Shown here piece after piece: positions 1 to 64,000 of a stretch of DNA of 64,000 bases. Made by a program: the position numbers and the translations under genes. Under the pieces are notes generated by a model. The model searched no databases, was not told where the DNA came from, and saw only the letters and a program-made list of their open reading frames with translations. Position 1 is the stretch's first letter. The number at the start of each line of letters is the position of its first letter. The stretch covers positions 4,030,001-4,094,000 of the forward strand of contig NZ_CP108036.1 in NCBI RefSeq assembly GCF_036170895.1, written 5' to 3'. The DNA is from Streptomyces erythrochromogenes. Lineage in GTDB: Bacteria > Actinomycetota > Actinomycetes > Streptomycetales > Streptomycetaceae.

Positions 1-139
1 TCGTCCTCACTTGATGGAATCCTCTCCCCCGCGTGTCAGACGATGGCTCATTCAGGCACGTCAATGCCACAGGGACGATGCATCATGTTCTTGCATGTTC
101 AGGACCCTGGGGGGTGGAGATTTGACGCGAAACGAGACA

Positions 140-1168
140 ATGGCGACACATCCCCACCCCGTCACGTCCATGTGCGCCGAGGGGACCCGGCTCTACGCGG
201 CTGCCCTGAGCACCGGCCGGATCGCCCGGGGAGAGATCCAGAACGCCCCCTGCCTGCTGGAACTCGCCCTTCTGCAGCCCGACCCGGATGACGCGAACCA
301 ACTCCGGCCGGTTCCCCCGTCCGTGGCTTTGGCGCAACGGCTCCATCCGATTGAACGCGAGATCCAGGACCGCCGACGCAGCGCTGTAGATCTCACCGAC
401 ACTTTCGAGCCTTTCCTGGCCATCAGCGCACAGAGTCCGGCCGACACCCATGCCATCACGGTGCTGGAGGGTTTCGAAAGGATCAACGCCGCACTGAACC
501 TCGCGACGGCCGAATGCCACACCGAGGTGCTGACGGTCCAGCCGGGCGGAGCGCGCCCCTCCGAGGCTCTCACACAAGCCCTGGAGCGCGACCAGCCGTT
601 GATCGACCGCGGGGTCAGCATACGGACCCTCTACCAGCACACCGCGCGGCACAGCCAGGGCACCCTCGCCTACGTGGACCGCATCTCCATGGGCAAGGTC
701 GAGATCCGCACGCTCGAAGAGCTGATAGAGCGCCTCATCATCTTCGACCGCACGGTGGCCTTCATCCCCGTGAGCGACGACCGGCGGGTCGCGCTGGAGC
801 TGCGCCACCCCGGCCTCGTCGACTACCTCATCAAGGTGTTCGAGCAGCTGTGGCACCGCGCCGTGCCCCTCACGGAGGAGGTGACGTACCGCAGCACCCC
901 CGGCGGCATCACCGGCGTGCAGCGCACCATCGCCCAGCTCCTCATCGAGGGGCACGTGGACGAGGCCATCGCCCGGCGCCTGGGCATGAACGTGCGGACC
1001 TGCCGCGCCCACATCGCCAAGCTCGCCACCACCCTCGGCAGCGGCAGCCGGGCCCAGCTCGGCTACCTCATCGCCCAGTCCGGCATCCTGGGCCGCCCCT
1101 CCGCCCCGCAGGAGTGCGAGGACGCCGATCCGGACCGGGACCCGCACCGGGACCCCGAAGACCTCTAG
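140..1168 (+). CDS. LuxR-type helix-turn-helix transcriptional regulator
   Basis: A 342-residue cytoplasmic protein with a LuxR/NarL-like DNA-binding helix-turn-helix at its C-terminus, around residues 270-325 (ARRLGMNVRTCRAHIAKL followed by SRAQLGYLIA). The long N-terminal part has no receiver domain and no Walker motif. It looks like the TrmB/phospholipase-like sensor arrangement seen in many Streptomyces orphan LuxR regulators, though that is inferred from overall pattern. The ATG at 140 is preferred over an in-frame ATG at 11 because alignment with the paralogue at 51951-52958 begins near residue 11 of this start (CAEGTRLYAAAL against CTEGLASYEAAV). Both proteins share the blocks QPGGxRPxE, YQHT, LAYV and FDR. 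The ligand and targets are unknown. A strong hairpin follows the stop. Confidence 0.8.
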   Translation: MATHPHPVTSMCAEGTRLYAAALSTGRIARGEIQNAPCLLELALLQPDPDDANQLRPVPPSVALAQRLHPIEREIQDRRRSAVDLTDTFEPFLAISAQSPADTHAITVLEGFERINAALNLATAECHTEVLTVQPGGARPSEALTQALERDQPLIDRGVSIRTLYQHTARHSQGTLAYVDRISMGKVEIRTLEELIERLIIFDRTVAFIPVSDDRRVALELRHPGLVDYLIKVFEQLWHRAVPLTEEVTYRSTPGGITGVQRTIAQLLIEGHVDEAIARRLGMNVRTCRAHIAKLATTLGSGSRAQLGYLIAQSGILGRPSAPQECEDADPDRDPHRDPEDL

Positions 1169-1185
1169 AAGGCCTCTGGAAAGCC

Positions 1186-1219
1186 TTCAGGCCCCGCCCC
1201 GGGAGGGGCGGGGCCTGAA
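1186..1219. terminator. Hairpin terminator between regulator and hspR
   Basis: Perfect 15-bp stem (TTCAGGCCCCGCCCC against its complement) with a 4-nt loop. It lies between two convergent genes, so it probably serves both strands. No U-tract, as is usual in Streptomyces. Confidence 0.8.
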
Positions 1220-1252
1220 AGGTGTGCTCCGGGAGCCCGGGCGACCTGCCGG

Positions 1253-1729
1253 TCAGTCCAGCGGCCGCTTGGGGCTGGGGCGCCAGACCACCAGGGCGCT
1301 GCCCGGCTGCGGCGGCTGGTACGGGACCAGGTCGCGCCGGTACGAGGCGTGCACCTGGGCCTCGCGGGCCCGCAGCGTTGCCGCCGCGCCGTCCACCGCG
1401 GCCGAGAGCTCGGCGACGCGCTGCTGGAGCGCGGCCACCTGGTTCTCCAGTTCGATGATCCGCTTGATGCCCGCCAGGTTGATGCCCTCGTCCTGGGACA
1501 GCGCCTGCACCGTGCGGAGCAGTTCGATGTCCCGGGCCGAGTAGCGCCGGCCGCGGCCGGCCGTACGGTCCGGGGAGACCAGGCCGAGACGGTCGTACTG
1601 GCGGAGGGTCTGCGGGTGCAGACCCGAGAGCTGGGCGGCCACCGAGATCACGTAGACCGGGGTCTCGTCGGTGAGTTGGTAGCCCCCGCCCAAGCGGGAG
1701 GACTGTCGTCGGCGGCCGTCCATGCTCAT
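1253..1729 (-). CDS. hspR: HspR, MerR-family heat-shock repressor
   Basis: A 158-residue MerR-family protein and last gene of the dnaK operon. HspR represses the operon by binding HAIR inverted repeats, with DnaK as co-repressor in Streptomyces (family knowledge). The sequence shows VYVISVAAQLSGLHPQTLRQYDR (broken here by eye into VYVISVAAQL and SGLHPQTLRQYDR), the winged helix-turn-helix at residues about 24-50. SPDRTAGRGRRYSARDIELL follows, then a leucine-rich coiled coil (residues about 95-120) for dimerisation. The start ATG at 1729 overlaps the dnaJ stop by 4 nt, so translation is probably coupled. HAIR sites are visible upstream of dnaK, consistent with autoregulation. Confidence 0.95.
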   Translation of the reverse strand: MSMDGRRRQSSRLGGGYQLTDETPVYVISVAAQLSGLHPQTLRQYDRLGLVSPDRTAGRGRRYSARDIELLRTVQALSQDEGINLAGIKRIIELENQVAALQQRVAELSAAVDGAAATLRAREAQVHASYRRDLVPYQPPQPGSALVVWRPSPKRPLD

Positions 1730-2904
1730 GCTCCCTTCGCGGACTCGAACAGCGCGGAGCGCGGGTCCTCGGACTCCGTCGCCTCGCGGTACATCTCCAG
1801 CGCCTCGCGGGCCTTGTCCGACAGCTCGGTCGGAACCGCCACTTCCACGGTGACCAGAAGGTCCCCGCGGGTGCCGTCCTTGCGGACCGCCCCCTTGCCG
1901 CGGGCCCGCATCGTACGCCCGTTCGGGGTGCCCGGGGGCAGTTTCAGCGTCACCGACGGGCCGTTCAGGGTCGGGACCTTGATGTCGGCGCCCAGCGCCG
2001 CCTCCGCGAACGTCACCGGGACGGTCACCGTGAGGTTGTCGTCCTTGCGGCCGAACACCGGGTGGGTACCGACGTGCACGACCACGTAGAGGTCGCCGGC
2101 CGGACCGCCGCGCTCGCCGGGAGCGCCCTTGCCGCGCAGCCGGATCCGCTGGCCGTCGGAGACGCCCGCCGGGATCCGGACCTGCATGGTGCGCGAGCTG
2201 CGGGCACGGCCGCTGCCCTTGCAGACGTCGCAGGGGGTCTCCGCGATCAGGCCGCGGCCCTTGCAGTCCGCGCAGGGGTCGGTCAGCGAGAAGCCCCCGC
2301 CGCTGCCCCGCGAGACCTGGCCGGTGCCGACGCAGGTCGGGCACACCCGGGGCGTGCCGTTCTTGTCGCCGGTGCCCGAACAGGCCTTGCAGGGCGCCTG
2401 CGAGGACATCCGGAGCGGGACCGTGGCCCCGTCCACCGCCTCCGTGAAGGAGAGGGTGACCTCCGACTCGACGTCCTGGCCGCGGCGCGGCTGGGTGCGG
2501 GTGCCCGCACCCGGGCCGGCGCCGCGGTTGAAGAGGCCGCCGAAGACATCGCCCAGGCCGCCGCCGAAGCCGCCGGCCTGACCGCCCTGCTGGGTGCCGC
2601 CGAAGAGGTCGCCCAGGTCGAAGTTGAACGAACCGCCGCCGCCCGGCCCGGGGCGGAAGCCGCCGTTGCCGAACAGGGCGCGCGCCTCGTCGTACTCCTT
2701 GCGCTTCTTGGCGTCCCCGAGGATGTCGTTCGCCTCGGAGATCTCCTTGAAGCGCTCCTCGGCGGCGGCGTCGCCCTTGTTGGCGTCCGGGTGGAACTCG
2801 CGCGCGAGCTTCCGGTACGCCTTCTTGATCTCGGCCTCGGTGGCGTCCTTCGGGACACCGAGGACCTTGTAGTAGTCCTTCTCGACGAAGTCCTTCGTGC
2901 TCAT
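1726..2904 (-). CDS. dnaJ: DnaJ co-chaperone
   Basis: A 392-residue type I Hsp40 that stimulates the DnaK ATPase and delivers unfolded substrates. Domains in order: J domain with YYKVLGVPKDATEAEIKKAY and the HPD tripeptide near residue 38; a Gly/Phe-rich linker (about 80-140); a zinc-finger region with four CxxCxGxG repeats (CKACSGTG, CPTCVGTG, CADCKGRG, CDVCKGSG, the third ending GRG); then the C-terminal beta-sandwich peptide-binding domains. It lies 39 nt after grpE and overlaps hspR by 4 nt. This is the operon-encoded DnaJ; Streptomyces usually has a second copy elsewhere. Confidence 0.97.
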   Translation of the reverse strand: MSTKDFVEKDYYKVLGVPKDATEAEIKKAYRKLAREFHPDANKGDAAAEERFKEISEANDILGDAKKRKEYDEARALFGNGGFRPGPGGGGSFNFDLGDLFGGTQQGGQAGGFGGGLGDVFGGLFNRGAGPGAGTRTQPRRGQDVESEVTLSFTEAVDGATVPLRMSSQAPCKACSGTGDKNGTPRVCPTCVGTGQVSRGSGGGFSLTDPCADCKGRGLIAETPCDVCKGSGRARSSRTMQVRIPAGVSDGQRIRLRGKGAPGERGGPAGDLYVVVHVGTHPVFGRKDDNLTVTVPVTFAEAALGADIKVPTLNGPSVTLKLPPGTPNGRTMRARGKGAVRKDGTRGDLLVTVEVAVPTELSDKAREALEMYREATESEDPRSALFESAKGA

Positions 2905-2943
2905 CCTCGGTGTCCCTCCTCCCGTGCCTCTACGTGAACTGCG

Positions 2944-3602
2944 TCAGCCCTTGTCGGCTGCATCCGTGTCCTCGCCGGACGGCTTGTCGCCCTCCGCGGA
3001 CTCGGACTTGGGGGCCGCGCCCGGCTGGGGCTCGGCCACCGCGACCCGTGCGGGACGGATCGTACGCTCGCCGATCCGGTAGCCCGGCTGCAGGATCGCC
3101 ACACAGGTCGTCTCCGTGACGTCCGGCGCGTACGAGTGCATCAGGGCCTCGTGGACCGTCGGGTCGAAGGGCTCGCCCTCCTTGCCGAACTGCTGCAGGC
3201 CCATCTTGGCGGCGACCGTCTCCAGCGATTCGGCCACCGACTTGAAGCCGCCGACCAGCTCGCCGTGCTCCCGCGCCCGGCCGATGTCGTCGAGCGTCGG
3301 CAGGAGCTCCGTCAGGAGGGACGCGACCGCGATCTCCTTGACGGTGATCCGGTCCCGCTCCACCCGGCGGCGGTAGTTCTGGTACTCCGCCTGCAGCCGC
3401 TGGAGGTCCGCGGTGCGCTCGCCGAGCGCGGTACGGGCCTGGTCCAGCTGCGCCAGCAGGGCCACATCCTGTGCGCTGTCCCCGGCCGGGGCCGCCCCCT
3501 CCGCCGTGTCGGCGGAGTCGGCGGCCTTCGGCCCGGCGTCGTCCTGAGCGGCGTCGGCGGGGACTTCGGGCTCCTCGTCGAAGCCCGGGGTCTCCTCCGA
3601 CA

Positions 3603-3603
<1 letters not shown>
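2944..3603 (-). CDS. grpE: GrpE nucleotide exchange factor
   Basis: A 219-residue GrpE that releases ADP from DnaK. An acidic, disordered N-terminus (residues 1-60) is followed by a long alpha-helix (about 70-110; LQRLQAEYQNYRRRVERDR), which forms the dimer coiled coil. The C-terminal beta domain contains GLQQFGKEGEPFDPTVHEAL and the conserved VAILQPGYRIGERTIRPARV (residues about 165-185). An additional low-complexity tail follows. Its ATG overlaps the dnaK stop by one base (TGATG), so the two genes are translationally coupled. Confidence 0.97.
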
Positions 3604-5540
<1,937 letters not shown>

Positions 5541-5642
5541 TTAGCTGCCGCTTACGCGCAACCTTGCGGCGGGGCGGCCGAACGGGGCACCCCGGCCGCG
5601 CGCCACCGCACCGCGGACGGGGCCGTGCGGCAGCGTGCTGGC

Positions 5643-6173
5643 ATGCCCCTCACACTCACCGCCCCCCGGCTGCGGGTACCCGCAGCCCCGCCGGCCAAGC
5701 GGGTGCTCGACCTCGTCGGGGCGGTGATCCTGCTCGCCGCGCTCGGCCTGCCGCTCGCGGCCGTCACCGCGCTGCTGTACGCGATCCGGGGCGGGCGGCC
5801 CTTCGCACGGCAGCCCGCGGCCGGCCTGGGCGGGCGGCCCTTCCGGACCTGGCGCTTCGACACGGCCGGCCCGGGGCGGACGGGCGCACTCCTGGAGCGC
5901 TGCGCGCTCGACGGGCTCCCCCAGCTGCTGAACGTGGTCCGCGGCGAGATGTCGCTGGTCGGCCCGCGCCCGGAGGCCCGTACCGACCTCCCGGACCGGC
6001 TGCTCGTACGTCCCGGAATGACCGGGTTGTGGCAGGTGAGCGCACGCTCCGACCTACCCTGGGAGGAGATGGCGCTGCTCGACCGGCATTATGTGGAGAA
6101 CCACTGGCTCGGGATGGACCTGGCGATCCTCGCCCAGACCCCGCGGGCGGCCTACCGACAAAGGCTCGCCTGA
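5643..6173 (+). CDS. Bacterial sugar transferase (WcaJ/RfbP C-terminal type)
   Basis: A 176-residue membrane-anchored phosphoglycosyl transferase that would move a sugar-1-phosphate from a nucleotide sugar to undecaprenyl phosphate. One hydrophobic helix (residues about 20-45) precedes the catalytic domain. Diagnostic motifs are DGLPQLLNVVRGEMSLVGPR and the C-terminal PGMTGLWQVSARSDLPWEEM then LDRHYVENHWLGMDLAILAQ. It is shorter than typical family members because the region between membrane helix and active site is compressed, and the usual catalytic Asp-Glu pair is not obvious around residues 65-85. Activity is therefore uncertain. It diverges from dnaK and stands alone, so its substrate cannot be guessed. 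Confidence 0.8.
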   Translation: MPLTLTAPRLRVPAAPPAKRVLDLVGAVILLAALGLPLAAVTALLYAIRGGRPFARQPAAGLGGRPFRTWRFDTAGPGRTGALLERCALDGLPQLLNVVRGEMSLVGPRPEARTDLPDRLLVRPGMTGLWQVSARSDLPWEEMALLDRHYVENHWLGMDLAILAQTPRAAYRQRLA

Positions 6174-6234
6174 GCGACACAGATCACCGCACGCTCAGCT
6201 ACATTGCGGCGTCGGGAATGGGTAACCTCAAGCC

Positions 6235-6264
6235 TTGACTTCATAAGTTACCGCTTAGTAAGTG
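6235..6264 (+). promoter_or_regulatory. Putative promoter with TTAC-N6-GTAA dyad
   Basis: A -35-like TTGACT at 6235 and a TAAGTG at 6259 (18-nt spacer) flank an imperfect dyad, TTACCGCTTAGTAA (6248-6261). A larger pair of arms, GGTAAC at 6221 and GTTACC at 6247, overlaps it. The dyad sits 22 nt upstream of the iron-sulfur oxidoreductase start, where a TetR-type repressor of fatty-acid oxidation could bind. The regulator is not identified. Confidence 0.4.
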
Positions 6265-6283
6265 CCGCCCGAGGAGCCCTCCC

Positions 6284-8920
6284 ATGCAACTCGCCGCGAT
6301 CATCGTGTCGCTGGTCCTGACGGTGGTCGGCGTCGCGCTGCTCGCACGAGCCGTGGCGCAGATCTACCGCTTCGTGAAGATCGGTCAGCCCGTACCGGCC
6401 GGCAGCCGCACGGACGACCCGAAGGCCCGAACGCTGACCCTCGTCCGGGAGTTCCTCGGCCACAGCCGGATGAACCGCTGGGGCATCGTCGGCTTCGCGC
6501 ACTGGTTCGTCGCGATCGGCTTCCTGACGCTCCCGCCGACCCTGGCGCAGGCCTACGGCCAGCTCTTCCAGGCCGACTGGACGCTTCCGGTCCTGGGCGG
6601 CTTCCTGCCGTTCGAGCTGTACATCGAGTTCATCGGCCTGATGACCGTCCTCGGCATCCTGGTGCTGATCGCGATCCGCCTGCTCAGCCTGCCCTCGCGG
6701 GCCGGCCGCAAGTCGCGCTTCGCCGGCTCGAAGGCCTGGCAGGCGTACTTCGTCGAGTACATCATCCTGACCATCGGCCTCGCGATCCTGTGCCTGCGCG
6801 GCCTCGAGGGCGCCATCCACCACGTGGACGGCTGGGAGCCGGCGTACTTCATCTCGTACCCGCTGGTCATGGCCTTCGAGGGGCTGTCGCCGAGCGCGCT
6901 GCAGAACGCCATCTACTTCACCGCGATGATCAAGATCGGCACCTCGCTGATCTGGATGATCGTGGTCTCCCTGAACACCAACATGGGTGTCGCGTGGCAC
7001 CGCTTCCTCGGCTTCCCGAACATCTGGTTCAAGCGGAACGCCGACGGCGCGACCGCGCTGGGCGCGCTCCAGCCGATGACCAGCGGCGGCAAGCAGATCG
7101 ACTTCGAGGACCCGGGTGAGGACGACGTCTTCGGCGTCTCGCAGGTGGAGCAGTTCTCCTGGAAGGGCATCCTCGACTTCTCCACGTGCACCGAGTGCGG
7201 CCGCTGCCAGTCGCAGTGCCCCGCCTGGAACACGGGCAAGCCGCTGTCCCCGAAGCTGCTGATCATGTCGCTGCGCGACCACGCGCACGCCAAGGCCCCG
7301 TACCTGCTGGCCGGCGGCGGCAAGACGATGGAGGGCGAGGAGAAGGCGTCGGCCGAGCAGCTGGCCGGTGTGCCGGCGACCGCGCTCGCCGAGGCCGAGC
7401 GCCCGCTGATCGGCACCGCCGAGGAGAACGGCGTCATCGACCCGGACGTGCTGTGGTCCTGCACGACCTGCGGTGCGTGCGTGGAGCAGTGCCCGGTCGA
7501 CATCGAGCACATCGACCACATCGTCGACATGCGCCGCTACCAGGTGATGATCGAGTCCGCGTTCCCGTCCGAGGCGGGCACGATGCTCAAGAACCTGGAG
7601 AAGAAGGGCAACCCCTGGGGCCTGGCGAAGAAGCAGCGCGTCGAGTGGACCAAGGAGGTGGACTTCGAGGTCCCGATCATCGGCAAGGACGCGGAGGACC
7701 TCTCCGAGTTCGACTACCTCTACTGGGTCGGCTGCGCCGGCGCCCTGGAGGACCGGGCCAAGAAGACCACGAAGGCCTTCGCGGAGCTGCTGAACATCGC
7801 GGGCGTCAAGTTCGCGATCATGGGCGGCGACGAGAAGTGCACCGGTGACTCGCCGCGCCGCCTGGGCAACGAGCCGCTGTTCCAGCAGCTGGGCCAGGAG
7901 AACGTGGCCATGCTGAACATGGCGTTCGGCGAGGACGACGACGACCCGTCGACGAAGAAGCCGAAGTCGGCGAAGCGGATCGTCTCCACCTGCCCGCACT
8001 GCTTCAACACCATCGCGAACGAGTACCCGCAGCTGGGCGGCGAGTACGAGGTCATCCACCACACGCAGCTGCTCCAGCACCTGATCGACGAGGGCCGGCT
8101 GACGCCGGTGACGCCGGTCGACGGTCTGATCACGTACCACGACCCGTGCTACCTGGGCCGGCACAACAAGGTCTACACGCCGCCGCGCGAGATCATGTCG
8201 GCCGTTCCGGGCCTGCGCCAGCAGGAGATGCACCGCCACAAGGAGCGGGGCTTCTGCTGCGGCGCCGGTGGCGCGCGGATGTGGATGGAGGAGCGGATCG
8301 GCAAGCGCATCAACAACGAGCGCGTCGACGAGGCCCTGTCCCTGAACCCCGACATCGTCTCCACAGCCTGCCCGTTCTGCCTGGTCATGCTGACCGACTC
8401 GGTCAACGGCAAGAAGAACGAGGGCAAGGCGAAGGAGTCCGTCCAGGTCGTGGACGTGGCCCAGCTGCTGCTGGAGTCGGTCAAGGCCCCGGGGCCGACC
8501 GAGGAGGAACTGGCCGCCCTGGCGGCGGAGGCCGAGGCGGAGGCCGCCGCGGCAGCCGCTGCGGCGGAGGCGGAAGCGGCGGCCAAGGCGAAGGCTGCCG
8601 AGGAGGCCAAGGCGAAGGCCGAGGCGGAAGCGGAGGCCAAGGCCAAGGCGGAAGCCGAGGCGAAGGCCAAGGCGGAAGCAGAAGCCGCGGCCAAGGCGGA
8701 GGCGGAGGCGGAGGCTGCGGAGGCGGACGCCGCCGAGGCCGGGGTCGAGGTCGAGGCCAAGGCCGATGGGACCGGAGCGAAGGCCGAGGAGGCCGAAGCC
8801 GCGGAAGCGGAAGCGGAAGCGGAAGCGGACGCCGAGCCGGAGCCGGAGCCGGAGAAGGAAGCCGACGCCAAGGACGAGACCGAGGGCGCGGCCGAGCCGA
8901 AGGCCGAGGACGCCAAGTAG
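6284..8920 (+). CDS. Membrane iron-sulfur oxidoreductase, EtfD-like (heterodisulfide reductase family)
   Basis: An 878-residue protein that probably passes electrons from electron-transfer flavoprotein to the quinone pool, by analogy with mycobacterial EtfD. The first ~240 residues hold about five membrane helices resembling the NarI gamma subunit. Two ferredoxin-type motifs follow: CTECGRCQSQCP (about residue 304) and CTTCGACVEQCP (about 393). Two CCG (cysteine-rich) domains come next, with WVGCAG, STCPHCFN, YHDPCYLGRH, GFCCGAGGARMW and STACPFCLVM. From about residue 735 the protein ends in a ~140-residue tail almost entirely of Ala, Glu, Lys and Asp, probably a helical or disordered appendage. 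The ATG at 6284 has GAGGAG 7 nt upstream and begins with a signal-anchor helix. It stands alone, with a strong hairpin after it. Confidence 0.88.
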   Translation: MQLAAIIVSLVLTVVGVALLARAVAQIYRFVKIGQPVPAGSRTDDPKARTLTLVREFLGHSRMNRWGIVGFAHWFVAIGFLTLPPTLAQAYGQLFQADWTLPVLGGFLPFELYIEFIGLMTVLGILVLIAIRLLSLPSRAGRKSRFAGSKAWQAYFVEYIILTIGLAILCLRGLEGAIHHVDGWEPAYFISYPLVMAFEGLSPSALQNAIYFTAMIKIGTSLIWMIVVSLNTNMGVAWHRFLGFPNIWFKRNADGATALGALQPMTSGGKQIDFEDPGEDDVFGVSQVEQFSWKGILDFSTCTECGRCQSQCPAWNTGKPLSPKLLIMSLRDHAHAKAPYLLAGGGKTMEGEEKASAEQLAGVPATALAEAERPLIGTAEENGVIDPDVLWSCTTCGACVEQCPVDIEHIDHIVDMRRYQVMIESAFPSEAGTMLKNLEKKGNPWGLAKKQRVEWTKEVDFEVPIIGKDAEDLSEFDYLYWVGCAGALEDRAKKTTKAFAELLNIAGVKFAIMGGDEKCTGDSPRRLGNEPLFQQLGQENVAMLNMAFGEDDDDPSTKKPKSAKRIVSTCPHCFNTIANEYPQLGGEYEVIHHTQLLQHLIDEGRLTPVTPVDGLITYHDPCYLGRHNKVYTPPREIMSAVPGLRQQEMHRHKERGFCCGAGGARMWMEERIGKRINNERVDEALSLNPDIVSTACPFCLVMLTDSVNGKKNEGKAKESVQVVDVAQLLLESVKAPGPTEEELAALAAEAEAEAAAAAAAAEAEAAAKAKAAEEAKAKAEAEAEAKAKAEAEAKAKAEAEAAAKAEAEAEAAEADAAEAGVEVEAKADGTGAKAEEAEAAEAEAEAEADAEPEPEPEKEADAKDETEGAAEPKAEDAK

Positions 8921-8950
8921 GCGCCTGGGCAGTCAGCCAGTCAGGAAACA

Positions 8951-8994
8951 CGCCGGAACGGCCGGTCCCCGAGCGGGGGCCGGCCGTTCCGGCG
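8951..8994. terminator. Bidirectional hairpin terminator
   Basis: Perfect 20-bp inverted repeat, starting CGCCGGAACGGCCGG, with a short loop between two convergent genes and followed by TTT on the plus strand. Confidence 0.9.
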
Positions 8995-9001
8995 TTTCCG
9001 G

Positions 9002-9832
9002 TCAGCCCTGGGCCGGCACCACGGCGAAGCCCAGCCCGGCCGGACCCGACGCGGCCGTGCCGCCGCTGCTCGGGACGACCCGGACGTGGTCCTCCTTCGA
9101 CTTCGGCACGTCGACCGTGAACCTCTCGATCAGCCTGCCGTCGAAGTCGTACACCCAGCTGTTCCCGCCGCCCTTGCCCTCGATGACGACGAACTTCACG
9201 CGCTTGCCGTCCCGCACGAGCTTGTAGGTCCAGCCGTCGGTCTGCGCACTCGGACGCTCCAGGTCGACGGTGCCGAGGACGTGGCCGTTCGGCATGGAGA
9301 TCACGACGTACTTGCCGCGCGGACCGTCCACCAGCTTGGCGATCCGCCCGTCCGGCACGGCGACCCGCACCGAGCTCTCCACCGTGACGTGCTTCTTCAC
9401 CTCAGGCGTCGGCTTGGGCTTCGGCGCCCCGTCGAGCCACGACGTCACGGTGCCGTTCGGCTGGAGCACGACGTGCAGGCCGTTGCTCTGCCCGTACGAC
9501 GCGGCCCCGCCCCGGCTGACCAGGGTGTCCAGCTTGGTGGAGCCCGCGAGGACGTCGGCCTCGAAGTGGCTCTTGCCGATCTTGTAGACCTTGGCGACGG
9601 AACCGTCCGCCAGCTTCACGGCGGTGACGAAGGCACGGACATGAGGCGCCGGCCCGTGCTTCGCGTCCACCCAGGGCTTGACCGCCGGCTGCTCGATGCC
9701 GGGCAGCACCTCCGGCTCGGGCACGGCCGGGGAGGAGTCCGCGAAGGCGGACCCGACCGGGAGGGCCAGGACGGTGGCCGCGCCTGCGACGACGGCGGCG
9801 GTACGGAAGGTGGTGCGGCGGGTGCTGCGCAT
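9002..9832 (-). CDS. Secreted protein of unknown function
   Basis: A 276-residue predicted exported protein. Residues 1-31 form a signal peptide: RSTRRTT, a hydrophobic core VVAGAATVLALPVG, then a SAFA cleavage site. The mature part is rich in short beta-like segments and contains two similar stretches (VTSWLDGAPKPKP and SWVYDFDGRLIER), suggesting a repeated beta-propeller-like or TolB-like fold; this is only an impression. No catalytic motif is visible. The ATG at 9832 is chosen because it places the signal peptide at the N-terminus; an upstream in-frame ATG adds a polar stretch. Convergent with the preceding gene. Confidence 0.7.
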   Translation of the reverse strand: MRSTRRTTFRTAAVVAGAATVLALPVGSAFADSSPAVPEPEVLPGIEQPAVKPWVDAKHGPAPHVRAFVTAVKLADGSVAKVYKIGKSHFEADVLAGSTKLDTLVSRGGAASYGQSNGLHVVLQPNGTVTSWLDGAPKPKPTPEVKKHVTVESSVRVAVPDGRIAKLVDGPRGKYVVISMPNGHVLGTVDLERPSAQTDGWTYKLVRDGKRVKFVVIEGKGGGNSWVYDFDGRLIERFTVDVPKSKEDHVRVVPSSGGTAASGPAGLGFAVVPAQG

Positions 9833-10109
9833 GATGGGACTCTTCCTCGTGCTCGTTCGTTCTCGTTCGTCCTGCGTGGAGGCGACGGACACGAAGCTAC
9901 GGGCCCGATATGTGGGTATCCCATAGAGAACGTAACGAAGAGCCGCAGAACGCTACGCAAGCATGTAAACCGGACAGGCCGCGACGGTGATCCAGAGGTG
10001 GGGACAACCCCCCGGGGAACCCCTAGGGGATGTCACAGGTCAGCCGCAAAGGGTGCTTGTTCCGGCTGCCCGGCCACCGACGCCCGCCGGACCAGGTACG
10101 TTCGATCAC

Positions 10110-11021
10110 GTGGCTGGATTCAGGATCGGACGCGGCCGTAACGACAACCGCCGTCCGCAACAACCCCCGCAGCAGCAGCAGTCGTACGGTCAGCAGCAAC
10201 CGCCGCCGTACGGCCAGCCGCCCTACCCTCCCGTCGGCGGCCCGCCACCGCAGCAGCAGTGGCCGCAGCCGAACGCCGGGGGCCACGGCGAGCCGGAGTA
10301 CTTCGACCCGTACGGGCAGCAGCACCCGCACGCACAGCAGCCCCCGTACGGCCACGGAGGCGGCGGCGGCAACTACACGAACGACAACCCCGGGCACACG
10401 CAGGTCTTCGCCGTCGGCGAGGACCCGTACAACCAGGGCGCGACCTACCAGGCGGGCGCTGCCGCGGCGGCGCCCTCCGGGCCGCGGCTGCCGTGGAAGG
10501 AACTGCTCCGCGGCATCGTGACGCGGCCCGGCCAGACCTTCCTCCAGATGCGCGACTACCCCGTCTGGGGTCCGGCGCTGATCGTGACCTTCCTCTACGG
10601 CCTCCTCGCGGTCTTCGGCCTCGACGACGCCCGCAAGGACGTGATCAACGCGACGCTGTCGCAGGCCGTCCCGATCGTGCTGTCCGCCGGCGTGGCCTTC
10701 GTCATCTGCGGTCTGCTCCTGGGCGCGGTCACGCACACCCTGGCCCGCCAGATGGGCGGCGACGGCAGCTGGCAGCCCACCGTGGGCCTGTCGATGCTGG
10801 TCATGTCCATCACGGACGCCCCGCGCCTGCTCTTCGCGGTGTTCCTCGGCGGCGACAACATGATCGTCCAGGTGCTGGGCTGGGCCACCTGGGTCGCCGC
10901 GGGCGCGCTCTTCACCTCGCTGGTCAGCAAGTCGCACGACCTGCCGTGGCCGAAGGCGCTGGGCGCCTCCGCGATCCAGCTGATCGCCCTGCTGTCGATC
11001 ATCAAGCTGGGCACCATCTAG
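10110..11021 (+). CDS. Yip1-family membrane protein
   Basis: A 303-residue integral membrane protein. The N-terminal ~125 residues are low complexity, rich in Pro, Gln, Gly and Tyr (PYGQPPYPPVGG type) and probably cytosolic and disordered. A conserved entry helix, LLRGIVTRPGQTFLQMRDYP, follows. Five hydrophobic helices (starting ALIVTFLYGLLAVFGL and ending AIQLIALLSIIKLGTI) then match the Yip1/YIF1-like domain common in actinobacteria. The start is taken as GTG at 10110 (MAGFRIGRGRND), which removes a Pro/Arg-rich extension. Function unknown; a role in membrane trafficking or transport is only by analogy. A terminator hairpin follows. Confidence 0.75.
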   Translation: MAGFRIGRGRNDNRRPQQPPQQQQSYGQQQPPPYGQPPYPPVGGPPPQQQWPQPNAGGHGEPEYFDPYGQQHPHAQQPPYGHGGGGGNYTNDNPGHTQVFAVGEDPYNQGATYQAGAAAAAPSGPRLPWKELLRGIVTRPGQTFLQMRDYPVWGPALIVTFLYGLLAVFGLDDARKDVINATLSQAVPIVLSAGVAFVICGLLLGAVTHTLARQMGGDGSWQPTVGLSMLVMSITDAPRLLFAVFLGGDNMIVQVLGWATWVAAGALFTSLVSKSHDLPWPKALGASAIQLIALLSIIKLGTI

Positions 11022-11055
11022 CGCACGGAGCACACGCGCATAGGCGCGCACGTAC

Positions 11056-11091
11056 GCGAGGGGCCCCCGGCAACGGCCGGGGGCCCCTCGC
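11056..11091. terminator. Bidirectional hairpin terminator
   Basis: Perfect 16-bp stem, GCGAGGGGCCCCCGGC, with loop AACG, between convergent genes. Confidence 0.9.
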
Positions 11092-11111
11092 GCATGTCCG
11101 ACGAGACGCGA

Positions 11112-11612
11112 TCAGGCGTCGAGGACCTGGCCCTCGCGCTTGACGACCGGCGGCTCGACCGACCAGGGGAAGTTGATCCACTCGTCGGTCTTCTTCCACA
11201 CGTACTCGCACTTCACGAGGGAGTGGGACTTCTCGTAGATGACGGCGGAGCGCACCTCGGCGACGTGGCCCAGGCAGAAGTCGTGCACCAGCTTCAGCGT
11301 CTTGCCGGTGTCGGCGACGTCGTCGGCGATGAGGACCTTCTTGTCGGTGAAGTCGATCGCCTCGGGCACGGGCGCCAGCATGACCGGCATCTCCAGCGTG
11401 GTGCCGACGCCGGTGTAGAACTCCACGTTCACCAGGTGGATGTTCTTGCAGTCCAGGGCGTACGCCAGACCGCCGGCGACGAACACGCCGCCGCGGGCGA
11501 TGCTCAGGATGATGTCGGGCTCGTAGCCGTCGTCGGCGATGGTCTGCGCCAGCTCGCGCACGGCCGCGCCGAAGCCTTCGTAGGTCAGGTTCTCGCGTAC
11601 TGCGTTGCTCAT
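11112..11612 (-). CDS. Purine-type phosphoribosyltransferase
   Basis: A 166-residue type I phosphoribosyltransferase, probably salvaging hypoxanthine, guanine or xanthine with PRPP. The 13-residue PRPP-binding signature is [13 protein letters not shown] (about residues 95-107). Upstream, [20 protein letters not shown] forms the conserved PPi-loop region. WINFPW near the C-terminus resembles the base-binding hood of Gpt-like enzymes. The ATG at 11612 overlaps the dcd stop by 4 nt (ATGA), so the two genes form a nucleotide-metabolism operon. The substrate base cannot be fixed from sequence. Confidence 0.88.
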
Positions 11613-12196
11613 GCCTCGTGCCTCACCTGGGTGCGGTGGAAGTTCTGGAAGGAGCGCGAGGCGGTCGGCCCGCGCTGCCCCTGGTACCGGGAGCCGTAGC
11701 GTTCGCTGCCGTACGGGAACTCCGCGGGCGAGCTGAGCCGGAACATGCACAGCTGGCCGATCTTCATGCCCGGCCAGAGCTTGATCGGCAGCGTGGCCAG
11801 GTTCGACAGCTCAAGGGTCACGTGGCCCGAGAAGCCGGGGTCGATGAACCCGGCGGTCGAGTGCGTCACGAGGCCGAGGCGGCCCAGGCTGGACTTCCCC
11901 TCCAGCCTGGAGGCGATGTCGTCGGGCAGCGAGATGACCTCGTACGTCGACGCGAGGACGAACTCACCGGGGTGCAGGATGAACGCCTCGTCCCCTTCGG
12001 GCTCGACCATCCGGGTCAGGTCCGGCTGCTCGACCGCGGGATCGATGTGGGCGTAGCGGTGATTCTCGAACACCCGGAAGTACCGGTCGAGACGCACATC
12101 GATGCTGGAGGGCTGCACCATCGCCTCGTCGAACGGGTCGATGCGAACCCGTCCGCTGTCGATCTCGGCCCGGATGTCTTTGTCAGAGAGAAGCAC
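11609..12196 (-). CDS. dcd: dCTP deaminase
   Basis: A 195-residue trimeric dCTP deaminase that supplies dUTP (or dUMP in the bifunctional type) for dTMP synthesis. The N-terminus [23 protein letters not shown] and [16 protein letters not shown] are typical. The active-site segment runs [20 protein letters not shown] then [14 protein letters not shown] (residues about 105-135), with the catalytic Glu in TLELSN. The C-terminus [15 protein letters not shown] is the nucleotide-closing tail. It heads an operon with the phosphoribosyltransferase. Mono- and bifunctional forms are close, so the dUMP-forming alternative is open. Confidence 0.95.
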
Positions 12197-12288
12197 GTCC
12201 CGAGGATACGCAGAGCGCGCGGGCCACCCCCAATCGAGAGGGACCGCCCGCGCGCCCGGCCGTGCGTATTGCGCTCAGTGCTCAGCGC

Positions 12289-12456
12289 TCAGCGCTTGGG
12301 CGCACCGCTGACGGGTACGGCCTGCCGCAGGCGCGCGCACCGCGGACACCGCAGCAGCCGCCCGGGCCCGATCCGGCCGGCACCGAGGTGCTGCAGCGGG
12401 AAGGAGGCGGTACTGAAAACGTGCCCTTCGGCACAACGGACGACGGTGTGCTCCAT
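12289..12456 (-). CDS. Small zinc-ribbon-like protein
   Basis: A 55-residue protein beginning MEHTVVRCAEGHVFST, with CPRC near residue 40. The Cys7 and CPRC pair could form a minimal zinc site. The ATG at 12456 follows a purine-rich AAAGGGA, and longer in-frame starts have no site. Small proteins of this type occur near tRNA genes in Streptomyces, but I cannot name a function. Confidence 0.6.
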   Translation of the reverse strand: MEHTVVRCAEGHVFSTASFPLQHLGAGRIGPGRLLRCPRCARLRQAVPVSGAPKR

Positions 12457-12679
12457 CGAGTCCCTTTCCCCAACGAGCCGTACTGCGACGAATCGCCACA
12501 TTAGGGGATGATCGGCACCCGCTCCAGCCGCCGCTCCGCACCACACGTTACGCCCCAACTCCCGCCCCCACACGCCCCCGTGCACACCGCAAACAACGAC
12601 GACCCCGCGGCAGATTCACCGGGGGTCGATCATGAGGTAGAGTGTGCAACGGTAGGGATCCAGGCAACTGGCCCACTGC

Positions 12680-12750
12680 GCGGATGTAGTTTAATGGTAG
12701 AACATGAGCTTCCCAAGCTTATAGCGCGGGTTCGATTCCCGTCATCCGCT
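12680..12750 (+). tRNA. tRNA-Gly (anticodon CCC)
   Basis: A 71-nt cloverleaf folded by hand: acceptor GCGGATG/CATCCGC, D-stem GTTT/GAAC, anticodon stem TGAGC/GCTTA with loop TTCCCAA, T-stem GCGGG/CCCGT with loop TTCGATT, discriminator T. Loop positions 34-36 read CCC. The 3' CCA is not encoded. A terminator follows 5 nt later. The 3' half resembles the tRNA remnant at 36161-36210. Confidence 0.95.
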
Positions 12751-12755
12751 CTTTA

Positions 12756-12788
12756 AAGAAGGCCCAGGTCAACGACCTGGGCCTTCTT
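12756..12788 (+). terminator. Terminator of tRNA-Gly
   Basis: 15-bp stem AAGAAGGCCCAGGTC / GACCTGGGCCTTCTT with loop AAC. The core CCCAGGTCAACGACCTGGG recurs exactly after the tRNA remnant near 36220. Confidence 0.9.
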
Positions 12789-12803
12789 CATTGTCTAGAC
12801 CCG

Positions 12804-13193
12804 TCAGACCCTCCCGTGCCCTCCACGTGCCCCAACTGGCGGGAATGCCCTGCTCGGAGGGCCTTTCGCGCACCACTTGCACCACACGAGCTCCGCCGAT
12901 CTCGGATCGCGAGACGCGTTCTCGACGACCTGCGTCACACGACTGCCGCTGCCGCGCGAATTCGCCTTCCCAAAGAGGCGATTGGCCGGAAGGGTCCGGG
13001 GGCAGACCCGCGACGGGACTATCCAGTCCTCTTTCCCCACCAACACGCGATCGGCGGCATAGTGCGGGCAGGAAGGGAGACGCCACGTCACCGTCACCCG
13101 ACGCCGGTCGGCGGCGACGGTACGGGCCTGCCCCGTGGCCGGGCAGGCCGCGCAGTGCGGGCACACGACGGTTTCGAACTCCAGCTCAGCCAT
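12804..13193 (-). CDS. Doubtful hypothetical protein with Cys pairs
   Basis: A possible 129-residue protein starting MAELEFETVVCPHCAACPAT. It contains CPHC, CPHY and CKWC motifs that could suit zinc binding in its first half. The second half (SRDPRSAEL onward) is Arg/Gly-rich and less convincing, so the gene may be degenerate. No homologue recognised. It lies in a stretch otherwise without genes between the tRNA terminator and the cold-shock gene. Confidence 0.25.
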   Translation of the reverse strand: MAELEFETVVCPHCAACPATGQARTVAADRRRVTVTWRLPSCPHYAADRVLVGKEDWIVPSRVCPRTLPANRLFGKANSRGSGSRVTQVVENASRDPRSAELVWCKWCAKGPPSRAFPPVGARGGHGRV

Positions 13194-13689
13194 CACCTGC
13201 GCCACCTGTTATGAACAGCCGTGTAGCAAGTGCGGGGCTGGTCGCGCCCCACTGCCGTGGCTGCCCAGCGACCGCCATGGAGCACCTGCGAGCCGCTGAT
13301 CCCTTCGAGAGGGCGCTGCGCATCCAGCCCGCAGGCTCGCGTCCCGATGGACTGCACGTCGCAACTGGCGGACACCCTTGTTCCCAACGCTGCACTCGGG
13401 GGGAATCAATATCTGTCCCCGCGGTCAGAGAGTTTAATGGACCCCGCAGGGAGAGTTTTTCCGCGCCGCACACGATGGAGATATTTCACGCACACAAACC
13501 GTTGCGGCGTGCTACTGTCGATCTCGGTTGCAGTTTTGGTACCCAAAAAACTTCAAGTGCTCCAGTCGGCCTTCGCGCCACAATTCGAGCACTTCATATT
13601 TCCGGGCAGTTTTCCGGCGGGGCATCATCGCGGCGACACGGTGTCCGTACAGTGCGGACGCTGGTGTACTGCCCCAAAGGAGATATGAC
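13194..13689 (+). other. Gene-free leader region before cold-shock gene
   Basis: About 500 nt with no convincing coding. The base composition is lower in G+C than the flanks, notably 13440-13560. A possible promoter lies near TTGCGG at 13501. The long 5' region suits a temperature-responsive csp leader, but I see no definite structure in it. Confidence 0.4.
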
Positions 13690-13893
13690 ATGGCATCTGG
13701 CACCGTGAAGTGGTTCAACGCGGCAAAGGGCTTCGGCTTCATCGAGCAGGACGGTGGCGGCGACGACGTCTTCGCCCACTTCTCGAACATCGCCGCCCAG
13801 GGCTTCCGCGAGCTGCTGGAAGGCCAGAAGGTCAACTTCGACATCGCGCAGGGCCAGAAGGGCCCGACGGCCGAGAACATCGTTCCCGCCTGA
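13690..13893 (+). CDS. CspA-family cold-shock protein (copy 1)
   Basis: A 67-residue single cold-shock domain that binds single-stranded RNA and DNA and melts RNA structure. Sequence: [20 protein letters not shown], with RNP1 KGFGFI (residues about 13-18) and RNP2 VFAHFS (28-33). The start is set by AAAGGAGAT 6 nt upstream. It precedes a DEAD-box helicase gene with its own terminator between, a pairing that fits joint RNA unfolding at low temperature. A second CspA copy is at 18633. Confidence 0.96.
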
Positions 13894-13911
13894 CGCTGAC
13901 GCGCATTTCGT

Positions 13912-13949
13912 AGCTGGGGCCCGCATCCCTCGGGGTGCGGGCCCCAGCT
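13912..13949 (+). terminator. Terminator of csp copy 1
   Basis: 14-bp stem AGCTGGGGCCCGCA / TGCGGGCCCCAGCT, extended by CCC/GGG around a short loop. Confidence 0.9.
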
Positions 13950-14199
13950 GCAGACATTTCCCGCAGTGGTGTCGCCTGCGGGACGAGGCATCCGGGTTAC
14001 AGCCTCCTCGGATCTTCACCCCAATCGATTTTTCTGGATTTCGCGTCCACACGACGCCCCCTCTCAGCGCCTGCGCCCATACAGAATCCCTGTAGGTCAG
14101 CGCCGCTTTCGAATTCCGTTCGGCCCGTTCCTGTGATTCCCCGCACTTATTCCCCTGCGGGAATTCCTTGATACGTGCTGGCATCAAGGAAGGTTCTGA

Positions 14200-15714
14200 A
14201 TGAACCGCACACGTACGAATGACCGTTCCTCTCGCACCCGCAGCCGCACCGGCGGCCCTGCTTTCGGCGCTGCCGCCGGTTCGGAGCGGGGCAGCCGCTT
14301 CGGCTCGTCGACCCCGAGCCGTTCCGGAGGTCCGAGCCGCTCGGGCGGCTACGGGCGCCGGCCCGCCGCGGTCCAGGGCGAGTTCGCCCTGCCGAAGGCC
14401 ATCACTCCCGCGCTGCCCGCCGTCGAGGCCTTCGCCGATCTCGACATGCCGGCCGAGCTGTTGGCCGCCCTCGCCGCGCAGGGCGTGACCGTGCCCTTCC
14501 CGATCCAGGGCGCCACCCTGCCCAACACCCTTGCGGGCCGTGACGTGCTCGGCCGCGGACGCACCGGCTCCGGCAAGACCCTCGCGTTCGGTCTCGCCCT
14601 GCTGGCCCGCACCGCCGGACAGCGCGCCGAGCCCCGCCAGCCGCTCGCACTGGTCCTCGTCCCCACCCGCGAGCTGGCCCAGCAGGTGACCGACGCCCTC
14701 GCGCCGTACGCCCGCGCCGTGAAGCTGCGCCTGACCACGGTCGTCGGCGGCATGTCGATCGGCAAGCAGGCCGGAGCGCTGCGCGGAGGTGCGGAGGTCG
14801 TCGTAGCCACGCCCGGCCGGTTGAAGGACCTCACCGACCGCGGTGACTGCCGGCTGAACCAGGTCGCGATCACCGTGCTGGACGAGGCCGACCAGATGGC
14901 CGACATGGGCTTCATGCCGCAGGTCACCGCGCTGCTCGACCAGGTGCGCCCCAAGGGCCAGCGGATGCTGTTCTCCGCCACCCTGGACCGCAACGTCGAC
15001 CTGCTGGTCCGTCGCTACCTGACCGACCCGGTCGTGCACTCGGTGGATCCCTCGGCCGGTGCGGTGACCACCATGGAACACCACGTACTGCACGTCCACG
15101 GCGCCGACAAGCACCGCACGACGACGGAGATCGCGGCGCGCGAGGGCCGGGTGATGATGTTCCTGGACACCAAGCACGCCGTGGACCGGCTGACCCAGGA
15201 CCTGTTGAACAGTGGTGTCCGGGCCGCCGCGCTGCACGGCGGGAAGTCGCAGCCGCAGCGCACCCGCACCCTCGCCCAGTTCAAGACGGGCCACGTGACC
15301 GTGCTGGTCGCGACGAACGTGGCGGCGCGCGGGATCCACGTCGACAACCTCGACCTCGTCGTGAACGTGGACCCGCCGACCGACCCCAAGGACTACCTGC
15401 ACCGGGGCGGTCGCACCGCCCGCGCGGGCGAGTCCGGCAGCGTCGTCACCCTGGTCACCCCCAACCAGCGCCGCGACATGACCCGCCTCATGCAGGCCGC
15501 GGGCATCACCCCGCAGACCACCCAGGTCCGCTCGGGCGAAGAGGCCCTGAACCGGATCACCGGTGCCCAGGCCCCCTCCGGAATCCCCGTCGTCATTGCC
15601 GCACCGGTCGTCGAACGTGCCAAGCGCAGCACGGCCTCCCGCGGCAGGCGACGGCCCGCTTCGACGGTCCGGCGCGTGAGCGTGCGGCAGTCCGCCTTCG
15701 ATGCGGCGGCCTGA
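14200..15714 (+). CDS. DEAD-box RNA helicase
   Basis: A 504-residue ATP-dependent RNA helicase. After an Arg/Ser/Gly-rich disordered N-terminus (residues 1-60) come the Q motif region (VPFPIQGATLP), motif I GRTGSGKT (about residue 124), Ia PTRELAQQ, Ib TPGRLKD, II DEAD (about 227), III SAT, then the C-terminal RecA domain with VMMFLDTKHAVDRL, ALHGGKSQ, VLVATNVAARGIHVDNLDLV and VI HRGGRTARAG. The C-terminal tail is basic. RBS AAGGAAGG lies upstream of the ATG at 14200. Next to csp and a CBS-domain gene, it fits a cold or RNA-structure stress role. Confidence 0.95.
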   Translation: MNRTRTNDRSSRTRSRTGGPAFGAAAGSERGSRFGSSTPSRSGGPSRSGGYGRRPAAVQGEFALPKAITPALPAVEAFADLDMPAELLAALAAQGVTVPFPIQGATLPNTLAGRDVLGRGRTGSGKTLAFGLALLARTAGQRAEPRQPLALVLVPTRELAQQVTDALAPYARAVKLRLTTVVGGMSIGKQAGALRGGAEVVVATPGRLKDLTDRGDCRLNQVAITVLDEADQMADMGFMPQVTALLDQVRPKGQRMLFSATLDRNVDLLVRRYLTDPVVHSVDPSAGAVTTMEHHVLHVHGADKHRTTTEIAAREGRVMMFLDTKHAVDRLTQDLLNSGVRAAALHGGKSQPQRTRTLAQFKTGHVTVLVATNVAARGIHVDNLDLVVNVDPPTDPKDYLHRGGRTARAGESGSVVTLVTPNQRRDMTRLMQAAGITPQTTQVRSGEEALNRITGAQAPSGIPVVIAAPVVERAKRSTASRGRRRPASTVRRVSVRQSAFDAAA

Positions 15715-15760
15715 GAACCACGTGATCAGGAAACTGACCCATCTCTGCAGGAGGCACGTC

Positions 15761-16165
15761 GTGACGCTGGTCCAGATGCAGCCCCGCTCGGTGAACGCCA
15801 ACCCTGTACACCGGACAGTGGGCGACGCGATGGAGGCGGCCGGTCCACAGGTCTGTGAAGACATGACGGTCGAGGTGGCCCTGGCTGTCATGGCCAGTGC
15901 CCGCGCGGGTCACCTGCTCGTCTGCGACCAGGACGGCCTGTGCACCGGGCTGGTCACCCAGGCCAGTCTCGCCACCGTCCGCGACAGCGCTGCGTACACG
16001 GACCAGGTCCGTCTCCGCGACCTTCTGGGAGACCGCGGGCCGGTCACCTCGCCCTTGACCACGATGGCCGAAGCCGAGCACGCGATGCGCTACCGCCGGC
16101 TCGATGCCCTGCCGGTCGTCGATGACCAGGGCAGCGCTCTGGGCGTCCTCGCCCTTGCCCGCTGA
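15761..16165 (+). CDS. CBS-domain pair protein
   Basis: A 134-residue stand-alone tandem CBS protein. The first CBS (residues about 25-70) shows VCEDMTVEVALAVMASARAG and HLLVCDQDGLCTGLVTQASL. The second (about 80-134) shows SPLTTMAEAEHAMRYRRLDA then LPVVDDQGSALGVLALAR. Such modules bind adenosyl nucleotides and sense energy state. The GTG at 15761 is preferred because AGGAGG lies 6 nt before it; an in-frame ATG at 15701 would overlap the helicase gene by 14 nt. Probably cotranscribed with the helicase (46 nt gap). Confidence 0.85.
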   Translation: MTLVQMQPRSVNANPVHRTVGDAMEAAGPQVCEDMTVEVALAVMASARAGHLLVCDQDGLCTGLVTQASLATVRDSAAYTDQVRLRDLLGDRGPVTSPLTTMAEAEHAMRYRRLDALPVVDDQGSALGVLALAR

Positions 16166-16216
16166 ACCGCCTCACCGCGGAGCGACCGTCCCCCTTTCTT
16201 CTTCCTGTGAGGCAAC

Positions 16217-16528
16217 ATGCGCTGTGTCATCGCCCGTTTCCCGTTCGACCTGACCAAGAGCGGTGTCCTGGAGTCGATGAAGGGGGTCAAGCCCGAGCAG
16301 GTCGTCGGCGAGTCTGTGATCATCGGGCGCCGTACCTACCCCGTCAAGCAGGTCGGTCAGGTCATCACCCGCCAGGACCGCCGTGACTTCAGCGCCGGTG
16401 AAGTCCTCCGGGCCATGACCCAGCTCGGGTTCACCTGCCGCGGCCTCCCCCGGGCTGCCGTACCCACGCGCGCCCTCAGCCCGCTCCAGCAGGCTTCCGC
16501 GATGCTCGGCATCCCGGTGACCGTCTGA
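16217..16528 (+). CDS. Conserved small protein, unknown function
   Basis: A 103-residue basic protein beginning MRCVIARFPFDLTKSGVLES, with KPEQVVGESVIIGRRTYPVK and a GEVLRAMTQLGFTCRG block. No membrane helix, signal peptide or catalytic motif. It follows the CBS-domain gene by 51 nt in the same direction, and this csp-helicase-CBS-small protein order suggests a common stress-linked unit. RBS TGTGAGG is weak. Function not recognised. Confidence 0.7.
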   Translation: MRCVIARFPFDLTKSGVLESMKGVKPEQVVGESVIIGRRTYPVKQVGQVITRQDRRDFSAGEVLRAMTQLGFTCRGLPRAAVPTRALSPLQQASAMLGIPVTV

Positions 16529-16565
16529 CGGACAGGGCCGGCGTGAGCCGACACCCGAACAGCGA

Positions 16566-16601
16566 GGAGGGCCCGACCAGCGTGCGCCGGTCGGGCCCTC
16601 C
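16566..16601. terminator. Bidirectional hairpin terminator
   Basis: 13-bp stem GGAGGGCCCGACC / GGTCGGGCCCTCC between convergent genes. Confidence 0.88.
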
Positions 16602-16634
16602 CGCGTACCCAGGGGTTTCTCACGCGACGCCGGG

Positions 16635-16994
16635 TCAGTGGTCGGAGTAGCTGAAGTCGCCCATGGTCCAGGCGCTGACGTCGGCGATCGAGACGCGGTA
16701 CATCCCACCCGTCTCCGGGATCCCCACCGTGCCCTGCAGGATGCGGGCCACATGGAAGTGCAGGTGGGTGGGCGGCCCCTCCCGGGGTGTCGTGGCGGTG
16801 AAGACGGCGGCGAACTCTCCCAGGCGGGCCGAGTCCGTGAGGACCTCCGACACCCGCTGCCTCCACACGGCTTCGGGAGCCAGCCGACCGGTGATGACAG
16901 CACCACCGGTGACCACGGTCAGGGACATCTGATTGCTCTGCCCGGACTCCACCAAGGTGGCAACGTCAACGAGCAGCTCGTCAGGCTTCGACAT
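16635..16994 (-). CDS. Hypothetical protein, GvpU-like impression
   Basis: A 119-residue soluble protein, MSKPDELLVDVATLVESGQS then LTVVTGGAVITGRLAPEAVW. The pattern of a short N-terminal helix, a hairpin carrying a GGAVITGRL motif, and a THLHFHVARIL strand with three His is reminiscent of small gas-vesicle accessory proteins of the GvpU type. I see no other gas-vesicle gene nearby, so I do not assign it. Starts at 16994. Confidence 0.55.
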   Translation of the reverse strand: MSKPDELLVDVATLVESGQSNQMSLTVVTGGAVITGRLAPEAVWRQRVSEVLTDSARLGEFAAVFTATTPREGPPTHLHFHVARILQGTVGIPETGGMYRVSIADVSAWTMGDFSYSDH

Positions 16995-17252
16995 GAGAGT
17001 CGATTTTATGCACCGGTCGTCCCGTCTTTTCGACCGGTAGCACTACCGGTCGAAGAGAGCACTGACCGTCTTCCCGCCGGAGGCCCGACGGGTGACCGCG
17101 GTCACCCGGCCGAGACGGTTGACCATGGGCATCGACGAGACGCGGGGACCCCACGCGCTCGGCTGCGCCCTCCAGAGCCCCTGACCTGCTGTGCAGTCCG
17201 CTCTGCGCATCCTGGGGCGGCGGTGAAGGTCTAACTCTTCTCAGCGAGCACG

Positions 17253-17701
17253 AAAATCTATGGCGGCTGAAGTAGACATTGGGCGGTGGCCTGGCTATGG
17301 TTTCTTTCGTAGCCCAGAGAGACAGTAGGGCCCGGCAGAGACGAACTGCCGGGCAGCAGTAACCGCAGTTGCAGTGCGCAGGACGGTGCGGTGGTGGAGT
17401 TCCGAAGCCAGGGTTGTTGCAGGACGGCGACGGGACTGACGACCGGACCGGGGGGCCCGCAGTGATCAGGGGCCGCCGAGAGAAGTACCGCAGTTAACGC
17501 AGTGGCAGTACCCGAAGTAAGTGCAGTTCGCAGTACCCAGCAGTGAAGTAAGTGAGCAGCACCTCGGTGAAGGCGTCGGCTGCGGGCGCGCGCACCGGGA
17601 AGTTCGGCAGTGGGGTTCTAAGCCAGAGCAGACGCACGATGGGCGACGGGGCTGGCTGCCGGAGAGTGGCGCTGGGTCAGGCCACCAGCAGTACCGCAGT
17701 A
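17253..17701 (+). repeat. 449-nt duplicated non-coding leader, copy 1
   Basis: This segment is identical by eye to 22320-22768, in direct orientation 5,067 bp apart. It contains a promoter, an early hairpin (GCCCGGCAG / CTGCCGGGC, 17330-17354) and many GCAGT pentamers (for example at 17356, 17365, 17371, 17459, 17490, 17499, 17505, 17523, 17530, 17540, 17607, 17688 and 17696). No convincing protein is encoded. After 17701 copy 1 has about 47 extra nt carrying four or five more GCAGT units, then the copies realign near GTTGATCACCGAGGG with scattered differences up to the downstream gene. Confidence 0.95.
17273..17301 (+). promoter_or_regulatory. Vegetative-type promoter of leader copy 1
   Basis: -35 TAGACA (17273-17278), 17-nt spacer, -10 TATGGT (17296-17301), close to the HrdB consensus. 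It predicts transcription from about 17308 and therefore an RNA leader of about 735 nt before the MerR-type gene. Confidence 0.7.
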
Positions 17702-17995
17702 TCAGCAGTAACGCAGTAACCCGCAGTTGCAGTCTCTCCCGCTGGTAGGCAGTTGATCACCGAGGGAAGAACGGAGGAGTTGAGGCGCCATCAGGATCGC
17801 CCGGGCGGAAGTCTGAGCCCGGGTACCGCAGGACATCGATAGTGAGGTGGTCTCCGGTCAAGCAACCGCGATCCCCGCACTCCCGGCAGCGTGTCGGCCG
17901 GGTCGGCGGAAACAGTAGGCCGGCGCAGGACTAGGGCCGGCAGATGGTGTAGCAGTTCCTTCGGGGCCCTGGTGCTGTACGCACCAGGGCCCCTC
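17308..17995 (+). ncRNA. Putative long structured leader or independent ncRNA (copy 1)
   Basis: Predicted transcript from the promoter to the hairpin at 17963-17993. It lacks a convincing open reading frame, carries roughly 19 GCAGU pentamers, mostly in what looks like single-stranded sequence, and ends in a strong stem-loop 50 nt before the downstream start codon. It could be a cis-acting leader with attenuation, or a separate RNA that titrates a GCAGU-binding protein. Function is inference only. Confidence 0.45.
17963..17993 (+). terminator. Terminator-like hairpin before MerR-type gene, copy 1
   Basis: Perfect 13-bp stem GGGGCCCTGGTGC / GCACCAGGGCCCC with loop TGTAC. Copy 2 (22983-23014) has a 14-bp stem, the changed loop base being matched by an extra G. 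Placed 49 nt upstream of the ATG, so it could attenuate expression. Confidence 0.75.
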
Positions 17996-18042
17996 CCCGT
18001 ATTCCGATCCCTTTTCCTCTACCTGTTTCGCAGTGAGGTGCG

Positions 18043-18381
18043 ATGACAGCAGACGACTCGTTCGGCCGTCTCGACGACGACGACTACCCCGCCTACACCA
18101 TGGGCCGAGCCGCCGCCATGCTCGGCACCACCCAGGGCTTCCTCCGCGCCATCGGCGAAGCCCGCCTCATCACCCCGCTCCGCTCCGCCGGCGGCCACCG
18201 CCGCTACTCCCGCCACCAGCTCCGCATCGCCGCCCGCGCCCGCGAACTCGTCGACCACGGCACCCCCGTGGAGGCGGCCTGCCGGATCGTTACCCTCGAA
18301 GACCAGCTCGAGGAAGCCCAGCGCGTCAACACCGAGTACCGCCGCGCAGCGGTCGAGATCAGTCCACTGACTGTGGCTTGA
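18043..18381 (+). CDS. Small MerR-type DNA-binding protein, copy 1
   Basis: A 112-residue protein with a MerR-like winged helix-turn-helix: [20 protein letters not shown], the recognition helix, then [20 protein letters not shown] with the characteristic GGHRRY wing (residues about 48-56), and a C-terminal helix [17 protein letters not shown]. No effector domain, so it is related in layout to BldC-like or minimal MerR proteins. The paralogue at 23041-23379 is identical over the first 48 residues and differs at about 9 of the next 54, then the tails diverge. It follows the duplicated leader, a hairpin and a GCAGT 9 nt before the start, and has only a weak RBS (GAGG). Confidence 0.85.
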
Positions 18382-18419
18382 GGCGGTCGTGCCCGCCGGT
18401 CTCGGCGGGCACGACCGCC
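18382..18419 (+). terminator. Terminator of MerR-type copy 1
   Basis: Perfect 16-bp stem GGCGGTCGTGCCCGCC / GGCGGGCACGACCGCC, beginning at the stop codon. Confidence 0.9.
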
Positions 18420-18521
18420 CGTGCACGTCGGGGTCGTGACGCGTGCTCGCGCCCTCTGGTGACAGCCCGTCGCGGACGTGTAGCGTCTGCGTCAGCTGTC
18501 GTGGTTCGGAAGTTCCCCTTT

Positions 18522-18542
18522 GCCCACGCGTTCGGCGTGGGC
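18522..18542 (+). terminator. Hairpin with U-tract upstream of csp copy 2
   Basis: GCCCACGC / GCGTGGGC stem with loop GTTCG, followed by GTTTTG: a rare canonical-looking intrinsic terminator here. It may sit in the csp leader and act as an attenuator. Confidence 0.55.
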
Positions 18543-18632
18543 GTTTTGCTGTGCTGTGCCGCAGGAACCAGGGCGATCACCTCCGCCTCCCGCATGGAGC
18601 GGGAGGCGTTCATCGACTGGAAGGCAAGAGAC

Positions 18633-18836
18633 ATGGCTACGGGAACTGTGAAGTGGTTCAACGCGGAGAAGGGCTTCGGCTTCATCGCCCAGGACGGCGG
18701 CGGCCCGGACGTCTTCGCCCACTACTCCGCCATCAACTCCTCGGGCTTCCGTGAGCTCCAGGAGGGCCAGGTCGTGACATTCGACGTCACCCAGGGCCAG
18801 AAGGGCCCCCAGGCCGAGAACATCACCCCGGCCTGA
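18633..18836 (+). CDS. CspA-family cold-shock protein (copy 2)
   Basis: A 67-residue cold-shock protein, [20 protein letters not shown], with RNP1 KGFGFI and RNP2 VFAHYS. It is closely similar to copy 1 at 13690, with differences mostly in the loops (EKG for [11 protein letters not shown] for KVNFDIAQ). The ATG at 18633 is the family-standard start. It lies 250 nt after the small MerR-type gene in the same direction, separated by a terminator and the hairpin at 18522. The second MerR-type copy has no csp behind it. Confidence 0.95.
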
Positions 18837-19020
18837 CCTTCACCACCCGCGGGCACCGAGACCGGCACGTAAGGCTGCCCCCTGCAGCTCGTACCGCTCG
18901 ACCCGAACAACGGACCCCTGCGATGTCGGCAGGATCCGAGGCGTACCGAATCAGGGCCGCGCAGCTGCTGCTGCGCGGCCCTGATCTTGTCGGGGTCCGG
19001 GCTGCGGTTCGTATGCGCGG

Positions 19021-19680
19021 TCAGGTGCTGCGCCGGTCGCGGCTGTCCTGGCGGAGGTGGTCGGTGTGTCGGGTCATGGCGTCGAGGTGATCGACGAGAG
19101 CCGAGTCCTCGGGGCGCAGGTGTGGCCGGGTGTCGGTCAGGGGCCGGATGAGGCGGGCTGCGTCGTTGTCGGCCAGGGCCCGGTTAAGTTCGCCGACAGC
19201 AGTCGCGGCGGCGGCGGGGAGGCCGGTGAGGGCTGTGATCTGGCCGGCGAGCCGGCGCAGGTCGGCCGCGTTGTCACGGGCCCAGGCCGTGACGACCCGG
19301 TCTGCGGCACGCGTGTCGCGGGTGGCCTGGACGCGTTCCTCGCCGGTGCTTCCGGCCGTGCCGGGGCGCAGACGCAGATAGCGGCGTTCGGCCGCCTGGC
19401 GGCTGGCGACCCCGAGGGGGCCGGCGAGGTCGGCCCAGCTCGCGCCCTGGCCCCGGGCGGTTTCGATCAGGCCGCTCTCCCAGCCGGCGAGCTGTTCACG
19501 GACCTCGCGCAGCATCAACAGCGCGGCCAGCGCCGGGTGCGGGCCAGCGCCTGCCAGCTCGGCCGGGGGCGTTTTCGCAGAGGAGCGCTGCGCGTGCCTC
19601 ACGGCCTGGTCGATGGCTCGCAAGGCCGTCGCCGCAGCGGGGAAAGGGACCGGTGTGGCCGGCTGGCTGGCTTCGTTCAT
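19021..19680 (-). CDS. rheA: RheA, repressor of hsp18
   Basis: A 219-residue protein divergent from hsp18. RheA in Streptomyces albus is a heat-sensing repressor that binds TGTCATC-N5-GATGACA in the rheA/hsp18 intergenic region (family knowledge). That exact operator is present here at 19723-19741. The protein shows a conserved N-terminal helical part (ALRAIDQAVRHAQRSSAKTP), a central LLMLREVREQLAGWESGLIE, then SWADLAGPLGVASRQAAERR (residues about 95-115), which reads as a helix-turn-helix. The ATG at 19680 has GGAGAG 4-9 nt upstream; an in-frame ATG at 19728 has no RBS and would place the start inside the operator. Confidence 0.88.
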   Translation of the reverse strand: MNEASQPATPVPFPAAATALRAIDQAVRHAQRSSAKTPPAELAGAGPHPALAALLMLREVREQLAGWESGLIETARGQGASWADLAGPLGVASRQAAERRYLRLRPGTAGSTGEERVQATRDTRAADRVVTAWARDNAADLRRLAGQITALTGLPAAAATAVGELNRALADNDAARLIRPLTDTRPHLRPEDSALVDHLDAMTRHTDHLRQDSRDRRST

Positions 19681-19722
19681 GGCACTCTCCGCCGATTGTC
19701 GTCCTCCCGATGACTGATTGCT

Positions 19723-19741
19723 TGTCATCGTTTCGATGACA
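19723..19741. promoter_or_regulatory. RheA operator
   Basis: TGTCATC-GTTTC-GATGACA, an exact match to the published RheA site. It extends to an 8-bp perfect dyad (TGTCATCG / CGATGACA) with TTT in the centre, and lies 67 nt before hsp18 and 42 nt before rheA. Confidence 0.9.
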
Positions 19742-19808
19742 TGTTACAACGGAGGCACGTTGAAGCGCATTGGCAGTTTCTGCCTGAACCAACTGGAGGT
19801 GTTTCGCG

Positions 19809-20243
19809 ATGTTGATGCGCACTGACCCGTTCCGCGAGATGGACCGGATCGTTCAGCAGCTGTCGGGTGCGTCGGGCACGTGGTCGAAGCCCTCCGTAAT
19901 GCCGATGGATGCCTACCGGCAGGGCGACGCGTACGTGATCGCCTTCGACCTCCCCGGCGTGAACACCGAGGCGATCGACATCGACGTCGAGCGGAACATG
20001 CTCACGGTGAAGGCCGAGCGCCGACCCACGGGGAAGTCCGACAGCGTACAGATGGAGCTCTCCGAGCGACCCCTGGGCGTCTTCTCCCGCCAGGTCATGC
20101 TGGCCGACACCCTCGACACCGAGCACATCGAGGCCGACTACGACGCGGGTGTCCTGACCCTGCGGATCCCGATCGCCGAGCGCGCCAAGCCCCGCAAGAT
20201 CAGCATCGGCGGCGAGTCCGGCCGCAAGCAGATCTCCGGCTGA
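19809..20243 (+). CDS. hsp18: Hsp18, small heat-shock protein (Hsp20/alpha-crystallin)
   Basis: A 144-residue ATP-independent holdase. The N-terminal arm MLMRTDPFREMDRIVQQLSG is followed by the alpha-crystallin domain (residues about 38-130; YVIAFDLPGVNTEAIDIDVE, then GVFSRQVMLADTLDTEHIEA) and the GVLTLRIPIAE strand, ending in a short C-terminal tail IEADYDAGVLTLRIPI-related and KPRKISIGG with the I-x-I type anchor. RBS CTGGAGGTG precedes the ATG at 19809. It is divergent from rheA and is followed closely by a terminator-like hairpin and two DUF2267 genes, a recurring stress unit. Confidence 0.95.
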   Translation: MLMRTDPFREMDRIVQQLSGASGTWSKPSVMPMDAYRQGDAYVIAFDLPGVNTEAIDIDVERNMLTVKAERRPTGKSDSVQMELSERPLGVFSRQVMLADTLDTEHIEADYDAGVLTLRIPIAERAKPRKISIGGESGRKQISG

Positions 20244-20257
20244 CCAGCCCCGCAGCG

Positions 20258-20301
20258 GCGGAGGACGGGGAACCGATCCCCTCCGGCACCCCGTCCTCCG
20301 C
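20258..20301 (+). terminator. Hairpin after hsp18
   Basis: 13-bp stem GCGGAGGACGGGG / CCCCGTCCTCCGC with an 18-nt loop. It may terminate or attenuate between hsp18 and the DUF2267 genes. Confidence 0.7.
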
Positions 20302-20339
20302 GCCCCTCGCCCCCTTCACCCCTCCCCGGAGTGACGCGA

Positions 20340-20733
20340 TGTCGATCCGCAGGGAAGCATTCCTGGCCCACGTCCAGGAACGCGGCGAGTACAGACCCTG
20401 TCGGAAGCCGAACGGGCGGCCCGCGTCGTCCTGGCCCTGCTGAGCGCGCACCTCGTCGGCACCGTGCGAGCCGAGCTCGCCGCCCGGCTCCCCGAGGCGT
20501 ACGCCTTGACCCTCCTGAATCCCCTGCAGGCCGCCGAACCGCTATCACCCGAACGCTTCGTCCGCGCGGCCGCGCCCTGGATCGAAGGCGCCACCGAGAA
20601 CACGGCACTGTGGGACACCGGAGCGGTCCTGTCCACCGCGGCCGCCGCGGCAGGAGACGTCCTCATGCGCGACGTCCTCCTCCAGCTCCCGCCCGGATAC
20701 GACCTCCTCTTCGGCCACCCCCAGCCCACCTGA
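20340..20733 (+). pseudogene. DUF2267 protein, frameshifted
   Basis: The first frame starts at ATG 20340 (RBS GGAGTG) and reads MSIRREAFLAHVQERGEY. A second frame then continues TLSEAERAARVVLALLSAHL through to GYDLLFGHPQPT and the stop at 20733. The frames join at about 20394-20397, where one base appears lost, giving a reading-frame shift after GEY. Restored, the product would be a ~131-residue DUF2267 protein resembling its intact neighbour at 20788. It is either a real pseudogene or a sequencing error. DUF2267 proteins are small helical proteins often found beside hsp18 in Streptomyces. Confidence 0.85.
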
Positions 20734-20787
20734 CCGGCCTCGACGGCCCGAACCTGAACCTTCGAAGAGAAAGGCAATCGCAGCACC

Positions 20788-21234
20788 ATGTACGACCAGC
20801 CTCGACCGGACCGGCCCACCACCGCCATGACGTTCGACCAGATGCTGGAACGCGTCCGCTACGAGGGCGCCTACCCCACCCGCGAACGCGCGGAAGACGC
20901 CGTCCGTACCGTTCTTGCCGGGCTCGGCCGGCAGGTCACGGGTGACGAGCGCGTCGACCTCGCGCAGTGCCTGCCCGTCGAAGCCGCCCTCGTCCTGACC
21001 GCCCAGATCCCCGATACCGAGCAGCTCACCGGCTGGGGCTTCGTCAAGGACCTGGCCGCACGGACCGGCGTGAGCCCCGCTGTCGCCCGCTGGGATACCG
21101 GCGCCGTACTCGCCACCGTCACCGCGCTCGCCGGACCCGACCTCCTCGCCCGCATCCTCCAGCGACTTCCCGACGACTACGCGCTCCTCTTCGGACAGGC
21201 GCAACTGCGCCGGCCTGAGCGCGCCGCCGCCTGA
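20788..21234 (+). CDS. DUF2267 protein
   Basis: A 148-residue predominantly helical protein. It carries the DUF2267 pattern: MTFDQMLERVRYEGAYPTRE, AEDAVRTVLAGLGRQVTGDE, a DLAQCLPVEAALVLTAQIPD segment and the ARWDTGAVLATVTALAGPDL, then DYALLFGQAQ end. It parallels the frameshifted gene immediately upstream (GAVLSTAAAAAGD; DLLFGHPQ). RBS GAAGAGAAAGG lies upstream of ATG 20788. The position after hsp18 suggests a heat or stress-linked role, but the biochemical function is unknown. A strong hairpin follows. Confidence 0.85.
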   Translation: MYDQPRPDRPTTAMTFDQMLERVRYEGAYPTRERAEDAVRTVLAGLGRQVTGDERVDLAQCLPVEAALVLTAQIPDTEQLTGWGFVKDLAARTGVSPAVARWDTGAVLATVTALAGPDLLARILQRLPDDYALLFGQAQLRRPERAAA

Positions 21235-21264
21235 CCGGAGCCGGCTGCACGCGGACACGCAATG

Positions 21265-21294
21265 GGGCCGGGACCGATACTCCGGTCCCGGCCC
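21265..21294. terminator. Bidirectional hairpin terminator
   Basis: 12-bp stem GGGCCGGGACCG / CGGTCCCGGCCC between DUF2267 and the convergent csbD-like gene. Confidence 0.88.
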
Positions 21295-21307
21295 GTGCAC
21301 GCGAGGG

Positions 21308-21481
21308 TCAGTGCTTGAAGGTGTCCTTGACCTTCTCCTTGGCCTCGCGGGCATCGCCCTTGGCCTGCTCCGCGCGACCCTCGGCGGTCAGCCGCTCGTT
21401 TTCCGTCAGGCGGCCAGCGGTCTCCTTGAGCTTGCCCTTGGCCTGCTCGCCCTTTGCCTCGGCCTTCTGCTCACCAGACAC
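21308..21481 (-). CDS. CsbD-family stress protein (57 aa)
   Basis: A 57-residue CsbD-like protein, read by hand from a GTG start at 21481 to TGA at 21308. The protein begins MSGEQKAEAKGEQAKGKLKE, contains RLTENERLTAEGRAEQAKGD, and ends REAKEKVKDTFKH. The repeated A/K/E-rich helix with KGKxKE and AEGRAEQAKGDA blocks is the CsbD signature. Family members are induced by general stress and are largely unfolded; the function is not settled. An AGGGAGTGATC RBS-like stretch precedes the start. Confidence 0.85.
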   Translation of the reverse strand: MSGEQKAEAKGEQAKGKLKETAGRLTENERLTAEGRAEQAKGDAREAKEKVKDTFKH

Positions 21482-21683
21482 AGCTGATCACTCCCTGCTC
21501 GATGGAAGGTTCTTACAGAACCCCGTATGACCGGTGGGCTCCCTCCTAAACAGACGGGGCACCACGGCCCGACCCGAAGCGACGGGGGTCTTCGACGATG
21601 ACCTGGATGTCGAGGCGGTTTGCGCGGAGCTCACGGAGGCGTGCCAGCGTGGCGGAGGGCGGTGGTGACGAGCCGGGATCGTG

Positions 21684-21899
21684 TCAGGCCGGCTCGGACA
21701 GGACGCGGGTGGCCTCGGGGAGCTCGTAGACGTGAGCGGCCACCCCTTGCAGCGGCAGGAGAGGGCGCAGGGGACATGAGGTCGGGGTGTGGTCGTGGTC
21801 GACTTCCCAGGTGGGCAACCGTGCGGCCGGGGCGCAGATGGTAGTGACGGCGTAGAGGGTGCCGAAGCAGCCCCGGCACACCAGAGAAGCGTGGATCAC
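21684..21899 (-). CDS. Small Cys/His-containing hypothetical protein
   Basis: A 71-residue protein from GTG 21899, preceded by GGAGG 6 nt upstream: MIHASLVCRGCFGTLYAVTT. It has CRGC near the start and WEVDHDHTPTSCPL in the middle, and these Cys and His residues could bind a metal. No homologue recognised. It lies between the CsbD-like gene and the second leader copy, on the minus strand. The RBS makes a real gene likely. Confidence 0.6.
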   Translation of the reverse strand: MIHASLVCRGCFGTLYAVTTICAPAARLPTWEVDHDHTPTSCPLRPLLPLQGVAAHVYELPEATRVLSEPA

Positions 21900-22009
21900 G
21901 TGAGAGCCTCCGGATGAACCGACTCGGCTGTGCCTTCCACAGGGCGGCGCTCCCCCGCCTGGGGGAGCTGGCGCCAGGTGCTTTCCGTCTTGCACCCGAG
22001 GGGTTGGGC

Positions 22010-22317
22010 AGAGGCCAGACGCTGCCACAGCGGGTCGGAGCGGCGGGGACGGTGGCGCCGCGGACAGCCCGTTCCTCAACGAGCTGCGTGTAGAGGAGTG
22101 CGCCCTGGTTCGCGGCTTCTCCGGGGATCTGGTCACGGGCGCGTGCCGGGCTACGGGAAGGCCTTCGGCGCGCGTGTACCGGAAGGCAGCCAACCGCTCT
22201 GCGGCTGCGCCCTCCGCCCGGGGCAGCACTGCCTCCCCCAGCCGCTCCTTGTGCTGCGCATCTGCAGACCCCCCATCGGCCGTGCGTTCGAGTTCGATTA
22301 CCTCCTCGCTCGCCATG
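22010..22317 (-). pseudogene. Broken small gene, unknown function
   Basis: From ATG 22317 one frame reads MASEEVIELERTADGGSADA then AAAERLAAFRYTRAEGLPVA. The coding character then switches to another frame with RDQIPGEAANQGALLYTQLV and EERAVRGATVPAAPTRCGSV. The frames join near 22145-22155. Both halves read like real protein, so this looks like a frameshifted gene. It abuts the start of the duplicated leader (22320). Function not recognised. Confidence 0.5.
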
Positions 22318-22319
22318 TA

Positions 22320-22768
22320 AAAATCTATGGCGGCTGAAGTAGACATTGGGCGGTGGCCTGGCTATGGTTTCTTTCGTAGCCCAGAGAGACAGTAGGGCCC
22401 GGCAGAGACGAACTGCCGGGCAGCAGTAACCGCAGTTGCAGTGCGCAGGACGGTGCGGTGGTGGAGTTCCGAAGCCAGGGTTGTTGCAGGACGGCGACGG
22501 GACTGACGACCGGACCGGGGGGCCCGCAGTGATCAGGGGCCGCCGAGAGAAGTACCGCAGTTAACGCAGTGGCAGTACCCGAAGTAAGTGCAGTTCGCAG
22601 TACCCAGCAGTGAAGTAAGTGAGCAGCACCTCGGTGAAGGCGTCGGCTGCGGGCGCGCGCACCGGGAAGTTCGGCAGTGGGGTTCTAAGCCAGAGCAGAC
22701 GCACGATGGGCGACGGGGCTGGCTGCCGGAGAGTGGCGCTGGGTCAGGCCACCAGCAGTACCGCAGTA
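22320..22768 (+). repeat. 449-nt duplicated non-coding leader, copy 2
   Basis: Identical by eye to 17253-17701. The left boundary abuts the broken small gene. After 22768 copy 2 lacks about 47 nt present in copy 1 and joins directly to CAGTTGATCACCGAGGG. The following ~210 nt up to the hairpin are about 95% similar to copy 1. Confidence 0.95.
22340..22368 (+). promoter_or_regulatory. Promoter of leader copy 2
   Basis: TAGACA-N17-TATGGT, the same as in copy 1. It predicts a start near 22375 and a leader of about 665 nt. Confidence 0.7.
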
Positions 22769-23016
22769 ATCAGTTGATCACCGAGGGAAGAACGGAGGAG
22801 CCGAGCACCATCAGGATCGCCCGGGCGGAAGTCTGAGCCCGGGTACCGCAGGACATCGATAGTGAGGTGGTCTCCGGTCAAGCAACCGCGATCCCCGCAT
22901 TCCCGGCAGCGTGTCGGCCGGGTCGGCGGAAACACAGGGTCGGCGCAGTATCAGGGCCGACAGATGGTGTAGTAGTTCCTTCGGGGCCCTGGTGCCGTAC
23001 GGCACCAGGGCCCCTC
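22375..23016 (+). ncRNA. Putative long structured leader or independent ncRNA (copy 2)
   Basis: Counterpart of the copy 1 leader RNA, with the same hairpin near the 5' end, GCAGU pentamers and a closing stem-loop (22983-23014). It lacks the 47-nt GCAGU-rich insert of copy 1. Function is inference. Confidence 0.45.
22983..23014 (+). terminator. Terminator-like hairpin before MerR-type gene, copy 2
   Basis: Perfect 14-bp stem GGGGCCCTGGTGCC / GGCACCAGGGCCCC with loop GTAC, 26 nt before the ATG. The differences from copy 1 keep the pairing intact. Confidence 0.75.
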
Positions 23017-23040
23017 CACGCGTTCCATGAGAGAGGTTCA

Positions 23041-23379
23041 ATGACAGCAGACGACTCGTTCGGCCGTCTCGACGACGACGACTACCCCGCCTACACCATG
23101 GGCCGGGCCGCCGCCATGCTCGGCACCACCCAGGGCTTCCTCCGCGCCATCGGCGAAGCCCGCCTCATCACCCCGCTCCGCTCCGAGGGCGGCCACCGCC
23201 GTTACTCCCGCTACCAGCTCCGCATCGCCGCCCGCGCCCGCGAACTCGTCGACCAGGGCACCCCGATCGATGCCGCCTGCCGCATCATCATCCTCGAAGA
23301 CCAGCTCGAGGAAGCCCAGCGCATCAACGCCGAATACCGCCGCGCCGCCGAATCATCCGCACAGCCGCCCTCGGCCTGA
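23041..23379 (+). CDS. Small MerR-type DNA-binding protein, copy 2
   Basis: A 112-residue paralogue of the protein at 18043. The first 48 residues, including the helix-turn-helix [20 protein letters not shown], are identical. Substitutions then include Ala49Glu, His58Tyr and His72Gln, and the last ten residues differ. The wing [10 protein letters not shown] and the C-terminal helix [17 protein letters not shown] are retained. It has a better RBS than copy 1 (GAGAGG 5 nt before ATG 23041). No effector domain. The target genes are unknown; the duplicated upstream GCAGT array is an obvious candidate binding region. Confidence 0.85.
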   Translation: MTADDSFGRLDDDDYPAYTMGRAAAMLGTTQGFLRAIGEARLITPLRSEGGHRRYSRYQLRIAARARELVDQGTPIDAACRIIILEDQLEEAQRINAEYRRAAESSAQPPSA

Positions 23380-23499
23380 GGCGAGGGTGCCCGCAGGCAT
23401 CGGCATGCCGCCGCGCTCAGCGGGCGACGTTCGCGCAACCACCCCGCTTCGGTCCGTCATCGTCGGACCGTGGCTGCAAGCTGGGTTGGGGACGGAGTG

Positions 23500-24780
23500 C
23501 TATTCAGGCGCTGACGCTTCTGTGAGATCCGCCCCGGCGTCAGCGCTGCGCGTGGCCTGATGGGTGCCGTGCCAGTCCAAGCACATGACCGTGGCGTCGT
23601 CCTGGAGCCGGCCACCGTGGGCGTGCAGCACCGCTGCGACCAGGGCCCGGGAGGCCTCGCGGGGGTGGAGGTCGGCTGTGCGTACGATCAGGGAGGGCAG
23701 GTCGGCATGCACAGCGCGGCGCTCGAGCATGCCGTCGGTGAGCATCACGAGCCGGTCCCCCGGTTGCAGGTCCAGCCGCTGCACACGGTAGGCGGTACGG
23801 GGCTGGACACCGAAGGGTAGGTCCACCTCGGGAATCATCACGTCAACCGTCCCGTGTCGCAGGCGCAGCGGCCAGGGGTGCCCCGCGTTGATGAACTGGG
23901 TGGTCCCGTCGAGCAGGCTGACGTGGAGCAGCTGCCCGGTGACGAAGCCCTGCCTGCCGTTGTCGATGACTGCCTGGTTGGCCTCGTGAGCCTGCTCTTC
24001 GAGCTCGGCGCCGGCGCGTCTGGCTCTGCGGAGGGCGCCCACGGCCAGGGTGGCGAGGAGGGCGGCCTCCACGTCGTGGCCCATGGCGTCGGTGACGGAG
24101 AGCTGCATGGCGTCGCGGTCGACGACGTAGTCGAAGGTGTCACCGCCGACGTGCGTCGCCGGTTCCAGTGCTCCGGCGACCGTGAACTGGGCCGCCTCAC
24201 ATGCCAGTGAGGCGGGGAGGAGCCGGTGCTGGATTTCTGCAGCCAGGTTCAGGGGCCGAGTGCGGCGGCCCCATTGGTAGACGTCGGTGAAGGACCGGTT
24301 GGCGATGACGATGTAAGCCAGGGCGTGCGCGGTCGCGCCAATCTGCCGCATCGCGTCCTCGTCGGGATGATCCGGCAGGAAAAGCTCGAGCATGCCGATG
24401 GCGTCGCCGCGGTTGGTGACCGGCGCCACGACCCTGACGGGGCCACCGCCGCTCTGTCGCTGCAGGGCAGGCCGTTGTGTGCGTAGCACGTCCCCGTAGA
24501 GGGTGCCGGGCAGAGCGATGCGCTCAGGGGGCTCGTCGGACTCGACGCTGTCAGACGCGCCGAGCCGCACCACCGACGACCCGGTGAAGTCGACGATCAG
24601 GAACGAGACCGCTGCAGCGTTCAGACGGTCCCGGAGCATCCGCGCCACAACGTCCAGTGATTCGACCGGGGAGGCGGCTTCCGCCGCCGCGAGCGCGCCG
24701 GCCAGGTCCATCTCCGTCTGCCGCTCGCAGTCGACGCGCCCCCGACGGTCGTCTGTGTCCCCAACCTCAGTTGGTGGCAT
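23500..24780 (-). CDS. GAF-SpoIIE serine phosphatase (PP2C type)
   Basis: A 426-residue cytoplasmic phosphatase of the RsbU/SpoIIE class that would dephosphorylate anti-sigma-factor antagonists. The N-terminal GAF-like sensor (residues about 25-170) has VSFLIVDFTGSSVVRLGASD and GMLELFLPDHPDEDAM. A helical linker with LAAEIQHRLLPASLA follows. The phosphatase core (about 195-400) contains THVGGDTFDYVVD, SVTDAMGHDVEAALLA, FINAGHPWPLRLRHG and RLVMLTDGMLERR, including the metal-binding Asp residues. The C-terminus is polar. It is monocistronic. Partners are not in the window. Confidence 0.9.
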   Translation of the reverse strand: MPPTEVGDTDDRRGRVDCERQTEMDLAGALAAAEAASPVESLDVVARMLRDRLNAAAVSFLIVDFTGSSVVRLGASDSVESDEPPERIALPGTLYGDVLRTQRPALQRQSGGGPVRVVAPVTNRGDAIGMLELFLPDHPDEDAMRQIGATAHALAYIVIANRSFTDVYQWGRRTRPLNLAAEIQHRLLPASLACEAAQFTVAGALEPATHVGGDTFDYVVDRDAMQLSVTDAMGHDVEAALLATLAVGALRRARRAGAELEEQAHEANQAVIDNGRQGFVTGQLLHVSLLDGTTQFINAGHPWPLRLRHGTVDVMIPEVDLPFGVQPRTAYRVQRLDLQPGDRLVMLTDGMLERRAVHADLPSLIVRTADLHPREASRALVAAVLHAHGGRLQDDATVMCLDWHGTHQATRSADAGADLTEASAPE

Positions 24781-25273
24781 GGCCGCTCCTCTCCTCCTCC
24801 GACGTCGTGGGATCCGGTCTCGCCACGAGAACTGCGCCCTGACCCTGTTCCCGGAGCGCCCGAGGCCTTGCGGTCGTCCACTGCTGCCTCGTCGAAGGCT
24901 GCTCCGTGCATCCGAGGGACCCGCTGGGCCGACCGGTTCTCAACCCTGCCCGAGCACCCGCACGCCGGGTGTCTGCTGCTGCCGGTGCAGGCCGTACTGC
25001 CTGCCTGGTTCACCCGAACAGCGCACCGGCCCCACACAGGGGATGTCGGCGGAATCGGTGTGTATGCGCTGGTGAGACGCCACCGGGCAGCGTGCCTCGA
25101 CTCTCGACTTCGCTAACCGCCGCACGGCTGCCGGCGTCGTGCGCACCTCCGGAATCCTCTGAGGACTCGGTTGCGCGGTCCACACCGGGGCATGGGGATG
25201 GACGAATCAAGTCAGCGGTGTGGCTGTGGCCGCCACCTTCGAGCCGAGGATGAGGAGACGGAGTTGTGAGCGG
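24781..25273. other. Gene-free stretch
   Basis: About 490 nt between the phosphatase start and the hemolysin III remnant. Reading frames here have poor coding character, and I see no recognisable protein, RNA or repeat. It may be decayed DNA replacing the 3' part of the hemolysin gene. Confidence 0.5.
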
Positions 25274-25824
25274 GACACGGAAGGCGATGCCGGCCAGAGC
25301 GCCCGCCCACACGATCCACAGCAGGACGGACCGCTGGTCAGGGGGAGAAGGAGTACGGCGAGCGGGGTGCAGGTGCCGGCGATGATCAGGAAGATGTTCG
25401 CGTGGTCGAGGCGGCGCAGAACAGCCTCACCGAGTGGTCCCCAGGTGCCGAGGTGGTAGACGGCGCTCGTCCCGAACAGCAGCCAGGCGGTGACGGAGTA
25501 CACGGTGCAGGCCAAGACTGCCTGCGGTGTCCCTGCCAGGCAGATGAGGACGATGCCCGCGCCCAGCGATGCGGGGACCATGCCGGCGTGAAACCAGCCC
25601 CGTAGCTTCGGCTTGATCGGTTCGACCAGCTCGGCCGCCCGCTCGACCAGGTCGGCAACCGGGTGGGAGTCCTCGGAGGCCTTCTCACGGTGCGATCCGG
25701 AGAGAGGGCCACTTGCCTCGTTCCCTCCGACCGTCGGTGCGGAAGACACACCGCCGGTTTCGATGTCGTCGCGGGACACTGCTTCCCTTCCTGCCTCGGA
25801 CTGCTGGGCGTCACTGGCAACCAT
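25274..25824 (-). pseudogene. Hemolysin III-family membrane protein, frameshifted and truncated
   Basis: From ATG 25824 the frame encodes a polar N-terminus and then KLRGWFHAGMVPASLGAGIV, TVYSVTAWLLFGTSAVYHLG and LRRLDHANIFLIIAGTCTPL, typical of HlyIII/adiponectin-receptor-like proteins, including the conserved HxxG region. Near 25340 the frame breaks; the continuation in another frame reads DQRSVLLWIVWAGALAGIAF and ends after AFRV at 25274. The last ~100 residues with the remaining membrane helices and His cluster are missing. The gene is therefore inactive. Confidence 0.85.
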
Positions 25825-26077
25825 GTGCTCATGCTGGGAGCCCCCGCAGCAGCATGGTCCGAGGCCTGCCTCGGACCACCGGGCCGGCACCGCCGGCCGT
25901 GGCCTGTTCAGCCGCCCCGTGGTTCCGGTCCTGGGAGCATGCCGCCAACTGGGGCCGTGGAAGCCGTGCAAGTCGGCGAGCCATGGGAACGATCAGGGTC
26001 CCCCGAACGGGCCTCTCCGCTCTCCTACGTTTGCTGTAGGACGCACTCGTACCCGGCGCAGCGCGGCCTCGGCCCGG

Positions 26078-28507
26078 TCACGGGCCATGGTCATCGCCTC
26101 CATCTGCCGGGTTCGCAGGAACCGGGCGGGGCAGGCGGAGGCGTTTGAGGGCGAGGGCGTTGACGGCGACGATGATGCTGGATCCGGACATGGACAGGGC
26201 GGCGATCTCGGGGCGGAGGACCAGGCCGGTGGCGGGTTCGAAGATGCCTGCGGCGATGGGCAGGGCGATGGCGTTGTAGCCGATGGCCCAGCCGAGGTTC
26301 TGGCGCATCTTGCGCAGGGTGCCGCGGCCGAGGCGCAGGGCGGTGGGGACGTCCAGTGGGTCGGAGCGCATCAGGACGAGGTCGGCGGTCTCGATGGCGA
26401 CGTCGGTGCCGGCGCCGATGGCGATGCCGAGGTCGGCCTGGGCGAGGGCGGGGGCGTCGTTGACGCCGTCGCCGACCATGGCGACCTTGCGTCCGCCGCG
26501 CTGGAGCTCGGCGATGGTGGCGGCCTTGTCGCCGGGAAGGACCTCTGCGATGACGGTGTCGATGCCCAGGCGCTGCGCGATCCGTTCGGCGGTGGCGTGG
26601 TTGTCGCCGGTGAGCATGACGACCTCGACGCCCAGGGCGTGCAGCTCGGTCACGGCGGCCGAAGAGGTCTCCCGTGGTGCGTCGGCGATGCCGATGAGGG
26701 CGGCGGCCAGGCCGTCGATCGTGGCGATGACGACGGTGCGGCCGGTGGCTGCGAGCTCGTCCCGCCGGGCGGCCAGCGGGCCGAGGTCCACGCCTTCGCG
26801 TTCGGCCAGTCGGCGGTTGCCCACGGCGATCCGGTGGCCGTCGACCACGGCGGTCGCCCCGTGGCCGGGCACGTTCTCGAAATGCCGGGCCTGTGCCGGA
26901 CCCACGCTGCGCGACTCGGCGTGGCGTACGACCGCCTCCGCCAGCGGGTGCTCGGATTCCCGCTCGACCGCCGCGACCAGCCGGACGATCTCGTCCTCGT
27001 CGCGGCCGGGTGCGGTGATCACCTCGGTGACCTCGGGTTCGCCCTTGGTGAGGGTGCCGGTCTTGTCCATGACCACGGTCTGGATCCCGGCAGACGCTTC
27101 CAGGGCCATCGCGTTCTTGAACAGGACACCCCGCTTGGCCCCCAGGCCGGTGCCGACCATGATCGCGGTGGGAGTGGCCAGGCCCAGCGCGTCCGGGCAG
27201 GTGATGACGACCACGGTGATCGCGAACAGCATCGCGCTGCTGAAGGGCCGATCGGACGCCAGAAGCCAGACAGCGAGGGTGAGTCCGCCGCCGACCAGGG
27301 CCACGAAGATCAGCCAGAACGCGGCGCGGTCGGCGAGCCGCTGGCCCGGGGCCTTGGAGTTCTGGGCCTCCTGGACCAGCTTGACGATCTGGGCCAGTGC
27401 GGTGTCCGCGCCCACCCTGGTCGCCCGTACCCGCAGGGTGCCGTTGGCGTTGAGGGTGGCACCGACCACGGCTGAGCCCGGCGCCTTGTGCACCGGCAGG
27501 CTCTCCCCCGTCACGGTCGACTCGTCGACCTCACTCTCGCCCTCCTCCACGAGCCCGTCCGCGGCGATCTTCGCGCCGGGGCGTACGAGCAGCAGGTCAC
27601 CGACGGCCACCTCGGCGGTGGCGATCTCGACGGGTTCGCCGTCCCGCAGGACGACGGCCTTGGGCGGGGCGAGGTCCAGCAGCGCGCGGATGGCGTCGTT
27701 GGCGCCACCGCGGGCGCGCATCTCGAACCAGTGGCCGAGCAGGACGAAGGACGCCAGGACGGTGGCGGCCTCGTAGAAGACCTCGCCGCCGCCGGTGAGG
27801 GTGACGATCAGCGAGTACAGCCAGCCCGCGCCGACGGCGACCGCCACCAGCACCATCATGTCCAGCGTTCCGGCGCGCAGGGCACGTACGGCACCGACGA
27901 AGAAGATCGAACACGAGTAGAAGATCACCGGCAGGCTCAGCAGGAGCGCCCACACGTCCTGACGGAGCCCGAACGGCACGGGCGCGTGCCAGCCGAAGAC
28001 CTCCTCGCCGATCGGGGACCAGACCACGATCGGAATGGAGAAGATCACCGCGACGAGGAAGCGGTTGCGCATGTCGGCCACCATGGCCGCCATCGACATC
28101 CCCGCATGACCGCCATGGCCCATCGCCTCATCGGGTGACGGCACGCCCTCCGGTTCGTGCCCCGCGGGCGCGGGGCGCACGACTTCGGCTGCCCTCGCGG
28201 GACCGGGCGGATCCGGCTCGTCCATCGGGTCGCAGATGTGGGCCGGCACCGACTGGCCGGCGCAGTGGTAGCCGCACTCGGTCACCCATCCGCGCAGCTC
28301 CGCCAGCGAGGTCCGCCGCGGGTCGAAGACCACGGTGGCCGACTGCGCCACCGGGTTCACCTCTACGTCCATCACACCCGGCCGACGGCCCAGCACAGCA
28401 GCGACGGTGTTCTGCTGGGTGGCGCGGACCATGCCCCGCACGTCCAGCACTGCCGTCCTGCGCTCTTTGCCCACATCGCTCGGCTCGGAATCCCGCGGGT
28501 GTCGCAT
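26078..28507 (-). CDS. Heavy-metal P1B-type ATPase
   Basis: An 809-residue metal-translocating P-type ATPase. The N-terminal HMA-like domain reads [20 protein letters not shown]; it lacks the usual CxxC metal motif. A His/Met-rich stretch ([14 protein letters not shown]) precedes the first of eight membrane helices. Key motifs: actuator [16 protein letters not shown] in the metal-binding helix (about residue 437), phosphorylation DKTGTLTKG (about 480), SEHPLAEAV with the HP dipeptide, and [10 protein letters not shown] (about 680). The CPD in place of CPC or CPH leaves metal specificity open; the His-rich N-terminus recalls CopB-type copper or silver pumps. A SHOCT protein gene lies upstream. 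Confidence 0.93.
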
Positions 28508-28723
28508 GACCGTTCACCTCCCCGGTACGTCGGTGGCCCGTTCGGTCAGAGCATTCCCTTCCGGCAGCCTGTGGCCAGCGCGGCGGCCCCGCAACGGCAG
28601 CGCGGCCCCCGGTAAATTCGGCGGCCTCCGTGACAGTGATGCGGGTCTGAACGTGCCCGCCACGCCCGGCCCGCTGTAGCGCGGGAGCAGTCACTTCCGT
28701 CCGGGGCCTGCGCCCGCGCACCT

Positions 28724-28996
28724 TCATGGTTTCGGGTCGGGCCCGGCCTGGCGCAGGGTGCCGAGGCGGCGTCGGTAGTCGTCCTCGTCGATCTCGCCAC
28801 GAGCGAGCCTGGCGGCCAGGATCTGCTCGGGAGGCGGCGTCGCAGGCTCGTGAGTGTGCTCCTGGGGGCGGGCAAGGGCCCGGAAGAGCAGCACCGCAAC
28901 AGTGATGATCAGCGTCCAGAAGAGAATCATGCTGGCAGACATCGCGAACCAGCCCCAGCCGCTGATGTCGTGGTCGTACCAGAACATCATGACCAT
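28724..28996 (-). CDS. SHOCT-domain membrane protein
   Basis: A 90-residue protein with one membrane helix (about residues 16-40, MSASMILFWTLIITVAVLLF) and a C-terminal SHOCT motif, ILAARLARGEIDEDDYRRRL (residues about 58-77). SHOCT domains are short oligomerisation modules. It lies 216 nt upstream of the P-type ATPase in the same direction, a common neighbourhood for metal ATPases. The exact role is unknown. Confidence 0.85.
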   Translation of the reverse strand: MVMMFWYDHDISGWGWFAMSASMILFWTLIITVAVLLFRALARPQEHTHEPATPPPEQILAARLARGEIDEDDYRRRLGTLRQAGPDPKP

Positions 28997-29169
28997 GCAC
29001 CTCCCCGAGGGGCACGACAGCCTTCACTCACATCATCCAGGGCCGCCCCACTACTGGCAGGGGCCGAATGGTCCCCGATCACGGGCCACGCAGCCCCTCG
29101 ACTGGGTTGCATGCCGAGGGGCTGCGTGGGCGCACGGAGCGCTTCCCGCGCAAGCTTCGGCTTCGGCGA

Positions 29170-29340
29170 CGCCTTCTGGCGGGCGGCGCGCACCGTGGTG
29201 TGGCGCAGGTCGTAGAAGCGGAAGTCCTTCGGCAGGCCGACCTTCGATCGGGCCTTGGCCCAATTGCGGCCGAAGGACGTGCGCCGGAACGGCGCTCCCT
29301 TCTCTCTCCCCACACACACCACGAACAGCAGCCCGTCGGG
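29170..29340 (-). pseudogene. Tyrosine integrase remnant
   Basis: A fragment of about 57 residues from the C-terminal catalytic domain of a phage-type integrase. The readable core is DGLLFVVCVGREKGAPFRRT, then FGRNWAKARSKVGLPKDF and RFYDLRHTTV. LRHT carries the first Arg of the R-H-R-Y set. The sequence then turns into unrelated Lys/Pro-rich text, so the His, second Arg and Tyr are absent. No N-terminal DNA-binding part is seen upstream. This is a sign of a decayed integrative element. Confidence 0.8.
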
Positions 29341-29435
29341 CTCCTTCTCCGCGAACGAGAAGGCCGAACTCGATCGGCTGCTCGGCCTCATGATCGAGCC
29401 CGCTCGTTCCTTTACTCCGTACGCCTTCTGACCAA

Positions 29436-29477
29436 TGCCACCGGGGCCAACGCATTTCAGCGTTGGCCCCGGTGGCA
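29436..29477. terminator. Strong hairpin terminator
   Basis: Perfect inverted repeat of 18 bp (TGCCACCGGGGCCAACGC / its complement) with loop ATTTCA. It lies just after the Nudix gene on the minus strand. Confidence 0.9.
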
Positions 29478-29490
29478 TGTCCGCATGGCC

Positions 29491-29934
29491 CTACGACCAG
29501 AACACGGCCCCAGCTCCGAGCGTGCCGGCACCGATGGCACCCCGCAGGACGTAAGCGATCTCCTCTGGCTTGAGGTCGATGCCGTCGAGCCCCTCCACGC
29601 TCAGCGGAATCTCCTCCAGCGCGTATTCGCCGCGGCCCTCGGCGCTGAACTCAGGGCCGGTGCGGTCTTCGAAGGACCACGTCGTGATGCGGGCGAGGTA
29701 GAAGAGCTGACGCTCCTTGTCGGATTCCATGGTGTGGAAGAGGCGGATGATGTCGGCTTTCCCCGCGATCTCCTCGTGGATCTCGCGGTGGAGGGCCGCC
29801 TCACGGGACTCGTCGCTGGCTTCGACGCCACCCCCGGGGAGCACCCAGTACTCGGGGACGTCCGGCTTGGTGCGGCGGATGACCAGCATCGTGTCGTCCG
29901 CGGTGACGAGGACGGCTCGGACTCGTTCGATCAT
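29491..29934 (-). CDS. NUDIX hydrolase
   Basis: A 147-residue Nudix enzyme that would hydrolyse a nucleoside diphosphate linked to another moiety. The Nudix box is GGGVEASDESREAALHREIH then EEIAG (residues about 34-57), matching G-x5-E-x7-RE-x2-EE. It starts at 29934 with MIERVRAVLVTADDTMLVIR. It is monocistronic with its own terminator. Substrate unknown; short Nudix proteins of this layout resemble MutT or ADP-ribose types. Confidence 0.9.
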   Translation of the reverse strand: MIERVRAVLVTADDTMLVIRRTKPDVPEYWVLPGGGVEASDESREAALHREIHEEIAGKADIIRLFHTMESDKERQLFYLARITTWSFEDRTGPEFSAEGRGEYALEEIPLSVEGLDGIDLKPEEIAYVLRGAIGAGTLGAGAVFWS

Positions 29935-29965
29935 TCGGCTTTGTCTCCTTTGCTTGTTGGCGGTC

Positions 29966-30501
29966 TCAGTGCAGCAGCCAGCCGCCGTGGTCGTGGACGG
30001 ATTGCCCAGTGATGAACGACGCGGAGGGGCCCGCCTGCGCCGTGCTGTACGCGACGAGGTTGGTGCGGCCAGCGCGGGCGTTGACGCTGCCGATGCTCAC
30101 GATCCGGCCCCAGCAGCGTTCGATCATGCCCGGGGTCAGGGCGTGGCAGGTGCGGTAATGGGCGGTGAGGTCACGTCGAGGAAGTAGTTCCAGGCGGCTT
30201 CGTCGGTCTCCTGCCAGGGCACGCCGGGGTAGGAGCCGGCGTTGTTGACGAGGATGTCGACGGGGCCGATCTCGGCGCGGACGAGGTCGGCCGTGGTCTG
30301 CACGGCGATGGGGTCGGTCAGGTCGGCGTTCACGGCGATGCCTGGGCTTCCGTCGCGCTCGAAGGCGGCGAGGAGGACGTGGGGTTCGGAGTCCTGGCCG
30401 AGGTGGTTGACGGCGACGGTGGAGCCGGCGGCCGCGAGGGCCCGTCCGATCTCGGCGCCGATGCCGGTGGCTCCGCCGGGGACGAGGGCCGTCCGCCACA
30501 C
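29966..30501 (-). pseudogene. Short-chain dehydrogenase (SDR), frameshifted and internally deleted
   Basis: From a GTG at 30501 the frame reads RTALVPGGATGIGAEIGRAL, the Rossmann TGxxxGIG motif with Pro for Thr, then DILVNNAGSYPGVPWQ. Around 30170 the frame shifts; the second frame continues LTAHYRTCHALTPGMIERCW, then GRIVSIGSVNARAGRTNLVA YSTA. It jumps to SASFITGQSVHDHGGWLLH at the C-terminus, so about 80 residues following the YxxxK segment are missing. The catalytic Lys is not seen at YSTAQAG, where Gln replaces it. Confidence 0.85.
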
Positions 30502-30529
30502 CAACCCCACGGGCGGCGGCCACGACGGG

Positions 30530-30682
30530 GAACTCACCACCGGGCAAATCGCCCGCCTGACCAGCCTCCGCGACAAAGCCCTCTCGGCCGCGAGCCAGGC
30601 CGGCCTCGTCAACAACCTCAACGACGCCCTCGCCTGGGGCATCTTCCCCCCCCTGCTCTTCGCCGCCCGCGGCCTGTCCAGC
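30530..30682 (+). pseudogene. MFS transporter fragment
   Basis: About 50 residues in one plus-strand frame: ASQAGLVNNLNDALAWGIFP then PLLFAARGLS. This motif is a conserved helix in one branch of major facilitator transporters. No start, no other helices and no continuation are visible, so it is a remnant. It is oppositely oriented to the SDR remnant. Confidence 0.6.
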
Positions 30683-30806
30683 CGGATGCCCGGTGTCCGT
30701 CACATGGGCAGTCTGACTGCCCCAAGAGGCCGTACAGAGACGGGATCTGAGATCCGTCCGAGCCTCTGATCGCACATCACAGCACGCGACGAGCCTTGCA
30801 ACGCAT

Positions 30807-31484
30807 CTACCCGAGGTGGGGTGGCGAGCTGCGCGGGGTTACCAGGCCGGCTTCGTAGGCGAGGATCACGAGCTGGGCGCGGTCGCGGGCGTAGAGCTTG
30901 GTCATGGCGCGGTTGACGTGGGTCTTCGCGGTCAGCGGGCTGATCACCATGCGAGCCGCGATCTCGTCATTGGACAGGCCGTGCGCAACCAGAACGACGG
31001 CCTCCCGTTCTCGGCCGGTCAGTTCTTCCAGCCCCGGCCCCGTGTTGGTGGGGAGCGGCTGGGTGACGTACCGGTTGATCAGTTTGCGGGTGATCGAGGG
31101 GGCAAGGAGGGCGTCGCCGCGCGCGGCCACGCGGACAGCGTGCAGGAAGTCCTCCGGCACGATGTCTTTGACGAGGAATCCGGCGGCGCCGGCGGACAGG
31201 GCGTTGAAGACGTATTCGTCCAGGCCGTAGTTGGTGAGGATGACGACGTGGACGCAGGCCAGTGCCGGATCGGCTGCGATGCGCCGGGTCGTCTCGATGC
31301 CGTCGAGGACCGGCATCTGGATATCGACGAGTGCGATGTCGGGCAGGTGCTCTCTGGCCAGCGCCAGGCCCTCCTGGCCGTTGGCGGCCTCGGCCACGAC
31401 CTCGATGTCGTCTTCGAGGGCGAGGAGCGCGCGGAATCCGCTGCGGATGAGCGGCTGGTCGTCGACCAGCAGGACACGGATCAC
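30807..31484 (-). CDS. NarL/LuxR-family response regulator
   Basis: A 225-residue two-component response regulator. The receiver domain (residues 1-120) has VLLVDDQPLIRSGF, the phospho-acceptor Asp in IALVDIQMPVLDG (about residue 54), and the Lys in FLVKDIVPEDF. The LuxR helix-turn-helix (about 155-210) reads LTGREREAVVLVAHGLSNDE then IAARMVISPLTAKTHV. It overlaps its sensor kinase gene by 4 nt and is the downstream cistron. No transporter is adjacent; the DUF6223-like gene is divergent. Signal unknown. Confidence 0.93.
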   Translation of the reverse strand: MIRVLLVDDQPLIRSGFRALLALEDDIEVVAEAANGQEGLALAREHLPDIALVDIQMPVLDGIETTRRIAADPALACVHVVILTNYGLDEYVFNALSAGAAGFLVKDIVPEDFLHAVRVAARGDALLAPSITRKLINRYVTQPLPTNTGPGLEELTGREREAVVLVAHGLSNDEIAARMVISPLTAKTHVNRAMTKLYARDRAQLVILAYEAGLVTPRSSPPHLG

Positions 31485-32608
31485 GATGCTCGTTCCACGG
31501 GGAGTTCGGCCCGGACGGTGAAGCCGCCCTCGTCGCGCGGCGCCGCCCGGAGGCGACCGCCGAGGGCGGTGACCCGCTCGCGCATCCCGAGCAGTCCGAT
31601 GCCGGGCACGGGGGCGGTGTCCGGCGTGGCCTTGCCGTTGTCGTCGACCTGGAGGGCGACACCGTCCGGACGGTAGTCGATGCGGACCGACGCCGTGGTC
31701 GCGTCCGCGTGACGGGCGATGTTGGTGAGCGACTCCTGGACGATCCGGTAGACGGTCCGACCCACCGCGGCCGGCACGTCATGCGGCTGGCCCTGGGTCG
31801 TCAGGGTCGCCTGCAGACCGGTCTTGCCGTGCCGTGCCACCAGTTCGGGGATGTGGTCGAGACCGTGCGGTGGGCTGGTGTCGTCGTCGCGGAGCGCCTC
31901 CAGTGTGGCGCGGAGTTCCCGGGACGCTTCCCTGCCGGCTTCCCGTATCGCCAGCAGGGTTTCCGGGACCGGTTCGCCGCGCTTGCGGGCCACGTGGACG
32001 GCGACTTCGGACTGCACCTTGATGACCGAGATCTGATGGGTGAGCGAATCGTGCAGCTCTCGCGCGATGTGCAGCCTTTCCTCGTCGGCACGTCGTCGCG
32101 CGGTCTCCTCGCGGGTGCGTTCGGCTTCGTCGGCTCGCTGCTCGGCCTGCCGGAGGGCTTCACCGGCGGCGCCGGCGGCGATGAGCCAGGCGATTTGGAG
32201 GGCGCCCCGGGCCTGCGCGAACGCCTCGCCCTTGTCGTGCAGGCCCGATATCAGGGCCGCGAGGGGGAGAGAGGCCAGCACGGCCACGCTGGTCACCACC
32301 GTGACGAGGCGGTGCCCCGCCCGCATGGCCGCGTACACCGCGAAGAGGAACGCGACGGCCGCCACGTCGAACCCCGCCGCTTGATACCCCACCGCACACA
32401 GCCCGGTGACGGCGAGGACGGGAACCGGAGCCCGCCGTCCGGCGGCGAGAGCCAGGCCGCCCACCGCCAGCAACACGTATCCGAGCAGGTCGAGTCCTGT
32501 GGCGGAGTGCTGCCCGGACAGCCCGGTGAACAGCAGCGCTGCCGCCACGCCCATGGCCATCAGCCAGTCTCTGACACCGGCCCGAACGCGGAACGGTCCT
32601 TTGCTCAT
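31481..32608 (-). CDS. Sensor histidine kinase, NarL partner
   Basis: A 375-residue membrane kinase. About five hydrophobic helices (residues 10-140) precede a linker coiled coil (EALRQAEQRADEAERTREET). The HisKA_3 dimerisation domain carries ERLHIARELHDSLTHQISVI with the phospho-His at about residue 184. The HATPase domain has QESLTNIARHADATTASVRI, VDDNGKATPD and GIGLLGMRERVTALGG. The start at 32608 gives MSKGPFRVRAGVRDWLMAMG. It pairs with the response regulator downstream through an ATGA overlap. Confidence 0.93.
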   Translation of the reverse strand: MSKGPFRVRAGVRDWLMAMGVAAALLFTGLSGQHSATGLDLLGYVLLAVGGLALAAGRRAPVPVLAVTGLCAVGYQAAGFDVAAVAFLFAVYAAMRAGHRLVTVVTSVAVLASLPLAALISGLHDKGEAFAQARGALQIAWLIAAGAAGEALRQAEQRADEAERTREETARRRADEERLHIARELHDSLTHQISVIKVQSEVAVHVARKRGEPVPETLLAIREAGREASRELRATLEALRDDDTSPPHGLDHIPELVARHGKTGLQATLTTQGQPHDVPAAVGRTVYRIVQESLTNIARHADATTASVRIDYRPDGVALQVDDNGKATPDTAPVPGIGLLGMRERVTALGGRLRAAPRDEGGFTVRAELPVERAS

Positions 32609-32804
32609 GGGCGCACCGTAGCCCGGGGACGCCGCAGTCGAATCCCGCTCGCGGACGAGCACCCGGTACCACGCACGCAGTAGCTCCGCAGCACGTGCCG
32701 CGTCCGTGGTAGCGCGAAGTGCCTGCGCCTGCCGGACGACCGGCCAGGGGCCCGGCCGACATGCTCGAAGCGCATCCAGTCGTGGGAAGAGAAGGAGCAC
32801 CCTG

Positions 32805-33233
32805 ATGTCCGCTCGTCGCCTGTTCGCCGCCGCCCCGGCCGCCCTGCTCGGCGGGCTCGGCATTGCCCTTGCCACACCTGCGGCAGCGCACGCCTCGGTC
32901 CAGCCCGTCGCCGCTGGCGTCACCGACTTCAGCCTCGGGAGGCTCGGAGCCACCACCGGCGGGCTGCTGGGGCTGGCTGCCGTGGTCATCGCCGTGCTGG
33001 CGACGACCCGGCCCGCCGGTCGTCTCGGCATTGCCAACGGGTCGCTCGGGGCCACGGCGGCGATAGTGGCAGGGCTGATCGCCATGGCTCTCGGCGGGTT
33101 GGTCGCGGCCACCGCTGACGGTGGACTCGGCACCGGCAACGGGCTTGGCGGCGCCTACGTGGCTCTGCTGCTCGGGCTGGCCGGCACTGCCCTGGGCGGG
33201 CGGGCTCTGACCCGCTCCCGCCGCGCCCGTTGA
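32805..33233 (+). CDS. Small membrane protein, DUF6223-like
   Basis: A 142-residue protein with a signal sequence or first helix (AAPAALLGGLGIALATPAAA) and three further hydrophobic helices (for example LLGLAAVVIAVLATT, IVAGLIAMALGGLVAA and VALLLGLAGTALGGRAL). The DUF6223 assignment is from pattern memory. RBS AAGGAG lies 8 nt before ATG 32805. It is divergent from the histidine kinase, and its small size and position suggest a target of that two-component system. Function unknown. Confidence 0.75.
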   Translation: MSARRLFAAAPAALLGGLGIALATPAAAHASVQPVAAGVTDFSLGRLGATTGGLLGLAAVVIAVLATTRPAGRLGIANGSLGATAAIVAGLIAMALGGLVAATADGGLGTGNGLGGAYVALLLGLAGTALGGRALTRSRRAR

Positions 33234-33259
33234 CCACCCCGGATACGTGCTCGCGACGG

Positions 33260-33716
33260 TCACGCGCTGCGGGCGGCCACCACACGCCGTACCCCGTAGG
33301 CAGCGGCGCCGGCGGCCAGCACCGCGGCGCCGGACATCACCGAGGGGGCCGGGAGGGCGAAGGCGAGGACGAGGAGGCCGACCAGCCCGACGACCGGGAT
33401 GATCCGCGCCGGTCGGCCCTCGTCCGGGGCGAGGGTCCAGGCGGAGGCGTTGGCGACGGCGTAGCGGGCGGGCACGCCGAAGGAGGAGAAACCGATCGCC
33501 CCGCGTACGTCTGCACTCGCGGCGAGCACGGCCACTACGGCCCCGACCACGAGTTCGGCGCGGTGCGGCACCTGGAACTTCGGGTGGATGGCGGCAGGGC
33601 GTGCGGCAGGTACCGGTCGCGGGCCATGGCCAGGTCGTGCGGGAGACCCCGAGGATCAGGGCGAGGAGCGAGCCGAGCCCGGCCACGGCGGCGCCCACCC
33701 GTACGACCGGTACTTG
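33260..33716 (-). pseudogene. APC-family amino acid permease, 5'-truncated and twice frameshifted
   Basis: Three frames together spell the C-terminal part of an amino acid permease: VPVVRVGAAVAGLGSLLALI LGVSRTT, then AMARDRYLPHALPP, then HPKFQVPHRAELVVGAVVAV through VRRVVAARSA and a stop at 33260. The breaks are near 33640 and 33595, each explained by one lost base. The first two-thirds of the permease are absent; the fragment joins directly to the SnoaL-like remnant at 33719. Confidence 0.85.
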
Positions 33717-33718
33717 GG

Positions 33719-33883
33719 TGCCTGCGCCCCCGGCACACCTGTCGGTATCGGCGCGTGGAACACCACGTCCGACTCGACGACCCCGTCGATCGTCTTCGAG
33801 ATGACCTCCGGATCGCCGCTGTTCACGGCATCGTGGAAACGGCCGAACGCCATCCTGTCGTCGCCTTGCGCCCCGATGCTCAC
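33719..33883 (-). pseudogene. SnoaL/NTF2-like protein, truncated by fusion to permease remnant
   Basis: From GTG 33883 (overlapping the oxidoreductase stop by 4 nt) the frame reads MSIGAQGDDRMAFGRFHDAV then NSGDPEVISKTIDGVVESDV and VFHAPIPTGVPGAQ. FHDAVNSGDPEVISKTID is typical of SnoaL-like polyketide cyclase or ester-cyclase folds. After about 55 residues it runs into permease sequence. A deletion appears to have joined two genes. Confidence 0.75.
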
Positions 33884-35091
33884 GGCGCGGCCACCGCCAC
33901 CGGCGCTTCGGCCTGCCCGGCTTGCGCGGCCTGGAGCAGTCGCTGTCGCGTGGCGCCTCCCGAGAGGCGGTGCAGGCGGTACGCGCCGGGCTTGCCCGCC
34001 TCGTCGGCCAGGTGCTTGACGACGCCCGTGCACACCGTCTCCTTGAGCTTCGCGCCCAGGCGGCCGTCGATGTTGAACCACACCGCGACGTCGGCCCGGT
34101 TGGCGAACTGGAAGATGCCGTCTGCCCGGCCCAGGCTGATGCACTGGGCGGCGAAGGACTGGTTGAGGGTCTCGGGCCGCTCACCCGCGATCCGGGCCAG
34201 CACCGTGTCGGCGGCGCGCGCGCCCATCGGCATCGCGGCCTGGCAACTCATCCGCAGCGGCAGGCCCGACGGCGCCGCCGAGTCCCCGGCGGCGATGATA
34301 CGTACGTCGTCCACGCTGGTCAGCGTCTCGTCCGTGAGCAGCCTGCCCAGGGCGTCGGTGCTCAGCCCACTGCGCACTGCCAGGTCCGGTACGCCGAAGC
34401 CGACGGTCCAGATGGTCACCTCGCTCGACAGCGTGCGGCCGTCGGCGAGCCGTACGGCGTCGCGGGTCACGGCCGTAACCTTCGTGCCGGGGCCGTCGAG
34501 GACGGTCACCCCGAGTCTGGCCAGCCGCCGGGCGACCGAGCGCCGGCCCCGGGGGTGCAGGTACGGGCCGAGCTCCCCGCCGCACACCAGCGTCACGGCG
34601 CGGCCCGCCCCCGAAAGCTCGGCGGCGGTCTCGATGCCGGTCGGACCGGCTCCTACCACCGTCACCGCGGCCGTCGCGGACGCGGCGTCGAGGACCGGCC
34701 GCAGCCGCCCGGCCTCCTCGAAGGTGCCGATGGGATAGGCGAACTCGGCCGCCCCGGGCACGCTCGGGTCGGCGCTGCCACTGCCCACCGCGTAGACCAG
34801 GTAGTCGTAGCCGACCGTGCCGCCGCCCGCCAGCTCCACGGCACGCCCGGCCGAGTCGATCCGGGTCACGCTGTCGACCACCAGCCGTACGCCCTCGGCC
34901 AGGACCTCCCGGTAGCCGACGACCGCCGTGTCGGTCCCGCCCACCAGCTGGTGGAGGCGGATGCGGTGGACGAAGTCCGGGCGCGGATTGACCAGCGTCA
35001 CCGTCACGTCACCGCGCTGCGTCAGACGGTTGGCCGCCATGACGCCCGCGTACCCTCCGCCGACCACGACCACATCGGTGTTCTCGTTCAT
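33880..35091 (-). CDS. FAD-dependent NAD(P)H oxidoreductase (NDH-2-like)
   Basis: A 403-residue pyridine nucleotide-disulfide oxidoreductase-family flavoprotein. FAD binding: VVVVGGGYAGVMAANRLTQR (residues about 7-26). NAD(P) binding: VTVVGAGPTGIETAAELSGA (about 145-165). A second FAD contact is VRIIAAGDSAAPSGLPLRMS with the conserved AAGD. The C-terminal part (SLGRADGIFQFANRADVAVW) suits type II NADH dehydrogenases, though without clear membrane anchors. It diverges from a TetR gene (35296) that probably represses it, and once headed an operon with the truncated SnoaL-like gene. Confidence 0.9.
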   Translation of the reverse strand: MNENTDVVVVGGGYAGVMAANRLTQRGDVTVTLVNPRPDFVHRIRLHQLVGGTDTAVVGYREVLAEGVRLVVDSVTRIDSAGRAVELAGGGTVGYDYLVYAVGSGSADPSVPGAAEFAYPIGTFEEAGRLRPVLDAASATAAVTVVGAGPTGIETAAELSGAGRAVTLVCGGELGPYLHPRGRRSVARRLARLGVTVLDGPGTKVTAVTRDAVRLADGRTLSSEVTIWTVGFGVPDLAVRSGLSTDALGRLLTDETLTSVDDVRIIAAGDSAAPSGLPLRMSCQAAMPMGARAADTVLARIAGERPETLNQSFAAQCISLGRADGIFQFANRADVAVWFNIDGRLGAKLKETVCTGVVKHLADEAGKPGAYRLHRLSGGATRQRLLQAAQAGQAEAPVAVAAP

Positions 35092-35202
35092 GGTGCGTCC
35101 TCCACTTCAAGGGGTCGGCCTCAAGACACCGACGCCCCGGTTCCTGTGACAGGTACGGCTGAACTGGCCTGCCCCGCCATCACGTTCACGACTGTGCGCT
35201 CC

Positions 35203-35218
35203 CTGCACTGCTGTGCAG
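35203..35218. promoter_or_regulatory. Dyads in the oxidoreductase/TetR divergent region
   Basis: CTGCAC-TGCT-GTGCAG at 35203-35218 and CCCCTGAGGGG at 35242-35252. They flank an A+T-rich GATATACTTATC. Both lie in the 204-nt intergenic region between divergent genes and are candidate TetR operators. Confidence 0.45.
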
Positions 35219-35295
35219 CGACTGCATGAAGATATACTTATCCCCTGAGGGGGCGTCAAGACCCCACCGACCCGATCCGGGAGCGAGAGGCCACG

Positions 35296-35937
35296 ATGAC
35301 CAGTGACGATCCGGTCCGCCGCGGCGGGCGTGAAGCGCAGCGCCGCCGCACCCGCAAGGCGATCGTCGACGCGGCGGTCCGGCTGAGCGCCGGCGGAGCG
35401 ACGCCGTCGATCGACGAGATCGCGGCCGCCGCCGACGTGTCGCGGCGCACGGTCTACGCGTACTTCCCGAGCCTCGACCACCTGCTGATCGACGCGACCG
35501 CCGGCGCGCTCAACGAGCCCCCGGTCGAGGAGGCGCTGAACGACCCCGCACTGGCCGGCGACCCCGCGGGCCGGGTGGACGCCCTCATAAGGACGCTGTT
35601 GAAGTACTCACCGCAGTCGCTCCCCCTCGGCCGCCGACTGATCCGCCTGACCGTCGACCAACCGGCAGGCGAGACTCCGGAGCCGACCGGGCCGCGCCGC
35701 GGCCCCCGCCGGATCCAGTGGCTGGAGCAGGCCTGCGAACCGCTCCGCGACACCCTGAGCCAGGAGTCGTACCAGCGGCTGATCTCTGCCCTGACCATCG
35801 TGGTCGGCTGGGAGGCGCAGATCGCCCTGCGCGACGTCCGCGGTCTCGGCCCGGAGGCCGAGGAGGAGGCCATCACCTGGGCGGCGCGCGCCCTGGTAGA
35901 GGCGGCGATCAGGGAACACGAGGCGGACAGCCCGTAA
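35296..35937 (+). CDS. TetR-family repressor
   Basis: A 213-residue TetR regulator. The N-terminal helix-turn-helix (residues about 15-60) reads RRTRKAIVDAAVRLSAGGAT, then IDEIAAAADVSRRTVYAYFP with the typical TVYxYF. The C-terminal ligand domain includes GPRRGPRRIQWLEQACEPLR and is helical. The ATG at 35296 follows GAGAGG. It is divergent from the NDH-2-like gene, its likely target. Ligand unknown. Confidence 0.92.
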   Translation: MTSDDPVRRGGREAQRRRTRKAIVDAAVRLSAGGATPSIDEIAAAADVSRRTVYAYFPSLDHLLIDATAGALNEPPVEEALNDPALAGDPAGRVDALIRTLLKYSPQSLPLGRRLIRLTVDQPAGETPEPTGPRRGPRRIQWLEQACEPLRDTLSQESYQRLISALTIVVGWEAQIALRDVRGLGPEAEEEAITWAARALVEAAIREHEADSP

Positions 35938-36160
35938 GACGACGGCTCCCCACGCCGGCCGACACCGACAGCGGACCTCGCGGAGAGCAACTGCTACTAC
36001 GGACTTCGAGGGGCAGGTTCCAGTCCCGCATGAGGGTCGTGCCGCAACGCGCCGGCCGGGACGGTACGCAGAGGTCACCAAGGGGGCCGACGAGACGGTC
36101 AGGCCACACCCGATGCCGACGGTTTCCACAGGCCAGAGCCCATTTCCAGGCTCAGGTACG

Positions 36161-36210
36161 GGGTGATTCCCAAACTCGTAGCGCGGGTTCGATTCCCGCC
36201 ACCCGCTCCA
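36161..36210 (+). pseudogene. Degenerate tRNA-Gly remnant (attachment-site-like)
   Basis: GGGTGATTCCCAAACTCG followed by TAGCGCGGGTTCGATTCCCG and CCACCCGCTCCA. The T-arm and acceptor 3' half match tRNA-Gly at 12680, with TAGCGCGGGTTCGATTCCCG identical and a near-identical CA(T/C)CCGCTC. The D-arm and 5' anticodon stem are missing, so it cannot be functional. A matching terminator follows. The rest of 35938-36459 holds no gene I can support. Confidence 0.75.
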
Positions 36211-36216
36211 CGACGA

Positions 36217-36241
36217 AGCCCCAGGTCAACGACCTGGGGCT
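36217..36241 (+). terminator. Terminator copy after tRNA remnant
   Basis: AGCCCCAGGTC-AAC-GACCTGGGGCT. The core CCCAGGTCAACGACCTGGG is the same as behind tRNA-Gly at 12763. Confidence 0.85.
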
Positions 36242-36459
36242 GGTTTGTCGTCCGGACCTCTCCGAGCCCGCGTTCCCTTCGCGTGCCTTAAGTTCCGCAA
36301 CGGGGCGTCGGATTGGACGCCGAGTGGTCACTGACGGCCTCCCTCACCACCCCTGTTCGTCCCCTCCGCCGGGTCGCTCCGGCCGGAGCAGCGAGCCGGG
36401 GAACGCTCCTGTGGACGGTGGCGGTCGCGCTGGTGCCCGTCGCGATAAGCCCCAGCCGG

Positions 36460-36936
36460 TCAGGCGTGCTCGTCCGATGGCTGCTGGGCGGGCTGGACCG
36501 ACCAGCTCGGCGGCTCGTCGTTGCCCGAGTCCTCGTCGCGCTCCGCGTCGGCGGCGGTCGCATGGATCTTGCCCGACGCGTGGTGGACCGGCGCGTATAC
36601 GGCGTAGAGCTGCAGGGTCTCGTCACCGATGTTGGTGACGTTGTGCCACGTGCCGGCGGGCACGAAGATGGCCCAGCCATCCTCGACCTCCCGGTCGAAG
36701 TCGAGTCGATCCTTCGTGCGGCCCATCTGGACGCGGCCCCGGCCTGCGTCGAGTCGTAGGAACTGGTCAGTCTCCGGGTGGGCCTCCAAGCCGATGTCCT
36801 CACCCACCGGGATCGACATGAGGGTCAACTGGAGGTACTTCCCGGACCAGGCGACCGCGCGATAGTCCGTGTTCTCGAGCGTCGCCTTCTCCAGGTCGAA
36901 GCTTTGAGGTTCCGGCCCGATGTCCTTGATGGTCAT
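36460..36936 (-). CDS. Cupin-domain protein
   Basis: A 158-residue single-domain cupin. VGEDIGLEAHPETDQFLRLD (residues about 43-62) carries the first cupin motif with His and Glu-like metal ligands. DGWAIFVPAGTWHNVTNIGD (about 85-105) is the second motif with the His. The first motif's second His is replaced by Glu/Asp. The disordered acidic C-terminus ends SDEHA. RBS GGGAGA lies before ATG 36936. The family includes many sugar isomerases and dioxygenase-like proteins; function is not fixed. Confidence 0.85.
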   Translation of the reverse strand: MTIKDIGPEPQSFDLEKATLENTDYRAVAWSGKYLQLTLMSIPVGEDIGLEAHPETDQFLRLDAGRGRVQMGRTKDRLDFDREVEDGWAIFVPAGTWHNVTNIGDETLQLYAVYAPVHHASGKIHATAADAERDEDSGNDEPPSWSVQPAQQPSDEHA

Positions 36937-37279
36937 GCTTGTCTCCCGGTCAACGAAGGCGGTACGCGGGACACGGTCGCGGTCTTGCGCCGGCCCACGT
37001 CAACATTCCCAGAGTCCTATGCCCTTCTGGCCACAAGCACGCGAGCCGCGACCGCTGAGCCCGAGCGGCCCGGTGGGCATCGGTTACCGACCATGGCGGA
37101 ACTTTCGGACCAGGACGGCTCCTCTTGCTGTCCTTCATGGAGGACGTCGACTCCCTCGACCCTGCTGCGATCGACGCGCAGCGCCACGACGCGCAGTCGA
37201 CGTGATGCGGACCTCCGCGGGGCGTGGCAGCGTGATCCGAGAGGAATCCCGTACCCCCGCGCACAAGAGGAGCGCCGTC
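36937..37279. other. Gene-free stretch with possible remnant
   Basis: About 340 nt between the cupin start and the small hydrophilic gene. One plus-strand frame near 37060-37204 reads LLLLSFMEDVDSLDPAAIDA and ends in a stop, perhaps the tail of a lost gene, but with no start and no recognisable family. Nothing else is seen. Confidence 0.4.
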
Positions 37280-37486
37280 ATGGACGGTACGCAGGACAAG
37301 CGTCAGGAGCCGGACAAGAGCCGGGGCAGCCAGGCGCAGGAACACCATCGAGCAGGTGACCCCGCGCAGCCCCGACCGGGCAGGCAAGCCCGTGAACAGG
37401 GGCGGAAGTCCGGGCAGAAGGAGAGTCCGCGGCGCCGCGAGGACGACCTGCTGCGTGAGGAGGACCTGCACGACGAGGGGCTCTGA
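37280..37486 (+). CDS. Small disordered hydrophilic protein
   Basis: A 68-residue highly charged protein, MDGTQDKRQEPDKSRGSQAQ to the acidic end EEDLHDEGL. No hydrophobic core, so probably intrinsically disordered; such proteins accompany stress genes in Streptomyces. RBS GAGGAG lies 7 nt before ATG 37280. Function unknown. Confidence 0.65.
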   Translation: MDGTQDKRQEPDKSRGSQAQEHHRAGDPAQPRPGRQAREQGRKSGQKESPRRREDDLLREEDLHDEGL

Positions 37487-37531
37487 CCAGGGGCGCCGCA
37501 CGCCCGGAGCACCGGTCGCCGTGGATCGGGG

Positions 37532-38029
37532 TCAGCCGTCGGCGGCGACGTCGTCCCCGGGTTCGGGCGTGGTGGCGACGAGTATCTGAGCGGCCTGCGT
37601 GATGTTGTCGGCGCGGACGGCGCTGGCCATCGCTTCGCGGGCGGCGTCGGTGGCGGTGTCCGGCGGAACCACCAGCAGGGCGAAGTGGTCGTTGTGGCCG
37701 CGCGTGATGAGCACGGTGTCGTCGCCGACCGGATCCGGGTCGAGGTGCACGACCCGGCCGTCGACGACCAGGCGGGCCGGGAGGCCGTTCCAGGCGGACG
37801 CGTCCACGCCCACCCGGGTGATCGGGCCGAGGTGCCCGGTCAGGACACTGATCAGCGCAGGCAACTCGGTTTCGATGTCGCGGGTCCGCGGCCACCAGGC
37901 GCCGTCGAGGAGCCCCTCCCGGGAATGCGTGGTCTCCAGCCGCAGCACGGCCGCGCCCGGCCGGATCGCATGGTGGATCGCGTCCGGCAGGAGCAGTGGG
38001 GGCGTGTGGGGGGTCTCGGAGTCAGCCAT
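37532..38029 (-). CDS. DUF5994-family protein (minus-strand copy)
   Basis: A 165-residue protein containing LLDGAWWPRTRDIETELPAL (residues about 40-60), the hallmark of DUF5994, and the HFALLVVPPDTATDAAREAM block. It resembles the 191-residue protein at 38310 in both blocks (LDGAWWPYSRDLEAELPAL and LLVVPPETAP). Cytoplasmic, no catalytic motif. The two genes are divergent, 280 nt apart. The family is actinobacterial and uncharacterised. Confidence 0.8.
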   Translation of the reverse strand: MADSETPHTPPLLLPDAIHHAIRPGAAVLRLETTHSREGLLDGAWWPRTRDIETELPALISVLTGHLGPITRVGVDASAWNGLPARLVVDGRVVHLDPDPVGDDTVLITRGHNDHFALLVVPPDTATDAAREAMASAVRADNITQAAQILVATTPEPGDDVAADG

Positions 38030-38309
38030 GTGGGTTCACCCGTCCAGGGGCTGCGGCCGTACTGCGTCGCAGGTCGGCACCGGTGCCGTTCGGACGACGT
38101 CCGCAGACCGGTGGTCCTTTCACGGTACTCCCGCCGCCCCCACCACCGCCCGTCGGAAAATACCTGGTCAGAAGGCCCGAACCGAGCTGAACAGGCGTAC
38201 AGTGAAAGCACCGGGAGTACTTCGCACACCGGCTTTCACGCGGGTGTCATTTCCGGCGATCGCCTAAAAACCGGGCTGCCGACGGGCAGTCCGGGGGCAG
38301 GTCCACACC

Positions 38310-38885
38310 ATGACCACCACCCTTGACCGGACCGAGCCCCGCGACCTCGCCGCAGAGCCCCCGGTCCGCTTGTCCCTCACCCCCAGAACCACGCTCGCCG
38401 GCCAGCTCGACGGGGCCTGGTGGCCCTACTCCCGCGACCTCGAAGCCGAGCTCCCGGCGCTCGCCGCCGCCCTGGAGGCACCCTGGGGCCGCGTCACCCG
38501 CGTCACCGTGAATCCCGCCCGCTGGCCCGTCGTACCGCACACGGTCGCCGCGTGCGGGCGCGTGCTGCACGTGGGCTGGTTCACCGAACAGGACCCCGAC
38601 AAGCTGATCCTGCTCTCCTACACCATCGGCCGCTGGGACCTCCTCGTCGTCCCGCCCGAGACCGCACCCGCGGCTGCGGCCCGCCTGATGACCGCCGCGG
38701 CGATCCCGGGCAGCGTCCTCACCGCGGGCGTCCTGATGGCCAACGAAGCCGTCATCGGACGCGGCGCCCGCGACGCACGCCGCCGGGAAGCCGCCTGGGA
38801 GGACGAGGGCGGGGCCTGCATGACCACCTTCGGGGAGCCGTTCGGACGAAGCGCCCTCCCGCTGTCCGCGAACGGCTGGAGGTGA
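38310..38885 (+). CDS. DUF5994-family protein (plus-strand copy)
   Basis: A 191-residue protein beginning MTTTLDRTEPRDLAAEPPVR. The core GQLDGAWWPYSRDLEAELPA, VTVNPARWPVVPHTVAACGR and RWDLLVVPPETAPAAAARLM match the neighbour at 37532. The C-terminal 35 residues, ending SALPLSANGWR, are absent from it. It overlaps or abuts the following small membrane protein gene. Function unknown; many Streptomyces have DUF5994 genes near regulators. Confidence 0.82.
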   Translation: MTTTLDRTEPRDLAAEPPVRLSLTPRTTLAGQLDGAWWPYSRDLEAELPALAAALEAPWGRVTRVTVNPARWPVVPHTVAACGRVLHVGWFTEQDPDKLILLSYTIGRWDLLVVPPETAPAAAARLMTAAAIPGSVLTAGVLMANEAVIGRGARDARRREAAWEDEGGACMTTFGEPFGRSALPLSANGWR

Positions 38886-38890
38886 GCTCC

Positions 38891-39079
38891 GTGGAGACCC
38901 TCGTCCTCATCGCCGTGATCGTCCTCGCGATCGCCGTCGGCATGCGCTGGATCCACCTGCTCAACGCCCAGCACGACGCGCGGATCTCGGCCTACCGCTT
39001 CAGCGAACCCATGCCGAGACCTCCCGGCCTGCCCGGCAACACCGGTCGTCGGGGCCGACACACGGATGCCGACCGTTGA
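38891..39079 (+). CDS. Small single-helix membrane protein
   Basis: A 62-residue protein with one membrane helix (ETLVLIAVIVLAIAVGMRWI, residues 2-21) and a basic tail ending RHTDADR. The GTG at 38891 is chosen because GGAGG lies 8 nt before it; an earlier in-frame GTG at 38882 sits only 1 nt from that site and overlaps the preceding stop. Function unknown. Confidence 0.6.
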   Translation: METLVLIAVIVLAIAVGMRWIHLLNAQHDARISAYRFSEPMPRPPGLPGNTGRRGRHTDADR

Positions 39080-39135
39080 GGAACTCCTCCTCCGATCAGC
39101 GGCCTTGAGCCCACTGCGAAGGGAACCACGCCCAC

Positions 39136-39414
39136 GTGAAGTCCATCGAGACCCGGACCGGGACCGAAACACTGCCGTCGCTCGGGCACGCCGAGGTACG
39201 GATCATCGCGCACACCCCCGAAGCCGCCCGAGCCGTCGCGGAAGCCCTCCGCGGCTGCTTCGCCGGAGCGGAACAGCGCAGCTATCCCGGCCTCGACGGC
39301 GCCACCCGCCTCCACCTCACCGTGGACACGGCGACCCCCGCCGGCCCTGCCGGCTCACGGCAGTCCGCCATCGGGACCCCCGCCGGCATCGGCGCACACT
39401 CCGACGAGATCTGA
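39136..39414 (+). CDS. Hypothetical protein
   Basis: A 92-residue protein from GTG 39136, MKSIETRTGTETLPSLGHAE. It contains VRIIAHTPEAARAVAEALRG and SYPGLDGATRLHLTVDT, which read as an alternating beta-alpha-beta fold of ferredoxin-like size. No active-site motif. It lies in a short plus-strand row of small genes (DUF5994, membrane protein, this, winged helix), probably cotranscribed. Confidence 0.6.
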   Translation: MKSIETRTGTETLPSLGHAEVRIIAHTPEAARAVAEALRGCFAGAEQRSYPGLDGATRLHLTVDTATPAGPAGSRQSAIGTPAGIGAHSDEI

Positions 39415-39475
39415 GCAGCGGAGACCGGCCCCGGAGCCCGCCGCACACTCCACACCCACACGAAAGGACGCGGTC

Positions 39476-39787
39476 ATGGCCACGCTGCGCGAACGCAAGA
39501 CCTACCGCGACCAGGTGCTCCGGGTCCTGTACGAAGCCGTCGAAGGCAACCGCCTCCTCGGCATCACGGGATCGCAGTTGCGGCGCGACCTCCACGTGCC
39601 GGAACAGGACTTGGCCGCCGCCTGCACCTACCTGGCCGGCGAGGGACTGATCACCGTCGACTGGGAACCCGGCAACACCCCCGCGATGGTCACTCTCACC
39701 CACGAGGGAATCCGGCACATGGAGGCCGAGGAGGAAGGGACCCCGCAGGCGGTGCCGGGCGCCGACGGCCCGGCGCGATCGGCATGA
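39476..39787 (+). CDS. Winged-helix-like small protein
   Basis: A 103-residue protein, MATLRERKTYRDQVLRVLYE. Residues about 25-75 (LLGITGSQLRRDLHVPEQDL then AAACTYLAGEGLITVDWEPG) fit a winged helix-turn-helix of MarR/DUF type, followed by VTLTHEGIRHMEAEEEG. It has RBS AAAGGA. Probably a DNA-binding protein, though no regulon is evident. The stop codon runs into the 9-bp tandem repeat. Confidence 0.72.
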   Translation: MATLRERKTYRDQVLRVLYEAVEGNRLLGITGSQLRRDLHVPEQDLAAACTYLAGEGLITVDWEPGNTPAMVTLTHEGIRHMEAEEEGTPQAVPGADGPARSA

Positions 39788-39821
39788 TCGACGGGATCGA
39801 CGGGATCGACGGGATCGACGG
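39786..39821. repeat. 9-bp tandem repeat, GATCGACGG x4
   Basis: Four perfect copies of GATCGACGG followed by GACC. It lies between the stop codons of convergent genes. Probably a slippage-prone microsatellite. Confidence 0.9.
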
Positions 39822-39847
39822 GACCTGCGTGACCGACGGGACGACCG

Positions 39848-41116
39848 CTAGATGCGGGCGAACTTCTCGGTCTGGTGGGCGAACTCCTGGGCCATGGCCG
39901 CGCTGACCGTGGGCCTGGTGCCGCCGATCGTGCGCAGGTAGTCCTCCGTGGTGGGGCGGGCCCGGGCTCCGGTGTCGAAGGTGCGCTCGAACTGGACCTG
40001 GGAGACGGTGCGCGCGACATGGGCGATGTCGGCAGGAGTGAACCCCTCGCTGGCGGACGCCAGCGCCTGGCTGTCGGCCTCCGCGCCCGCCCGGGTCAGA
40101 TAGCTCTCCCACAACGCGGTCCGCGCGCGGTCGTCGGGCGGGCCGATCGGCAGCACGTAGTCGAAACGGCCGTGCCGCAGGAACGCGGAGTCGAGCGTGG
40201 TCACGTCGTTCGTGGCGCAGACGAGCAGCCGTCCGTCCTGGCCCCGGAACCGGACGATCGCCTTGAGCAGTTCGTTGACGACGCCGACGGCGGTCGCGTC
40301 CGCGCCGCTCCGGGTCCCCGCGATCTCCTCCACCTCGTCGATGAAGACCAGGACGTGATCGAGGCGGGCGATCTCGTCGAAGCGCCGGTTCAGTCCGCTC
40401 GCCAGGCCGTACTCGGCGGCCAGCCGGGCGGGGAACAGTTCGAGGAAGGGCCATCCCAGACGGCTGGCGATCGCGTGCGCGAACGTGCTCTTGCCCGTTC
40501 CGGGCGGGCCGAACAGCATCACCGCCCGCGGCAGTTCCACCCCGTGCTGGGCGGCCATTTCGGGGTGGGCCAGTGGCAGGACCAGGCGCCGCTCGATGAG
40601 CTCCTTCTCCTTCTGCATGCCCGCGACCTTCCGCCACAGTCCCCCGGGCGGCAGCTCGGCGCCCAGCGAAGCGAGCATGCCGACCGCCTGCGGGGTCACC
40701 CGCCCGCGCTTCTCGAAGAAGACCAGGCCGGGCCGGGCGCCGAAGCCGCAGTTGTGCAGGGCGGTGGCACCGGTCTCACCGTCGGGCAGGACAGCGTGGA
40801 CCGTGCGGACACCACCGGCGAACAGCCGGTCTTCGAGGGCCGTGATCAGGTCGCTGCCCAGCCCCCGGTGCCGCCAGGCCGGCGCCATGCTGATGCGCAG
40901 GATCCACGCCCGGTCACCCTCCACCCTGCTCACGGCAGCGCCGACGACCTCCTCGTCCGCGGTGGCCACCACCGCCGGGTGGAGGGCCTGGAGGGCCGCC
41001 ACGGTGTCCGAGAGCGGAAAGAGCGGTGACTCTTCGGCCGTGCCGCTCTCGGCGTCGACTCGGAGCACCGCTTCGAGATCGTCCTGGGTGTAGTCCCTGA
41101 CACGCCACCCCGTCAT
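39848..41116 (-). CDS. GNAT acetyltransferase-AAA+ ATPase fusion
   Basis: A 422-residue fusion. The N-terminal GNAT domain (residues about 1-150) has MTGWRVRDYTQDDLEAVLRV and the acetyl-CoA site ISMAPAWRHRGLGSDLITAL (about 70-90). The AAA+ domain (about 170-420) has Walker A MLFGPPGTGKSTFAHAIASR (about 203), Walker B VFIDEVEEIAG (about 255), sensor 1 LLVCATNDVTTLD, the arginine finger region FLRHGRFDYVLPIG and a C-terminal lid SEGFTPADIAHVARTV. The ATG at 41116 is chosen because an upstream Arg/Pro-rich extension has no RBS. The ATPase resembles Spastin/FtsH-like AAA, and it may remodel an acetylated partner. Confidence 0.88.
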   Translation of the reverse strand: MTGWRVRDYTQDDLEAVLRVDAESGTAEESPLFPLSDTVAALQALHPAVVATADEEVVGAAVSRVEGDRAWILRISMAPAWRHRGLGSDLITALEDRLFAGGVRTVHAVLPDGETGATALHNCGFGARPGLVFFEKRGRVTPQAVGMLASLGAELPPGGLWRKVAGMQKEKELIERRLVLPLAHPEMAAQHGVELPRAVMLFGPPGTGKSTFAHAIASRLGWPFLELFPARLAAEYGLASGLNRRFDEIARLDHVLVFIDEVEEIAGTRSGADATAVGVVNELLKAIVRFRGQDGRLLVCATNDVTTLDSAFLRHGRFDYVLPIGPPDDRARTALWESYLTRAGAEADSQALASASEGFTPADIAHVARTVSQVQFERTFDTGARARPTTEDYLRTIGGTRPTVSAAMAQEFAHQTEKFARI

Positions 41117-41227
41117 GGTCAGCTCCGCGTGTTCGGCCGTACTCCCATCATCGGCCGACGCGAGCCGGGGCGCGCGCGGCGGCGGCCGCGGCCTCCGTCC
41201 GCCGGGGCGCACGCGGTCGACGAACAC

Positions 41228-41258
41228 GGCAGGCCCAGGTCGGTGACCTGGGCCTGCC
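41228..41258 (-). terminator. Terminator of the biosynthetic operon
   Basis: Perfect 14-bp stem GGCAGGCCCAGGTC / GACCTGGGCCTGCC with loop GGT, 16 nt after the MFS stop on the minus strand. Confidence 0.9.
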
Positions 41259-41273
41259 GGCGCGGCGGGCGGG

Positions 41274-42551
41274 TCAGCCCACCGCGACCGCAGCCGAGGG
41301 CCGGGCCTCCCCCCGTACGGGTCCCGCCTCCGTTGCGGTGGTCGTCCGCGGCCGGTGGTGGCGGGCCACCACGAGGCCGCCCAGCGCGAAGAGCGTCATG
41401 GTCGCCGCCACGCTCCAGAACCCGGCGCCGAGCGAGCCGGCGGCGAAGTGGCCCACGACCGGCATGAGGGCCGCCGTGCCCAGGCCGATGGCGAGCAGCC
41501 GCAGTGACGCCATCTTGGCCTTGTCGCCCTCGGCCGCGTACTGCTGGAGCGAGGTCAACAGCCAGGTGAGGCTGTTGAGGTTGGCGAATCCCGCCAGGAA
41601 GAAGGCGGCGAAGTGGACCGCGCCCGTCCCGCTCAGCGCCAGCATGGCGGCCGCCGCGGCCTGGCCGAGCAGCCACACCGGCAGCAGGCGCTGCGAGACG
41701 AGGTACCGGGTCAGGAACGAGGCGCTGATCATTCCGGCCGCGAAGGTGGCCTCCAGCGCCGCCACGTACCATCCCCGGCCCCCGTGGAACTCGGCGGTCA
41801 GGGGGATGACCAGGGTGCTCAGGCCCTGGGCGAAGAGGAAGTCCCCGCCGCACAGCACGATCATGAGGAAGACGGTCCGGTCGTCCCGGTGGCGGACCAG
41901 CATCCGCCGCCACTCGCCCACGGTGCCCGCCACGGCCCGGGCCAGCCGGCGCGCGGAGACGGGCGGATTGCCCTCGTCGGCCGTCAGACGCATCCGGCTC
42001 ACCATGAGGGCGCAGCACAGCGACATCAGGACGTCGATCGCCAGGGCCTGCTCGGCGGTGCCCCAGGTCAGGATCAGGCCGAGGAGGGCCATCCCGCTCA
42101 GCGCCCCGGCCTGGAAGGCCACACCGATCATGCTGTTGAAGCGGGTGGCGTGGTCCTGGGCCACGTGGTGCGCGGTCAGCTTGAACAGCGCCGACCGCTC
42201 GACGTTGTCGAAGACGGCCAGCAGCGCCGACGCCGCCACGATCCAGGGCACCGCGTCGTTGCCCGGCATCAGGGCCGCGACGCCCACGATCAGCGCGACG
42301 GTACCTGCCCGGCCCAGCCCGCAGAGCGCGTACACCCGCTTGGAGTCGAGGGCGTCGACCAGCGGACCGCACACCGGCAGGACGCACAGGGCCGCCACGC
42401 CCTGGAGGGTCAGCACGAACGCGAAGGCGGCCGGGCTGCCGGTACGGCCGTACAGCAGCTGCCCCATGGCGAGCGTGTGGATGCCGACACCGACGCTGGA
42501 GAGGGTGATCACGCCCAGCATGGTGCGCGCGACCCGGTCGTTCCTGAGCAT
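41274..42551 (-). CDS. MFS exporter, last gene of the biosynthetic operon
   Basis: A 425-residue major facilitator protein of the MFS_1/enterobactin-exporter-like class, with about 11-12 hydrophobic helices. GVITLSSVGVGIHTLAMGQL is helix 1; PVCGPLVDALDSKRVYALCG is the helix 2-3 loop motif (G-x-x-x-D). The C-terminus is Arg/Ala-rich and disordered. ATG 42551 overlaps the ligase stop by one base (TGATG). By position it most likely exports the operon's product and may give self-resistance. Confidence 0.88.
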   Translation of the reverse strand: MLRNDRVARTMLGVITLSSVGVGIHTLAMGQLLYGRTGSPAAFAFVLTLQGVAALCVLPVCGPLVDALDSKRVYALCGLGRAGTVALIVGVAALMPGNDAVPWIVAASALLAVFDNVERSALFKLTAHHVAQDHATRFNSMIGVAFQAGALSGMALLGLILTWGTAEQALAIDVLMSLCCALMVSRMRLTADEGNPPVSARRLARAVAGTVGEWRRMLVRHRDDRTVFLMIVLCGGDFLFAQGLSTLVIPLTAEFHGGRGWYVAALEATFAAGMISASFLTRYLVSQRLLPVWLLGQAAAAAMLALSGTGAVHFAAFFLAGFANLNSLTWLLTSLQQYAAEGDKAKMASLRLLAIGLGTAALMPVVGHFAAGSLGAGFWSVAATMTLFALGGLVVARHHRPRTTTATEAGPVRGEARPSAAVAVG

Positions 42552-44419
42552 CACCGCACCCCGTCCAGTCGGCGGTCGATGACGTTCTTGACCTTGCCGC
42601 TGACTGCGTTGCGCGGCAGCCCGCCCTCCGCGAGGCAGTCGATCCTGAGCTCGTACGCGTCCAGCGCGGCGTCGAAGTCCTGGTAGCCGCCCAGCACCGC
42701 GAACTCCTTGACCAGCAGCTCCCGTACGGCTTCGGGTTCCGGCGGGCAGGGGGCCTCGGTGCGCAGCGTCAGGATCTCCCGGCTGCCCTCGGTGGCCACC
42801 TCGATCTGGAGCTGCGAGACGCCGAAGGGGGCGAGGGCGTCGAAGACCTCGCCGTAGAGCACCGTTTCGCCCTTGAAGCGGACCAGTCCGTCGGAGCGGC
42901 CCAGGTACTCCAGCACGCGCCCCGACACCCCGCAGGCGCAGCTGTGCTCGTACGTGCGGCCCATGTCGCCGATGCGGTACCGGATCAGCGGGCCCTCGAA
43001 CTTCTGCAGGCCCGTGACCAGCAGCTCGCCCGTGGTCCCCTCCGGGACCGGCCGGCCCGCCGCGTCCACGACCTCGATGAGGTTGTAGTCGTCGTTGACG
43101 TGGTGCACGGTCCCGCCGAGGAACCCGCACTGGTAGCCGAGCTGCGCACCGTCGTTGGCGGCGAGGATGCTGGAGACCACGCGAGCGCCCAACTCCTGGC
43201 GCAGCCAGGTCTTGTCGGTCTCGGTCATCGGGGTGCCGCCGTAGATCACCTTCTCGACGCGCAGCTCGGGGCGGCGCTTCTTGGCGTCGCGCAGCAGCGG
43301 CAGGATGAGGGCGGGCATCCCGAGGATCACGTTGGCGTCGAAGCGCCCGGTGAGCATCAGCAGATCGTCGACGGTCACGAACTGCGCGGTCGCGTACGAC
43401 TCCACGGGCATCCGGGACAGCTCGCTGAACGTGGTGGTCAGCCCGCCGTACATGCCGCCGCCGAACAGCGTGTTGACGATGCGGTCGCCGGGTTCGAGTC
43501 CCAACGCGTACAGCATGGGGACGGCCTCGCGGACCATGTTCTCCCAGTCGGTGCGCGAGTAGACGATGTAGCGCGGCTCGCCGCTGGTCGCGCCCGAGCG
43601 CAGCACCTCTCCTGTGGCGGGGTCCCCGCTGCTCAGGTCTCGGCTCGCGGGCAGCGAGTGCGCCTCCAGCGCGGCCTTCTCCAGGACGGGGAGCCGGGTG
43701 AGGTCGCCGTCCGCGCCCACGTCGGGCAGCTCCCGGTAGTACGGGGTGCGCCGGGCGCGCGCGACGAGGTAGCGCAGGCGCGCCGCCAGCCGGCCCGTGC
43801 GCTCGTCATGGTCCTCGCTGCGGGCCTGGTCCAGGGAGGTGCCCGGCAGGTGCCGGAGCCGGAACAGCCCCTGCGTCCAGGCGGCCCGGCAGTCCACGGC
43901 GAGGTCCGCGCCGGCCGGGAGCGCCGGAACCGCCAGCGGATCCCCGGGCGCGGCGGCGCCGGGTCCGGTCACCTGCCCCGCCGGCAGCGGAACGCCGGCC
44001 TCCCGCAGCGCCGCCATGACCTGCTCCCACAGCTGCGGCCGCGCCGAGCGCAGCGTCACCCGGTTGCCCAGGGCCCACGCGAGCAGCAGGCCGCGCAGGG
44101 TCGCCTCGGCCAGCCGGTCGTCGAGGACGACGGTCCCCACCGGGTGCAGCTGAAGGACGTCGTCGCTGTCGGTCAGCGGCTGCCACGGGTACTGGCAGAC
44201 CCCGCCGAGCAGCCGGTCCAGCCCTTCGAAGAGCCGCCCGCTGTCAAACCGGCGCAGCGGGTCGGCGACGCCGGCCTGCCGCAGCCGGGCGTCGAGCGGG
44301 GCGAGGGCGCCGGACGCGAGGGCGCGCTCGACGTGTTCGACGGCCAGCAGCAGGTCGGTGGGGTAGTGCCTCATGGTCATGTCCTCGTCGTAGGTGTGGG
44401 TGGCTGCCGGACGTCTCAT
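42551..44419 (-). CDS. PaaK-like adenylate-forming ligase with extra N-terminal domain
   Basis: A 622-residue protein. The C-terminal ~410 residues are a phenylacetate-CoA ligase/F390 synthetase-type adenylating enzyme: VARARRTPYYRELPDVGADG, the Ser/Thr-rich loop RSGATSGEPRYIVYS (about 275), SSILAANDGAQLGYQC, LIRYRIGDMGR (about 481) and KGETVLYGEVFDAL. The first ~205 residues have no clear match; GTVVLDDRLAEATLRGLLLA has a slight look of an aldehyde-dehydrogenase/LuxC-like region. The ATG at 44419 overlaps the aminotransferase stop by 4 nt; ATG 44380 is an alternative. It probably activates a carboxylic acid as acyl-AMP and thioester for the pathway. Confidence 0.82.
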   Translation of the reverse strand: MRRPAATHTYDEDMTMRHYPTDLLLAVEHVERALASGALAPLDARLRQAGVADPLRRFDSGRLFEGLDRLLGGVCQYPWQPLTDSDDVLQLHPVGTVVLDDRLAEATLRGLLLAWALGNRVTLRSARPQLWEQVMAALREAGVPLPAGQVTGPGAAAPGDPLAVPALPAGADLAVDCRAAWTQGLFRLRHLPGTSLDQARSEDHDERTGRLAARLRYLVARARRTPYYRELPDVGADGDLTRLPVLEKAALEAHSLPASRDLSSGDPATGEVLRSGATSGEPRYIVYSRTDWENMVREAVPMLYALGLEPGDRIVNTLFGGGMYGGLTTTFSELSRMPVESYATAQFVTVDDLLMLTGRFDANVILGMPALILPLLRDAKKRRPELRVEKVIYGGTPMTETDKTWLRQELGARVVSSILAANDGAQLGYQCGFLGGTVHHVNDDYNLIEVVDAAGRPVPEGTTGELLVTGLQKFEGPLIRYRIGDMGRTYEHSCACGVSGRVLEYLGRSDGLVRFKGETVLYGEVFDALAPFGVSQLQIEVATEGSREILTLRTEAPCPPEPEAVRELLVKEFAVLGGYQDFDAALDAYELRIDCLAEGGLPRNAVSGKVKNVIDRRLDGVR

Positions 44420-45705
44420 CGCCGTCCCCGTGCTTCGAGGCGCGCGGTGACCACCGCGGCCAGCCGGCGGACGCCCTCGTCGATCTGTTCCGCCGACGGG
44501 TAGGAGAAGGAGAGCCGCAGGTGCCGGGCTCCCCGGCCGTCCGCGTAGAAGCCGGTGCCGGGGACGAACGCGACCCCCGCCGCCAGCGCGTGGGGCAGCA
44601 GTTCCCGGGAGTCCAGGCCCTCGGGGAGCGTCATCCAGATGAAGAAGCCGCCGTCGGGCACGGTCCACGACACCCCGGCGGGCATCGAGGCGGAGAGGGC
44701 GCGCAGCATGGCGTCCCGCCGGGCGCGGTAGCCCGCGCGGAAGCCGGCGAGCCGGTCCTGCCACGGCTGGGTGCGCAGGTAGCGGTCCACTGTCAGCTGG
44801 GCGAGCGCCGAGTGGGAGAGCATGGCGCTCTCGGCGGCGAGCACCAGCTTGCGGGTGAGGGCGGCGGGCGCGTGGACCCAGCCCACCCGCAGGCCCGGCG
44901 CCAGCGTCTTGGAGAAGGAACCGAGGTAGACCACCCGCTCGGGGTCGTCTGCGCACAGGGCCCGCGACGGCGCGCCGTCGTAGTGCAGCAGGCCGTACGG
45001 GTTGTCCTCCACCACCACGACCCCGGCCCTGCGGCAGACCTCCAGGATCCGCGCGCGGCGGCCCGCCGGGAGGGTGGCGCCGGTGGGGTTCTGGAAGGTG
45101 GGCACGGTGTAGAAGAACTTCGCGGGCCGCCCCTCGGCCGCCAGCCGGCGCAGTGTCGCGGCCAGTTCGTCCGGGACCACGCCGGCGCGGTCCATGGCGA
45201 CCTGCACCACGTGGGCGCCGGCGGCCTTGAACGTACCGAGTGCGGTGACGTATGTGGGGCCTTCGGCGACGACCGTGTCGCCGGGGTCGAGCAGGACCCG
45301 GACCAGCAGGTCCAGGGCCTGCTGGGAGCCCACGGTGACCATGACGTCGTCCGGTCGGGCGGTGATCCCCTCGACCGCCATGACGTTGCAGATGCTTTCC
45401 CGCAGGCCCGGATCGCCCTGCGCCGCCCCGTACTGGAGCGCCGTCGGGCCGTGTTCGCGCACCACGTCGGCGACCGTCGCGGCCATGATCTCCTGCGGGA
45501 GGGCGCGGACGTCCGGCATGCCGCCGGCCAGCGAGACGATGCCGGGCAGGGCCGCCACGCTGAAGAGGGAGCGGACCTCGGAGGGCACCATGGCGTGGGC
45601 GCCGCGGGAGAAGTACCGCTCCCAGGGCACCGGCCCGCCGTCCGGCGCGGGCGGCTGCACCGTTCGTACGGCCGGTTCCGCTGTCAGTTCCATGGTCGGG
45701 CGCAT
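44416..45705 (-). CDS. PLP-dependent aminotransferase, fold type I
   Basis: A 429-residue class I/II aminotransferase resembling 2-aminoadipate or kynurenine aminotransferases. Typical features are ISLAGGMPDVRALP near the start, YGAAQGDPGLRESI, VMVTVGSQQALDLLVRVLLD, the aspartate-containing VVVVEDNPYGLLHYDG, and the PLP lysine in YLGSFSKTLAPGLRVGW (about residue 263). RLSFSYPSAEQIDEGV forms the C-terminal Arg region. RBS AGGAGA lies before ATG 45705, and the start overlaps the upstream stop. It presumably transaminates an intermediate of the operon's product. Confidence 0.92.
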   Translation of the reverse strand: MRPTMELTAEPAVRTVQPPAPDGGPVPWERYFSRGAHAMVPSEVRSLFSVAALPGIVSLAGGMPDVRALPQEIMAATVADVVREHGPTALQYGAAQGDPGLRESICNVMAVEGITARPDDVMVTVGSQQALDLLVRVLLDPGDTVVAEGPTYVTALGTFKAAGAHVVQVAMDRAGVVPDELAATLRRLAAEGRPAKFFYTVPTFQNPTGATLPAGRRARILEVCRRAGVVVVEDNPYGLLHYDGAPSRALCADDPERVVYLGSFSKTLAPGLRVGWVHAPAALTRKLVLAAESAMLSHSALAQLTVDRYLRTQPWQDRLAGFRAGYRARRDAMLRALSASMPAGVSWTVPDGGFFIWMTLPEGLDSRELLPHALAAGVAFVPGTGFYADGRGARHLRLSFSYPSAEQIDEGVRRLAAVVTARLEARGRR

Positions 45706-46283
45706 CACTGTCTCCTGGGATGGGAAGGGCGGGTCTCGTCGCCCGCGGTGGCGTCGGTGGTCCCGGCCGACGTCAGGAGCCCCACCGTGTAGTCGCGCAG
45801 GACCCGGTCCTGCCGTGCGTGCAGCAGCGTCACGTCCCTGCGCGGACCGTCCGGGTCCCGGGTGACCAGGCACGCGGCCTGCCGGCGCAGCGCGTACGGC
45901 CGGGCGGCCGCGCCGTGGAAGGCGGCCGGGTCCGCGCGGGCCAGTTCGGCCCACTCGCGCTGGCCCTCGCCCAGCGCCGTACGCGCCAGACCCAGCAGGT
46001 CGGAGGCGCACAGTCCGGGGCGGAGGCCGGCCGGTTCGATCCCGCCGGCCGTCGTGGTGAGGTCCACGCAGACGGGACCGTCACCGGCCCCGTGCGCCGC
46101 CAGCTCCGCCAGCGCCGTCTCGACGGCCCAGTCCTGCTCCGCCCCCCGGCGCGGGAGCAGGAGGGCTCCGGGGAACTCGCACACGTCCGCCGCGGTCCCC
46201 CGTACGCTCCAGATGGCGCAGATCCGGTGGGCGGAGCCGAGCGTCACGACGCTGATGTGCAGTCCGGTACGGACGTGTGCCAT
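45705..46283 (-). CDS. Hypothetical protein in biosynthetic operon
   Basis: A 192-residue soluble protein with no recognised domain: MAHVRTGLHISVVTLGSAHR then GTAADVCEFPGALLLPRRGA. It contains VCVDLTTTAGGIEPAG and a DPDGPRRDVTLLHARQDRVL stretch. No signal, membrane helix or catalytic triad is clear. Tight spacing to neighbours (TGATG with the aminotransferase, 15 nt to the reductase) ties it to the pathway. It could be a new enzyme or a partner protein. Confidence 0.65.
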   Translation of the reverse strand: MAHVRTGLHISVVTLGSAHRICAIWSVRGTAADVCEFPGALLLPRRGAEQDWAVETALAELAAHGAGDGPVCVDLTTTAGGIEPAGLRPGLCASDLLGLARTALGEGQREWAELARADPAAFHGAAARPYALRRQAACLVTRDPDGPRRDVTLLHARQDRVLRDYTVGLLTSAGTTDATAGDETRPSHPRRQ

Positions 46284-46298
46284 GGAACCCTCGCTCGC

Positions 46299-47339
46299 TC
46301 AGGGGGTGTGGTCGGGGGACGACTCCGGGTCGTCGTGGCCCAGCCGTACGACTGCCTTGCCGGTGTTCTCGCCGCGCAGCATCCCGAGGAAGGCCTCGAC
46401 GGTCCGCTCGAAGCCCTCGGTGACATGGAGCCGGTCGGCGACGCGGCCGGAGCGCAGGTGCGGGACGAGGAACTCCTCCAGCTCCGCCTGTGCGTCGCGA
46501 TGGCGGGAGACGAGGAAGCCCTCCAGCCGGATGCTCTTCTCCACGAGGTCGAAGAGGTTGCGGGGCGCCGCCGGGGCCGATCCCGCGTTGTACTGCGCGA
46601 TGGCTCCGCACCAGGCGATCCGCCCGTCCTCGCGCATCGCCCCGATCGCCGCCTCCAGGTGCGCGCCGCCGACGTTGTCGACGTAGACGTCGATGCCGTC
46701 GGGGGCCACCCGGGCCAGCTGCTCGGGCAGCGGGGGGCCGGCACGGTGGTCGAAGGCCTCGTCGTAGCCGAGTTCCTCGGTGAGCAGCCGGACCTTGGCC
46801 GGGGATCCGGCGCTGCCGACGACCCGGTCGGCGCCCAGGAGCCGCGCCAGCCGGCCGGCGGCCGTGCCGACCCCGCCGGCGGCGGCGGAGACGTACACGG
46901 TCTCGCCGGCCCGCAGCCGGGCGATGCGGGTCAGGGCGACGTAGGCCGTCAGGCCGGTGCCGCCGAGCAGGCTGAGGAAGGACTGCGTGGCGACGCCCTC
47001 GTAGCGGGGCAGAACCCGCACCTCGGCCGCGGCCACGACGGCGTGGGTACGCCATCCCTCCCGGTGGAACACCAGGGCCCCGACGGGCAGTTCGGCGCTG
47101 CGCGACTCCACGACCCGGCCGATGGACCGGCCTTCCAGCGGGGCGCCGAGCTCCCACTCCGCGTCCATGCACTCGCGCATGTACGGGTCCACGGAGAGCC
47201 ACAGGTTCTCCACCACGGCCTGTCCCGCGGCCGGTGCGGCCAGGGGCAGTTCGGCCTCGGCGAAGTCCTCGGGCACGGGCATGCCCCGAGGCCGGCGGCG
47301 CTGCGTGATCACCCGCGTGGTGCGGACGGGCGCGTTCAT
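46299..47339 (-). CDS. NADP-dependent oxidoreductase, zinc-independent MDR family
   Basis: A 346-residue medium-chain reductase like leukotriene B4 12-hydroxydehydrogenase/prostaglandin reductase. The N-terminal catalytic fold has VENLWLSVDPYMRECMDAEW and VFHREGWRTHAVV. The Rossmann part shows ETVYVSAAAGGVGTAAGRLA and GIDVYVDNVGGAHLEAAIGA; no structural zinc Cys set is present. WCGAIAQYNAG is the conserved nucleotide-site segment. Probably reduces an enone or a C=C bond. Overlaps the ATP-grasp stop by 4 nt. Confidence 0.9.
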   Translation of the reverse strand: MNAPVRTTRVITQRRRPRGMPVPEDFAEAELPLAAPAAGQAVVENLWLSVDPYMRECMDAEWELGAPLEGRSIGRVVESRSAELPVGALVFHREGWRTHAVVAAAEVRVLPRYEGVATQSFLSLLGGTGLTAYVALTRIARLRAGETVYVSAAAGGVGTAAGRLARLLGADRVVGSAGSPAKVRLLTEELGYDEAFDHRAGPPLPEQLARVAPDGIDVYVDNVGGAHLEAAIGAMREDGRIAWCGAIAQYNAGSAPAAPRNLFDLVEKSIRLEGFLVSRHRDAQAELEEFLVPHLRSGRVADRLHVTEGFERTVEAFLGMLRGENTGKAVVRLGHDDPESSPDHTP

Positions 47340-48535
47340 GCCGCCGCCCGAACGGCCGGGGCGGTGCGCACGGAGACCGCGCGGGCGCACTCCTGGAGGA
47401 AACGGCGCAGTTCGCCCGCGTCGGCGTGGGAGGCCTCGATGAACACCGGCACCTCCCACTCCTGGTAGGTGATGTGGCGCGGGGTCTCCTGCTCCGGCGC
47501 GAGGACGTGCAGTCCGTCCACGCACGGATGGGTCCTGATCCACTCGGGTACGTCGATCGTCCGTACGCCGTCGGCGGCCAGGTGGTGGCCGGGGAAGGCG
47601 ATCCAGCCGTGGTGGCGGCCGCTGGGCGGGCCGGCCTCCGGCCGCTCCAGGCCGAGCCGGACGGCGATCTCGTGCGAGGGAAGGTGTACGCCGGTGTGCA
47701 GCTCGTGGGTGGACACCACTGCCGCGCCCCCGACCCGGTTGGCCACCTCCAGGAAGACCAGCTCGCCGCCGGGGGTTTCGAAGAACTCCAGGTGGACGCA
47801 GCCCTCCTCGATGCCGAGGACCGCCACGACCCGCTCGGCCAGTTCCCGCTGGGCGGGCGTGCACGGCTCCTGGTGCGAGCCGAGCGGTGACCCCTGCGCG
47901 TACTCGACGGGCTTGTTGACGTACCGGCTGACCGCCAGATCGACCAGGCGGCCGCCCTCCACCAGCCCGTCGGCGTGCAGGATGTCGCCGTCGATGTGCT
48001 CCTCCAGCTGGAACTCATCGGCGTGGGGGAGCTGTTCGTAGGCGTCGAGCGCCTCGCGGGCCGTCGCGTGGATCGTGACGTCCTCGCTGGAGGCGCCCTG
48101 GCGCGGCTTGAGGACCGTACGGCCGGTCCACGGCAGCGTGCCGTCCGGCGCGGGCCCGGCGGTGAAGCGGGGGTGGCGCAGGTCGGAGCCGGCCAGCGCC
48201 TCCTTCATCCGCACCTTGTCCCGGACCCGCTCGACGGCGGCGAGGTCCGGACCCGCGATGCCGAGGTACTCGCGTACGTGGCAGGCCTCGATGATGCCGA
48301 ACTCGGAGAGCGCGAGCACCTTCTCGTAGCCGTCGGCGGGCGAGGTGCGGGCGCGGATGCCCGCGACCAGGTCCTCGTCGGCGTCGAGGACGATCCGCCG
48401 GGCCGGCAGGGCCTCGGGGAGGTCGGCCATCCGGTGCGGGTGGCCGATGTACGTCACCTGGTGGCGGTCGTGGTCGATGCCGCGCTCGTAGCCGATCTTC
48501 CGGTACGGCACCTGGTGAATGACGAGGATCTTCAT
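47336..48535 (-). CDS. ATP-grasp ligase
   Basis: A 399-residue ATP-grasp carboxylate-amine ligase. A Rossmann-like N-terminus (MKILVIHQVPYRKIGYERGI) precedes the ATP-grasp fold: GRTVLKPRQGASSEDVTIHA (about residue 140), FQLEEHIDGDILHADGLVEG and HLEFFETPGGELVFLEVANR VGG, with the metal-binding Glu and Asn residues. Such enzymes make amide or peptide bonds from an acyl-phosphate. It sits between the KAS III-like and reductase genes with 4-nt overlaps at both ends. The substrates are unknown. Confidence 0.9.
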   Translation of the reverse strand: MKILVIHQVPYRKIGYERGIDHDRHQVTYIGHPHRMADLPEALPARRIVLDADEDLVAGIRARTSPADGYEKVLALSEFGIIEACHVREYLGIAGPDLAAVERVRDKVRMKEALAGSDLRHPRFTAGPAPDGTLPWTGRTVLKPRQGASSEDVTIHATAREALDAYEQLPHADEFQLEEHIDGDILHADGLVEGGRLVDLAVSRYVNKPVEYAQGSPLGSHQEPCTPAQRELAERVVAVLGIEEGCVHLEFFETPGGELVFLEVANRVGGAAVVSTHELHTGVHLPSHEIAVRLGLERPEAGPPSGRHHGWIAFPGHHLAADGVRTIDVPEWIRTHPCVDGLHVLAPEQETPRHITYQEWEVPVFIEASHADAGELRRFLQECARAVSVRTAPAVRAAA

Positions 48536-49491
48536 CCGAGATACTCCAAGGTCGTGATGCCCCAGCTGAAGCCCATGGCGCTGGTGGCGAGCATGATCAG
48601 GTCGCCGTGGCGCAACCGGTCCCCGCGTTCGAGGTCCTTCAGGGCGATGAGGGTGTCCGCTCCGCCCATGTGGGCCAGCCGGTCGTAGTTGAAGACGCTG
48701 CGTGCGGCCGGGATGCCCAGGGTGGCCAGCAGCCGCTGGTGCATGTCCCGGTCGCCGTGGTTGACGAGGAAGTGGGAGACGTCGTCCAGCGTGATGCCGA
48801 GCGCGGTCAGCGTTTCGTCCACCAGGGCGGTGAAGTGCCGTACGTAGGCGTCCGCGAGGCCCTTGCGGTGCTCGCCGCGCCGGATCAGAACGCGGCCTTC
48901 GGCAAGCTCGCCCGCGTAGTAGTCGGACCAGCCGCCGTCGGTGCGCATGGCGGAGTGCACGACACGGAAACGACTCGGACCGCCGCCCAGCAGCACCGCC
49001 GCAGCCGCATCACCGAAGTTGAACAGAGCCTTGGAATCCGGGTCACGGTAGTCAACCATCCGGCTCAGCCGGTCCCCGACGAGGACCAGCGCGTACGTGT
49101 TCTCCTCCAGGACCCCCGTGGTGGACAGGAGCCGGATGGCGGTCATTCCCGCGTTGCAGAAGTTCGCCACTTCGAAGCAGTGGGCGCCTTCGATGCCGAG
49201 GGCGTGGGCCACCTTCGCCGCGGGCGACCAGAAGGGGCGGTCCCACGCACCGGACCCGGCGTAGACGACCTGCCGGATCCGCTCCGGTGGCACGCCCGTC
49301 CGGTCCAGGACCTTCCGGGCGGCGGCCAGGGCGAGTTCCCAGGCCTGCTCCCCGTCCGCGAGCACCGGGAAGGTCTCGCAGTGCGTGATCCGGGCCAGGT
49401 CCGCGGCGGGGACGCCGGAGGAGGCGGACATGACGCGGACATCGGCCCTCGCGGACGGGAAGGACACGTCGAAGTCGGCTATGCCGCCCAC
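48532..49491 (-). CDS. KAS III-like (3-oxoacyl-ACP synthase III family) acyltransferase
   Basis: A 319-residue thiolase-fold enzyme from GTG 49491 (GAGGG upstream; overlaps the dioxygenase end by 13 nt). N-terminal GIADFDVSFPSARADVRVMS resembles the KAS III entry strand. Active-site Cys lies in CFEVANFCNAGMTAIRL (about residue 112), His in FLVNHGDRDMHQRLL (about 242). At the usual Asn position the sequence has NYDRLAHMGGADTLIAL, so His or Gly replaces it (about 273). This Cys-His-His pattern suggests an acyl-transferring or ester/amide-forming rather than normal decarboxylating enzyme. An ATG at 49431 is an alternative start. Confidence 0.85.
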   Translation of the reverse strand: MGGIADFDVSFPSARADVRVMSASSGVPAADLARITHCETFPVLADGEQAWELALAAARKVLDRTGVPPERIRQVVYAGSGAWDRPFWSPAAKVAHALGIEGAHCFEVANFCNAGMTAIRLLSTTGVLEENTYALVLVGDRLSRMVDYRDPDSKALFNFGDAAAAVLLGGGPSRFRVVHSAMRTDGGWSDYYAGELAEGRVLIRRGEHRKGLADAYVRHFTALVDETLTALGITLDDVSHFLVNHGDRDMHQRLLATLGIPAARSVFNYDRLAHMGGADTLIALKDLERGDRLRHGDLIMLATSAMGFSWGITTLEYLG

Positions 49492-50333
49492 TTCTCGCCC
49501 TCTTCGATGCTCACGCGGTGCACGGTCCGCGTGGCACCGGGCTCGACGGTGGTGGCCGCGTGGTAGGTCGTCGCCGTCTTCCACACCACCAGGTCGTTGG
49601 TCGTCCAGCGGTGGGTGTAGACGTGCTCGGGGTCCTGGATGAGCCGGTCGATGAGGGCGAAGAACTCGGCGTTCTCGTTGGCGTCGAAGCCGACGACGGA
49701 GTCCATGTACTCGGGGGCGCCGTAGAGGTAGGAGCGGCCGGTGACCGGGTCCTGCTTGACCAGCGGGTGCTCGGTCGGCGGGTACTCCGCCTCGACCAGC
49801 GCCTTGAGCTCGGCGATGGAGAGGCCGACGTGCTCCGGCGAGATCCGCTGCCGCTTGCTCACGGTGTGCAGGGCGGTGCGGCCGGCGATCTTCTCCTTCC
49901 ACTCCTGGGGAAGGCGGTCGTAGACGTCGAGGGCGCTGGCGTACAGGGTGTGGCCGCTGGTGCCGGGCACGTCGACGCCGTGCAGCATCGTGTAGGGCGC
50001 CGGGTCCTTCATGTACGAGGAGTCCTGGTGCCAGAAGTTGCCGACGCGGGCGACGCCGACCGGGCGGTTCGCCTTCATGGCGTTGGAGGAGATCATGATC
50101 TCCGGGTGGTCGGGGTGGCGGTACTTCGCCATGAGGAACGGCACGGGCCGGCCGATCCGGGAGGCCAGCTCGATCTGCTGCTCCGGGGTGATGTCGAGAC
50201 CACGGACGACCACCAGTTCGCGCCGGTGCACGATGTCGACGAGCCGGGCGAAGAGTTCGGGGTCCTGGAGGTCCTCGTAGCCGACGCCGGTCAGCTCCGA
50301 GCCGATGAACGGGGTGATTTCCTTGATCTGCAT
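49479..50333 (-). CDS. TauD/TfdA-family Fe(II)/2-oxoglutarate dioxygenase
   Basis: A 284-residue non-haem iron oxygenase. The 2-His-1-carboxylate set is visible as NFWHQDSSYMK (about residue 100) and the distal His in TTYHAATTVEPGA (about 257). The 2-oxoglutarate Arg is in GATRTVHRVS. MQIKEITPFIGSELTGVGYE is the typical TauD N-terminus. The protein probably hydroxylates or desaturates a substrate of this operon. It follows the aminolevulinate-synthase-like gene by 62 nt. Confidence 0.92.
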   Translation of the reverse strand: MQIKEITPFIGSELTGVGYEDLQDPELFARLVDIVHRRELVVVRGLDITPEQQIELASRIGRPVPFLMAKYRHPDHPEIMISSNAMKANRPVGVARVGNFWHQDSSYMKDPAPYTMLHGVDVPGTSGHTLYASALDVYDRLPQEWKEKIAGRTALHTVSKRQRISPEHVGLSIAELKALVEAEYPPTEHPLVKQDPVTGRSYLYGAPEYMDSVVGFDANENAEFFALIDRLIQDPEHVYTHRWTTNDLVVWKTATTYHAATTVEPGATRTVHRVSIEEGEKWAA

Positions 50334-50395
50334 GAGCGGATCTCCTTGATGCGCTGAAGTGCGATGAAAAGGGGATGGCGGAGTTGTCGACTGCG

Positions 50396-51613
50396 CTATC
50401 GAAGGTCGTCGAGGCAGGCGCGCAGGGCGCGGACGAATCCCTCGATGTCCGCGCGGGTACGGAACGGCGCGACCGTGACCCGGAAGCGCTCGCCCCCCTT
50501 CGCCACGGACGGGAAGTTGATGGGCTGGACGTAGATGCCGTACTCGTCCAGGAGGCGGCGCGAGATCCTCTTGACCCGCTCACCGCCCGGGACCAGCACC
50601 GGGACCAGGTGGGTGGGGGCGTCGATGAAGTCGATGCGGGCCTCGCGCAGGAGGCTGCGCATCAGCGCCGCGTTCTCCCGCAGTTTCAGGCGGAGTTCGG
50701 CTCCCGCCGGGCCCTGGATGACGTCGAGGCTCCGCTGGGTGGCGTCCAGGCTCGAACGGGGAATCGTGGTCGTGAAGATGAAACCGGGCGCGTGTGATCG
50801 GACGTAGTCGAGGGCGGTGTCGGGGCCGGCGACGTAGCCGCCCGTCGTACCGATGGCTTTTCCGAAGACACCTTGGACGAATGTCGGTCGGTGTTCTCCG
50901 ATCTCCTCACAGATCCCGGCCCCGGAAGGGCCGTTCACACCGATCGCGTGCGTTTCGTCGAGATAGGTCATGGCGTGGTGGCGCTCGGCCAGGTCGCAGA
51001 TCTCGGCGATCGGCGCGATGTCGCCGTCCATCGAGTAGACGGATTCAAAGACGATCAACTTCGGCTGTTCCGCCGGGTACTGGCCCAGCATTTCGTCCAG
51101 CGCGTCGATATCGTTGTGCGGGAATATGTGCCTCCGGTTCTTGGAGGCGCGGATTCCCTCGATCAACGACCGGTGGTTGAGAGAGTCCGAGAAGACCACC
51201 ATGTCCGGTACGGCCGCGAGCAGCGTGGTCAGGGTTTCGAAGTTGGCCACGTATCCGCTGGTGAATATCAGGGCGCGCGACTTTCCGTGCCAGGCCGCCA
51301 GTCGGGTCTCCAGCGCGACGTGCGCCTCGCTGGTGCCCGCGATGTTGCGGGAGCCGCCGTTGCCGGTGCCGTGCCGCAGGGTCGAGGCGACCTGAGCGTC
51401 CATGACCTGCGTGTTCTGACTCATACCCAGGTAGTCGTTGGTGCACCAGACCTGGACGCGCGCTCCCCGGTGCATCGCGTGACCGGGCTGCTCGGCCAGG
51501 TACGAGCAGGGGGTGAATTCTCGGTACAGACCCGAGCTCCTCAGGTCTTCCAAGCGCTCCTCCAGCCCGTCGAAGACGGACAGGGGCCGTGCGGATACGG
51601 GAAGGGCGGACAT
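50396..51613 (-). CDS. 5-Aminolevulinate synthase-like alpha-oxoamine synthase
   Basis: A 405-residue PLP enzyme of the ALAS/KBL/BioF group that condenses an acyl-CoA with an amino acid, releasing CO2. It carries the ALAS N-terminus CTNDYLGMSQNTQVMDAQVA, NGGSRNIAGTSEAHVALETR, FESVYSMDGDIAPI, LDETHAIGVNGPSGAGICEE, and the PLP Lys in FGKAIGTTGGYVAG (about residue 248). YGIYVQPINFPSVAKGGERF is close to the ALAS-specific C-terminal motif. Streptomyces make haem from glutamyl-tRNA, so an ALAS usually marks secondary metabolism, as in C5N-containing antibiotics (family knowledge). The acyl donor is not provable here. Confidence 0.9.
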   Translation of the reverse strand: MSALPVSARPLSVFDGLEERLEDLRSSGLYREFTPCSYLAEQPGHAMHRGARVQVWCTNDYLGMSQNTQVMDAQVASTLRHGTGNGGSRNIAGTSEAHVALETRLAAWHGKSRALIFTSGYVANFETLTTLLAAVPDMVVFSDSLNHRSLIEGIRASKNRRHIFPHNDIDALDEMLGQYPAEQPKLIVFESVYSMDGDIAPIAEICDLAERHHAMTYLDETHAIGVNGPSGAGICEEIGEHRPTFVQGVFGKAIGTTGGYVAGPDTALDYVRSHAPGFIFTTTIPRSSLDATQRSLDVIQGPAGAELRLKLRENAALMRSLLREARIDFIDAPTHLVPVLVPGGERVKRISRRLLDEYGIYVQPINFPSVAKGGERFRVTVAPFRTRADIEGFVRALRACLDDLR

Positions 51614-51673
51614 GTCTCTCCTGTAACTAGAAATTAATGATCCAGGGACGGGGCAGGGTGCAGGCCCGCCCGG

Positions 51674-51817
51674 TCAGCCCCACTGCGAGTCGCTCTTCAG
51701 GGCGACGGTGACGACGTCTTCCTGCGGTGCGGATTCGCCGCTCGCGACCACGCCGAGAGTCGCGAGAACCGTCACGGCGAGTGCACCGAAGAGCTGCTGG
51801 AAAGTCGTCTTGAACAT
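51674..51817 (-). CDS. Small peptide gene at the head of the biosynthetic operon (47 aa)
   Basis: A 47-residue peptide read by hand, ATG 51817 to TGA 51674: MFKTTFQQLFGALAVTVLAT, then LGVVASGESAPQEDVVTVAL KSDSQWG. Residues 1-25 look like a signal peptide or single helix (basic start, hydrophobic core). A cleavage could follow ASGESA, leaving a short polar peptide ending DSQWG. The upstream sequence is GGGGGAACCA, a good RBS (GGGGG, 4 nt spacing). It lies 60 nt before the aminolevulinate-synthase-like gene. It may be a signalling peptide, a RiPP-like precursor, or a leader; I cannot tell. Confidence 0.65.
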   Translation of the reverse strand: MFKTTFQQLFGALAVTVLATLGVVASGESAPQEDVVTVALKSDSQWG

Positions 51818-51950
51818 TGGTTCCCCCTGATGAGTGCTGCACGGCCGGGTTTCTCCGGCCCGTGACAGGAATCATGTGCTGGCCTTCTCGCCGAAAACAG
51901 GGATATCCGGGAGCATGATCACGCAATGCAGAGACTTGAAGGATGGGCAA
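51818..51950. promoter_or_regulatory. Divergent control region of the biosynthetic operon
   Basis: A 133-nt region between the peptide gene and the regulator. It contains a short hairpin (GGCCGGG / CTCCGGCC near 51843), a GGATATCC dyad at 51901-51908, and CATGATCACGCAATGCAG. These are candidate binding sites for the LuxR-type regulator; promoters are not clear by eye. Confidence 0.4.
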
Positions 51951-52958
51951 ATGTGCGTGAAACCGGACAGAGGGGTACGTGTTCCATCTGTCGAGCTCTG
52001 TACTGAGGGGCTGGCCTCCTACGAGGCCGCCGTCCGCGGCGACCTCCCGGAGCAGGAGTGCCCGCAGTGCCTGCTCGACCTGGGCCTCCTGCAGGAACTG
52101 CCCGACGGCCGGCTGATGGCCCTGCCACCGGGCCTCGCGGCCAACGCCGTCATGCGCCCGCTGGAGACGGACATCGAGGAGAAGCAGCGCGCCCTGGCGG
52201 CGGCCCGGGTCGCCATGCACCAGGCGGAGGAGATCTACCGCGCACACACCGGCACCGGGACCGGCACCGGCATCCGTGCGATCAGCGGCGCGGACGCCAT
52301 CAGCGCCACGCTGTCCTCCGTCGTGCAGTCCTGCAAGGAGGAACTGCTGACCGCCCAGCCCGGCGGCGGCCGACCGGCGGAGCTCCTGGAGAAGGCCCTC
52401 GCCAGCGACGTGGCGGCCCTGGAGCGCGGCATCCGCCAGCGCACCATCTACCAGCACACCGTCCGCTCCCACGGGCCGACGCTCGCCTACGTCGAGCAGA
52501 TCTCGGTCGCGGGCGCCGAAGTCCGCACCCTGGACGAGGTGTTCGACCGGCTGATCGTGTGCGACCGGAAGATCGCCTTCGTCCCCGACCCGGGCGAGGA
52601 ACGCCAGCAGCTCGCCCTGGTCATCGAGCACCCCGGGATGATCCGCTACCTCGTCGGCATCTTCGACAAGTCATGGGAACGTGCCGCCCCGCTGCGGCAC
52701 ACCCCGACGGAACACCGCCCGCCCCTGCTCACCGACGAGACCCGCCGGGCGGTCCTGCACCTGATGGTGAACGGCTACACCGACGAGACCATCGCCGGCC
52801 GCCTCGGCATGAGCGCCCGCACCGTGGCCACCCACGTCCGCAAGGCCTCCGAACAACTGGGCAGCCGCAGCCGCGCCCAGCTCGCGTACCTCATCGCGAG
52901 GAGCGGCATCCTGGACGAGGACCTGTACACCTCCGCCCCCGAGGCCCGCAGGGCCTGA
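51951..52958 (+). CDS. LuxR-type regulator, divergent from biosynthetic operon
   Basis: A 335-residue protein paralogous to the one at 140-1168. The C-terminal LuxR-type helix-turn-helix reads MVNGYTDETIAGRLGMSART then VATHVRKASEQLGSRSRAQL (residues about 265-310). The N-terminal part has VELCTEGLASYEAAVRGDLP, QECPQCLLDLGLLQ, and a TAQPGGGRPAELLEKALASD block shared with the paralogue. No receiver or ATPase domain. GAAGGA lies 8 nt before ATG 51951; longer in-frame starts lack a site. It is the likely pathway-specific regulator of the operon. Confidence 0.85.
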   Translation: MCVKPDRGVRVPSVELCTEGLASYEAAVRGDLPEQECPQCLLDLGLLQELPDGRLMALPPGLAANAVMRPLETDIEEKQRALAAARVAMHQAEEIYRAHTGTGTGTGIRAISGADAISATLSSVVQSCKEELLTAQPGGGRPAELLEKALASDVAALERGIRQRTIYQHTVRSHGPTLAYVEQISVAGAEVRTLDEVFDRLIVCDRKIAFVPDPGEERQQLALVIEHPGMIRYLVGIFDKSWERAAPLRHTPTEHRPPLLTDETRRAVLHLMVNGYTDETIAGRLGMSARTVATHVRKASEQLGSRSRAQLAYLIARSGILDEDLYTSAPEARRA

Positions 52959-53141
52959 CCTGTCCGGCCGCGGCCGCCGGGGGCGGCGGGGCGGGGCGGG
53001 ATGTGTTCCGCCGGGTGGGGTGCCGGTCGCCGTGTCGGCGCGGGGGCGGGCGGTGACGCCAGGAGGATGTTGGCCGACGTTTCCCGGGAGCTCCCGCGAG
53101 TACCGTGGGAGGGGCATCCGGGGCCGCACCGGCGGATGGGG

Positions 53142-53948
53142 ATGACAGGCGTGTCGACATCGAGTCACGAAACCTTCGGCGCACCCTGCTGGGTCAGCCT
53201 CATGGCGCGCGATGTCGGCGCCGCACAGGCCTTCTACAGTGCGGTCCTCGGCTGGCGGTTCGGCAACGACCGGCTCGGGGAGGGCTTCGCCGTCGGCTTC
53301 AGCGACGGGATCCCCGTGGCCGGCCTCGGTTCCATGCCCGCCGGTGTCACGGTCCCGGTCGCCTGGACCCCGTACTTCGCCGTCGACGACGCCGACGTCA
53401 CCGCGTCGCGCATCCTCGAACGCAGCGGGACCGTCGCCGTCGGCCCCCTCGCCTTCGGTACCGGGCGGGCGGCGCTCGCCTCCGACCTCGACGGCGCGGT
53501 CTTCGGGATCTGGCAGGGCGACGCCATCCCCGACTGGGGTATGGGCGGCGAGGCCGCGCCGGCCTGGCTCGAACTGCGCACCAGGAACGCCTTCGACGCC
53601 GCCATCTTCTACGGCGAGGTCCTGGAATGGGCCTGTGCCCACACCGGGTGCTGCGAGGTCGCCTACATGGAGGAGGACAACCGCATCCTGCTCCGCCACG
53701 CGGGCCGTACGGTGGCCCGCCTGCACGGCGGCACGCTCGCGCAGGCACCCGACCCGCACCTGCGGCCGCGCTGGCAGGTCCACTTCCGGGTTCCCGACCT
53801 GGAGACCGCGGTGAAGGCCGCGACCTCTCTGGGCGGCAGCACCGTCTCCGTGGCGGACTCCGGGCCCGGCTCCCACGAGGTCACCCTGCGGGACCCCGAG
53901 GGCGCGCTGTTCGGGATCGTGGGGCCGGACGACTCCGTCCCCTTCTGA
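53142..53948 (+). CDS. Two-domain VOC-family (glyoxalase-like) protein
   Basis: A 268-residue protein with two vicinal-oxygen-chelate domains. The first starts GAPCWVSLMARDVGAAQAFY, with AVLGWRFGNDRLGEGF. The second (about residue 135 on) has APAWLELRTRNAFDAAIFYG and ends VTLRDPEGALFGIVGPD. Typical for Streptomyces 27-kDa antigen-like proteins. ATG 53136 and GTG 53151 are alternative starts. The active-site metal ligands are not all evident, so it may bind rather than transform a ligand. The 177 nt upstream hold no other gene. Confidence 0.85.
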   Translation: MTGVSTSSHETFGAPCWVSLMARDVGAAQAFYSAVLGWRFGNDRLGEGFAVGFSDGIPVAGLGSMPAGVTVPVAWTPYFAVDDADVTASRILERSGTVAVGPLAFGTGRAALASDLDGAVFGIWQGDAIPDWGMGGEAAPAWLELRTRNAFDAAIFYGEVLEWACAHTGCCEVAYMEEDNRILLRHAGRTVARLHGGTLAQAPDPHLRPRWQVHFRVPDLETAVKAATSLGGSTVSVADSGPGSHEVTLRDPEGALFGIVGPDDSVPF

Positions 53949-53973
53949 TCCCCGCTGCCGATCCCCGCTCCTG

Positions 53974-53993
53974 TCCCCCTCTGTCTTTCGGCA
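53974..53993. promoter_or_regulatory. Shared motif upstream of the HK/RR pair (site 1)
   Basis: On the minus strand: TGCCGAAAGACAGAGGGGGA. It matches TGTCCGAAGACAGAGGGGAA at 56508-56527 upstream of the ABC transporter at most positions, in opposite orientation. Candidate response-regulator binding site, 26 nt before the kinase start. Confidence 0.5.
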
Positions 53994-54018
53994 GAGGCAC
54001 GGATCGGCCGCAAGGTCC

Positions 54019-55746
54019 ATGCCGACGCGGATCCCGGCATCGATACTGGTCAGCGTGGTCCCCCTCAACCTTTCGCCCCGCGCCGCCCGCGTCCGCCCGG
54101 TCGCGGAGACGGCCGGCGCCGGCCTCGCCGGCCTGGGCGTGTACGGGGTCGTCGGCCACCTCGGGTTCCTGCCGTACCCGGCCCTCCAGCTCGCCGCCCT
54201 CGCCGCGGGTACGGGGATCTTCGCGCTGCGCCGCCGCCTGCCCGGGGCGGCGCTCCTGGTGCTCGCCGCGCTGACCGGCCTCGTACCGGCCGTCGGGCCC
54301 GTCACGGCGGCGGCCGCCTACTCCGTGGCCCGCCGGATGGCCCGACCGCGTCTGCGGGCCCGGCTGCTGGCCTGCGCCGGGCTCCTCCTCGTCGTCTGCG
54401 CGACCGCGGCCGGGCCGTGGCTCGGGCCCGGGTCGGCGGCGTACGGGCTGGCCCTCGGCCTGGCCCTCGCGCCGACCGCCGTGATCGTCCCCGGCCTGAT
54501 CGGCACGGCGCAGGGGCAGCAGGGCCGCCTGCTGCGGGCGCTGCGCGAGCGCGGTGACGCTGCGGAGCGGGCCCGCCGGCTGGCCGACAGCGAGGCCCGG
54601 ATCCACGAGCGGTCCCGCATCGCCGCCGAGATGCACGATCTGGTGGGCCACCGGCTCAGCCTGGTGTCGCTGCACGCCGGAGGCCTGGAGCTGGCCCTGG
54701 AGCGGGCCGCGCCGGAACTGCGCGAGGAGGCCGTCCTGGTCCGGCGCACCACCCGCGACGCCATGCGCGAGCTGCGCCAGGCCCTCGGCGTACTCGGGCC
54801 GCTCGGCCGCGACACCGGGCCCGACGCGCTCACCGACGCGACCGGCACGCGCGCCGACATCGAGGCGCTGGTCGCGCAGTCGCGCGACGGCGGGATCGCG
54901 GTGCGGCTCGACTGGACGGGACCGGACCTCGACGCCCGCCCCGCCCCGGTCCGCCGGGCGGTGCACCGCGTCGTACGGGAGGCGCTGACCAACGTGCACC
55001 GGTACGCGCCGGACGCGCACGTCGGCGTGACGGTCGTGCACGACGACGCGCGGGTACGGGTCACCGTGCGCAACGGGACGCGGCCCGGGCCGCCGGCCCC
55101 CGCGGACGAACCGGGCACCGGGCGCGGCCTGACCGGACTGCGCGAGCGGGTGGAACTGCTCGGCGGCACGTTCGAGGCGGCCGCGCTGCCGTCCGGCGGG
55201 TTCCGGGTGGACGCGGCCGTGCCGGCCCAGCCCGACGGCGACCCCGCCACCGGACGCACCCCCGCCGGGCCGGACACCCATCGGCCACCGTCCGGCGCAG
55301 ACCCGTCCGGCACGCAGCCGTCCGGCACCTACCCGGCCGCGGCCGCGGGGCCCGACGGGCGCCGGACCGCCGAGGCCCTGACGCTCGGCTTCGGGCTGGC
55401 GGCGCTGTCCGCGCTCATGGTCGTCGGGATCGCCTTCGTGTACGCCGCCCAGCCGTCCGGCCGCTCGGGACCGGCCCCGCTGCCGCGCGTCGGCATGACG
55501 TACGGGGAAGTGGCGGCCCTAGGCGTACAGGACAACGGCGCGGTGCGGGCCGCCGCCACCGGCCACGAACCGCCGCGCCCGGCCGGTACGGCCGGCTGCG
55601 TCTACCCCTTCAACGGCGCCACCGAGCGGCGCCCCGGCGGCCTGCTCATCGCCCGCTACTGCTTCGACGCCGCCCAGCGGCTGATCGCCATCGACCGGTT
55701 CGACGTACCGTCGGTCCGGGACGCCACGCCCTGGGAGATCCCGTGA
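54019..55746 (+). CDS. Sensor histidine kinase with C-terminal membrane extension
   Basis: A 575-residue kinase. Hydrophobic helices (residues about 30-160) lead to the HisKA_3 region RIAAEMHDLVGHRLSLVSLH (phospho-His about residue 206) and the ATPase domain with VVREALTNVHRYAPDAHVGV and GRGLTGLRERVELLGGTF. Unusually, after a Pro/Gly/Thr-rich linker (about 400-450) there is one more helix (LTLGFGLAALSALMVVGIAF) and a ~100-residue outside domain with two Cys (AGCVYPF and ARYCFDA). It may sense an extracytoplasmic signal. Its stop overlaps the response regulator start by 4 nt. A GTG at 54055 is an alternative start. Confidence 0.9.
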   Translation: MPTRIPASILVSVVPLNLSPRAARVRPVAETAGAGLAGLGVYGVVGHLGFLPYPALQLAALAAGTGIFALRRRLPGAALLVLAALTGLVPAVGPVTAAAAYSVARRMARPRLRARLLACAGLLLVVCATAAGPWLGPGSAAYGLALGLALAPTAVIVPGLIGTAQGQQGRLLRALRERGDAAERARRLADSEARIHERSRIAAEMHDLVGHRLSLVSLHAGGLELALERAAPELREEAVLVRRTTRDAMRELRQALGVLGPLGRDTGPDALTDATGTRADIEALVAQSRDGGIAVRLDWTGPDLDARPAPVRRAVHRVVREALTNVHRYAPDAHVGVTVVHDDARVRVTVRNGTRPGPPAPADEPGTGRGLTGLRERVELLGGTFEAAALPSGGFRVDAAVPAQPDGDPATGRTPAGPDTHRPPSGADPSGTQPSGTYPAAAAGPDGRRTAEALTLGFGLAALSALMVVGIAFVYAAQPSGRSGPAPLPRVGMTYGEVAALGVQDNGAVRAAATGHEPPRPAGTAGCVYPFNGATERRPGGLLIARYCFDAAQRLIAIDRFDVPSVRDATPWEIP

Positions 55747-56438
55747 CCGAGCCCTTCCTGCCCACTCCGCCCGCCCGGCCCATCCGTGTCCTGCTCGCCG
55801 ACGACGAGACGATGATCCGGCACGGCGTCCGCCTGATCCTGCGTCACGCGGGCGACATCGACGTCGTCGCCGAGGCCGCCGACGGACGCCAGGCCGTCGA
55901 GCTGGCGGCCGCCCACCGGCCCGACGTGGCGCTGGTGGACATCCGGATGCCGGTGTGCGACGGCCTGGCCGCGATCGCACCGCTGCTCGCCCTCGATCCG
56001 GCGCCGCGCGTGGTGATGCTGACGACCTTCGGCGACGAGGACAACGTCCTGCGGGCCCTGCGCGAGGGCGCCGCGGGCTTCCTCCTGAAGGACGAGGGCC
56101 CGCAGGAGCTCATCGCCGCGGTGCGGGCGGCGGCCGCCGGCGACTCCGTGCTCTCCCCGGGCGTGACCGGGTCGGTGATCGCCCGGATGCTGCACGGCGG
56201 CGACCGGGACGGCTGCGACCCCGCGCTCACGGACGAGCGGATCGCGCGGCTCACCGTACGGGAGCGGGAGGTCCTCTCGATGCTGGGCGAGGGGTTGTCG
56301 AACCAGGACATCGCCGGGCGGCTCGGGATCGGGGTCGGCACGGTGAAGACGCACGTCGGCGCGATCCTGGAGAAGACCGGCTCGGCGAGCCGGGTACAGG
56401 CGGCCCTCCTCGCCCACCGGACGGGCCTGTCCTCCTGA
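55743..56438 (+). CDS. NarL/LuxR-family response regulator
   Basis: A 231-residue response regulator from GTG 55743. Receiver: VLLADDETMIRHGVRLILRH, phospho-Asp in VALVDIRMPVCDG (about residue 66), Lys in FLLKDEGPQEL. LuxR helix-turn-helix (about 165-220): LTVREREVLSMLGEGLSNQD then IAGRLGIGVGTVKTHVGAIL. It is coupled to the kinase and is followed by a 240-nt gap with the shared motif before an ABC transporter, its likely target. Confidence 0.95.
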   Translation: MTEPFLPTPPARPIRVLLADDETMIRHGVRLILRHAGDIDVVAEAADGRQAVELAAAHRPDVALVDIRMPVCDGLAAIAPLLALDPAPRVVMLTTFGDEDNVLRALREGAAGFLLKDEGPQELIAAVRAAAAGDSVLSPGVTGSVIARMLHGGDRDGCDPALTDERIARLTVREREVLSMLGEGLSNQDIAGRLGIGVGTVKTHVGAILEKTGSASRVQAALLAHRTGLSS

Positions 56439-56507
56439 CACCGCGCCTCCCGGCGCCCCGCGCCCGCCCGGCTCTGCCCGAAGGCGGAGGCGGCGCCGCC
56501 GCGACTG

Positions 56508-56527
56508 TGTCCGAAGACAGAGGGGAA
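56508..56527 (+). promoter_or_regulatory. Shared motif upstream of the ABC transporter (site 2)
   Basis: TGTCCGAAGACAGAGGGGAA, counterpart of site 1 at 53974. A partial related TCGGACAGAG lies at 56545. Candidate response-regulator operator. Confidence 0.5.
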
Positions 56528-56678
56528 GGGCCCGCAACCCTCCCTCGGACAGAGCTCGACTCCAGCCTCCAGCAGGATGTTTGCGCAGGTCAGGGCGGTG
56601 AGCATGGATGCGTCCCCCGGTCCGCCCACCCCGTCGGGTGCGGACCGTCGCTCCTCGCACCCGAGGCGGAGTCCCCAC

Positions 56679-57557
56679 ATGTCGCAGTTCTCTCCTTCCC
56701 CCGAACCCGCCGCCCGCGCCACCGGTCTGACCAAGGTGTACGGGAAGGGGGACACCCGGGTGACCGCCCTGGACGCGGTGACGGTCGACTTCGCCCGTGG
56801 CCGGTTCACCGCCGTCATGGGCCCCTCCGGCTCCGGCAAGTCCACGCTGATGCACTGCCTGGCCGGGCTGGACACGGTGACCTCCGGTTCGGCGCGCATC
56901 GGCGGCACCGAGCTGTCCTCGCTGAGCGAGAAGCAGCTGACCACCCTGCGGCGGGACAAGGTGGGTTTCGTGTTCCAGGGCTTCAACCTGATGCCCACCC
57001 TGACCGCGCTGGAGAACATCACACTGCCGCTGCGGCTCGCCGGACGCCGGCCGGACGCCGCCTGGCTGGAGGCCGTCGTCGCCACCGTCGGGCTGGCGGG
57101 CCGCCTGGGCCACCGCCCGGCCGAGCTCTCCGGCGGGCAGCAGCAGCGGGTCGCGGTGGCGCGGGCGCTGATCTCCCGGCCCGAGATCGTCTTCGCCGAC
57201 GAGCCGACCGGGAACCTCGACTCGCGCTCCGGCGCCGAGATCCTCGGCTTCCTGCGGGACTGCGTACGGGAGTTGGGACAGACGGTGGTGATGGTCACCC
57301 ATGACCCGGCGGCCGCGTCGTACGCGGACCGGGTCCTGTTCCTCGCCGACGGCCACGTCGTCGACGAGCTGCACGAGCCGACCTCCGCGGCCGTACTCGA
57401 CCGGATGCTCGGGTTCGAGAGCGGGGGCGGGGCCAAGGGCGGGGGCGGGGGCGGGGGCGGGGCCGGGGGCGGGGCCGGGGGCGGGGCCGGGGGCGAGGGT
57501 CACCGAGAAGGCGCGGCCCCCGGTGCGGGCCCAGGTGCCGGACGCCCCACCCGCTGA
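56679..57557 (+). CDS. MacB-type ABC transporter ATP-binding protein
   Basis: A 292-residue ATPase. Walker A AVMGPSGSGKSTLMHCLAGL (residues about 45-64), Q-loop VFQGFNLMPTLTALE, signature LSGGQQQRVAVARAL, Walker B IVFADEPTGNLDS and the switch His MVTHDP. The first 230 residues are typical of MacB/LolD-type exporters. The C-terminus is a Gly-rich low-complexity tail of about 45 residues encoded by a GGGGGC-rich repeat. Partner of the FtsX permease 56 nt downstream. Confidence 0.93.
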   Translation: MSQFSPSPEPAARATGLTKVYGKGDTRVTALDAVTVDFARGRFTAVMGPSGSGKSTLMHCLAGLDTVTSGSARIGGTELSSLSEKQLTTLRRDKVGFVFQGFNLMPTLTALENITLPLRLAGRRPDAAWLEAVVATVGLAGRLGHRPAELSGGQQQRVAVARALISRPEIVFADEPTGNLDSRSGAEILGFLRDCVRELGQTVVMVTHDPAAASYADRVLFLADGHVVDELHEPTSAAVLDRMLGFESGGGAKGGGGGGGGAGGGAGGGAGGEGHREGAAPGAGPGAGRPTR

Positions 57558-57613
57558 CGCCTCCCTACCGCCCCCCGCCTCCCCGCACCCGCACCCGCAC
57601 CCGAAAGCTCCCC

Positions 57614-60178
57614 ATGCTGCGAACAGCCCTGCGCAACGTCCTCGCGCACAAGGCCCGTCTGGCCATGACCGTCCTGGCGGTCTGCCTCGGTGTCGCCTTC
57701 GTCTCCGGCACCCTCGTCTTCGCCGACTCCTCCGCGGCCGCCTACCGTGCCGCCGCCTCGAAGAACTTCGCCGGCATCGCGGTCACCGTGACCCCGAAGG
57801 ACTCCCCGGACGCGCCCCCCGGAGAAGACCGCACGAGCGTCCTGGACGACGCGCTCGTACGGAAGCTGGCCGGCGTGCCCGGTGTCGCCGCCGTACGGCC
57901 CACCGCCGACGGCTCGGCCACCCTGTCCGCCGCGGACGGCACCCCGCTCCGGGCCGGCAAGGCCTGGGCGAACCTCGGCGCGGCCCACGTACCCGGCGCG
58001 AACGGCGAGGACGGGCGGTATCCGCTGGTCGAGGGCCGTGCCCCGCGCAGCGGCGAGGAGATCGCCGTGGACGGCGGCACCGCCGCCGCCGGCCGGTTCC
58101 GCCTCGGCGACACGATCACGCTGGCGACCGACGGCCCGGTCATGGCCAAGCGGCTCGTGGGCATCGTCGCCACGAAGGACACCCGGGTGACCGCGGGCGG
58201 CACCCTCGCCCTGTTCGACAGGACCACCGCCCAGCAGTTGTTCGCCTCCCCCGGCCGGTACACCGGGATCGACCTGACCGCCACGCCCGGCACCGGCCAG
58301 GCCGAACTCTCCCGCCGGGTCGCCCCCGTGCTCCCGGCCGGCCGGGCCGAGGCCACCACCGGAGCCGCCCAGGCGGCGCAACAGGCCGCCCACGTCGACA
58401 CCCTGACCCGGGGTCACGCCAAGCTGCCGCTGGTCTTCGCCGGGGTCTCGCTGTTCATCGGCTCCTTCCTCATCGTCAACACCTTCACGATGCTGGTGAC
58501 GCGGCGCACCCGCGAGATCGCACTGCTCCGGGCCATCGGCGCCTCGCGCCGCCAGGTGGCCGGCTCCGTGCTCGCCGAGGCCGCCCTCCTCGGGCTCGTC
58601 TCCTCCGCCGCCGGCTTCCTCCTCGGGATCGGGGTCGCCGCCGTACTGCCCGGCCTGCTCGGCACCGGGCAGGACACCCTGCCCGACGGGCCGCTGGTGA
58701 TCGGCCCGCGGCCGGTCGTGGCCGCGCTCGGCGTCGGCGTGGGGGTCACGGTGCTCGCCGCGTGGCTGCCGTCCCGCAGGGCGGCGAGGGTCGCACCCGT
58801 CGAGGCGATGCGCTCGGCGCAGCAGCCTCCCTCCGCCACGCGTACGCGGATCCGCGCCGCCGGGGGGCTGGTCCTGCTCGTCCTCGGCGCGGGGCTGCTG
58901 GTGTCGCTGAGCGGGGTGAAGGACGCCTCGGTGCAGAACCTCCAGGACGCGATGCTCGCCTGCGGTGTCCTCGTCGTCGCCCTGATCGTGCTCGCGCCGC
59001 TGCTCGCCGCACCGGTGATCCGGCTGGCGGGGCGGCTGACCGGCCGGTTCGGCGCCGTCGGCCACCTCGCCCGGGAGAACGCGCTGCGCGACCCGCGGCG
59101 CACCGCGGCCACCGCGTCCACCCTGATGATCAGCACGGCGCTGGTGGCCGGGCTCGCCGTCGTCGGGCACTCCACCGCGCAGGCGTTGGACCGGCAGGCC
59201 GCGGCGGGACTCGGCGCCGACTACGTGATCGGCACCCGCACCCCCACCCAGGGCATCGACCCGGCCGCCGTCCAGCGGGTGGCCGCCGCCGCCGGGGTGC
59301 GGACCGCGGCCGCCGTCGCGGACGTGTCGCTGTTCGTCGGCGGCGGGGTCCGGCAGATCGCCGGCGTGGAGCCGGCCGCCGTGGACGCGGTCATGCGGCT
59401 GGACTTCGTCGACGGCTCCGCCAAGGAGCTCGGGCCGGGCCGGATCGCCGTCTCCGCCACCCTCGCCCGCGAGCAGGGGCTCGCCGTCGGCGACCGGCTC
59501 GACGCGGGCATCGGGCGCGGCCGGGACCTGAGCCCGTACACGGTCGTCGGCGTCTACCGGGACAACCCCGTGGCCGGCGACGCGCTCGGCGACCTCGGCG
59601 AGGTGCGCAGCAGCGGCTTCCTGCCCGGCTCCGTCCAGCGGATCCTCGTCACCACGGACGACGGCGCCGCCTCCGGCGCCGTCGGGAAGCGGCTGCGCAC
59701 CGCGGTGGGCGACAACCCGCTGCTGAAGGTCCAGGACCGGGCGGCCCTCGTCCACGAGGCCGCGGGCAGTGTCGGCGATCTGCTGACCCTGATGTACGGG
59801 CTGCTCGCCATCGGCGTCGTGATCAGCGCGCTCGGGATCGTGAACACCCTGGCCATGTCGGTATCGGAGCGGACCCGGGAGATCGGCGTGCTGCGCGCCA
59901 TCGGCATGGACCGGGCCGGCGTCCGGAGGATGGTTCGGCTGGAGGCCGTGATCGTCGCCGCGTTCGGCACGCTGCTGGGGCTGGCCGGCGGCGTGTTCAG
60001 CGCCTGGGCGGTCGGCTCGCTGGCGAACGGCGCGGTGGCCCAGTACGCGTTCGTGCTCCCGTGGGGGACCCTGCTGCTGGTGTGCCTGCTGTCCCTGGCC
60101 GTCGGGGCGGCCGCGGCGGTCGTCCCCGCCCGCCGGGCAGCGGCACTGAGCCCGCTGCGCGCGGTCGCCGAGGGCTAG
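57614..60178 (+). CDS. FtsX-family ABC transporter permease (MacB-type)
   Basis: An 854-residue permease with two tandem FtsX domains. Each half has a signature near its membrane helices: TRRTREIALLRAIGASRRQV (about residue 295) and SERTREIGVLRAIGMDRAGV (about 755). The large extracytoplasmic domains lie between helix 1 and the FtsX cores. MLRTALRNVLAHKARLAMTV is the signal-anchor start. It pairs with the ATPase upstream, and the two-component system before it, so it probably exports an antimicrobial peptide, lipid or other envelope substrate in response to stress. Arrangement resembles BceAB-like modules. Confidence 0.92.
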   Translation: MLRTALRNVLAHKARLAMTVLAVCLGVAFVSGTLVFADSSAAAYRAAASKNFAGIAVTVTPKDSPDAPPGEDRTSVLDDALVRKLAGVPGVAAVRPTADGSATLSAADGTPLRAGKAWANLGAAHVPGANGEDGRYPLVEGRAPRSGEEIAVDGGTAAAGRFRLGDTITLATDGPVMAKRLVGIVATKDTRVTAGGTLALFDRTTAQQLFASPGRYTGIDLTATPGTGQAELSRRVAPVLPAGRAEATTGAAQAAQQAAHVDTLTRGHAKLPLVFAGVSLFIGSFLIVNTFTMLVTRRTREIALLRAIGASRRQVAGSVLAEAALLGLVSSAAGFLLGIGVAAVLPGLLGTGQDTLPDGPLVIGPRPVVAALGVGVGVTVLAAWLPSRRAARVAPVEAMRSAQQPPSATRTRIRAAGGLVLLVLGAGLLVSLSGVKDASVQNLQDAMLACGVLVVALIVLAPLLAAPVIRLAGRLTGRFGAVGHLARENALRDPRRTAATASTLMISTALVAGLAVVGHSTAQALDRQAAAGLGADYVIGTRTPTQGIDPAAVQRVAAAAGVRTAAAVADVSLFVGGGVRQIAGVEPAAVDAVMRLDFVDGSAKELGPGRIAVSATLAREQGLAVGDRLDAGIGRGRDLSPYTVVGVYRDNPVAGDALGDLGEVRSSGFLPGSVQRILVTTDDGAASGAVGKRLRTAVGDNPLLKVQDRAALVHEAAGSVGDLLTLMYGLLAIGVVISALGIVNTLAMSVSERTREIGVLRAIGMDRAGVRRMVRLEAVIVAAFGTLLGLAGGVFSAWAVGSLANGAVAQYAFVLPWGTLLLVCLLSLAVGAAAAVVPARRAAALSPLRAVAEG

Positions 60179-60305
60179 GCCGGGTTCCGGGCGGTGTCAC
60201 CTGGAGGGCCCAGCTGAACAGGCGGGTCCCGTGACCGTCTGGGTCCAATGGCAGGGCGCGGCCTCCGCCGCGCCCCGCCGTTGCCCAGTCGTCCCCGGGA
60301 GTGCC

Positions 60306-61625
60306 ATGAGTGAGCCGTCCCCGTCACCCGGCGACCCGCCCGGCGCGGCGCCGCCCTCCCGACCGACCGCCGCCGCGGGCGGCGGATCCCGTGGGGGGCG
60401 GATCGCGAAGAGCACCCTCTCGGCGGTACTGATCACGCTGACGTGCATCTTCGTACCGGTCTCCCTGCTCACGGTGTGGGTGCACGACATCGTGCTGGAC
60501 ACCGACCGGTACGTCTCCACGGTCAAGCCGCTCGCCTCGAACCCGGCGATCGAGCAGGCGGCCGTCCACCGCATCACGGCGGCGGCCGACGTCAAGGTGG
60601 ACGGCTCCCAGGTCACGGCCGACCTGGCGAAGTGGCTGGAGTCCCAGGGACTGCCGCCGCGCGTGGGCGCGGCGGTCAAGGCGCTGGGCCCGCAGCTGGA
60701 CTCGGCCGCCGACCAGGTCGTCTCCAAGGTGGCGACCCGGTTCGTGGAGAGCGACCGGTTCGAGAACGTGTGGACCGTCGCCAACCGCGCCGCCCACAAC
60801 GCCGTGGTGCACGCGCTCACCGGCAAGGGCCGCGGTGCGGTCGGCGTCGACGGCGGCACCGTCACCCTCGACGTCGGCGAGGCCGTCGACAAGGTCAAGG
60901 AAGAGCTCGTGGCCGCCGGGGTCTCCCCGGCGGAGAAGATCCCCGAGGTCAACAAGCAGATGGTGCTCTTCCACAACGACAAGCTGGGGCAGATCAGGGG
61001 CGCGGTGCACCTGCTCGACGTCCTCGGCAACTGGCTGCCCGTCATCACGGTCCTCCTCGGCGCGGCCGGCGTGCTGCTCGCCCGGCGCCGGCGCCGGGCC
61101 CTGGTGACCACCGCGCTGTGCGCCGCGTTCGCCTGCCTGCTGGTCGCCATCGCCCTGGTGGTGGGCCGCCGTTACTACCTCGACAACCTTCCCGAGGAGG
61201 TCCAGTCCCCGGAGGCGGCGGCGGCCGTCTTCGACACGCTGGTGCGCTTCCTGCGGGTCAGTCTGCGGACCGCGATCGTCCTCGGGATCGTCGTGGCGCT
61301 CGGCGCCTACCTGTCCGGCGCCGGCCGTCTGGCGCGCGGCGTGCGCGGCAGGGCCGACCGTACGGCCGACTCCGCGGCGCTCTGGGGCGCCGGACACGGG
61401 GTGCACACCGGCGGCGCCGGCCGATGGGTGGAGGCCCACCGCCACGCGCTCACCGTCGGCGCGCTCCTCGTCATCGCGCTCGTGTTCGCGCTGTGGAACC
61501 ACCCGACCGTGCTGACGGTGCTGTTGCTGGTGCTGATCCTGCTCGTGGTGCTCGCCGTACTGGCCCTGCTTGCGGCCGGCGGCCGCGTCGCCGACGGAGC
61601 GGGCGACCGGCCGGAGCGCGAATGA
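60306..61625 (+). CDS. Multi-helix membrane protein of unknown function
   Basis: A 439-residue protein. A Pro/Gly/Ser-rich N-terminus (1-35) is followed by a first helix (LSAVLITLTCIFVPVSLLTV), a long outside region (about residues 60-255: AIEQAAVHRITAAADVKVDG, KALGPQLDSAADQVV), then four more helices (VLGNWLPVITVLLGAAGVLL to HPTVLTVLLLVLILLVVLAV). No catalytic motif. The start ATG 60306 is set by removing a non-conserved extension. It resembles actinobacterial uncharacterised integral membrane proteins with a periplasmic helical domain. Confidence 0.78.
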   Translation: MSEPSPSPGDPPGAAPPSRPTAAAGGGSRGGRIAKSTLSAVLITLTCIFVPVSLLTVWVHDIVLDTDRYVSTVKPLASNPAIEQAAVHRITAAADVKVDGSQVTADLAKWLESQGLPPRVGAAVKALGPQLDSAADQVVSKVATRFVESDRFENVWTVANRAAHNAVVHALTGKGRGAVGVDGGTVTLDVGEAVDKVKEELVAAGVSPAEKIPEVNKQMVLFHNDKLGQIRGAVHLLDVLGNWLPVITVLLGAAGVLLARRRRRALVTTALCAAFACLLVAIALVVGRRYYLDNLPEEVQSPEAAAAVFDTLVRFLRVSLRTAIVLGIVVALGAYLSGAGRLARGVRGRADRTADSAALWGAGHGVHTGGAGRWVEAHRHALTVGALLVIALVFALWNHPTVLTVLLLVLILLVVLAVLALLAAGGRVADGAGDRPERE

Positions 61626-61633
61626 GCCCGGCG

Positions 61634-61660
61634 GGCCCCGCCCCAGGCGGGGGCGGGGCC
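61634..61660. terminator. Bidirectional hairpin terminator
   Basis: 11-bp stem GGCCCCGCCCC / GGGGCGGGGCC between convergent genes. Confidence 0.85.
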
Positions 61661-61676
61661 GCCGGACCGGTGCCGC

Positions 61677-62069
61677 TCAGGCCAGGATCCTGGCCTTGGC
61701 CCGCTCGAACTCCTCCTGGCTGATGTCGCCCTTGTCCTTGAGCGCGGAGAGTTTGCCCAGCTCGTCCGCGCTGCCGCCGCCACCGCTGCCGGCCGTCTGC
61801 TGGACGTACGAGCGGAACGCCGCCTCGTTCTCCCTGATCTGCTTCGCATCGCGCTCGTGCATGCTGCGGCCGCGCGCGATGACGTAGATGAACACTCCGA
61901 TGAAGGGGATCAGCAGCACGAGAATGAGCCATCCCGCCTTGCCCCAGCCGTGCAGGCTGTGGTCACGGAAGATGTCCGTGATGACTTTGAAGAGCAGGAA
62001 GAACCACATCATCCAGAGGAAGAACCACAGCATCGTCCAGAAGAGGTTGAGAAGTGGATAGTCGTCCAT
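61677..62069 (-). CDS. SHOCT-domain membrane protein with PLDc_N-type helices
   Basis: A 130-residue protein with two helices (LFWTMLWFFLWMMWFFLLFK and LILVLLIPFIGVFIYVIARG) forming a PLDc_N-like membrane anchor. The C-terminal SHOCT motif is LGKLSALKDKGDISQEEFER (residues about 104-123), after a Gly/Ser linker. Probably oligomerises in the membrane. Function unknown; common in Streptomyces. Confidence 0.88.
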   Translation of the reverse strand: MDDYPLLNLFWTMLWFFLWMMWFFLLFKVITDIFRDHSLHGWGKAGWLILVLLIPFIGVFIYVIARGRSMHERDAKQIRENEAAFRSYVQQTAGSGGGGSADELGKLSALKDKGDISQEEFERAKARILA

Positions 62070-62244
62070 GCCCGACTCCGATCATGCACGTGGTACTTCA
62101 TTGATACAGGCGGGTCCGTTACTCCGCATGCCGAGCGAATGGGGGATCTTTTGCACCTGTCCGCGGCACGGCGCGACCATGGACGCATGAGCATTCCCTT
62201 CCCGGTTCCCGAGGAAGGGTCGATCCACCGACGGGAAAAAGCCG

Positions 62245-62901
62245 ATGGTGCTTGACCTGCTCGTCATCGGGCTGATCATCACGCTCTATCCGCTGCCCGT
62301 CATGGCGTTCGTGCTGGTGGTGTCCGCGCCCCGCGGCCTGTGGAAGGGACTGGCCTTCATCCTGGCCTGGTTCGGCTGCCTCGTCGCCGTGATCGCCATC
62401 GTGATGTTCCTGACCGGTGGGGAGCCCCCGCCGCCCCGCTCTCCCCCGGCCACCGCCGGGCTGGTGATCCGTCTGGCCCTGGGCATCGGGCTGGTCGCCT
62501 ACGCCGAGTACCGGCGCCGGCGGGCTCCCGGGACGGCCGCTCCCTCGGGGGACTCGCACGCCCTCACGTCCCGCATGGACCAGGCATCCGCATGGTCGGC
62601 GGCCGGACTCGCGGTGCTCCTGCAGCCGTGGGGCATGGTCGGCGCGGCCGCCGCCACCGTCGTGGAGGCGGACCTCTCCCAGAGCAGCACGTTCCTGGCC
62701 CTGTTCGGCTTCTGCCTGCTCGCCTCCTCCACCCTGCTGGCGATGGAGCTGTACATGGTGTTCGCACCCGAGCGGGCCGCGCTCGTACTGACGGGCCTGC
62801 GGTCCTGGCTGTCGGACCACAAGGACCCGGCCATCGTCTTCGCCTGCCTCACCCTCGGCCTGTGGCTGGTCGGCAGGAGCCTCTACGACCTCACGAGCTG
62901 A
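62245..62901 (+). CDS. GAP/Sap-family membrane protein
   Basis: A 218-residue six-helix membrane protein, MVLDLLVIGLIITLYPLPVM. It resembles the Sap/GAP (sulfolipid-1-addressing, glycopeptidolipid-export-associated) family in layout: LDLLVIGL, YPLPVMAF, VSAPRGLWKGLAFILAWFGC, DQASAWSAAGLAVLLQPWGM. A charged loop with EYRRRRAPG lies in the middle. It may help move envelope lipids; assignment is by pattern only. Confidence 0.75.
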   Translation: MVLDLLVIGLIITLYPLPVMAFVLVVSAPRGLWKGLAFILAWFGCLVAVIAIVMFLTGGEPPPPRSPPATAGLVIRLALGIGLVAYAEYRRRRAPGTAAPSGDSHALTSRMDQASAWSAAGLAVLLQPWGMVGAAAATVVEADLSQSSTFLALFGFCLLASSTLLAMELYMVFAPERAALVLTGLRSWLSDHKDPAIVFACLTLGLWLVGRSLYDLTS

Positions 62902-62961
62902 GCCCCCGCGGCCACCGGGGCTCCGGTCGCCGGATGGGTTCCGGGGCGTTCTCCTGAAGGC

Positions 62962-63513
62962 ATGGAACGCAACGCAGCCCGCCGCCGCCGAAGCGCCGTC
63001 CTGGGCTCCGCCCTGCGCTCGACGGCCTCGGTGGTCCTGCTGACGGCGCTGTACTACGCGGCGCCCCTGGACGGCGGGTTCGGTGTCCGGACCGTCGTGA
63101 CGCTCGCGCTCGGGCTCGTCGCCTTCGGCCTGCTGACGGCCTGGCAGACCGCCGCCATCACCCATGCGGAGTATCCGCGGCTGCGCGCCCTCGAAGCCCT
63201 GGCCACCGCCGTGCCGTTGTTCCTGGTGATCTTCTCGGCCACGTACTTCCTGCTCGCCGAAAGCGTGCCGGCGTCCTTCTCGGAGCCGCTGAACCGCACG
63301 GACGCCATGTACTTCACCGTCACGGTGTTCGCGACCGTGGGCTTCGGCGACATCACCCCCACCACCGGGACCGGGCGCGTGCTGACCACCGTGCAGATGA
63401 TCGCCGACCTGATCGTGGTCGGCGTGATGGCCAAGGCCCTCTTCGGCGCGGTCAGGGTCGGGATGCGCAGGCGGGAACATCCGCCGCTGTTCCCGGGCGA
63501 CGACGAGACCTGA
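62962..63513 (+). CDS. Potassium channel family protein (two-helix pore)
   Basis: A 183-residue ion channel. After a basic N-terminus come two hydrophobic helices (SVVLLTALYYAAPLD; TVVTLALGLVAFGLLTAWQT), a third (ALATAVPLFLVIFSATYFLL), then the pore helix and selectivity filter TVFATVGFGDITPTT (about residue 129-143) and the last helix (MIADLIVVGVMAKALFG). TVGFGD is the K+ filter. There is no RCK or regulator domain. A terminator follows. Confidence 0.93.
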   Translation: MERNAARRRRSAVLGSALRSTASVVLLTALYYAAPLDGGFGVRTVVTLALGLVAFGLLTAWQTAAITHAEYPRLRALEALATAVPLFLVIFSATYFLLAESVPASFSEPLNRTDAMYFTVTVFATVGFGDITPTTGTGRVLTTVQMIADLIVVGVMAKALFGAVRVGMRRREHPPLFPGDDET

Positions 63514-63527
63514 ACCGGCAGGCAGAC

Positions 63528-63560
63528 GAAGACCCCGCCCGGGAGCCGGACGGGGTCTTC
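63528..63560. terminator. Bidirectional hairpin terminator
   Basis: 10-bp stem GAAGACCCCG / CGGGGTCTTC, between the channel gene and the convergent lipoprotein gene. Confidence 0.85.
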
Positions 63561-63591
63561 TGCGCGGAGGGAGGGGGCGGTCACCCGGTCG

Positions 63592-64000
63592 TCAGCACTT
63601 GAGACCGGAGGCGGCGGCCGTCGTCGCCTGGTCCAGCGACTGGATCTGGGGCTGCAGCTGGGTAAGTGCGTCCTTGCCGGTCGTGTCGCCCGGCAGGTCC
63701 TCGTAGCCCTTCTTCAGGTTCTCGGCGGCGGACTGGACCGCCTCGCGCTCCGCGTCCTTGAGCTTGCTCGCGTTCTCCTTCACGTCCTCCCAGTCATCCT
63801 GGACGGCGTCGACGGCGTCCTTGATCTGGTCCTTGGTCGCGACGGCGGGGTTCAGTGCCTTCAGCTTGGCGTTGTCGGCCTTGAGGGCGTTCAGGTCGGT
63901 GCACAGGTCGGCCGCGGCCTCGGTGGCCTCCTCGGCGGGGGAACTGTCGTCGGAACACGCGCTGAGGCCGAACACCGCGCTCAGGCAGAGCACACCGACC
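63592..64000 (-). CDS. Lipoprotein, 5' end outside window
   Basis: The visible part encodes about 136 residues and ends at TGA 63592. FGLSACSDDSSPAEEA shows a lipobox (LSAC), so residues before it form a lipoprotein signal peptide whose start is near or beyond the window edge. The mature part is a long amphipathic helical region (TDLNALKADNAKLKALNPAV, WEDVKENASKLKDAEREAVQ) with Cys near each end (ADLCTDL; GLKC). Likely a membrane-anchored helical-bundle protein. Function not recognised. Confidence 0.7.
   Translation of the reverse strand, partial: VGVLCLSAVFGLSACSDDSSPAEEATEAAADLCTDLNALKADNAKLKALNPAVATKDQIKDAVDAVQDDWEDVKENASKLKDAEREAVQSAAENLKKGYEDLPGDTTGKDALTQLQPQIQSLDQATTAAASGLKC

What the first reader, a model, noticed from the sequence alone, without database searches (positions are those of the whole stretch)
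17253..22768. A 449-nt non-coding leader is perfectly duplicated while the downstream proteins have diverged
17253-17701 and 22320-22768 are identical by eye. The following MerR-type proteins are identical over 48 residues but then differ at about 9 of 54, and their tails differ completely. Non-coding sequence being more conserved than coding sequence suggests a selected RNA or binding-site array, or local gene conversion. I know of no described family for it.
Basis: seen in the sequence. Interest (0 to 1): 0.85.

Follow-up and report, generated by a model that had tools for sequence, protein, structure and literature searches.

The report
Large modular leader RNA in Streptomyces
The duplicated stretch of DNA makes the first part of a long, intricately folded RNA that sits in front of a small stress-type regulator gene; the RNA is shared by many soil actinomycetes, is missing from the RNA-family catalogue we searched, and probably switches that gene on or off.

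Summary
In detail: 17253-17701 and 22320-22768 are identical at 449 of 449 bases. The homology runs on, at 90% with indels, into a small MerR-type gene. The unit is a promoter-like sequence, a 5' hairpin, two homologous hairpin domains on GCAGTA-rich linkers, a 165-174-nt multi-helix core, a 13-14-bp hairpin and the MerR gene. The core shows compensatory base changes (29 cells against 6.3 in shuffles; 59 against 11.4 in a wider set). A covariance model finds it in 82 of 394 Actinomycetia genomes and 103 of 121 genomes of the genus. All 82 also encode the MerR family; 39 of 47 inspected cores lie 67-222 nt upstream of it. The window has no Rfam 15 match there, and the papers I could search describe none. 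So this is a new family of large modular structured leader RNA. The perfect identity of the two copies is best read as local gene conversion or recent duplication: across loci the core is less conserved than the protein. Most likely the RNA is a cis-acting attenuator of an HspR-like regulator in stress-gene islands. Structure is shown; termination, signal and direction of control are inferred. Four of 47 cores have no MerR gene nearby, so a role in trans stays open.

The parts
17253..17307 (+). Copy 1 promoter-like region: upstream element AATCTATGG, TAGACA (17273-17278), 17-nt spacer, TATGGT (17296-17301)
   Evidence: The homology begins here in copies 1, 2 and 3 and at query base 1 or 2 in 78 of 80 named loci; the pattern hits only the 4 leader loci genome-wide; in L098 it abuts the ATG directly. 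Promoter function is inferred.
17330..17354 (+). Copy 1 5' hairpin H1 (GCCCGGCAG..CTGCCGGGC)
   Evidence: Fold -19.8 kcal/mol, z -4.11; GAACTG-type hairpin seen by eye upstream of many distant cores
17385..17449 (+). Copy 1 hairpin domain A
   Evidence: R2 84.6 bits; covariation in A4
17601..17665 (+). Copy 1 hairpin domain B, homologous to A
   Evidence: R2 73.6 bits; covariation in A4
17687..17758 (+). Copy 1 GCAGTA-rich linker; site of the indel between copies 1 and 2
   Evidence: GCAGTA enrichment
17784..17951 (+). Copy 1 structured core (model R1)
   Evidence: R1 190.2 bits; covariation
17963..17993 (+). Copy 1 terminator-like hairpin upstream of the MerR ribosome-binding site
   Evidence: -32.2 kcal/mol, z -6.14; such a hairpin found in 79 of 80 named loci, 23-47 nt before the start
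18043..18381 (+). Copy 1 small MerR-type regulator (112 aa; HspR-like, below the HspR cut-off)
   Evidence: PF13411 E 5.5e-9; NF047375 HspR 37.1 bits, cut-off 105
18633..18836 (+). Cold-shock protein gene downstream of copy 1
   Evidence: PF00313 107.7 bits
22320..22374 (+). Copy 2 promoter-like region (TAGACA 22340-22345, TATGGT 22363-22368)
   Evidence: As copy 1
22397..22421 (+). Copy 2 5' hairpin H1
   Evidence: Identical to copy 1; also in the minimum-energy fold
22452..22516 (+). Copy 2 hairpin domain A
   Evidence: R2 84.6 bits
22668..22732 (+). Copy 2 hairpin domain B
   Evidence: R2 73.6 bits
22804..22971 (+). Copy 2 structured core
   Evidence: R1 190.5 bits
22983..23014 (+). Copy 2 terminator-like hairpin
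   Evidence: -35.7 kcal/mol, z -6.48
23041..23379 (+). Copy 2 small MerR-type regulator
   Evidence: PF13411 E 5.5e-9

Best explanation
The duplicated sequence is the 5' leader (about 650-700 nt) of a small HspR-like MerR regulator gene. It folds into a 5' hairpin, a variable number of homologous hairpin domains on GCAGUA-rich linkers, a strongly conserved multi-helix core and a 13-14-bp hairpin that ends about 26 nt before the start codon. The most likely mechanism is a cis-acting attenuator: transcription starts at the 5' promoter, the RNA folds, the last hairpin stops most transcripts (or insulates the ribosome-binding site), and a condition, ligand or bound protein (perhaps the regulator itself or the neighbouring cold-shock protein) changes the folding so that the MerR gene is expressed. 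The 449/449 identity of the two copies comes from local gene conversion or a recent partial duplication. SHOWN by computation: the modular anatomy, RNA-level selection, linkage to MerR, distribution. INFERRED: transcription start, termination at the hairpin, regulation of MerR, the signal and the direction.
For: Core alignment A2 (60 sequences): 98.8% of cells paired; 7 pairs and 29 cells changed on both sides against 3.2 and 6.3 in shuffles; slid controls 29-46% paired. Wider, model-fitted set A3 (46 distinct rows): 17 pairs and 59 cells against 4.6 and 11.4. The variable P6 hairpin folds in 60 of 60 with many different stems, mean z -2.7. Domains A/B, A4 (38 sequences): 93.2% paired, 8 pairs and 28 cells against 4.2 and 9.2. 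R1 in 82 of 394 Actinomycetia genomes, all 82 also with the MerR family (95 of 394). In 40 loci I chose from the hits, 39 of 47 cores have MerR starting 67-222 nt downstream and 4 more are the upstream member of a tandem pair. 77 of 80 named MerR loci match the leader from its first or second base to base 740 or beyond. The hairpin ends 23-47 nt (median 26) before the start in 79 of 80, which leaves little room for a promoter after it. The promoter-like pattern occurs in the genome only at the 4 leader loci. No reading frame runs through the leader (0 of 80 open beyond 700 nt). Mosaic identity among copies 1-3. Island context: cold-shock, Hsp20, DUF2267, CsbD-like and SpoIIE genes.
Against: Four of 47 cores have no MerR in the ~3 kb held: two in tandem in L192 and one in L202 are followed by convergent genes (a SpoIIE-domain and a histidine-kinase gene), and L215 by a co-oriented molybdopterin-oxidoreductase gene 125 nt on. 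The hairpin has no U-tract. I found by eye no conserved alternative antiterminator pairing. Helix P0 next to the hairpin was not supported by a swap test in 60 genus sequences (own -14.62, swapped -14.75 kcal/mol), and in 37 distant ones own was -12.22, swapped -11.68, shuffled -12.69. 13 of 95 MerR genomes lack a core match (stricter filters); two Rhodococcus loci and one Saccharopolyspora locus have MerR without a detectable core. A promoter inside the core cannot be excluded. No expression data. Co-occurrence is confounded by shared ancestry.
Confidence: 0.6

Rival explanations
1. A free-standing structured RNA that acts in trans (for example as a scaffold or protein sponge through its GCAGUA repeats) and ends at the hairpin; the MerR gene behind it is made by read-through and is a partner, not the purpose.
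For: Three of 47 cores (two in L192, one in L202) have no co-oriented gene behind them in the ORF lists made, and L192, L215 and, imperfectly, L202 keep a hairpin after the core by eye. Five tandem core pairs in one family, four sharing one MerR. The repeated domains are more than a simple attenuator needs. GCAGTA 383 observed against 24.6 expected on the RNA strand, reverse complement 1 against 2.0.
Against: All 82 RNA genomes also have the MerR family; 39 of 47 cores lie directly upstream of it; near-constant spacing to the start codon in 79 of 80.
Confidence: 0.25
2. A DNA-level operator array (direct repeats bound by the MerR protein, as recalled for BldC) with no RNA function.
For: Strand-biased GCAGT direct repeats, commonest spacings 6-10; a MerR-type protein encoded next to it.
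Against: Changes on both sides of helices in three alignments; the most conserved part, the core, is not the repeat array.
Confidence: 0.05
3. Only a recent local duplication, with no conserved function in the leader.
For: The copies are 5 kb apart and identical over 449 nt; some other genomes hold core pairs with equal scores.
Against: The core is conserved in other genera with covariation.
Confidence: 0.03
4. A leader read by temperature (RNA thermosensor) rather than by a ligand or protein, in line with the cold-shock and heat-shock neighbours. This is a special form of the best explanation.
For: Cold-shock gene within the held flanks in 39 of 80 named loci; Hsp20 in 10 of 80, and in this window between the two copies; regulator nearest to HspR.
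Against: Very stable hairpin (-32 to -36 kcal/mol) and many invariant core bases suggest a binding site rather than a melting switch; no background rate for these neighbours was measured.
Confidence: 0.1

Closest known systems
Riboswitch and attenuator leaders (for example the Streptomyces glycine riboswitch, named in passages of PMC8780764; its tandem aptamers are recalled)
   Same: 5' leader with conserved junction core, repeated homologous domains, hairpin before the gene
   Different: No Rfam match; much longer; domain number varies from 0 to 4; no switch between two folds identified; some cores have no MerR behind them
dauA, livJ, pntA and asfR motifs of Streptomyces (PMC11109978, passages seen)
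   Same: Candidate structured leaders of Streptomyces genes; the asfR motif precedes a regulator gene and is proposed to bind protein
   Different: They precede other genes; the held main text has no mention of MerR
Large ornate RNAs GOLLD, ROOL and OLE (PMC12286853, abstract and passages seen)
   Same: Long multi-domain RNAs; ROOL and GOLLD have a variable linker
   Different: ROOL and GOLLD are described as encoded by phages and prophages; no phage record matched here; this RNA lies upstream of a MerR gene
HspR and BldC-type MerR regulators
   Same: MerR-type DNA-binding domain, small size; nearest NCBIfam model is HspR
   Different: 37.1 bits against a cut-off of 105 for HspR; 16.3 against 77 for BldC

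Membership tests
Structured cis-regulatory leader RNA | Conserved secondary structure with compensatory changes | tested here: met
Structured cis-regulatory leader RNA | Fixed position upstream of one gene family | tested here: met
   39 of 47 cores directly, 4 more in tandem, 4 without; 82 of 82 RNA genomes have the family
Structured cis-regulatory leader RNA | Changes expression of that gene | not testable with these tools
   No expression data
Riboswitch | Binds a small ligand | not testable with these tools
   No binding data
Riboswitch | Two mutually exclusive folds linking aptamer and terminator or RBS | tested here: inconclusive
   Strong hairpin present; alternative pairing looked for by eye only; P0 swap test negative
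Any Rfam 15 family | Score above gathering threshold | tested here: not met
   Whole window: one match, a tRNA; leader of copy 1 at E up to 5: two sub-threshold hits on the last hairpin
GOLLD/ROOL/OLE ornate RNAs | Match to their Rfam models | tested here: not met
   that these families are in the library is recalled
HspR (for the protein) | NF047375 curated cut-off | tested here: not met
   37.1 bits, cut-off 105

The most novel reading that the evidence does not exclude
A multivalent stress RNA: a large modular RNA whose number of homologous hairpin domains and GCAGUA linker sites varies between copies and species, made from several loci per cell, that collects an RNA-binding protein (such as a cold-shock protein) or assembles with itself, and that is coupled to an HspR-like regulator. 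It would be a new kind of RNA machine rather than an attenuator.
Probability: 0.17. Interest if true: 0.92.

Novelty: new variant of a known kind. Interest (0 to 1): 0.77.

Why it matters
A several-hundred-nucleotide structured RNA, found in 103 of 121 sampled genomes of an intensively studied antibiotic-producing genus, in up to six copies and also on plasmids, has no match in Rfam 15. It offers a directly testable control point for stress-island regulators in Streptomyces, and a natural series (0 to 4 hairpin domains, core-deleted forms, leaderless forms, copies without MerR) for working out how large RNAs gain and lose domains.

Tried and rejected
Coding leader rejected: the MerR frame meets an upstream stop at a median of 177 nt and in none of 80 loci is it open beyond 700 nt. 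Known RNA family rejected. Phage origin: no match among 50,697 phage records. Regulon search with the promoter-like element: only the 4 leader loci. Helix P0 (GGAGGAG with UUCCUUC beside the last hairpin) appears in the minimum-energy fold, but own pairs were no better than swapped pairs, so it is not claimed. An antiterminator between P7 and the last hairpin was considered by eye and dropped because it does not covary. No background rate was measured for stress-gene neighbours, and several named loci have truncated flanks, so the counts are descriptive. Alignments contained wrongly oriented loci, and A1 had wrong coordinates from a script error; none is used for a claim, and replace them. The P, A and B alignments looked at one strand only and served to find the domains. 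Literature: ten searches and passages of eight papers showed no description of this RNA. Most subscription papers are not held, nor is the 224-motif paper, so an earlier description cannot be excluded.

Counts for core-less loci and for the named loci were also corrected.
Full report
THE OBSERVATION. The two segments are identical at 449 of 449 positions and the in-register match falls to background just outside. Gapped comparison shows that the homology continues for another 599 columns at 90% identity, through the rest of the leader and about 101 codons of the gene. The sharp right edge is an indel in a GCAGTA-rich linker. The left edge is the real start of the unit: the third copy in this genome begins at the same base, and 78 of 80 named loci begin at query base 1 or 2. 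The genome (8.6 Mb; window = C1:4030001-4094000) has three full copies and one short copy.

ANATOMY. Read on the + strand: an upstream element AATCTATGG, TAGACA, 17 bases, TATGGT; a 5' hairpin; two hairpin domains A and B; a core; a hairpin; the MerR start. In L098 the promoter-like sequence abuts the ATG directly, with no leader. The pattern occurs in the whole genome at four places, the four leader loci, with zero hits for the reversed control. The linkers are rich in GCAGTA: 383 observed in 77 leaders against 24.6 in dinucleotide shuffles, while the reverse complement occurs once against 2.0 expected.

RNA-LEVEL SELECTION. For the core I aligned 60 sequences chosen for diversity from 112 unique ones. 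With the structure, 98.8% of cells pair; 7 pairs and 29 cells change on both sides, against 3.2 and 6.3 in 500 shuffles (1 and 0 shuffles as high), and slid versions pair at 29-46%. Many core pairs never vary and say nothing. The P6 hairpin inside the core could not be aligned by column, so I folded it in each sequence: 60 of 60 form a hairpin, with many different stems, mean z -2.7, 57 of 60 below -1 (outer four bases on each side kept in the shuffles). In a wider set, 47 hits fitted to the model (46 distinct), 17 pairs and 59 cells change on both sides, against 4.6 and 11.4. That alignment leans to the model, and helices 5 and 6 are poorly supported in it (71% and 41% paired). Domains A and B align with each other and share one hairpin: 38 sequences, 93.2% paired, 8 pairs and 28 cells changed on both sides, against 4.2 and 9.2; one slid control (+2) reached 30 cells but only 28% pairing. 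A minimum-energy fold of 651 nt of the copy 2 leader shows the same domains (z -3.98, 20 shuffles).

DISTRIBUTION. The core model R1 matches in 82 of 394 Actinomycetia genomes, 19 of 137 genera, and in 103 of 121 genomes of the genus, up to six matches each; both searches used stricter filters. In a phylum-wide sample 8 of 198 had a match, all of the same genus. The MerR family (E up to 1e-15) is in 95 of the same 394 genomes; all 82 RNA genomes are among them, 13 have MerR only, 299 neither. These are not independent events. The A/B model R2 finds 131 domains in the 80 named loci: two in 51, one in 22, none in 5, three in one, four in one. In the window's own genome R2 finds six places, two per full leader and none elsewhere. 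In 45 more loci it finds 12, eleven in loci of the same genus and one in Kitasatospora. So the core looks old and the A/B domains look like additions in this lineage. Named records: Nonomuraea gerenzanensis and Kitasatospora fiedleri carry the core (84.6 and 73.7 bits); Rhodococcus jostii pRHL1, R. opacus pLPS8 and Saccharopolyspora pogona have a MerR relative but no core above 10 bits. 85 plasmid records match leader plus gene, 63 of them Streptomyces; the Rhodococcus rows that I saw match only in the gene. No phage record matches.

LINKAGE TO THE GENE. From the hits I chose 40 loci (20 + 20). Of their 47 core hits, 39 have the MerR match starting 67-222 nt downstream, four are the upstream member of a tandem pair, and four have no MerR in the sequence held. 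Of these four, the tandem pair of L192 and the core of L202 are followed by convergent genes (SpoIIE-domain; PAS/GAF histidine kinase), while L215 is followed 125 nt on by a co-oriented molybdopterin-oxidoreductase gene. By eye L192 and L215 keep a good hairpin after the core and L202 an imperfect one. In 79 of 80 named loci a hairpin ends 23-47 nt (median 26) before the MerR start. I also took 20 MerR loci that seemed to lack the core: one (L245) has it, three (L235-L237) have a weak partial match (33.7-48.6 bits). Of the other 19 including those three, 10 keep the 3' strand of the closing helix 74-88 nt before the gene, and L230 keeps a closing helix with two simple hairpins. This looks like a deletion series.

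THE GENE AND ITS NEIGHBOURS. The protein is MerR_1. Its best NCBIfam model is HspR, well below the cut-off (37.1 against 105), and the best solved-structure match is weak (E 0.041). Between and beside the two copies lie cold-shock, Hsp20, DUF2267, CBS and SpoIIE genes and relatives of genes annotated as HSP18 regulator and CsbD on a Streptomyces plasmid. Among the 80 named loci a cold-shock gene lies in the held flanks in 39, a relative of an annotated ATP-binding protein in 23, SpoIIE in 11, Hsp20 in 10; no background rate was measured.

WHY THE COPIES ARE IDENTICAL. Across 77 loci mean pairwise identity is 0.857 for the core, 0.966 for codon positions 1+2 and 0.785 for position 3. Constraint therefore does not make the leader identical. 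Copies 1 and 2 are identical over the first 449 nt but 90% beyond; copy 1 against copy 3 is 86-87%; copy 2 against copy 3 is 86%, 94% and 91% in successive pieces. This mosaic is what gene conversion or partial re-duplication gives.

MECHANISM. I commit to an attenuator-type leader (0.6). The steps shown are structure, position and linkage. The steps inferred are transcription start, termination at a hairpin without a U-tract, and a signal. The main rival, a stand-alone RNA acting in trans (0.25), rests on the cores without MerR, the tandem copies and the elaborate repeated domains.

NOVELTY. No Rfam 15 family matches. Ten literature searches and passages of eight papers gave no description (calls listed under Tried and rejected). 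A 2024 survey whose genomes included Streptomyces avermitilis reports dauA, livJ, pntA and asfR motifs in Streptomyces, and its held main text has no mention of MerR (passages). I therefore call it a new variant of a known kind: a large, modular, domain-repeating leader RNA.

Noticed in passing
window 12680-12750 and 36167-36238: A tRNA gene, and a 72-nt repeat (12710-12781 against 36167-36238, 85%) that covers its 3' part and flank 23 kb away; possibly the ends of an integrated element that holds both leader copies.
   Followed up: no
window 19021-21430: A stress cassette (HSP18-regulator-like, Hsp20, two DUF2267, CsbD-like) sits between the two leader-MerR units, with relatives beside the unit on Streptomyces plasmid pADI95-16a.
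   Followed up: partly
L184, L188, L191, L192, L220: Two RNA cores in tandem, starts 456-1207 nt apart, all in one family (f20); four pairs precede a single MerR gene, the pair in L192 precedes none.
   Followed up: partly
L098, L234: Leaderless forms: the promoter-like sequence lies at the start codon (L098) or 42 nt before the gene start (L234), with no structured RNA between.
   Followed up: partly
L139, L140: Leaders with four and three hairpin domains, about 1 kb long.
   Followed up: no
L215: A core followed 125 nt on by a molybdopterin-oxidoreductase gene instead of MerR.
   Followed up: partly
L225, L227: A Saccharopolyspora and a Rhodococcus plasmid carry the MerR relative next to Hsp20 genes (and a J-domain gene in L227) without a detectable RNA core.
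   Followed up: partly
77 leaders of L068-L147: GCAGTA repeats in the linkers are about 16-fold enriched and almost wholly on the RNA strand; their role is unexplained.
   Followed up: partly
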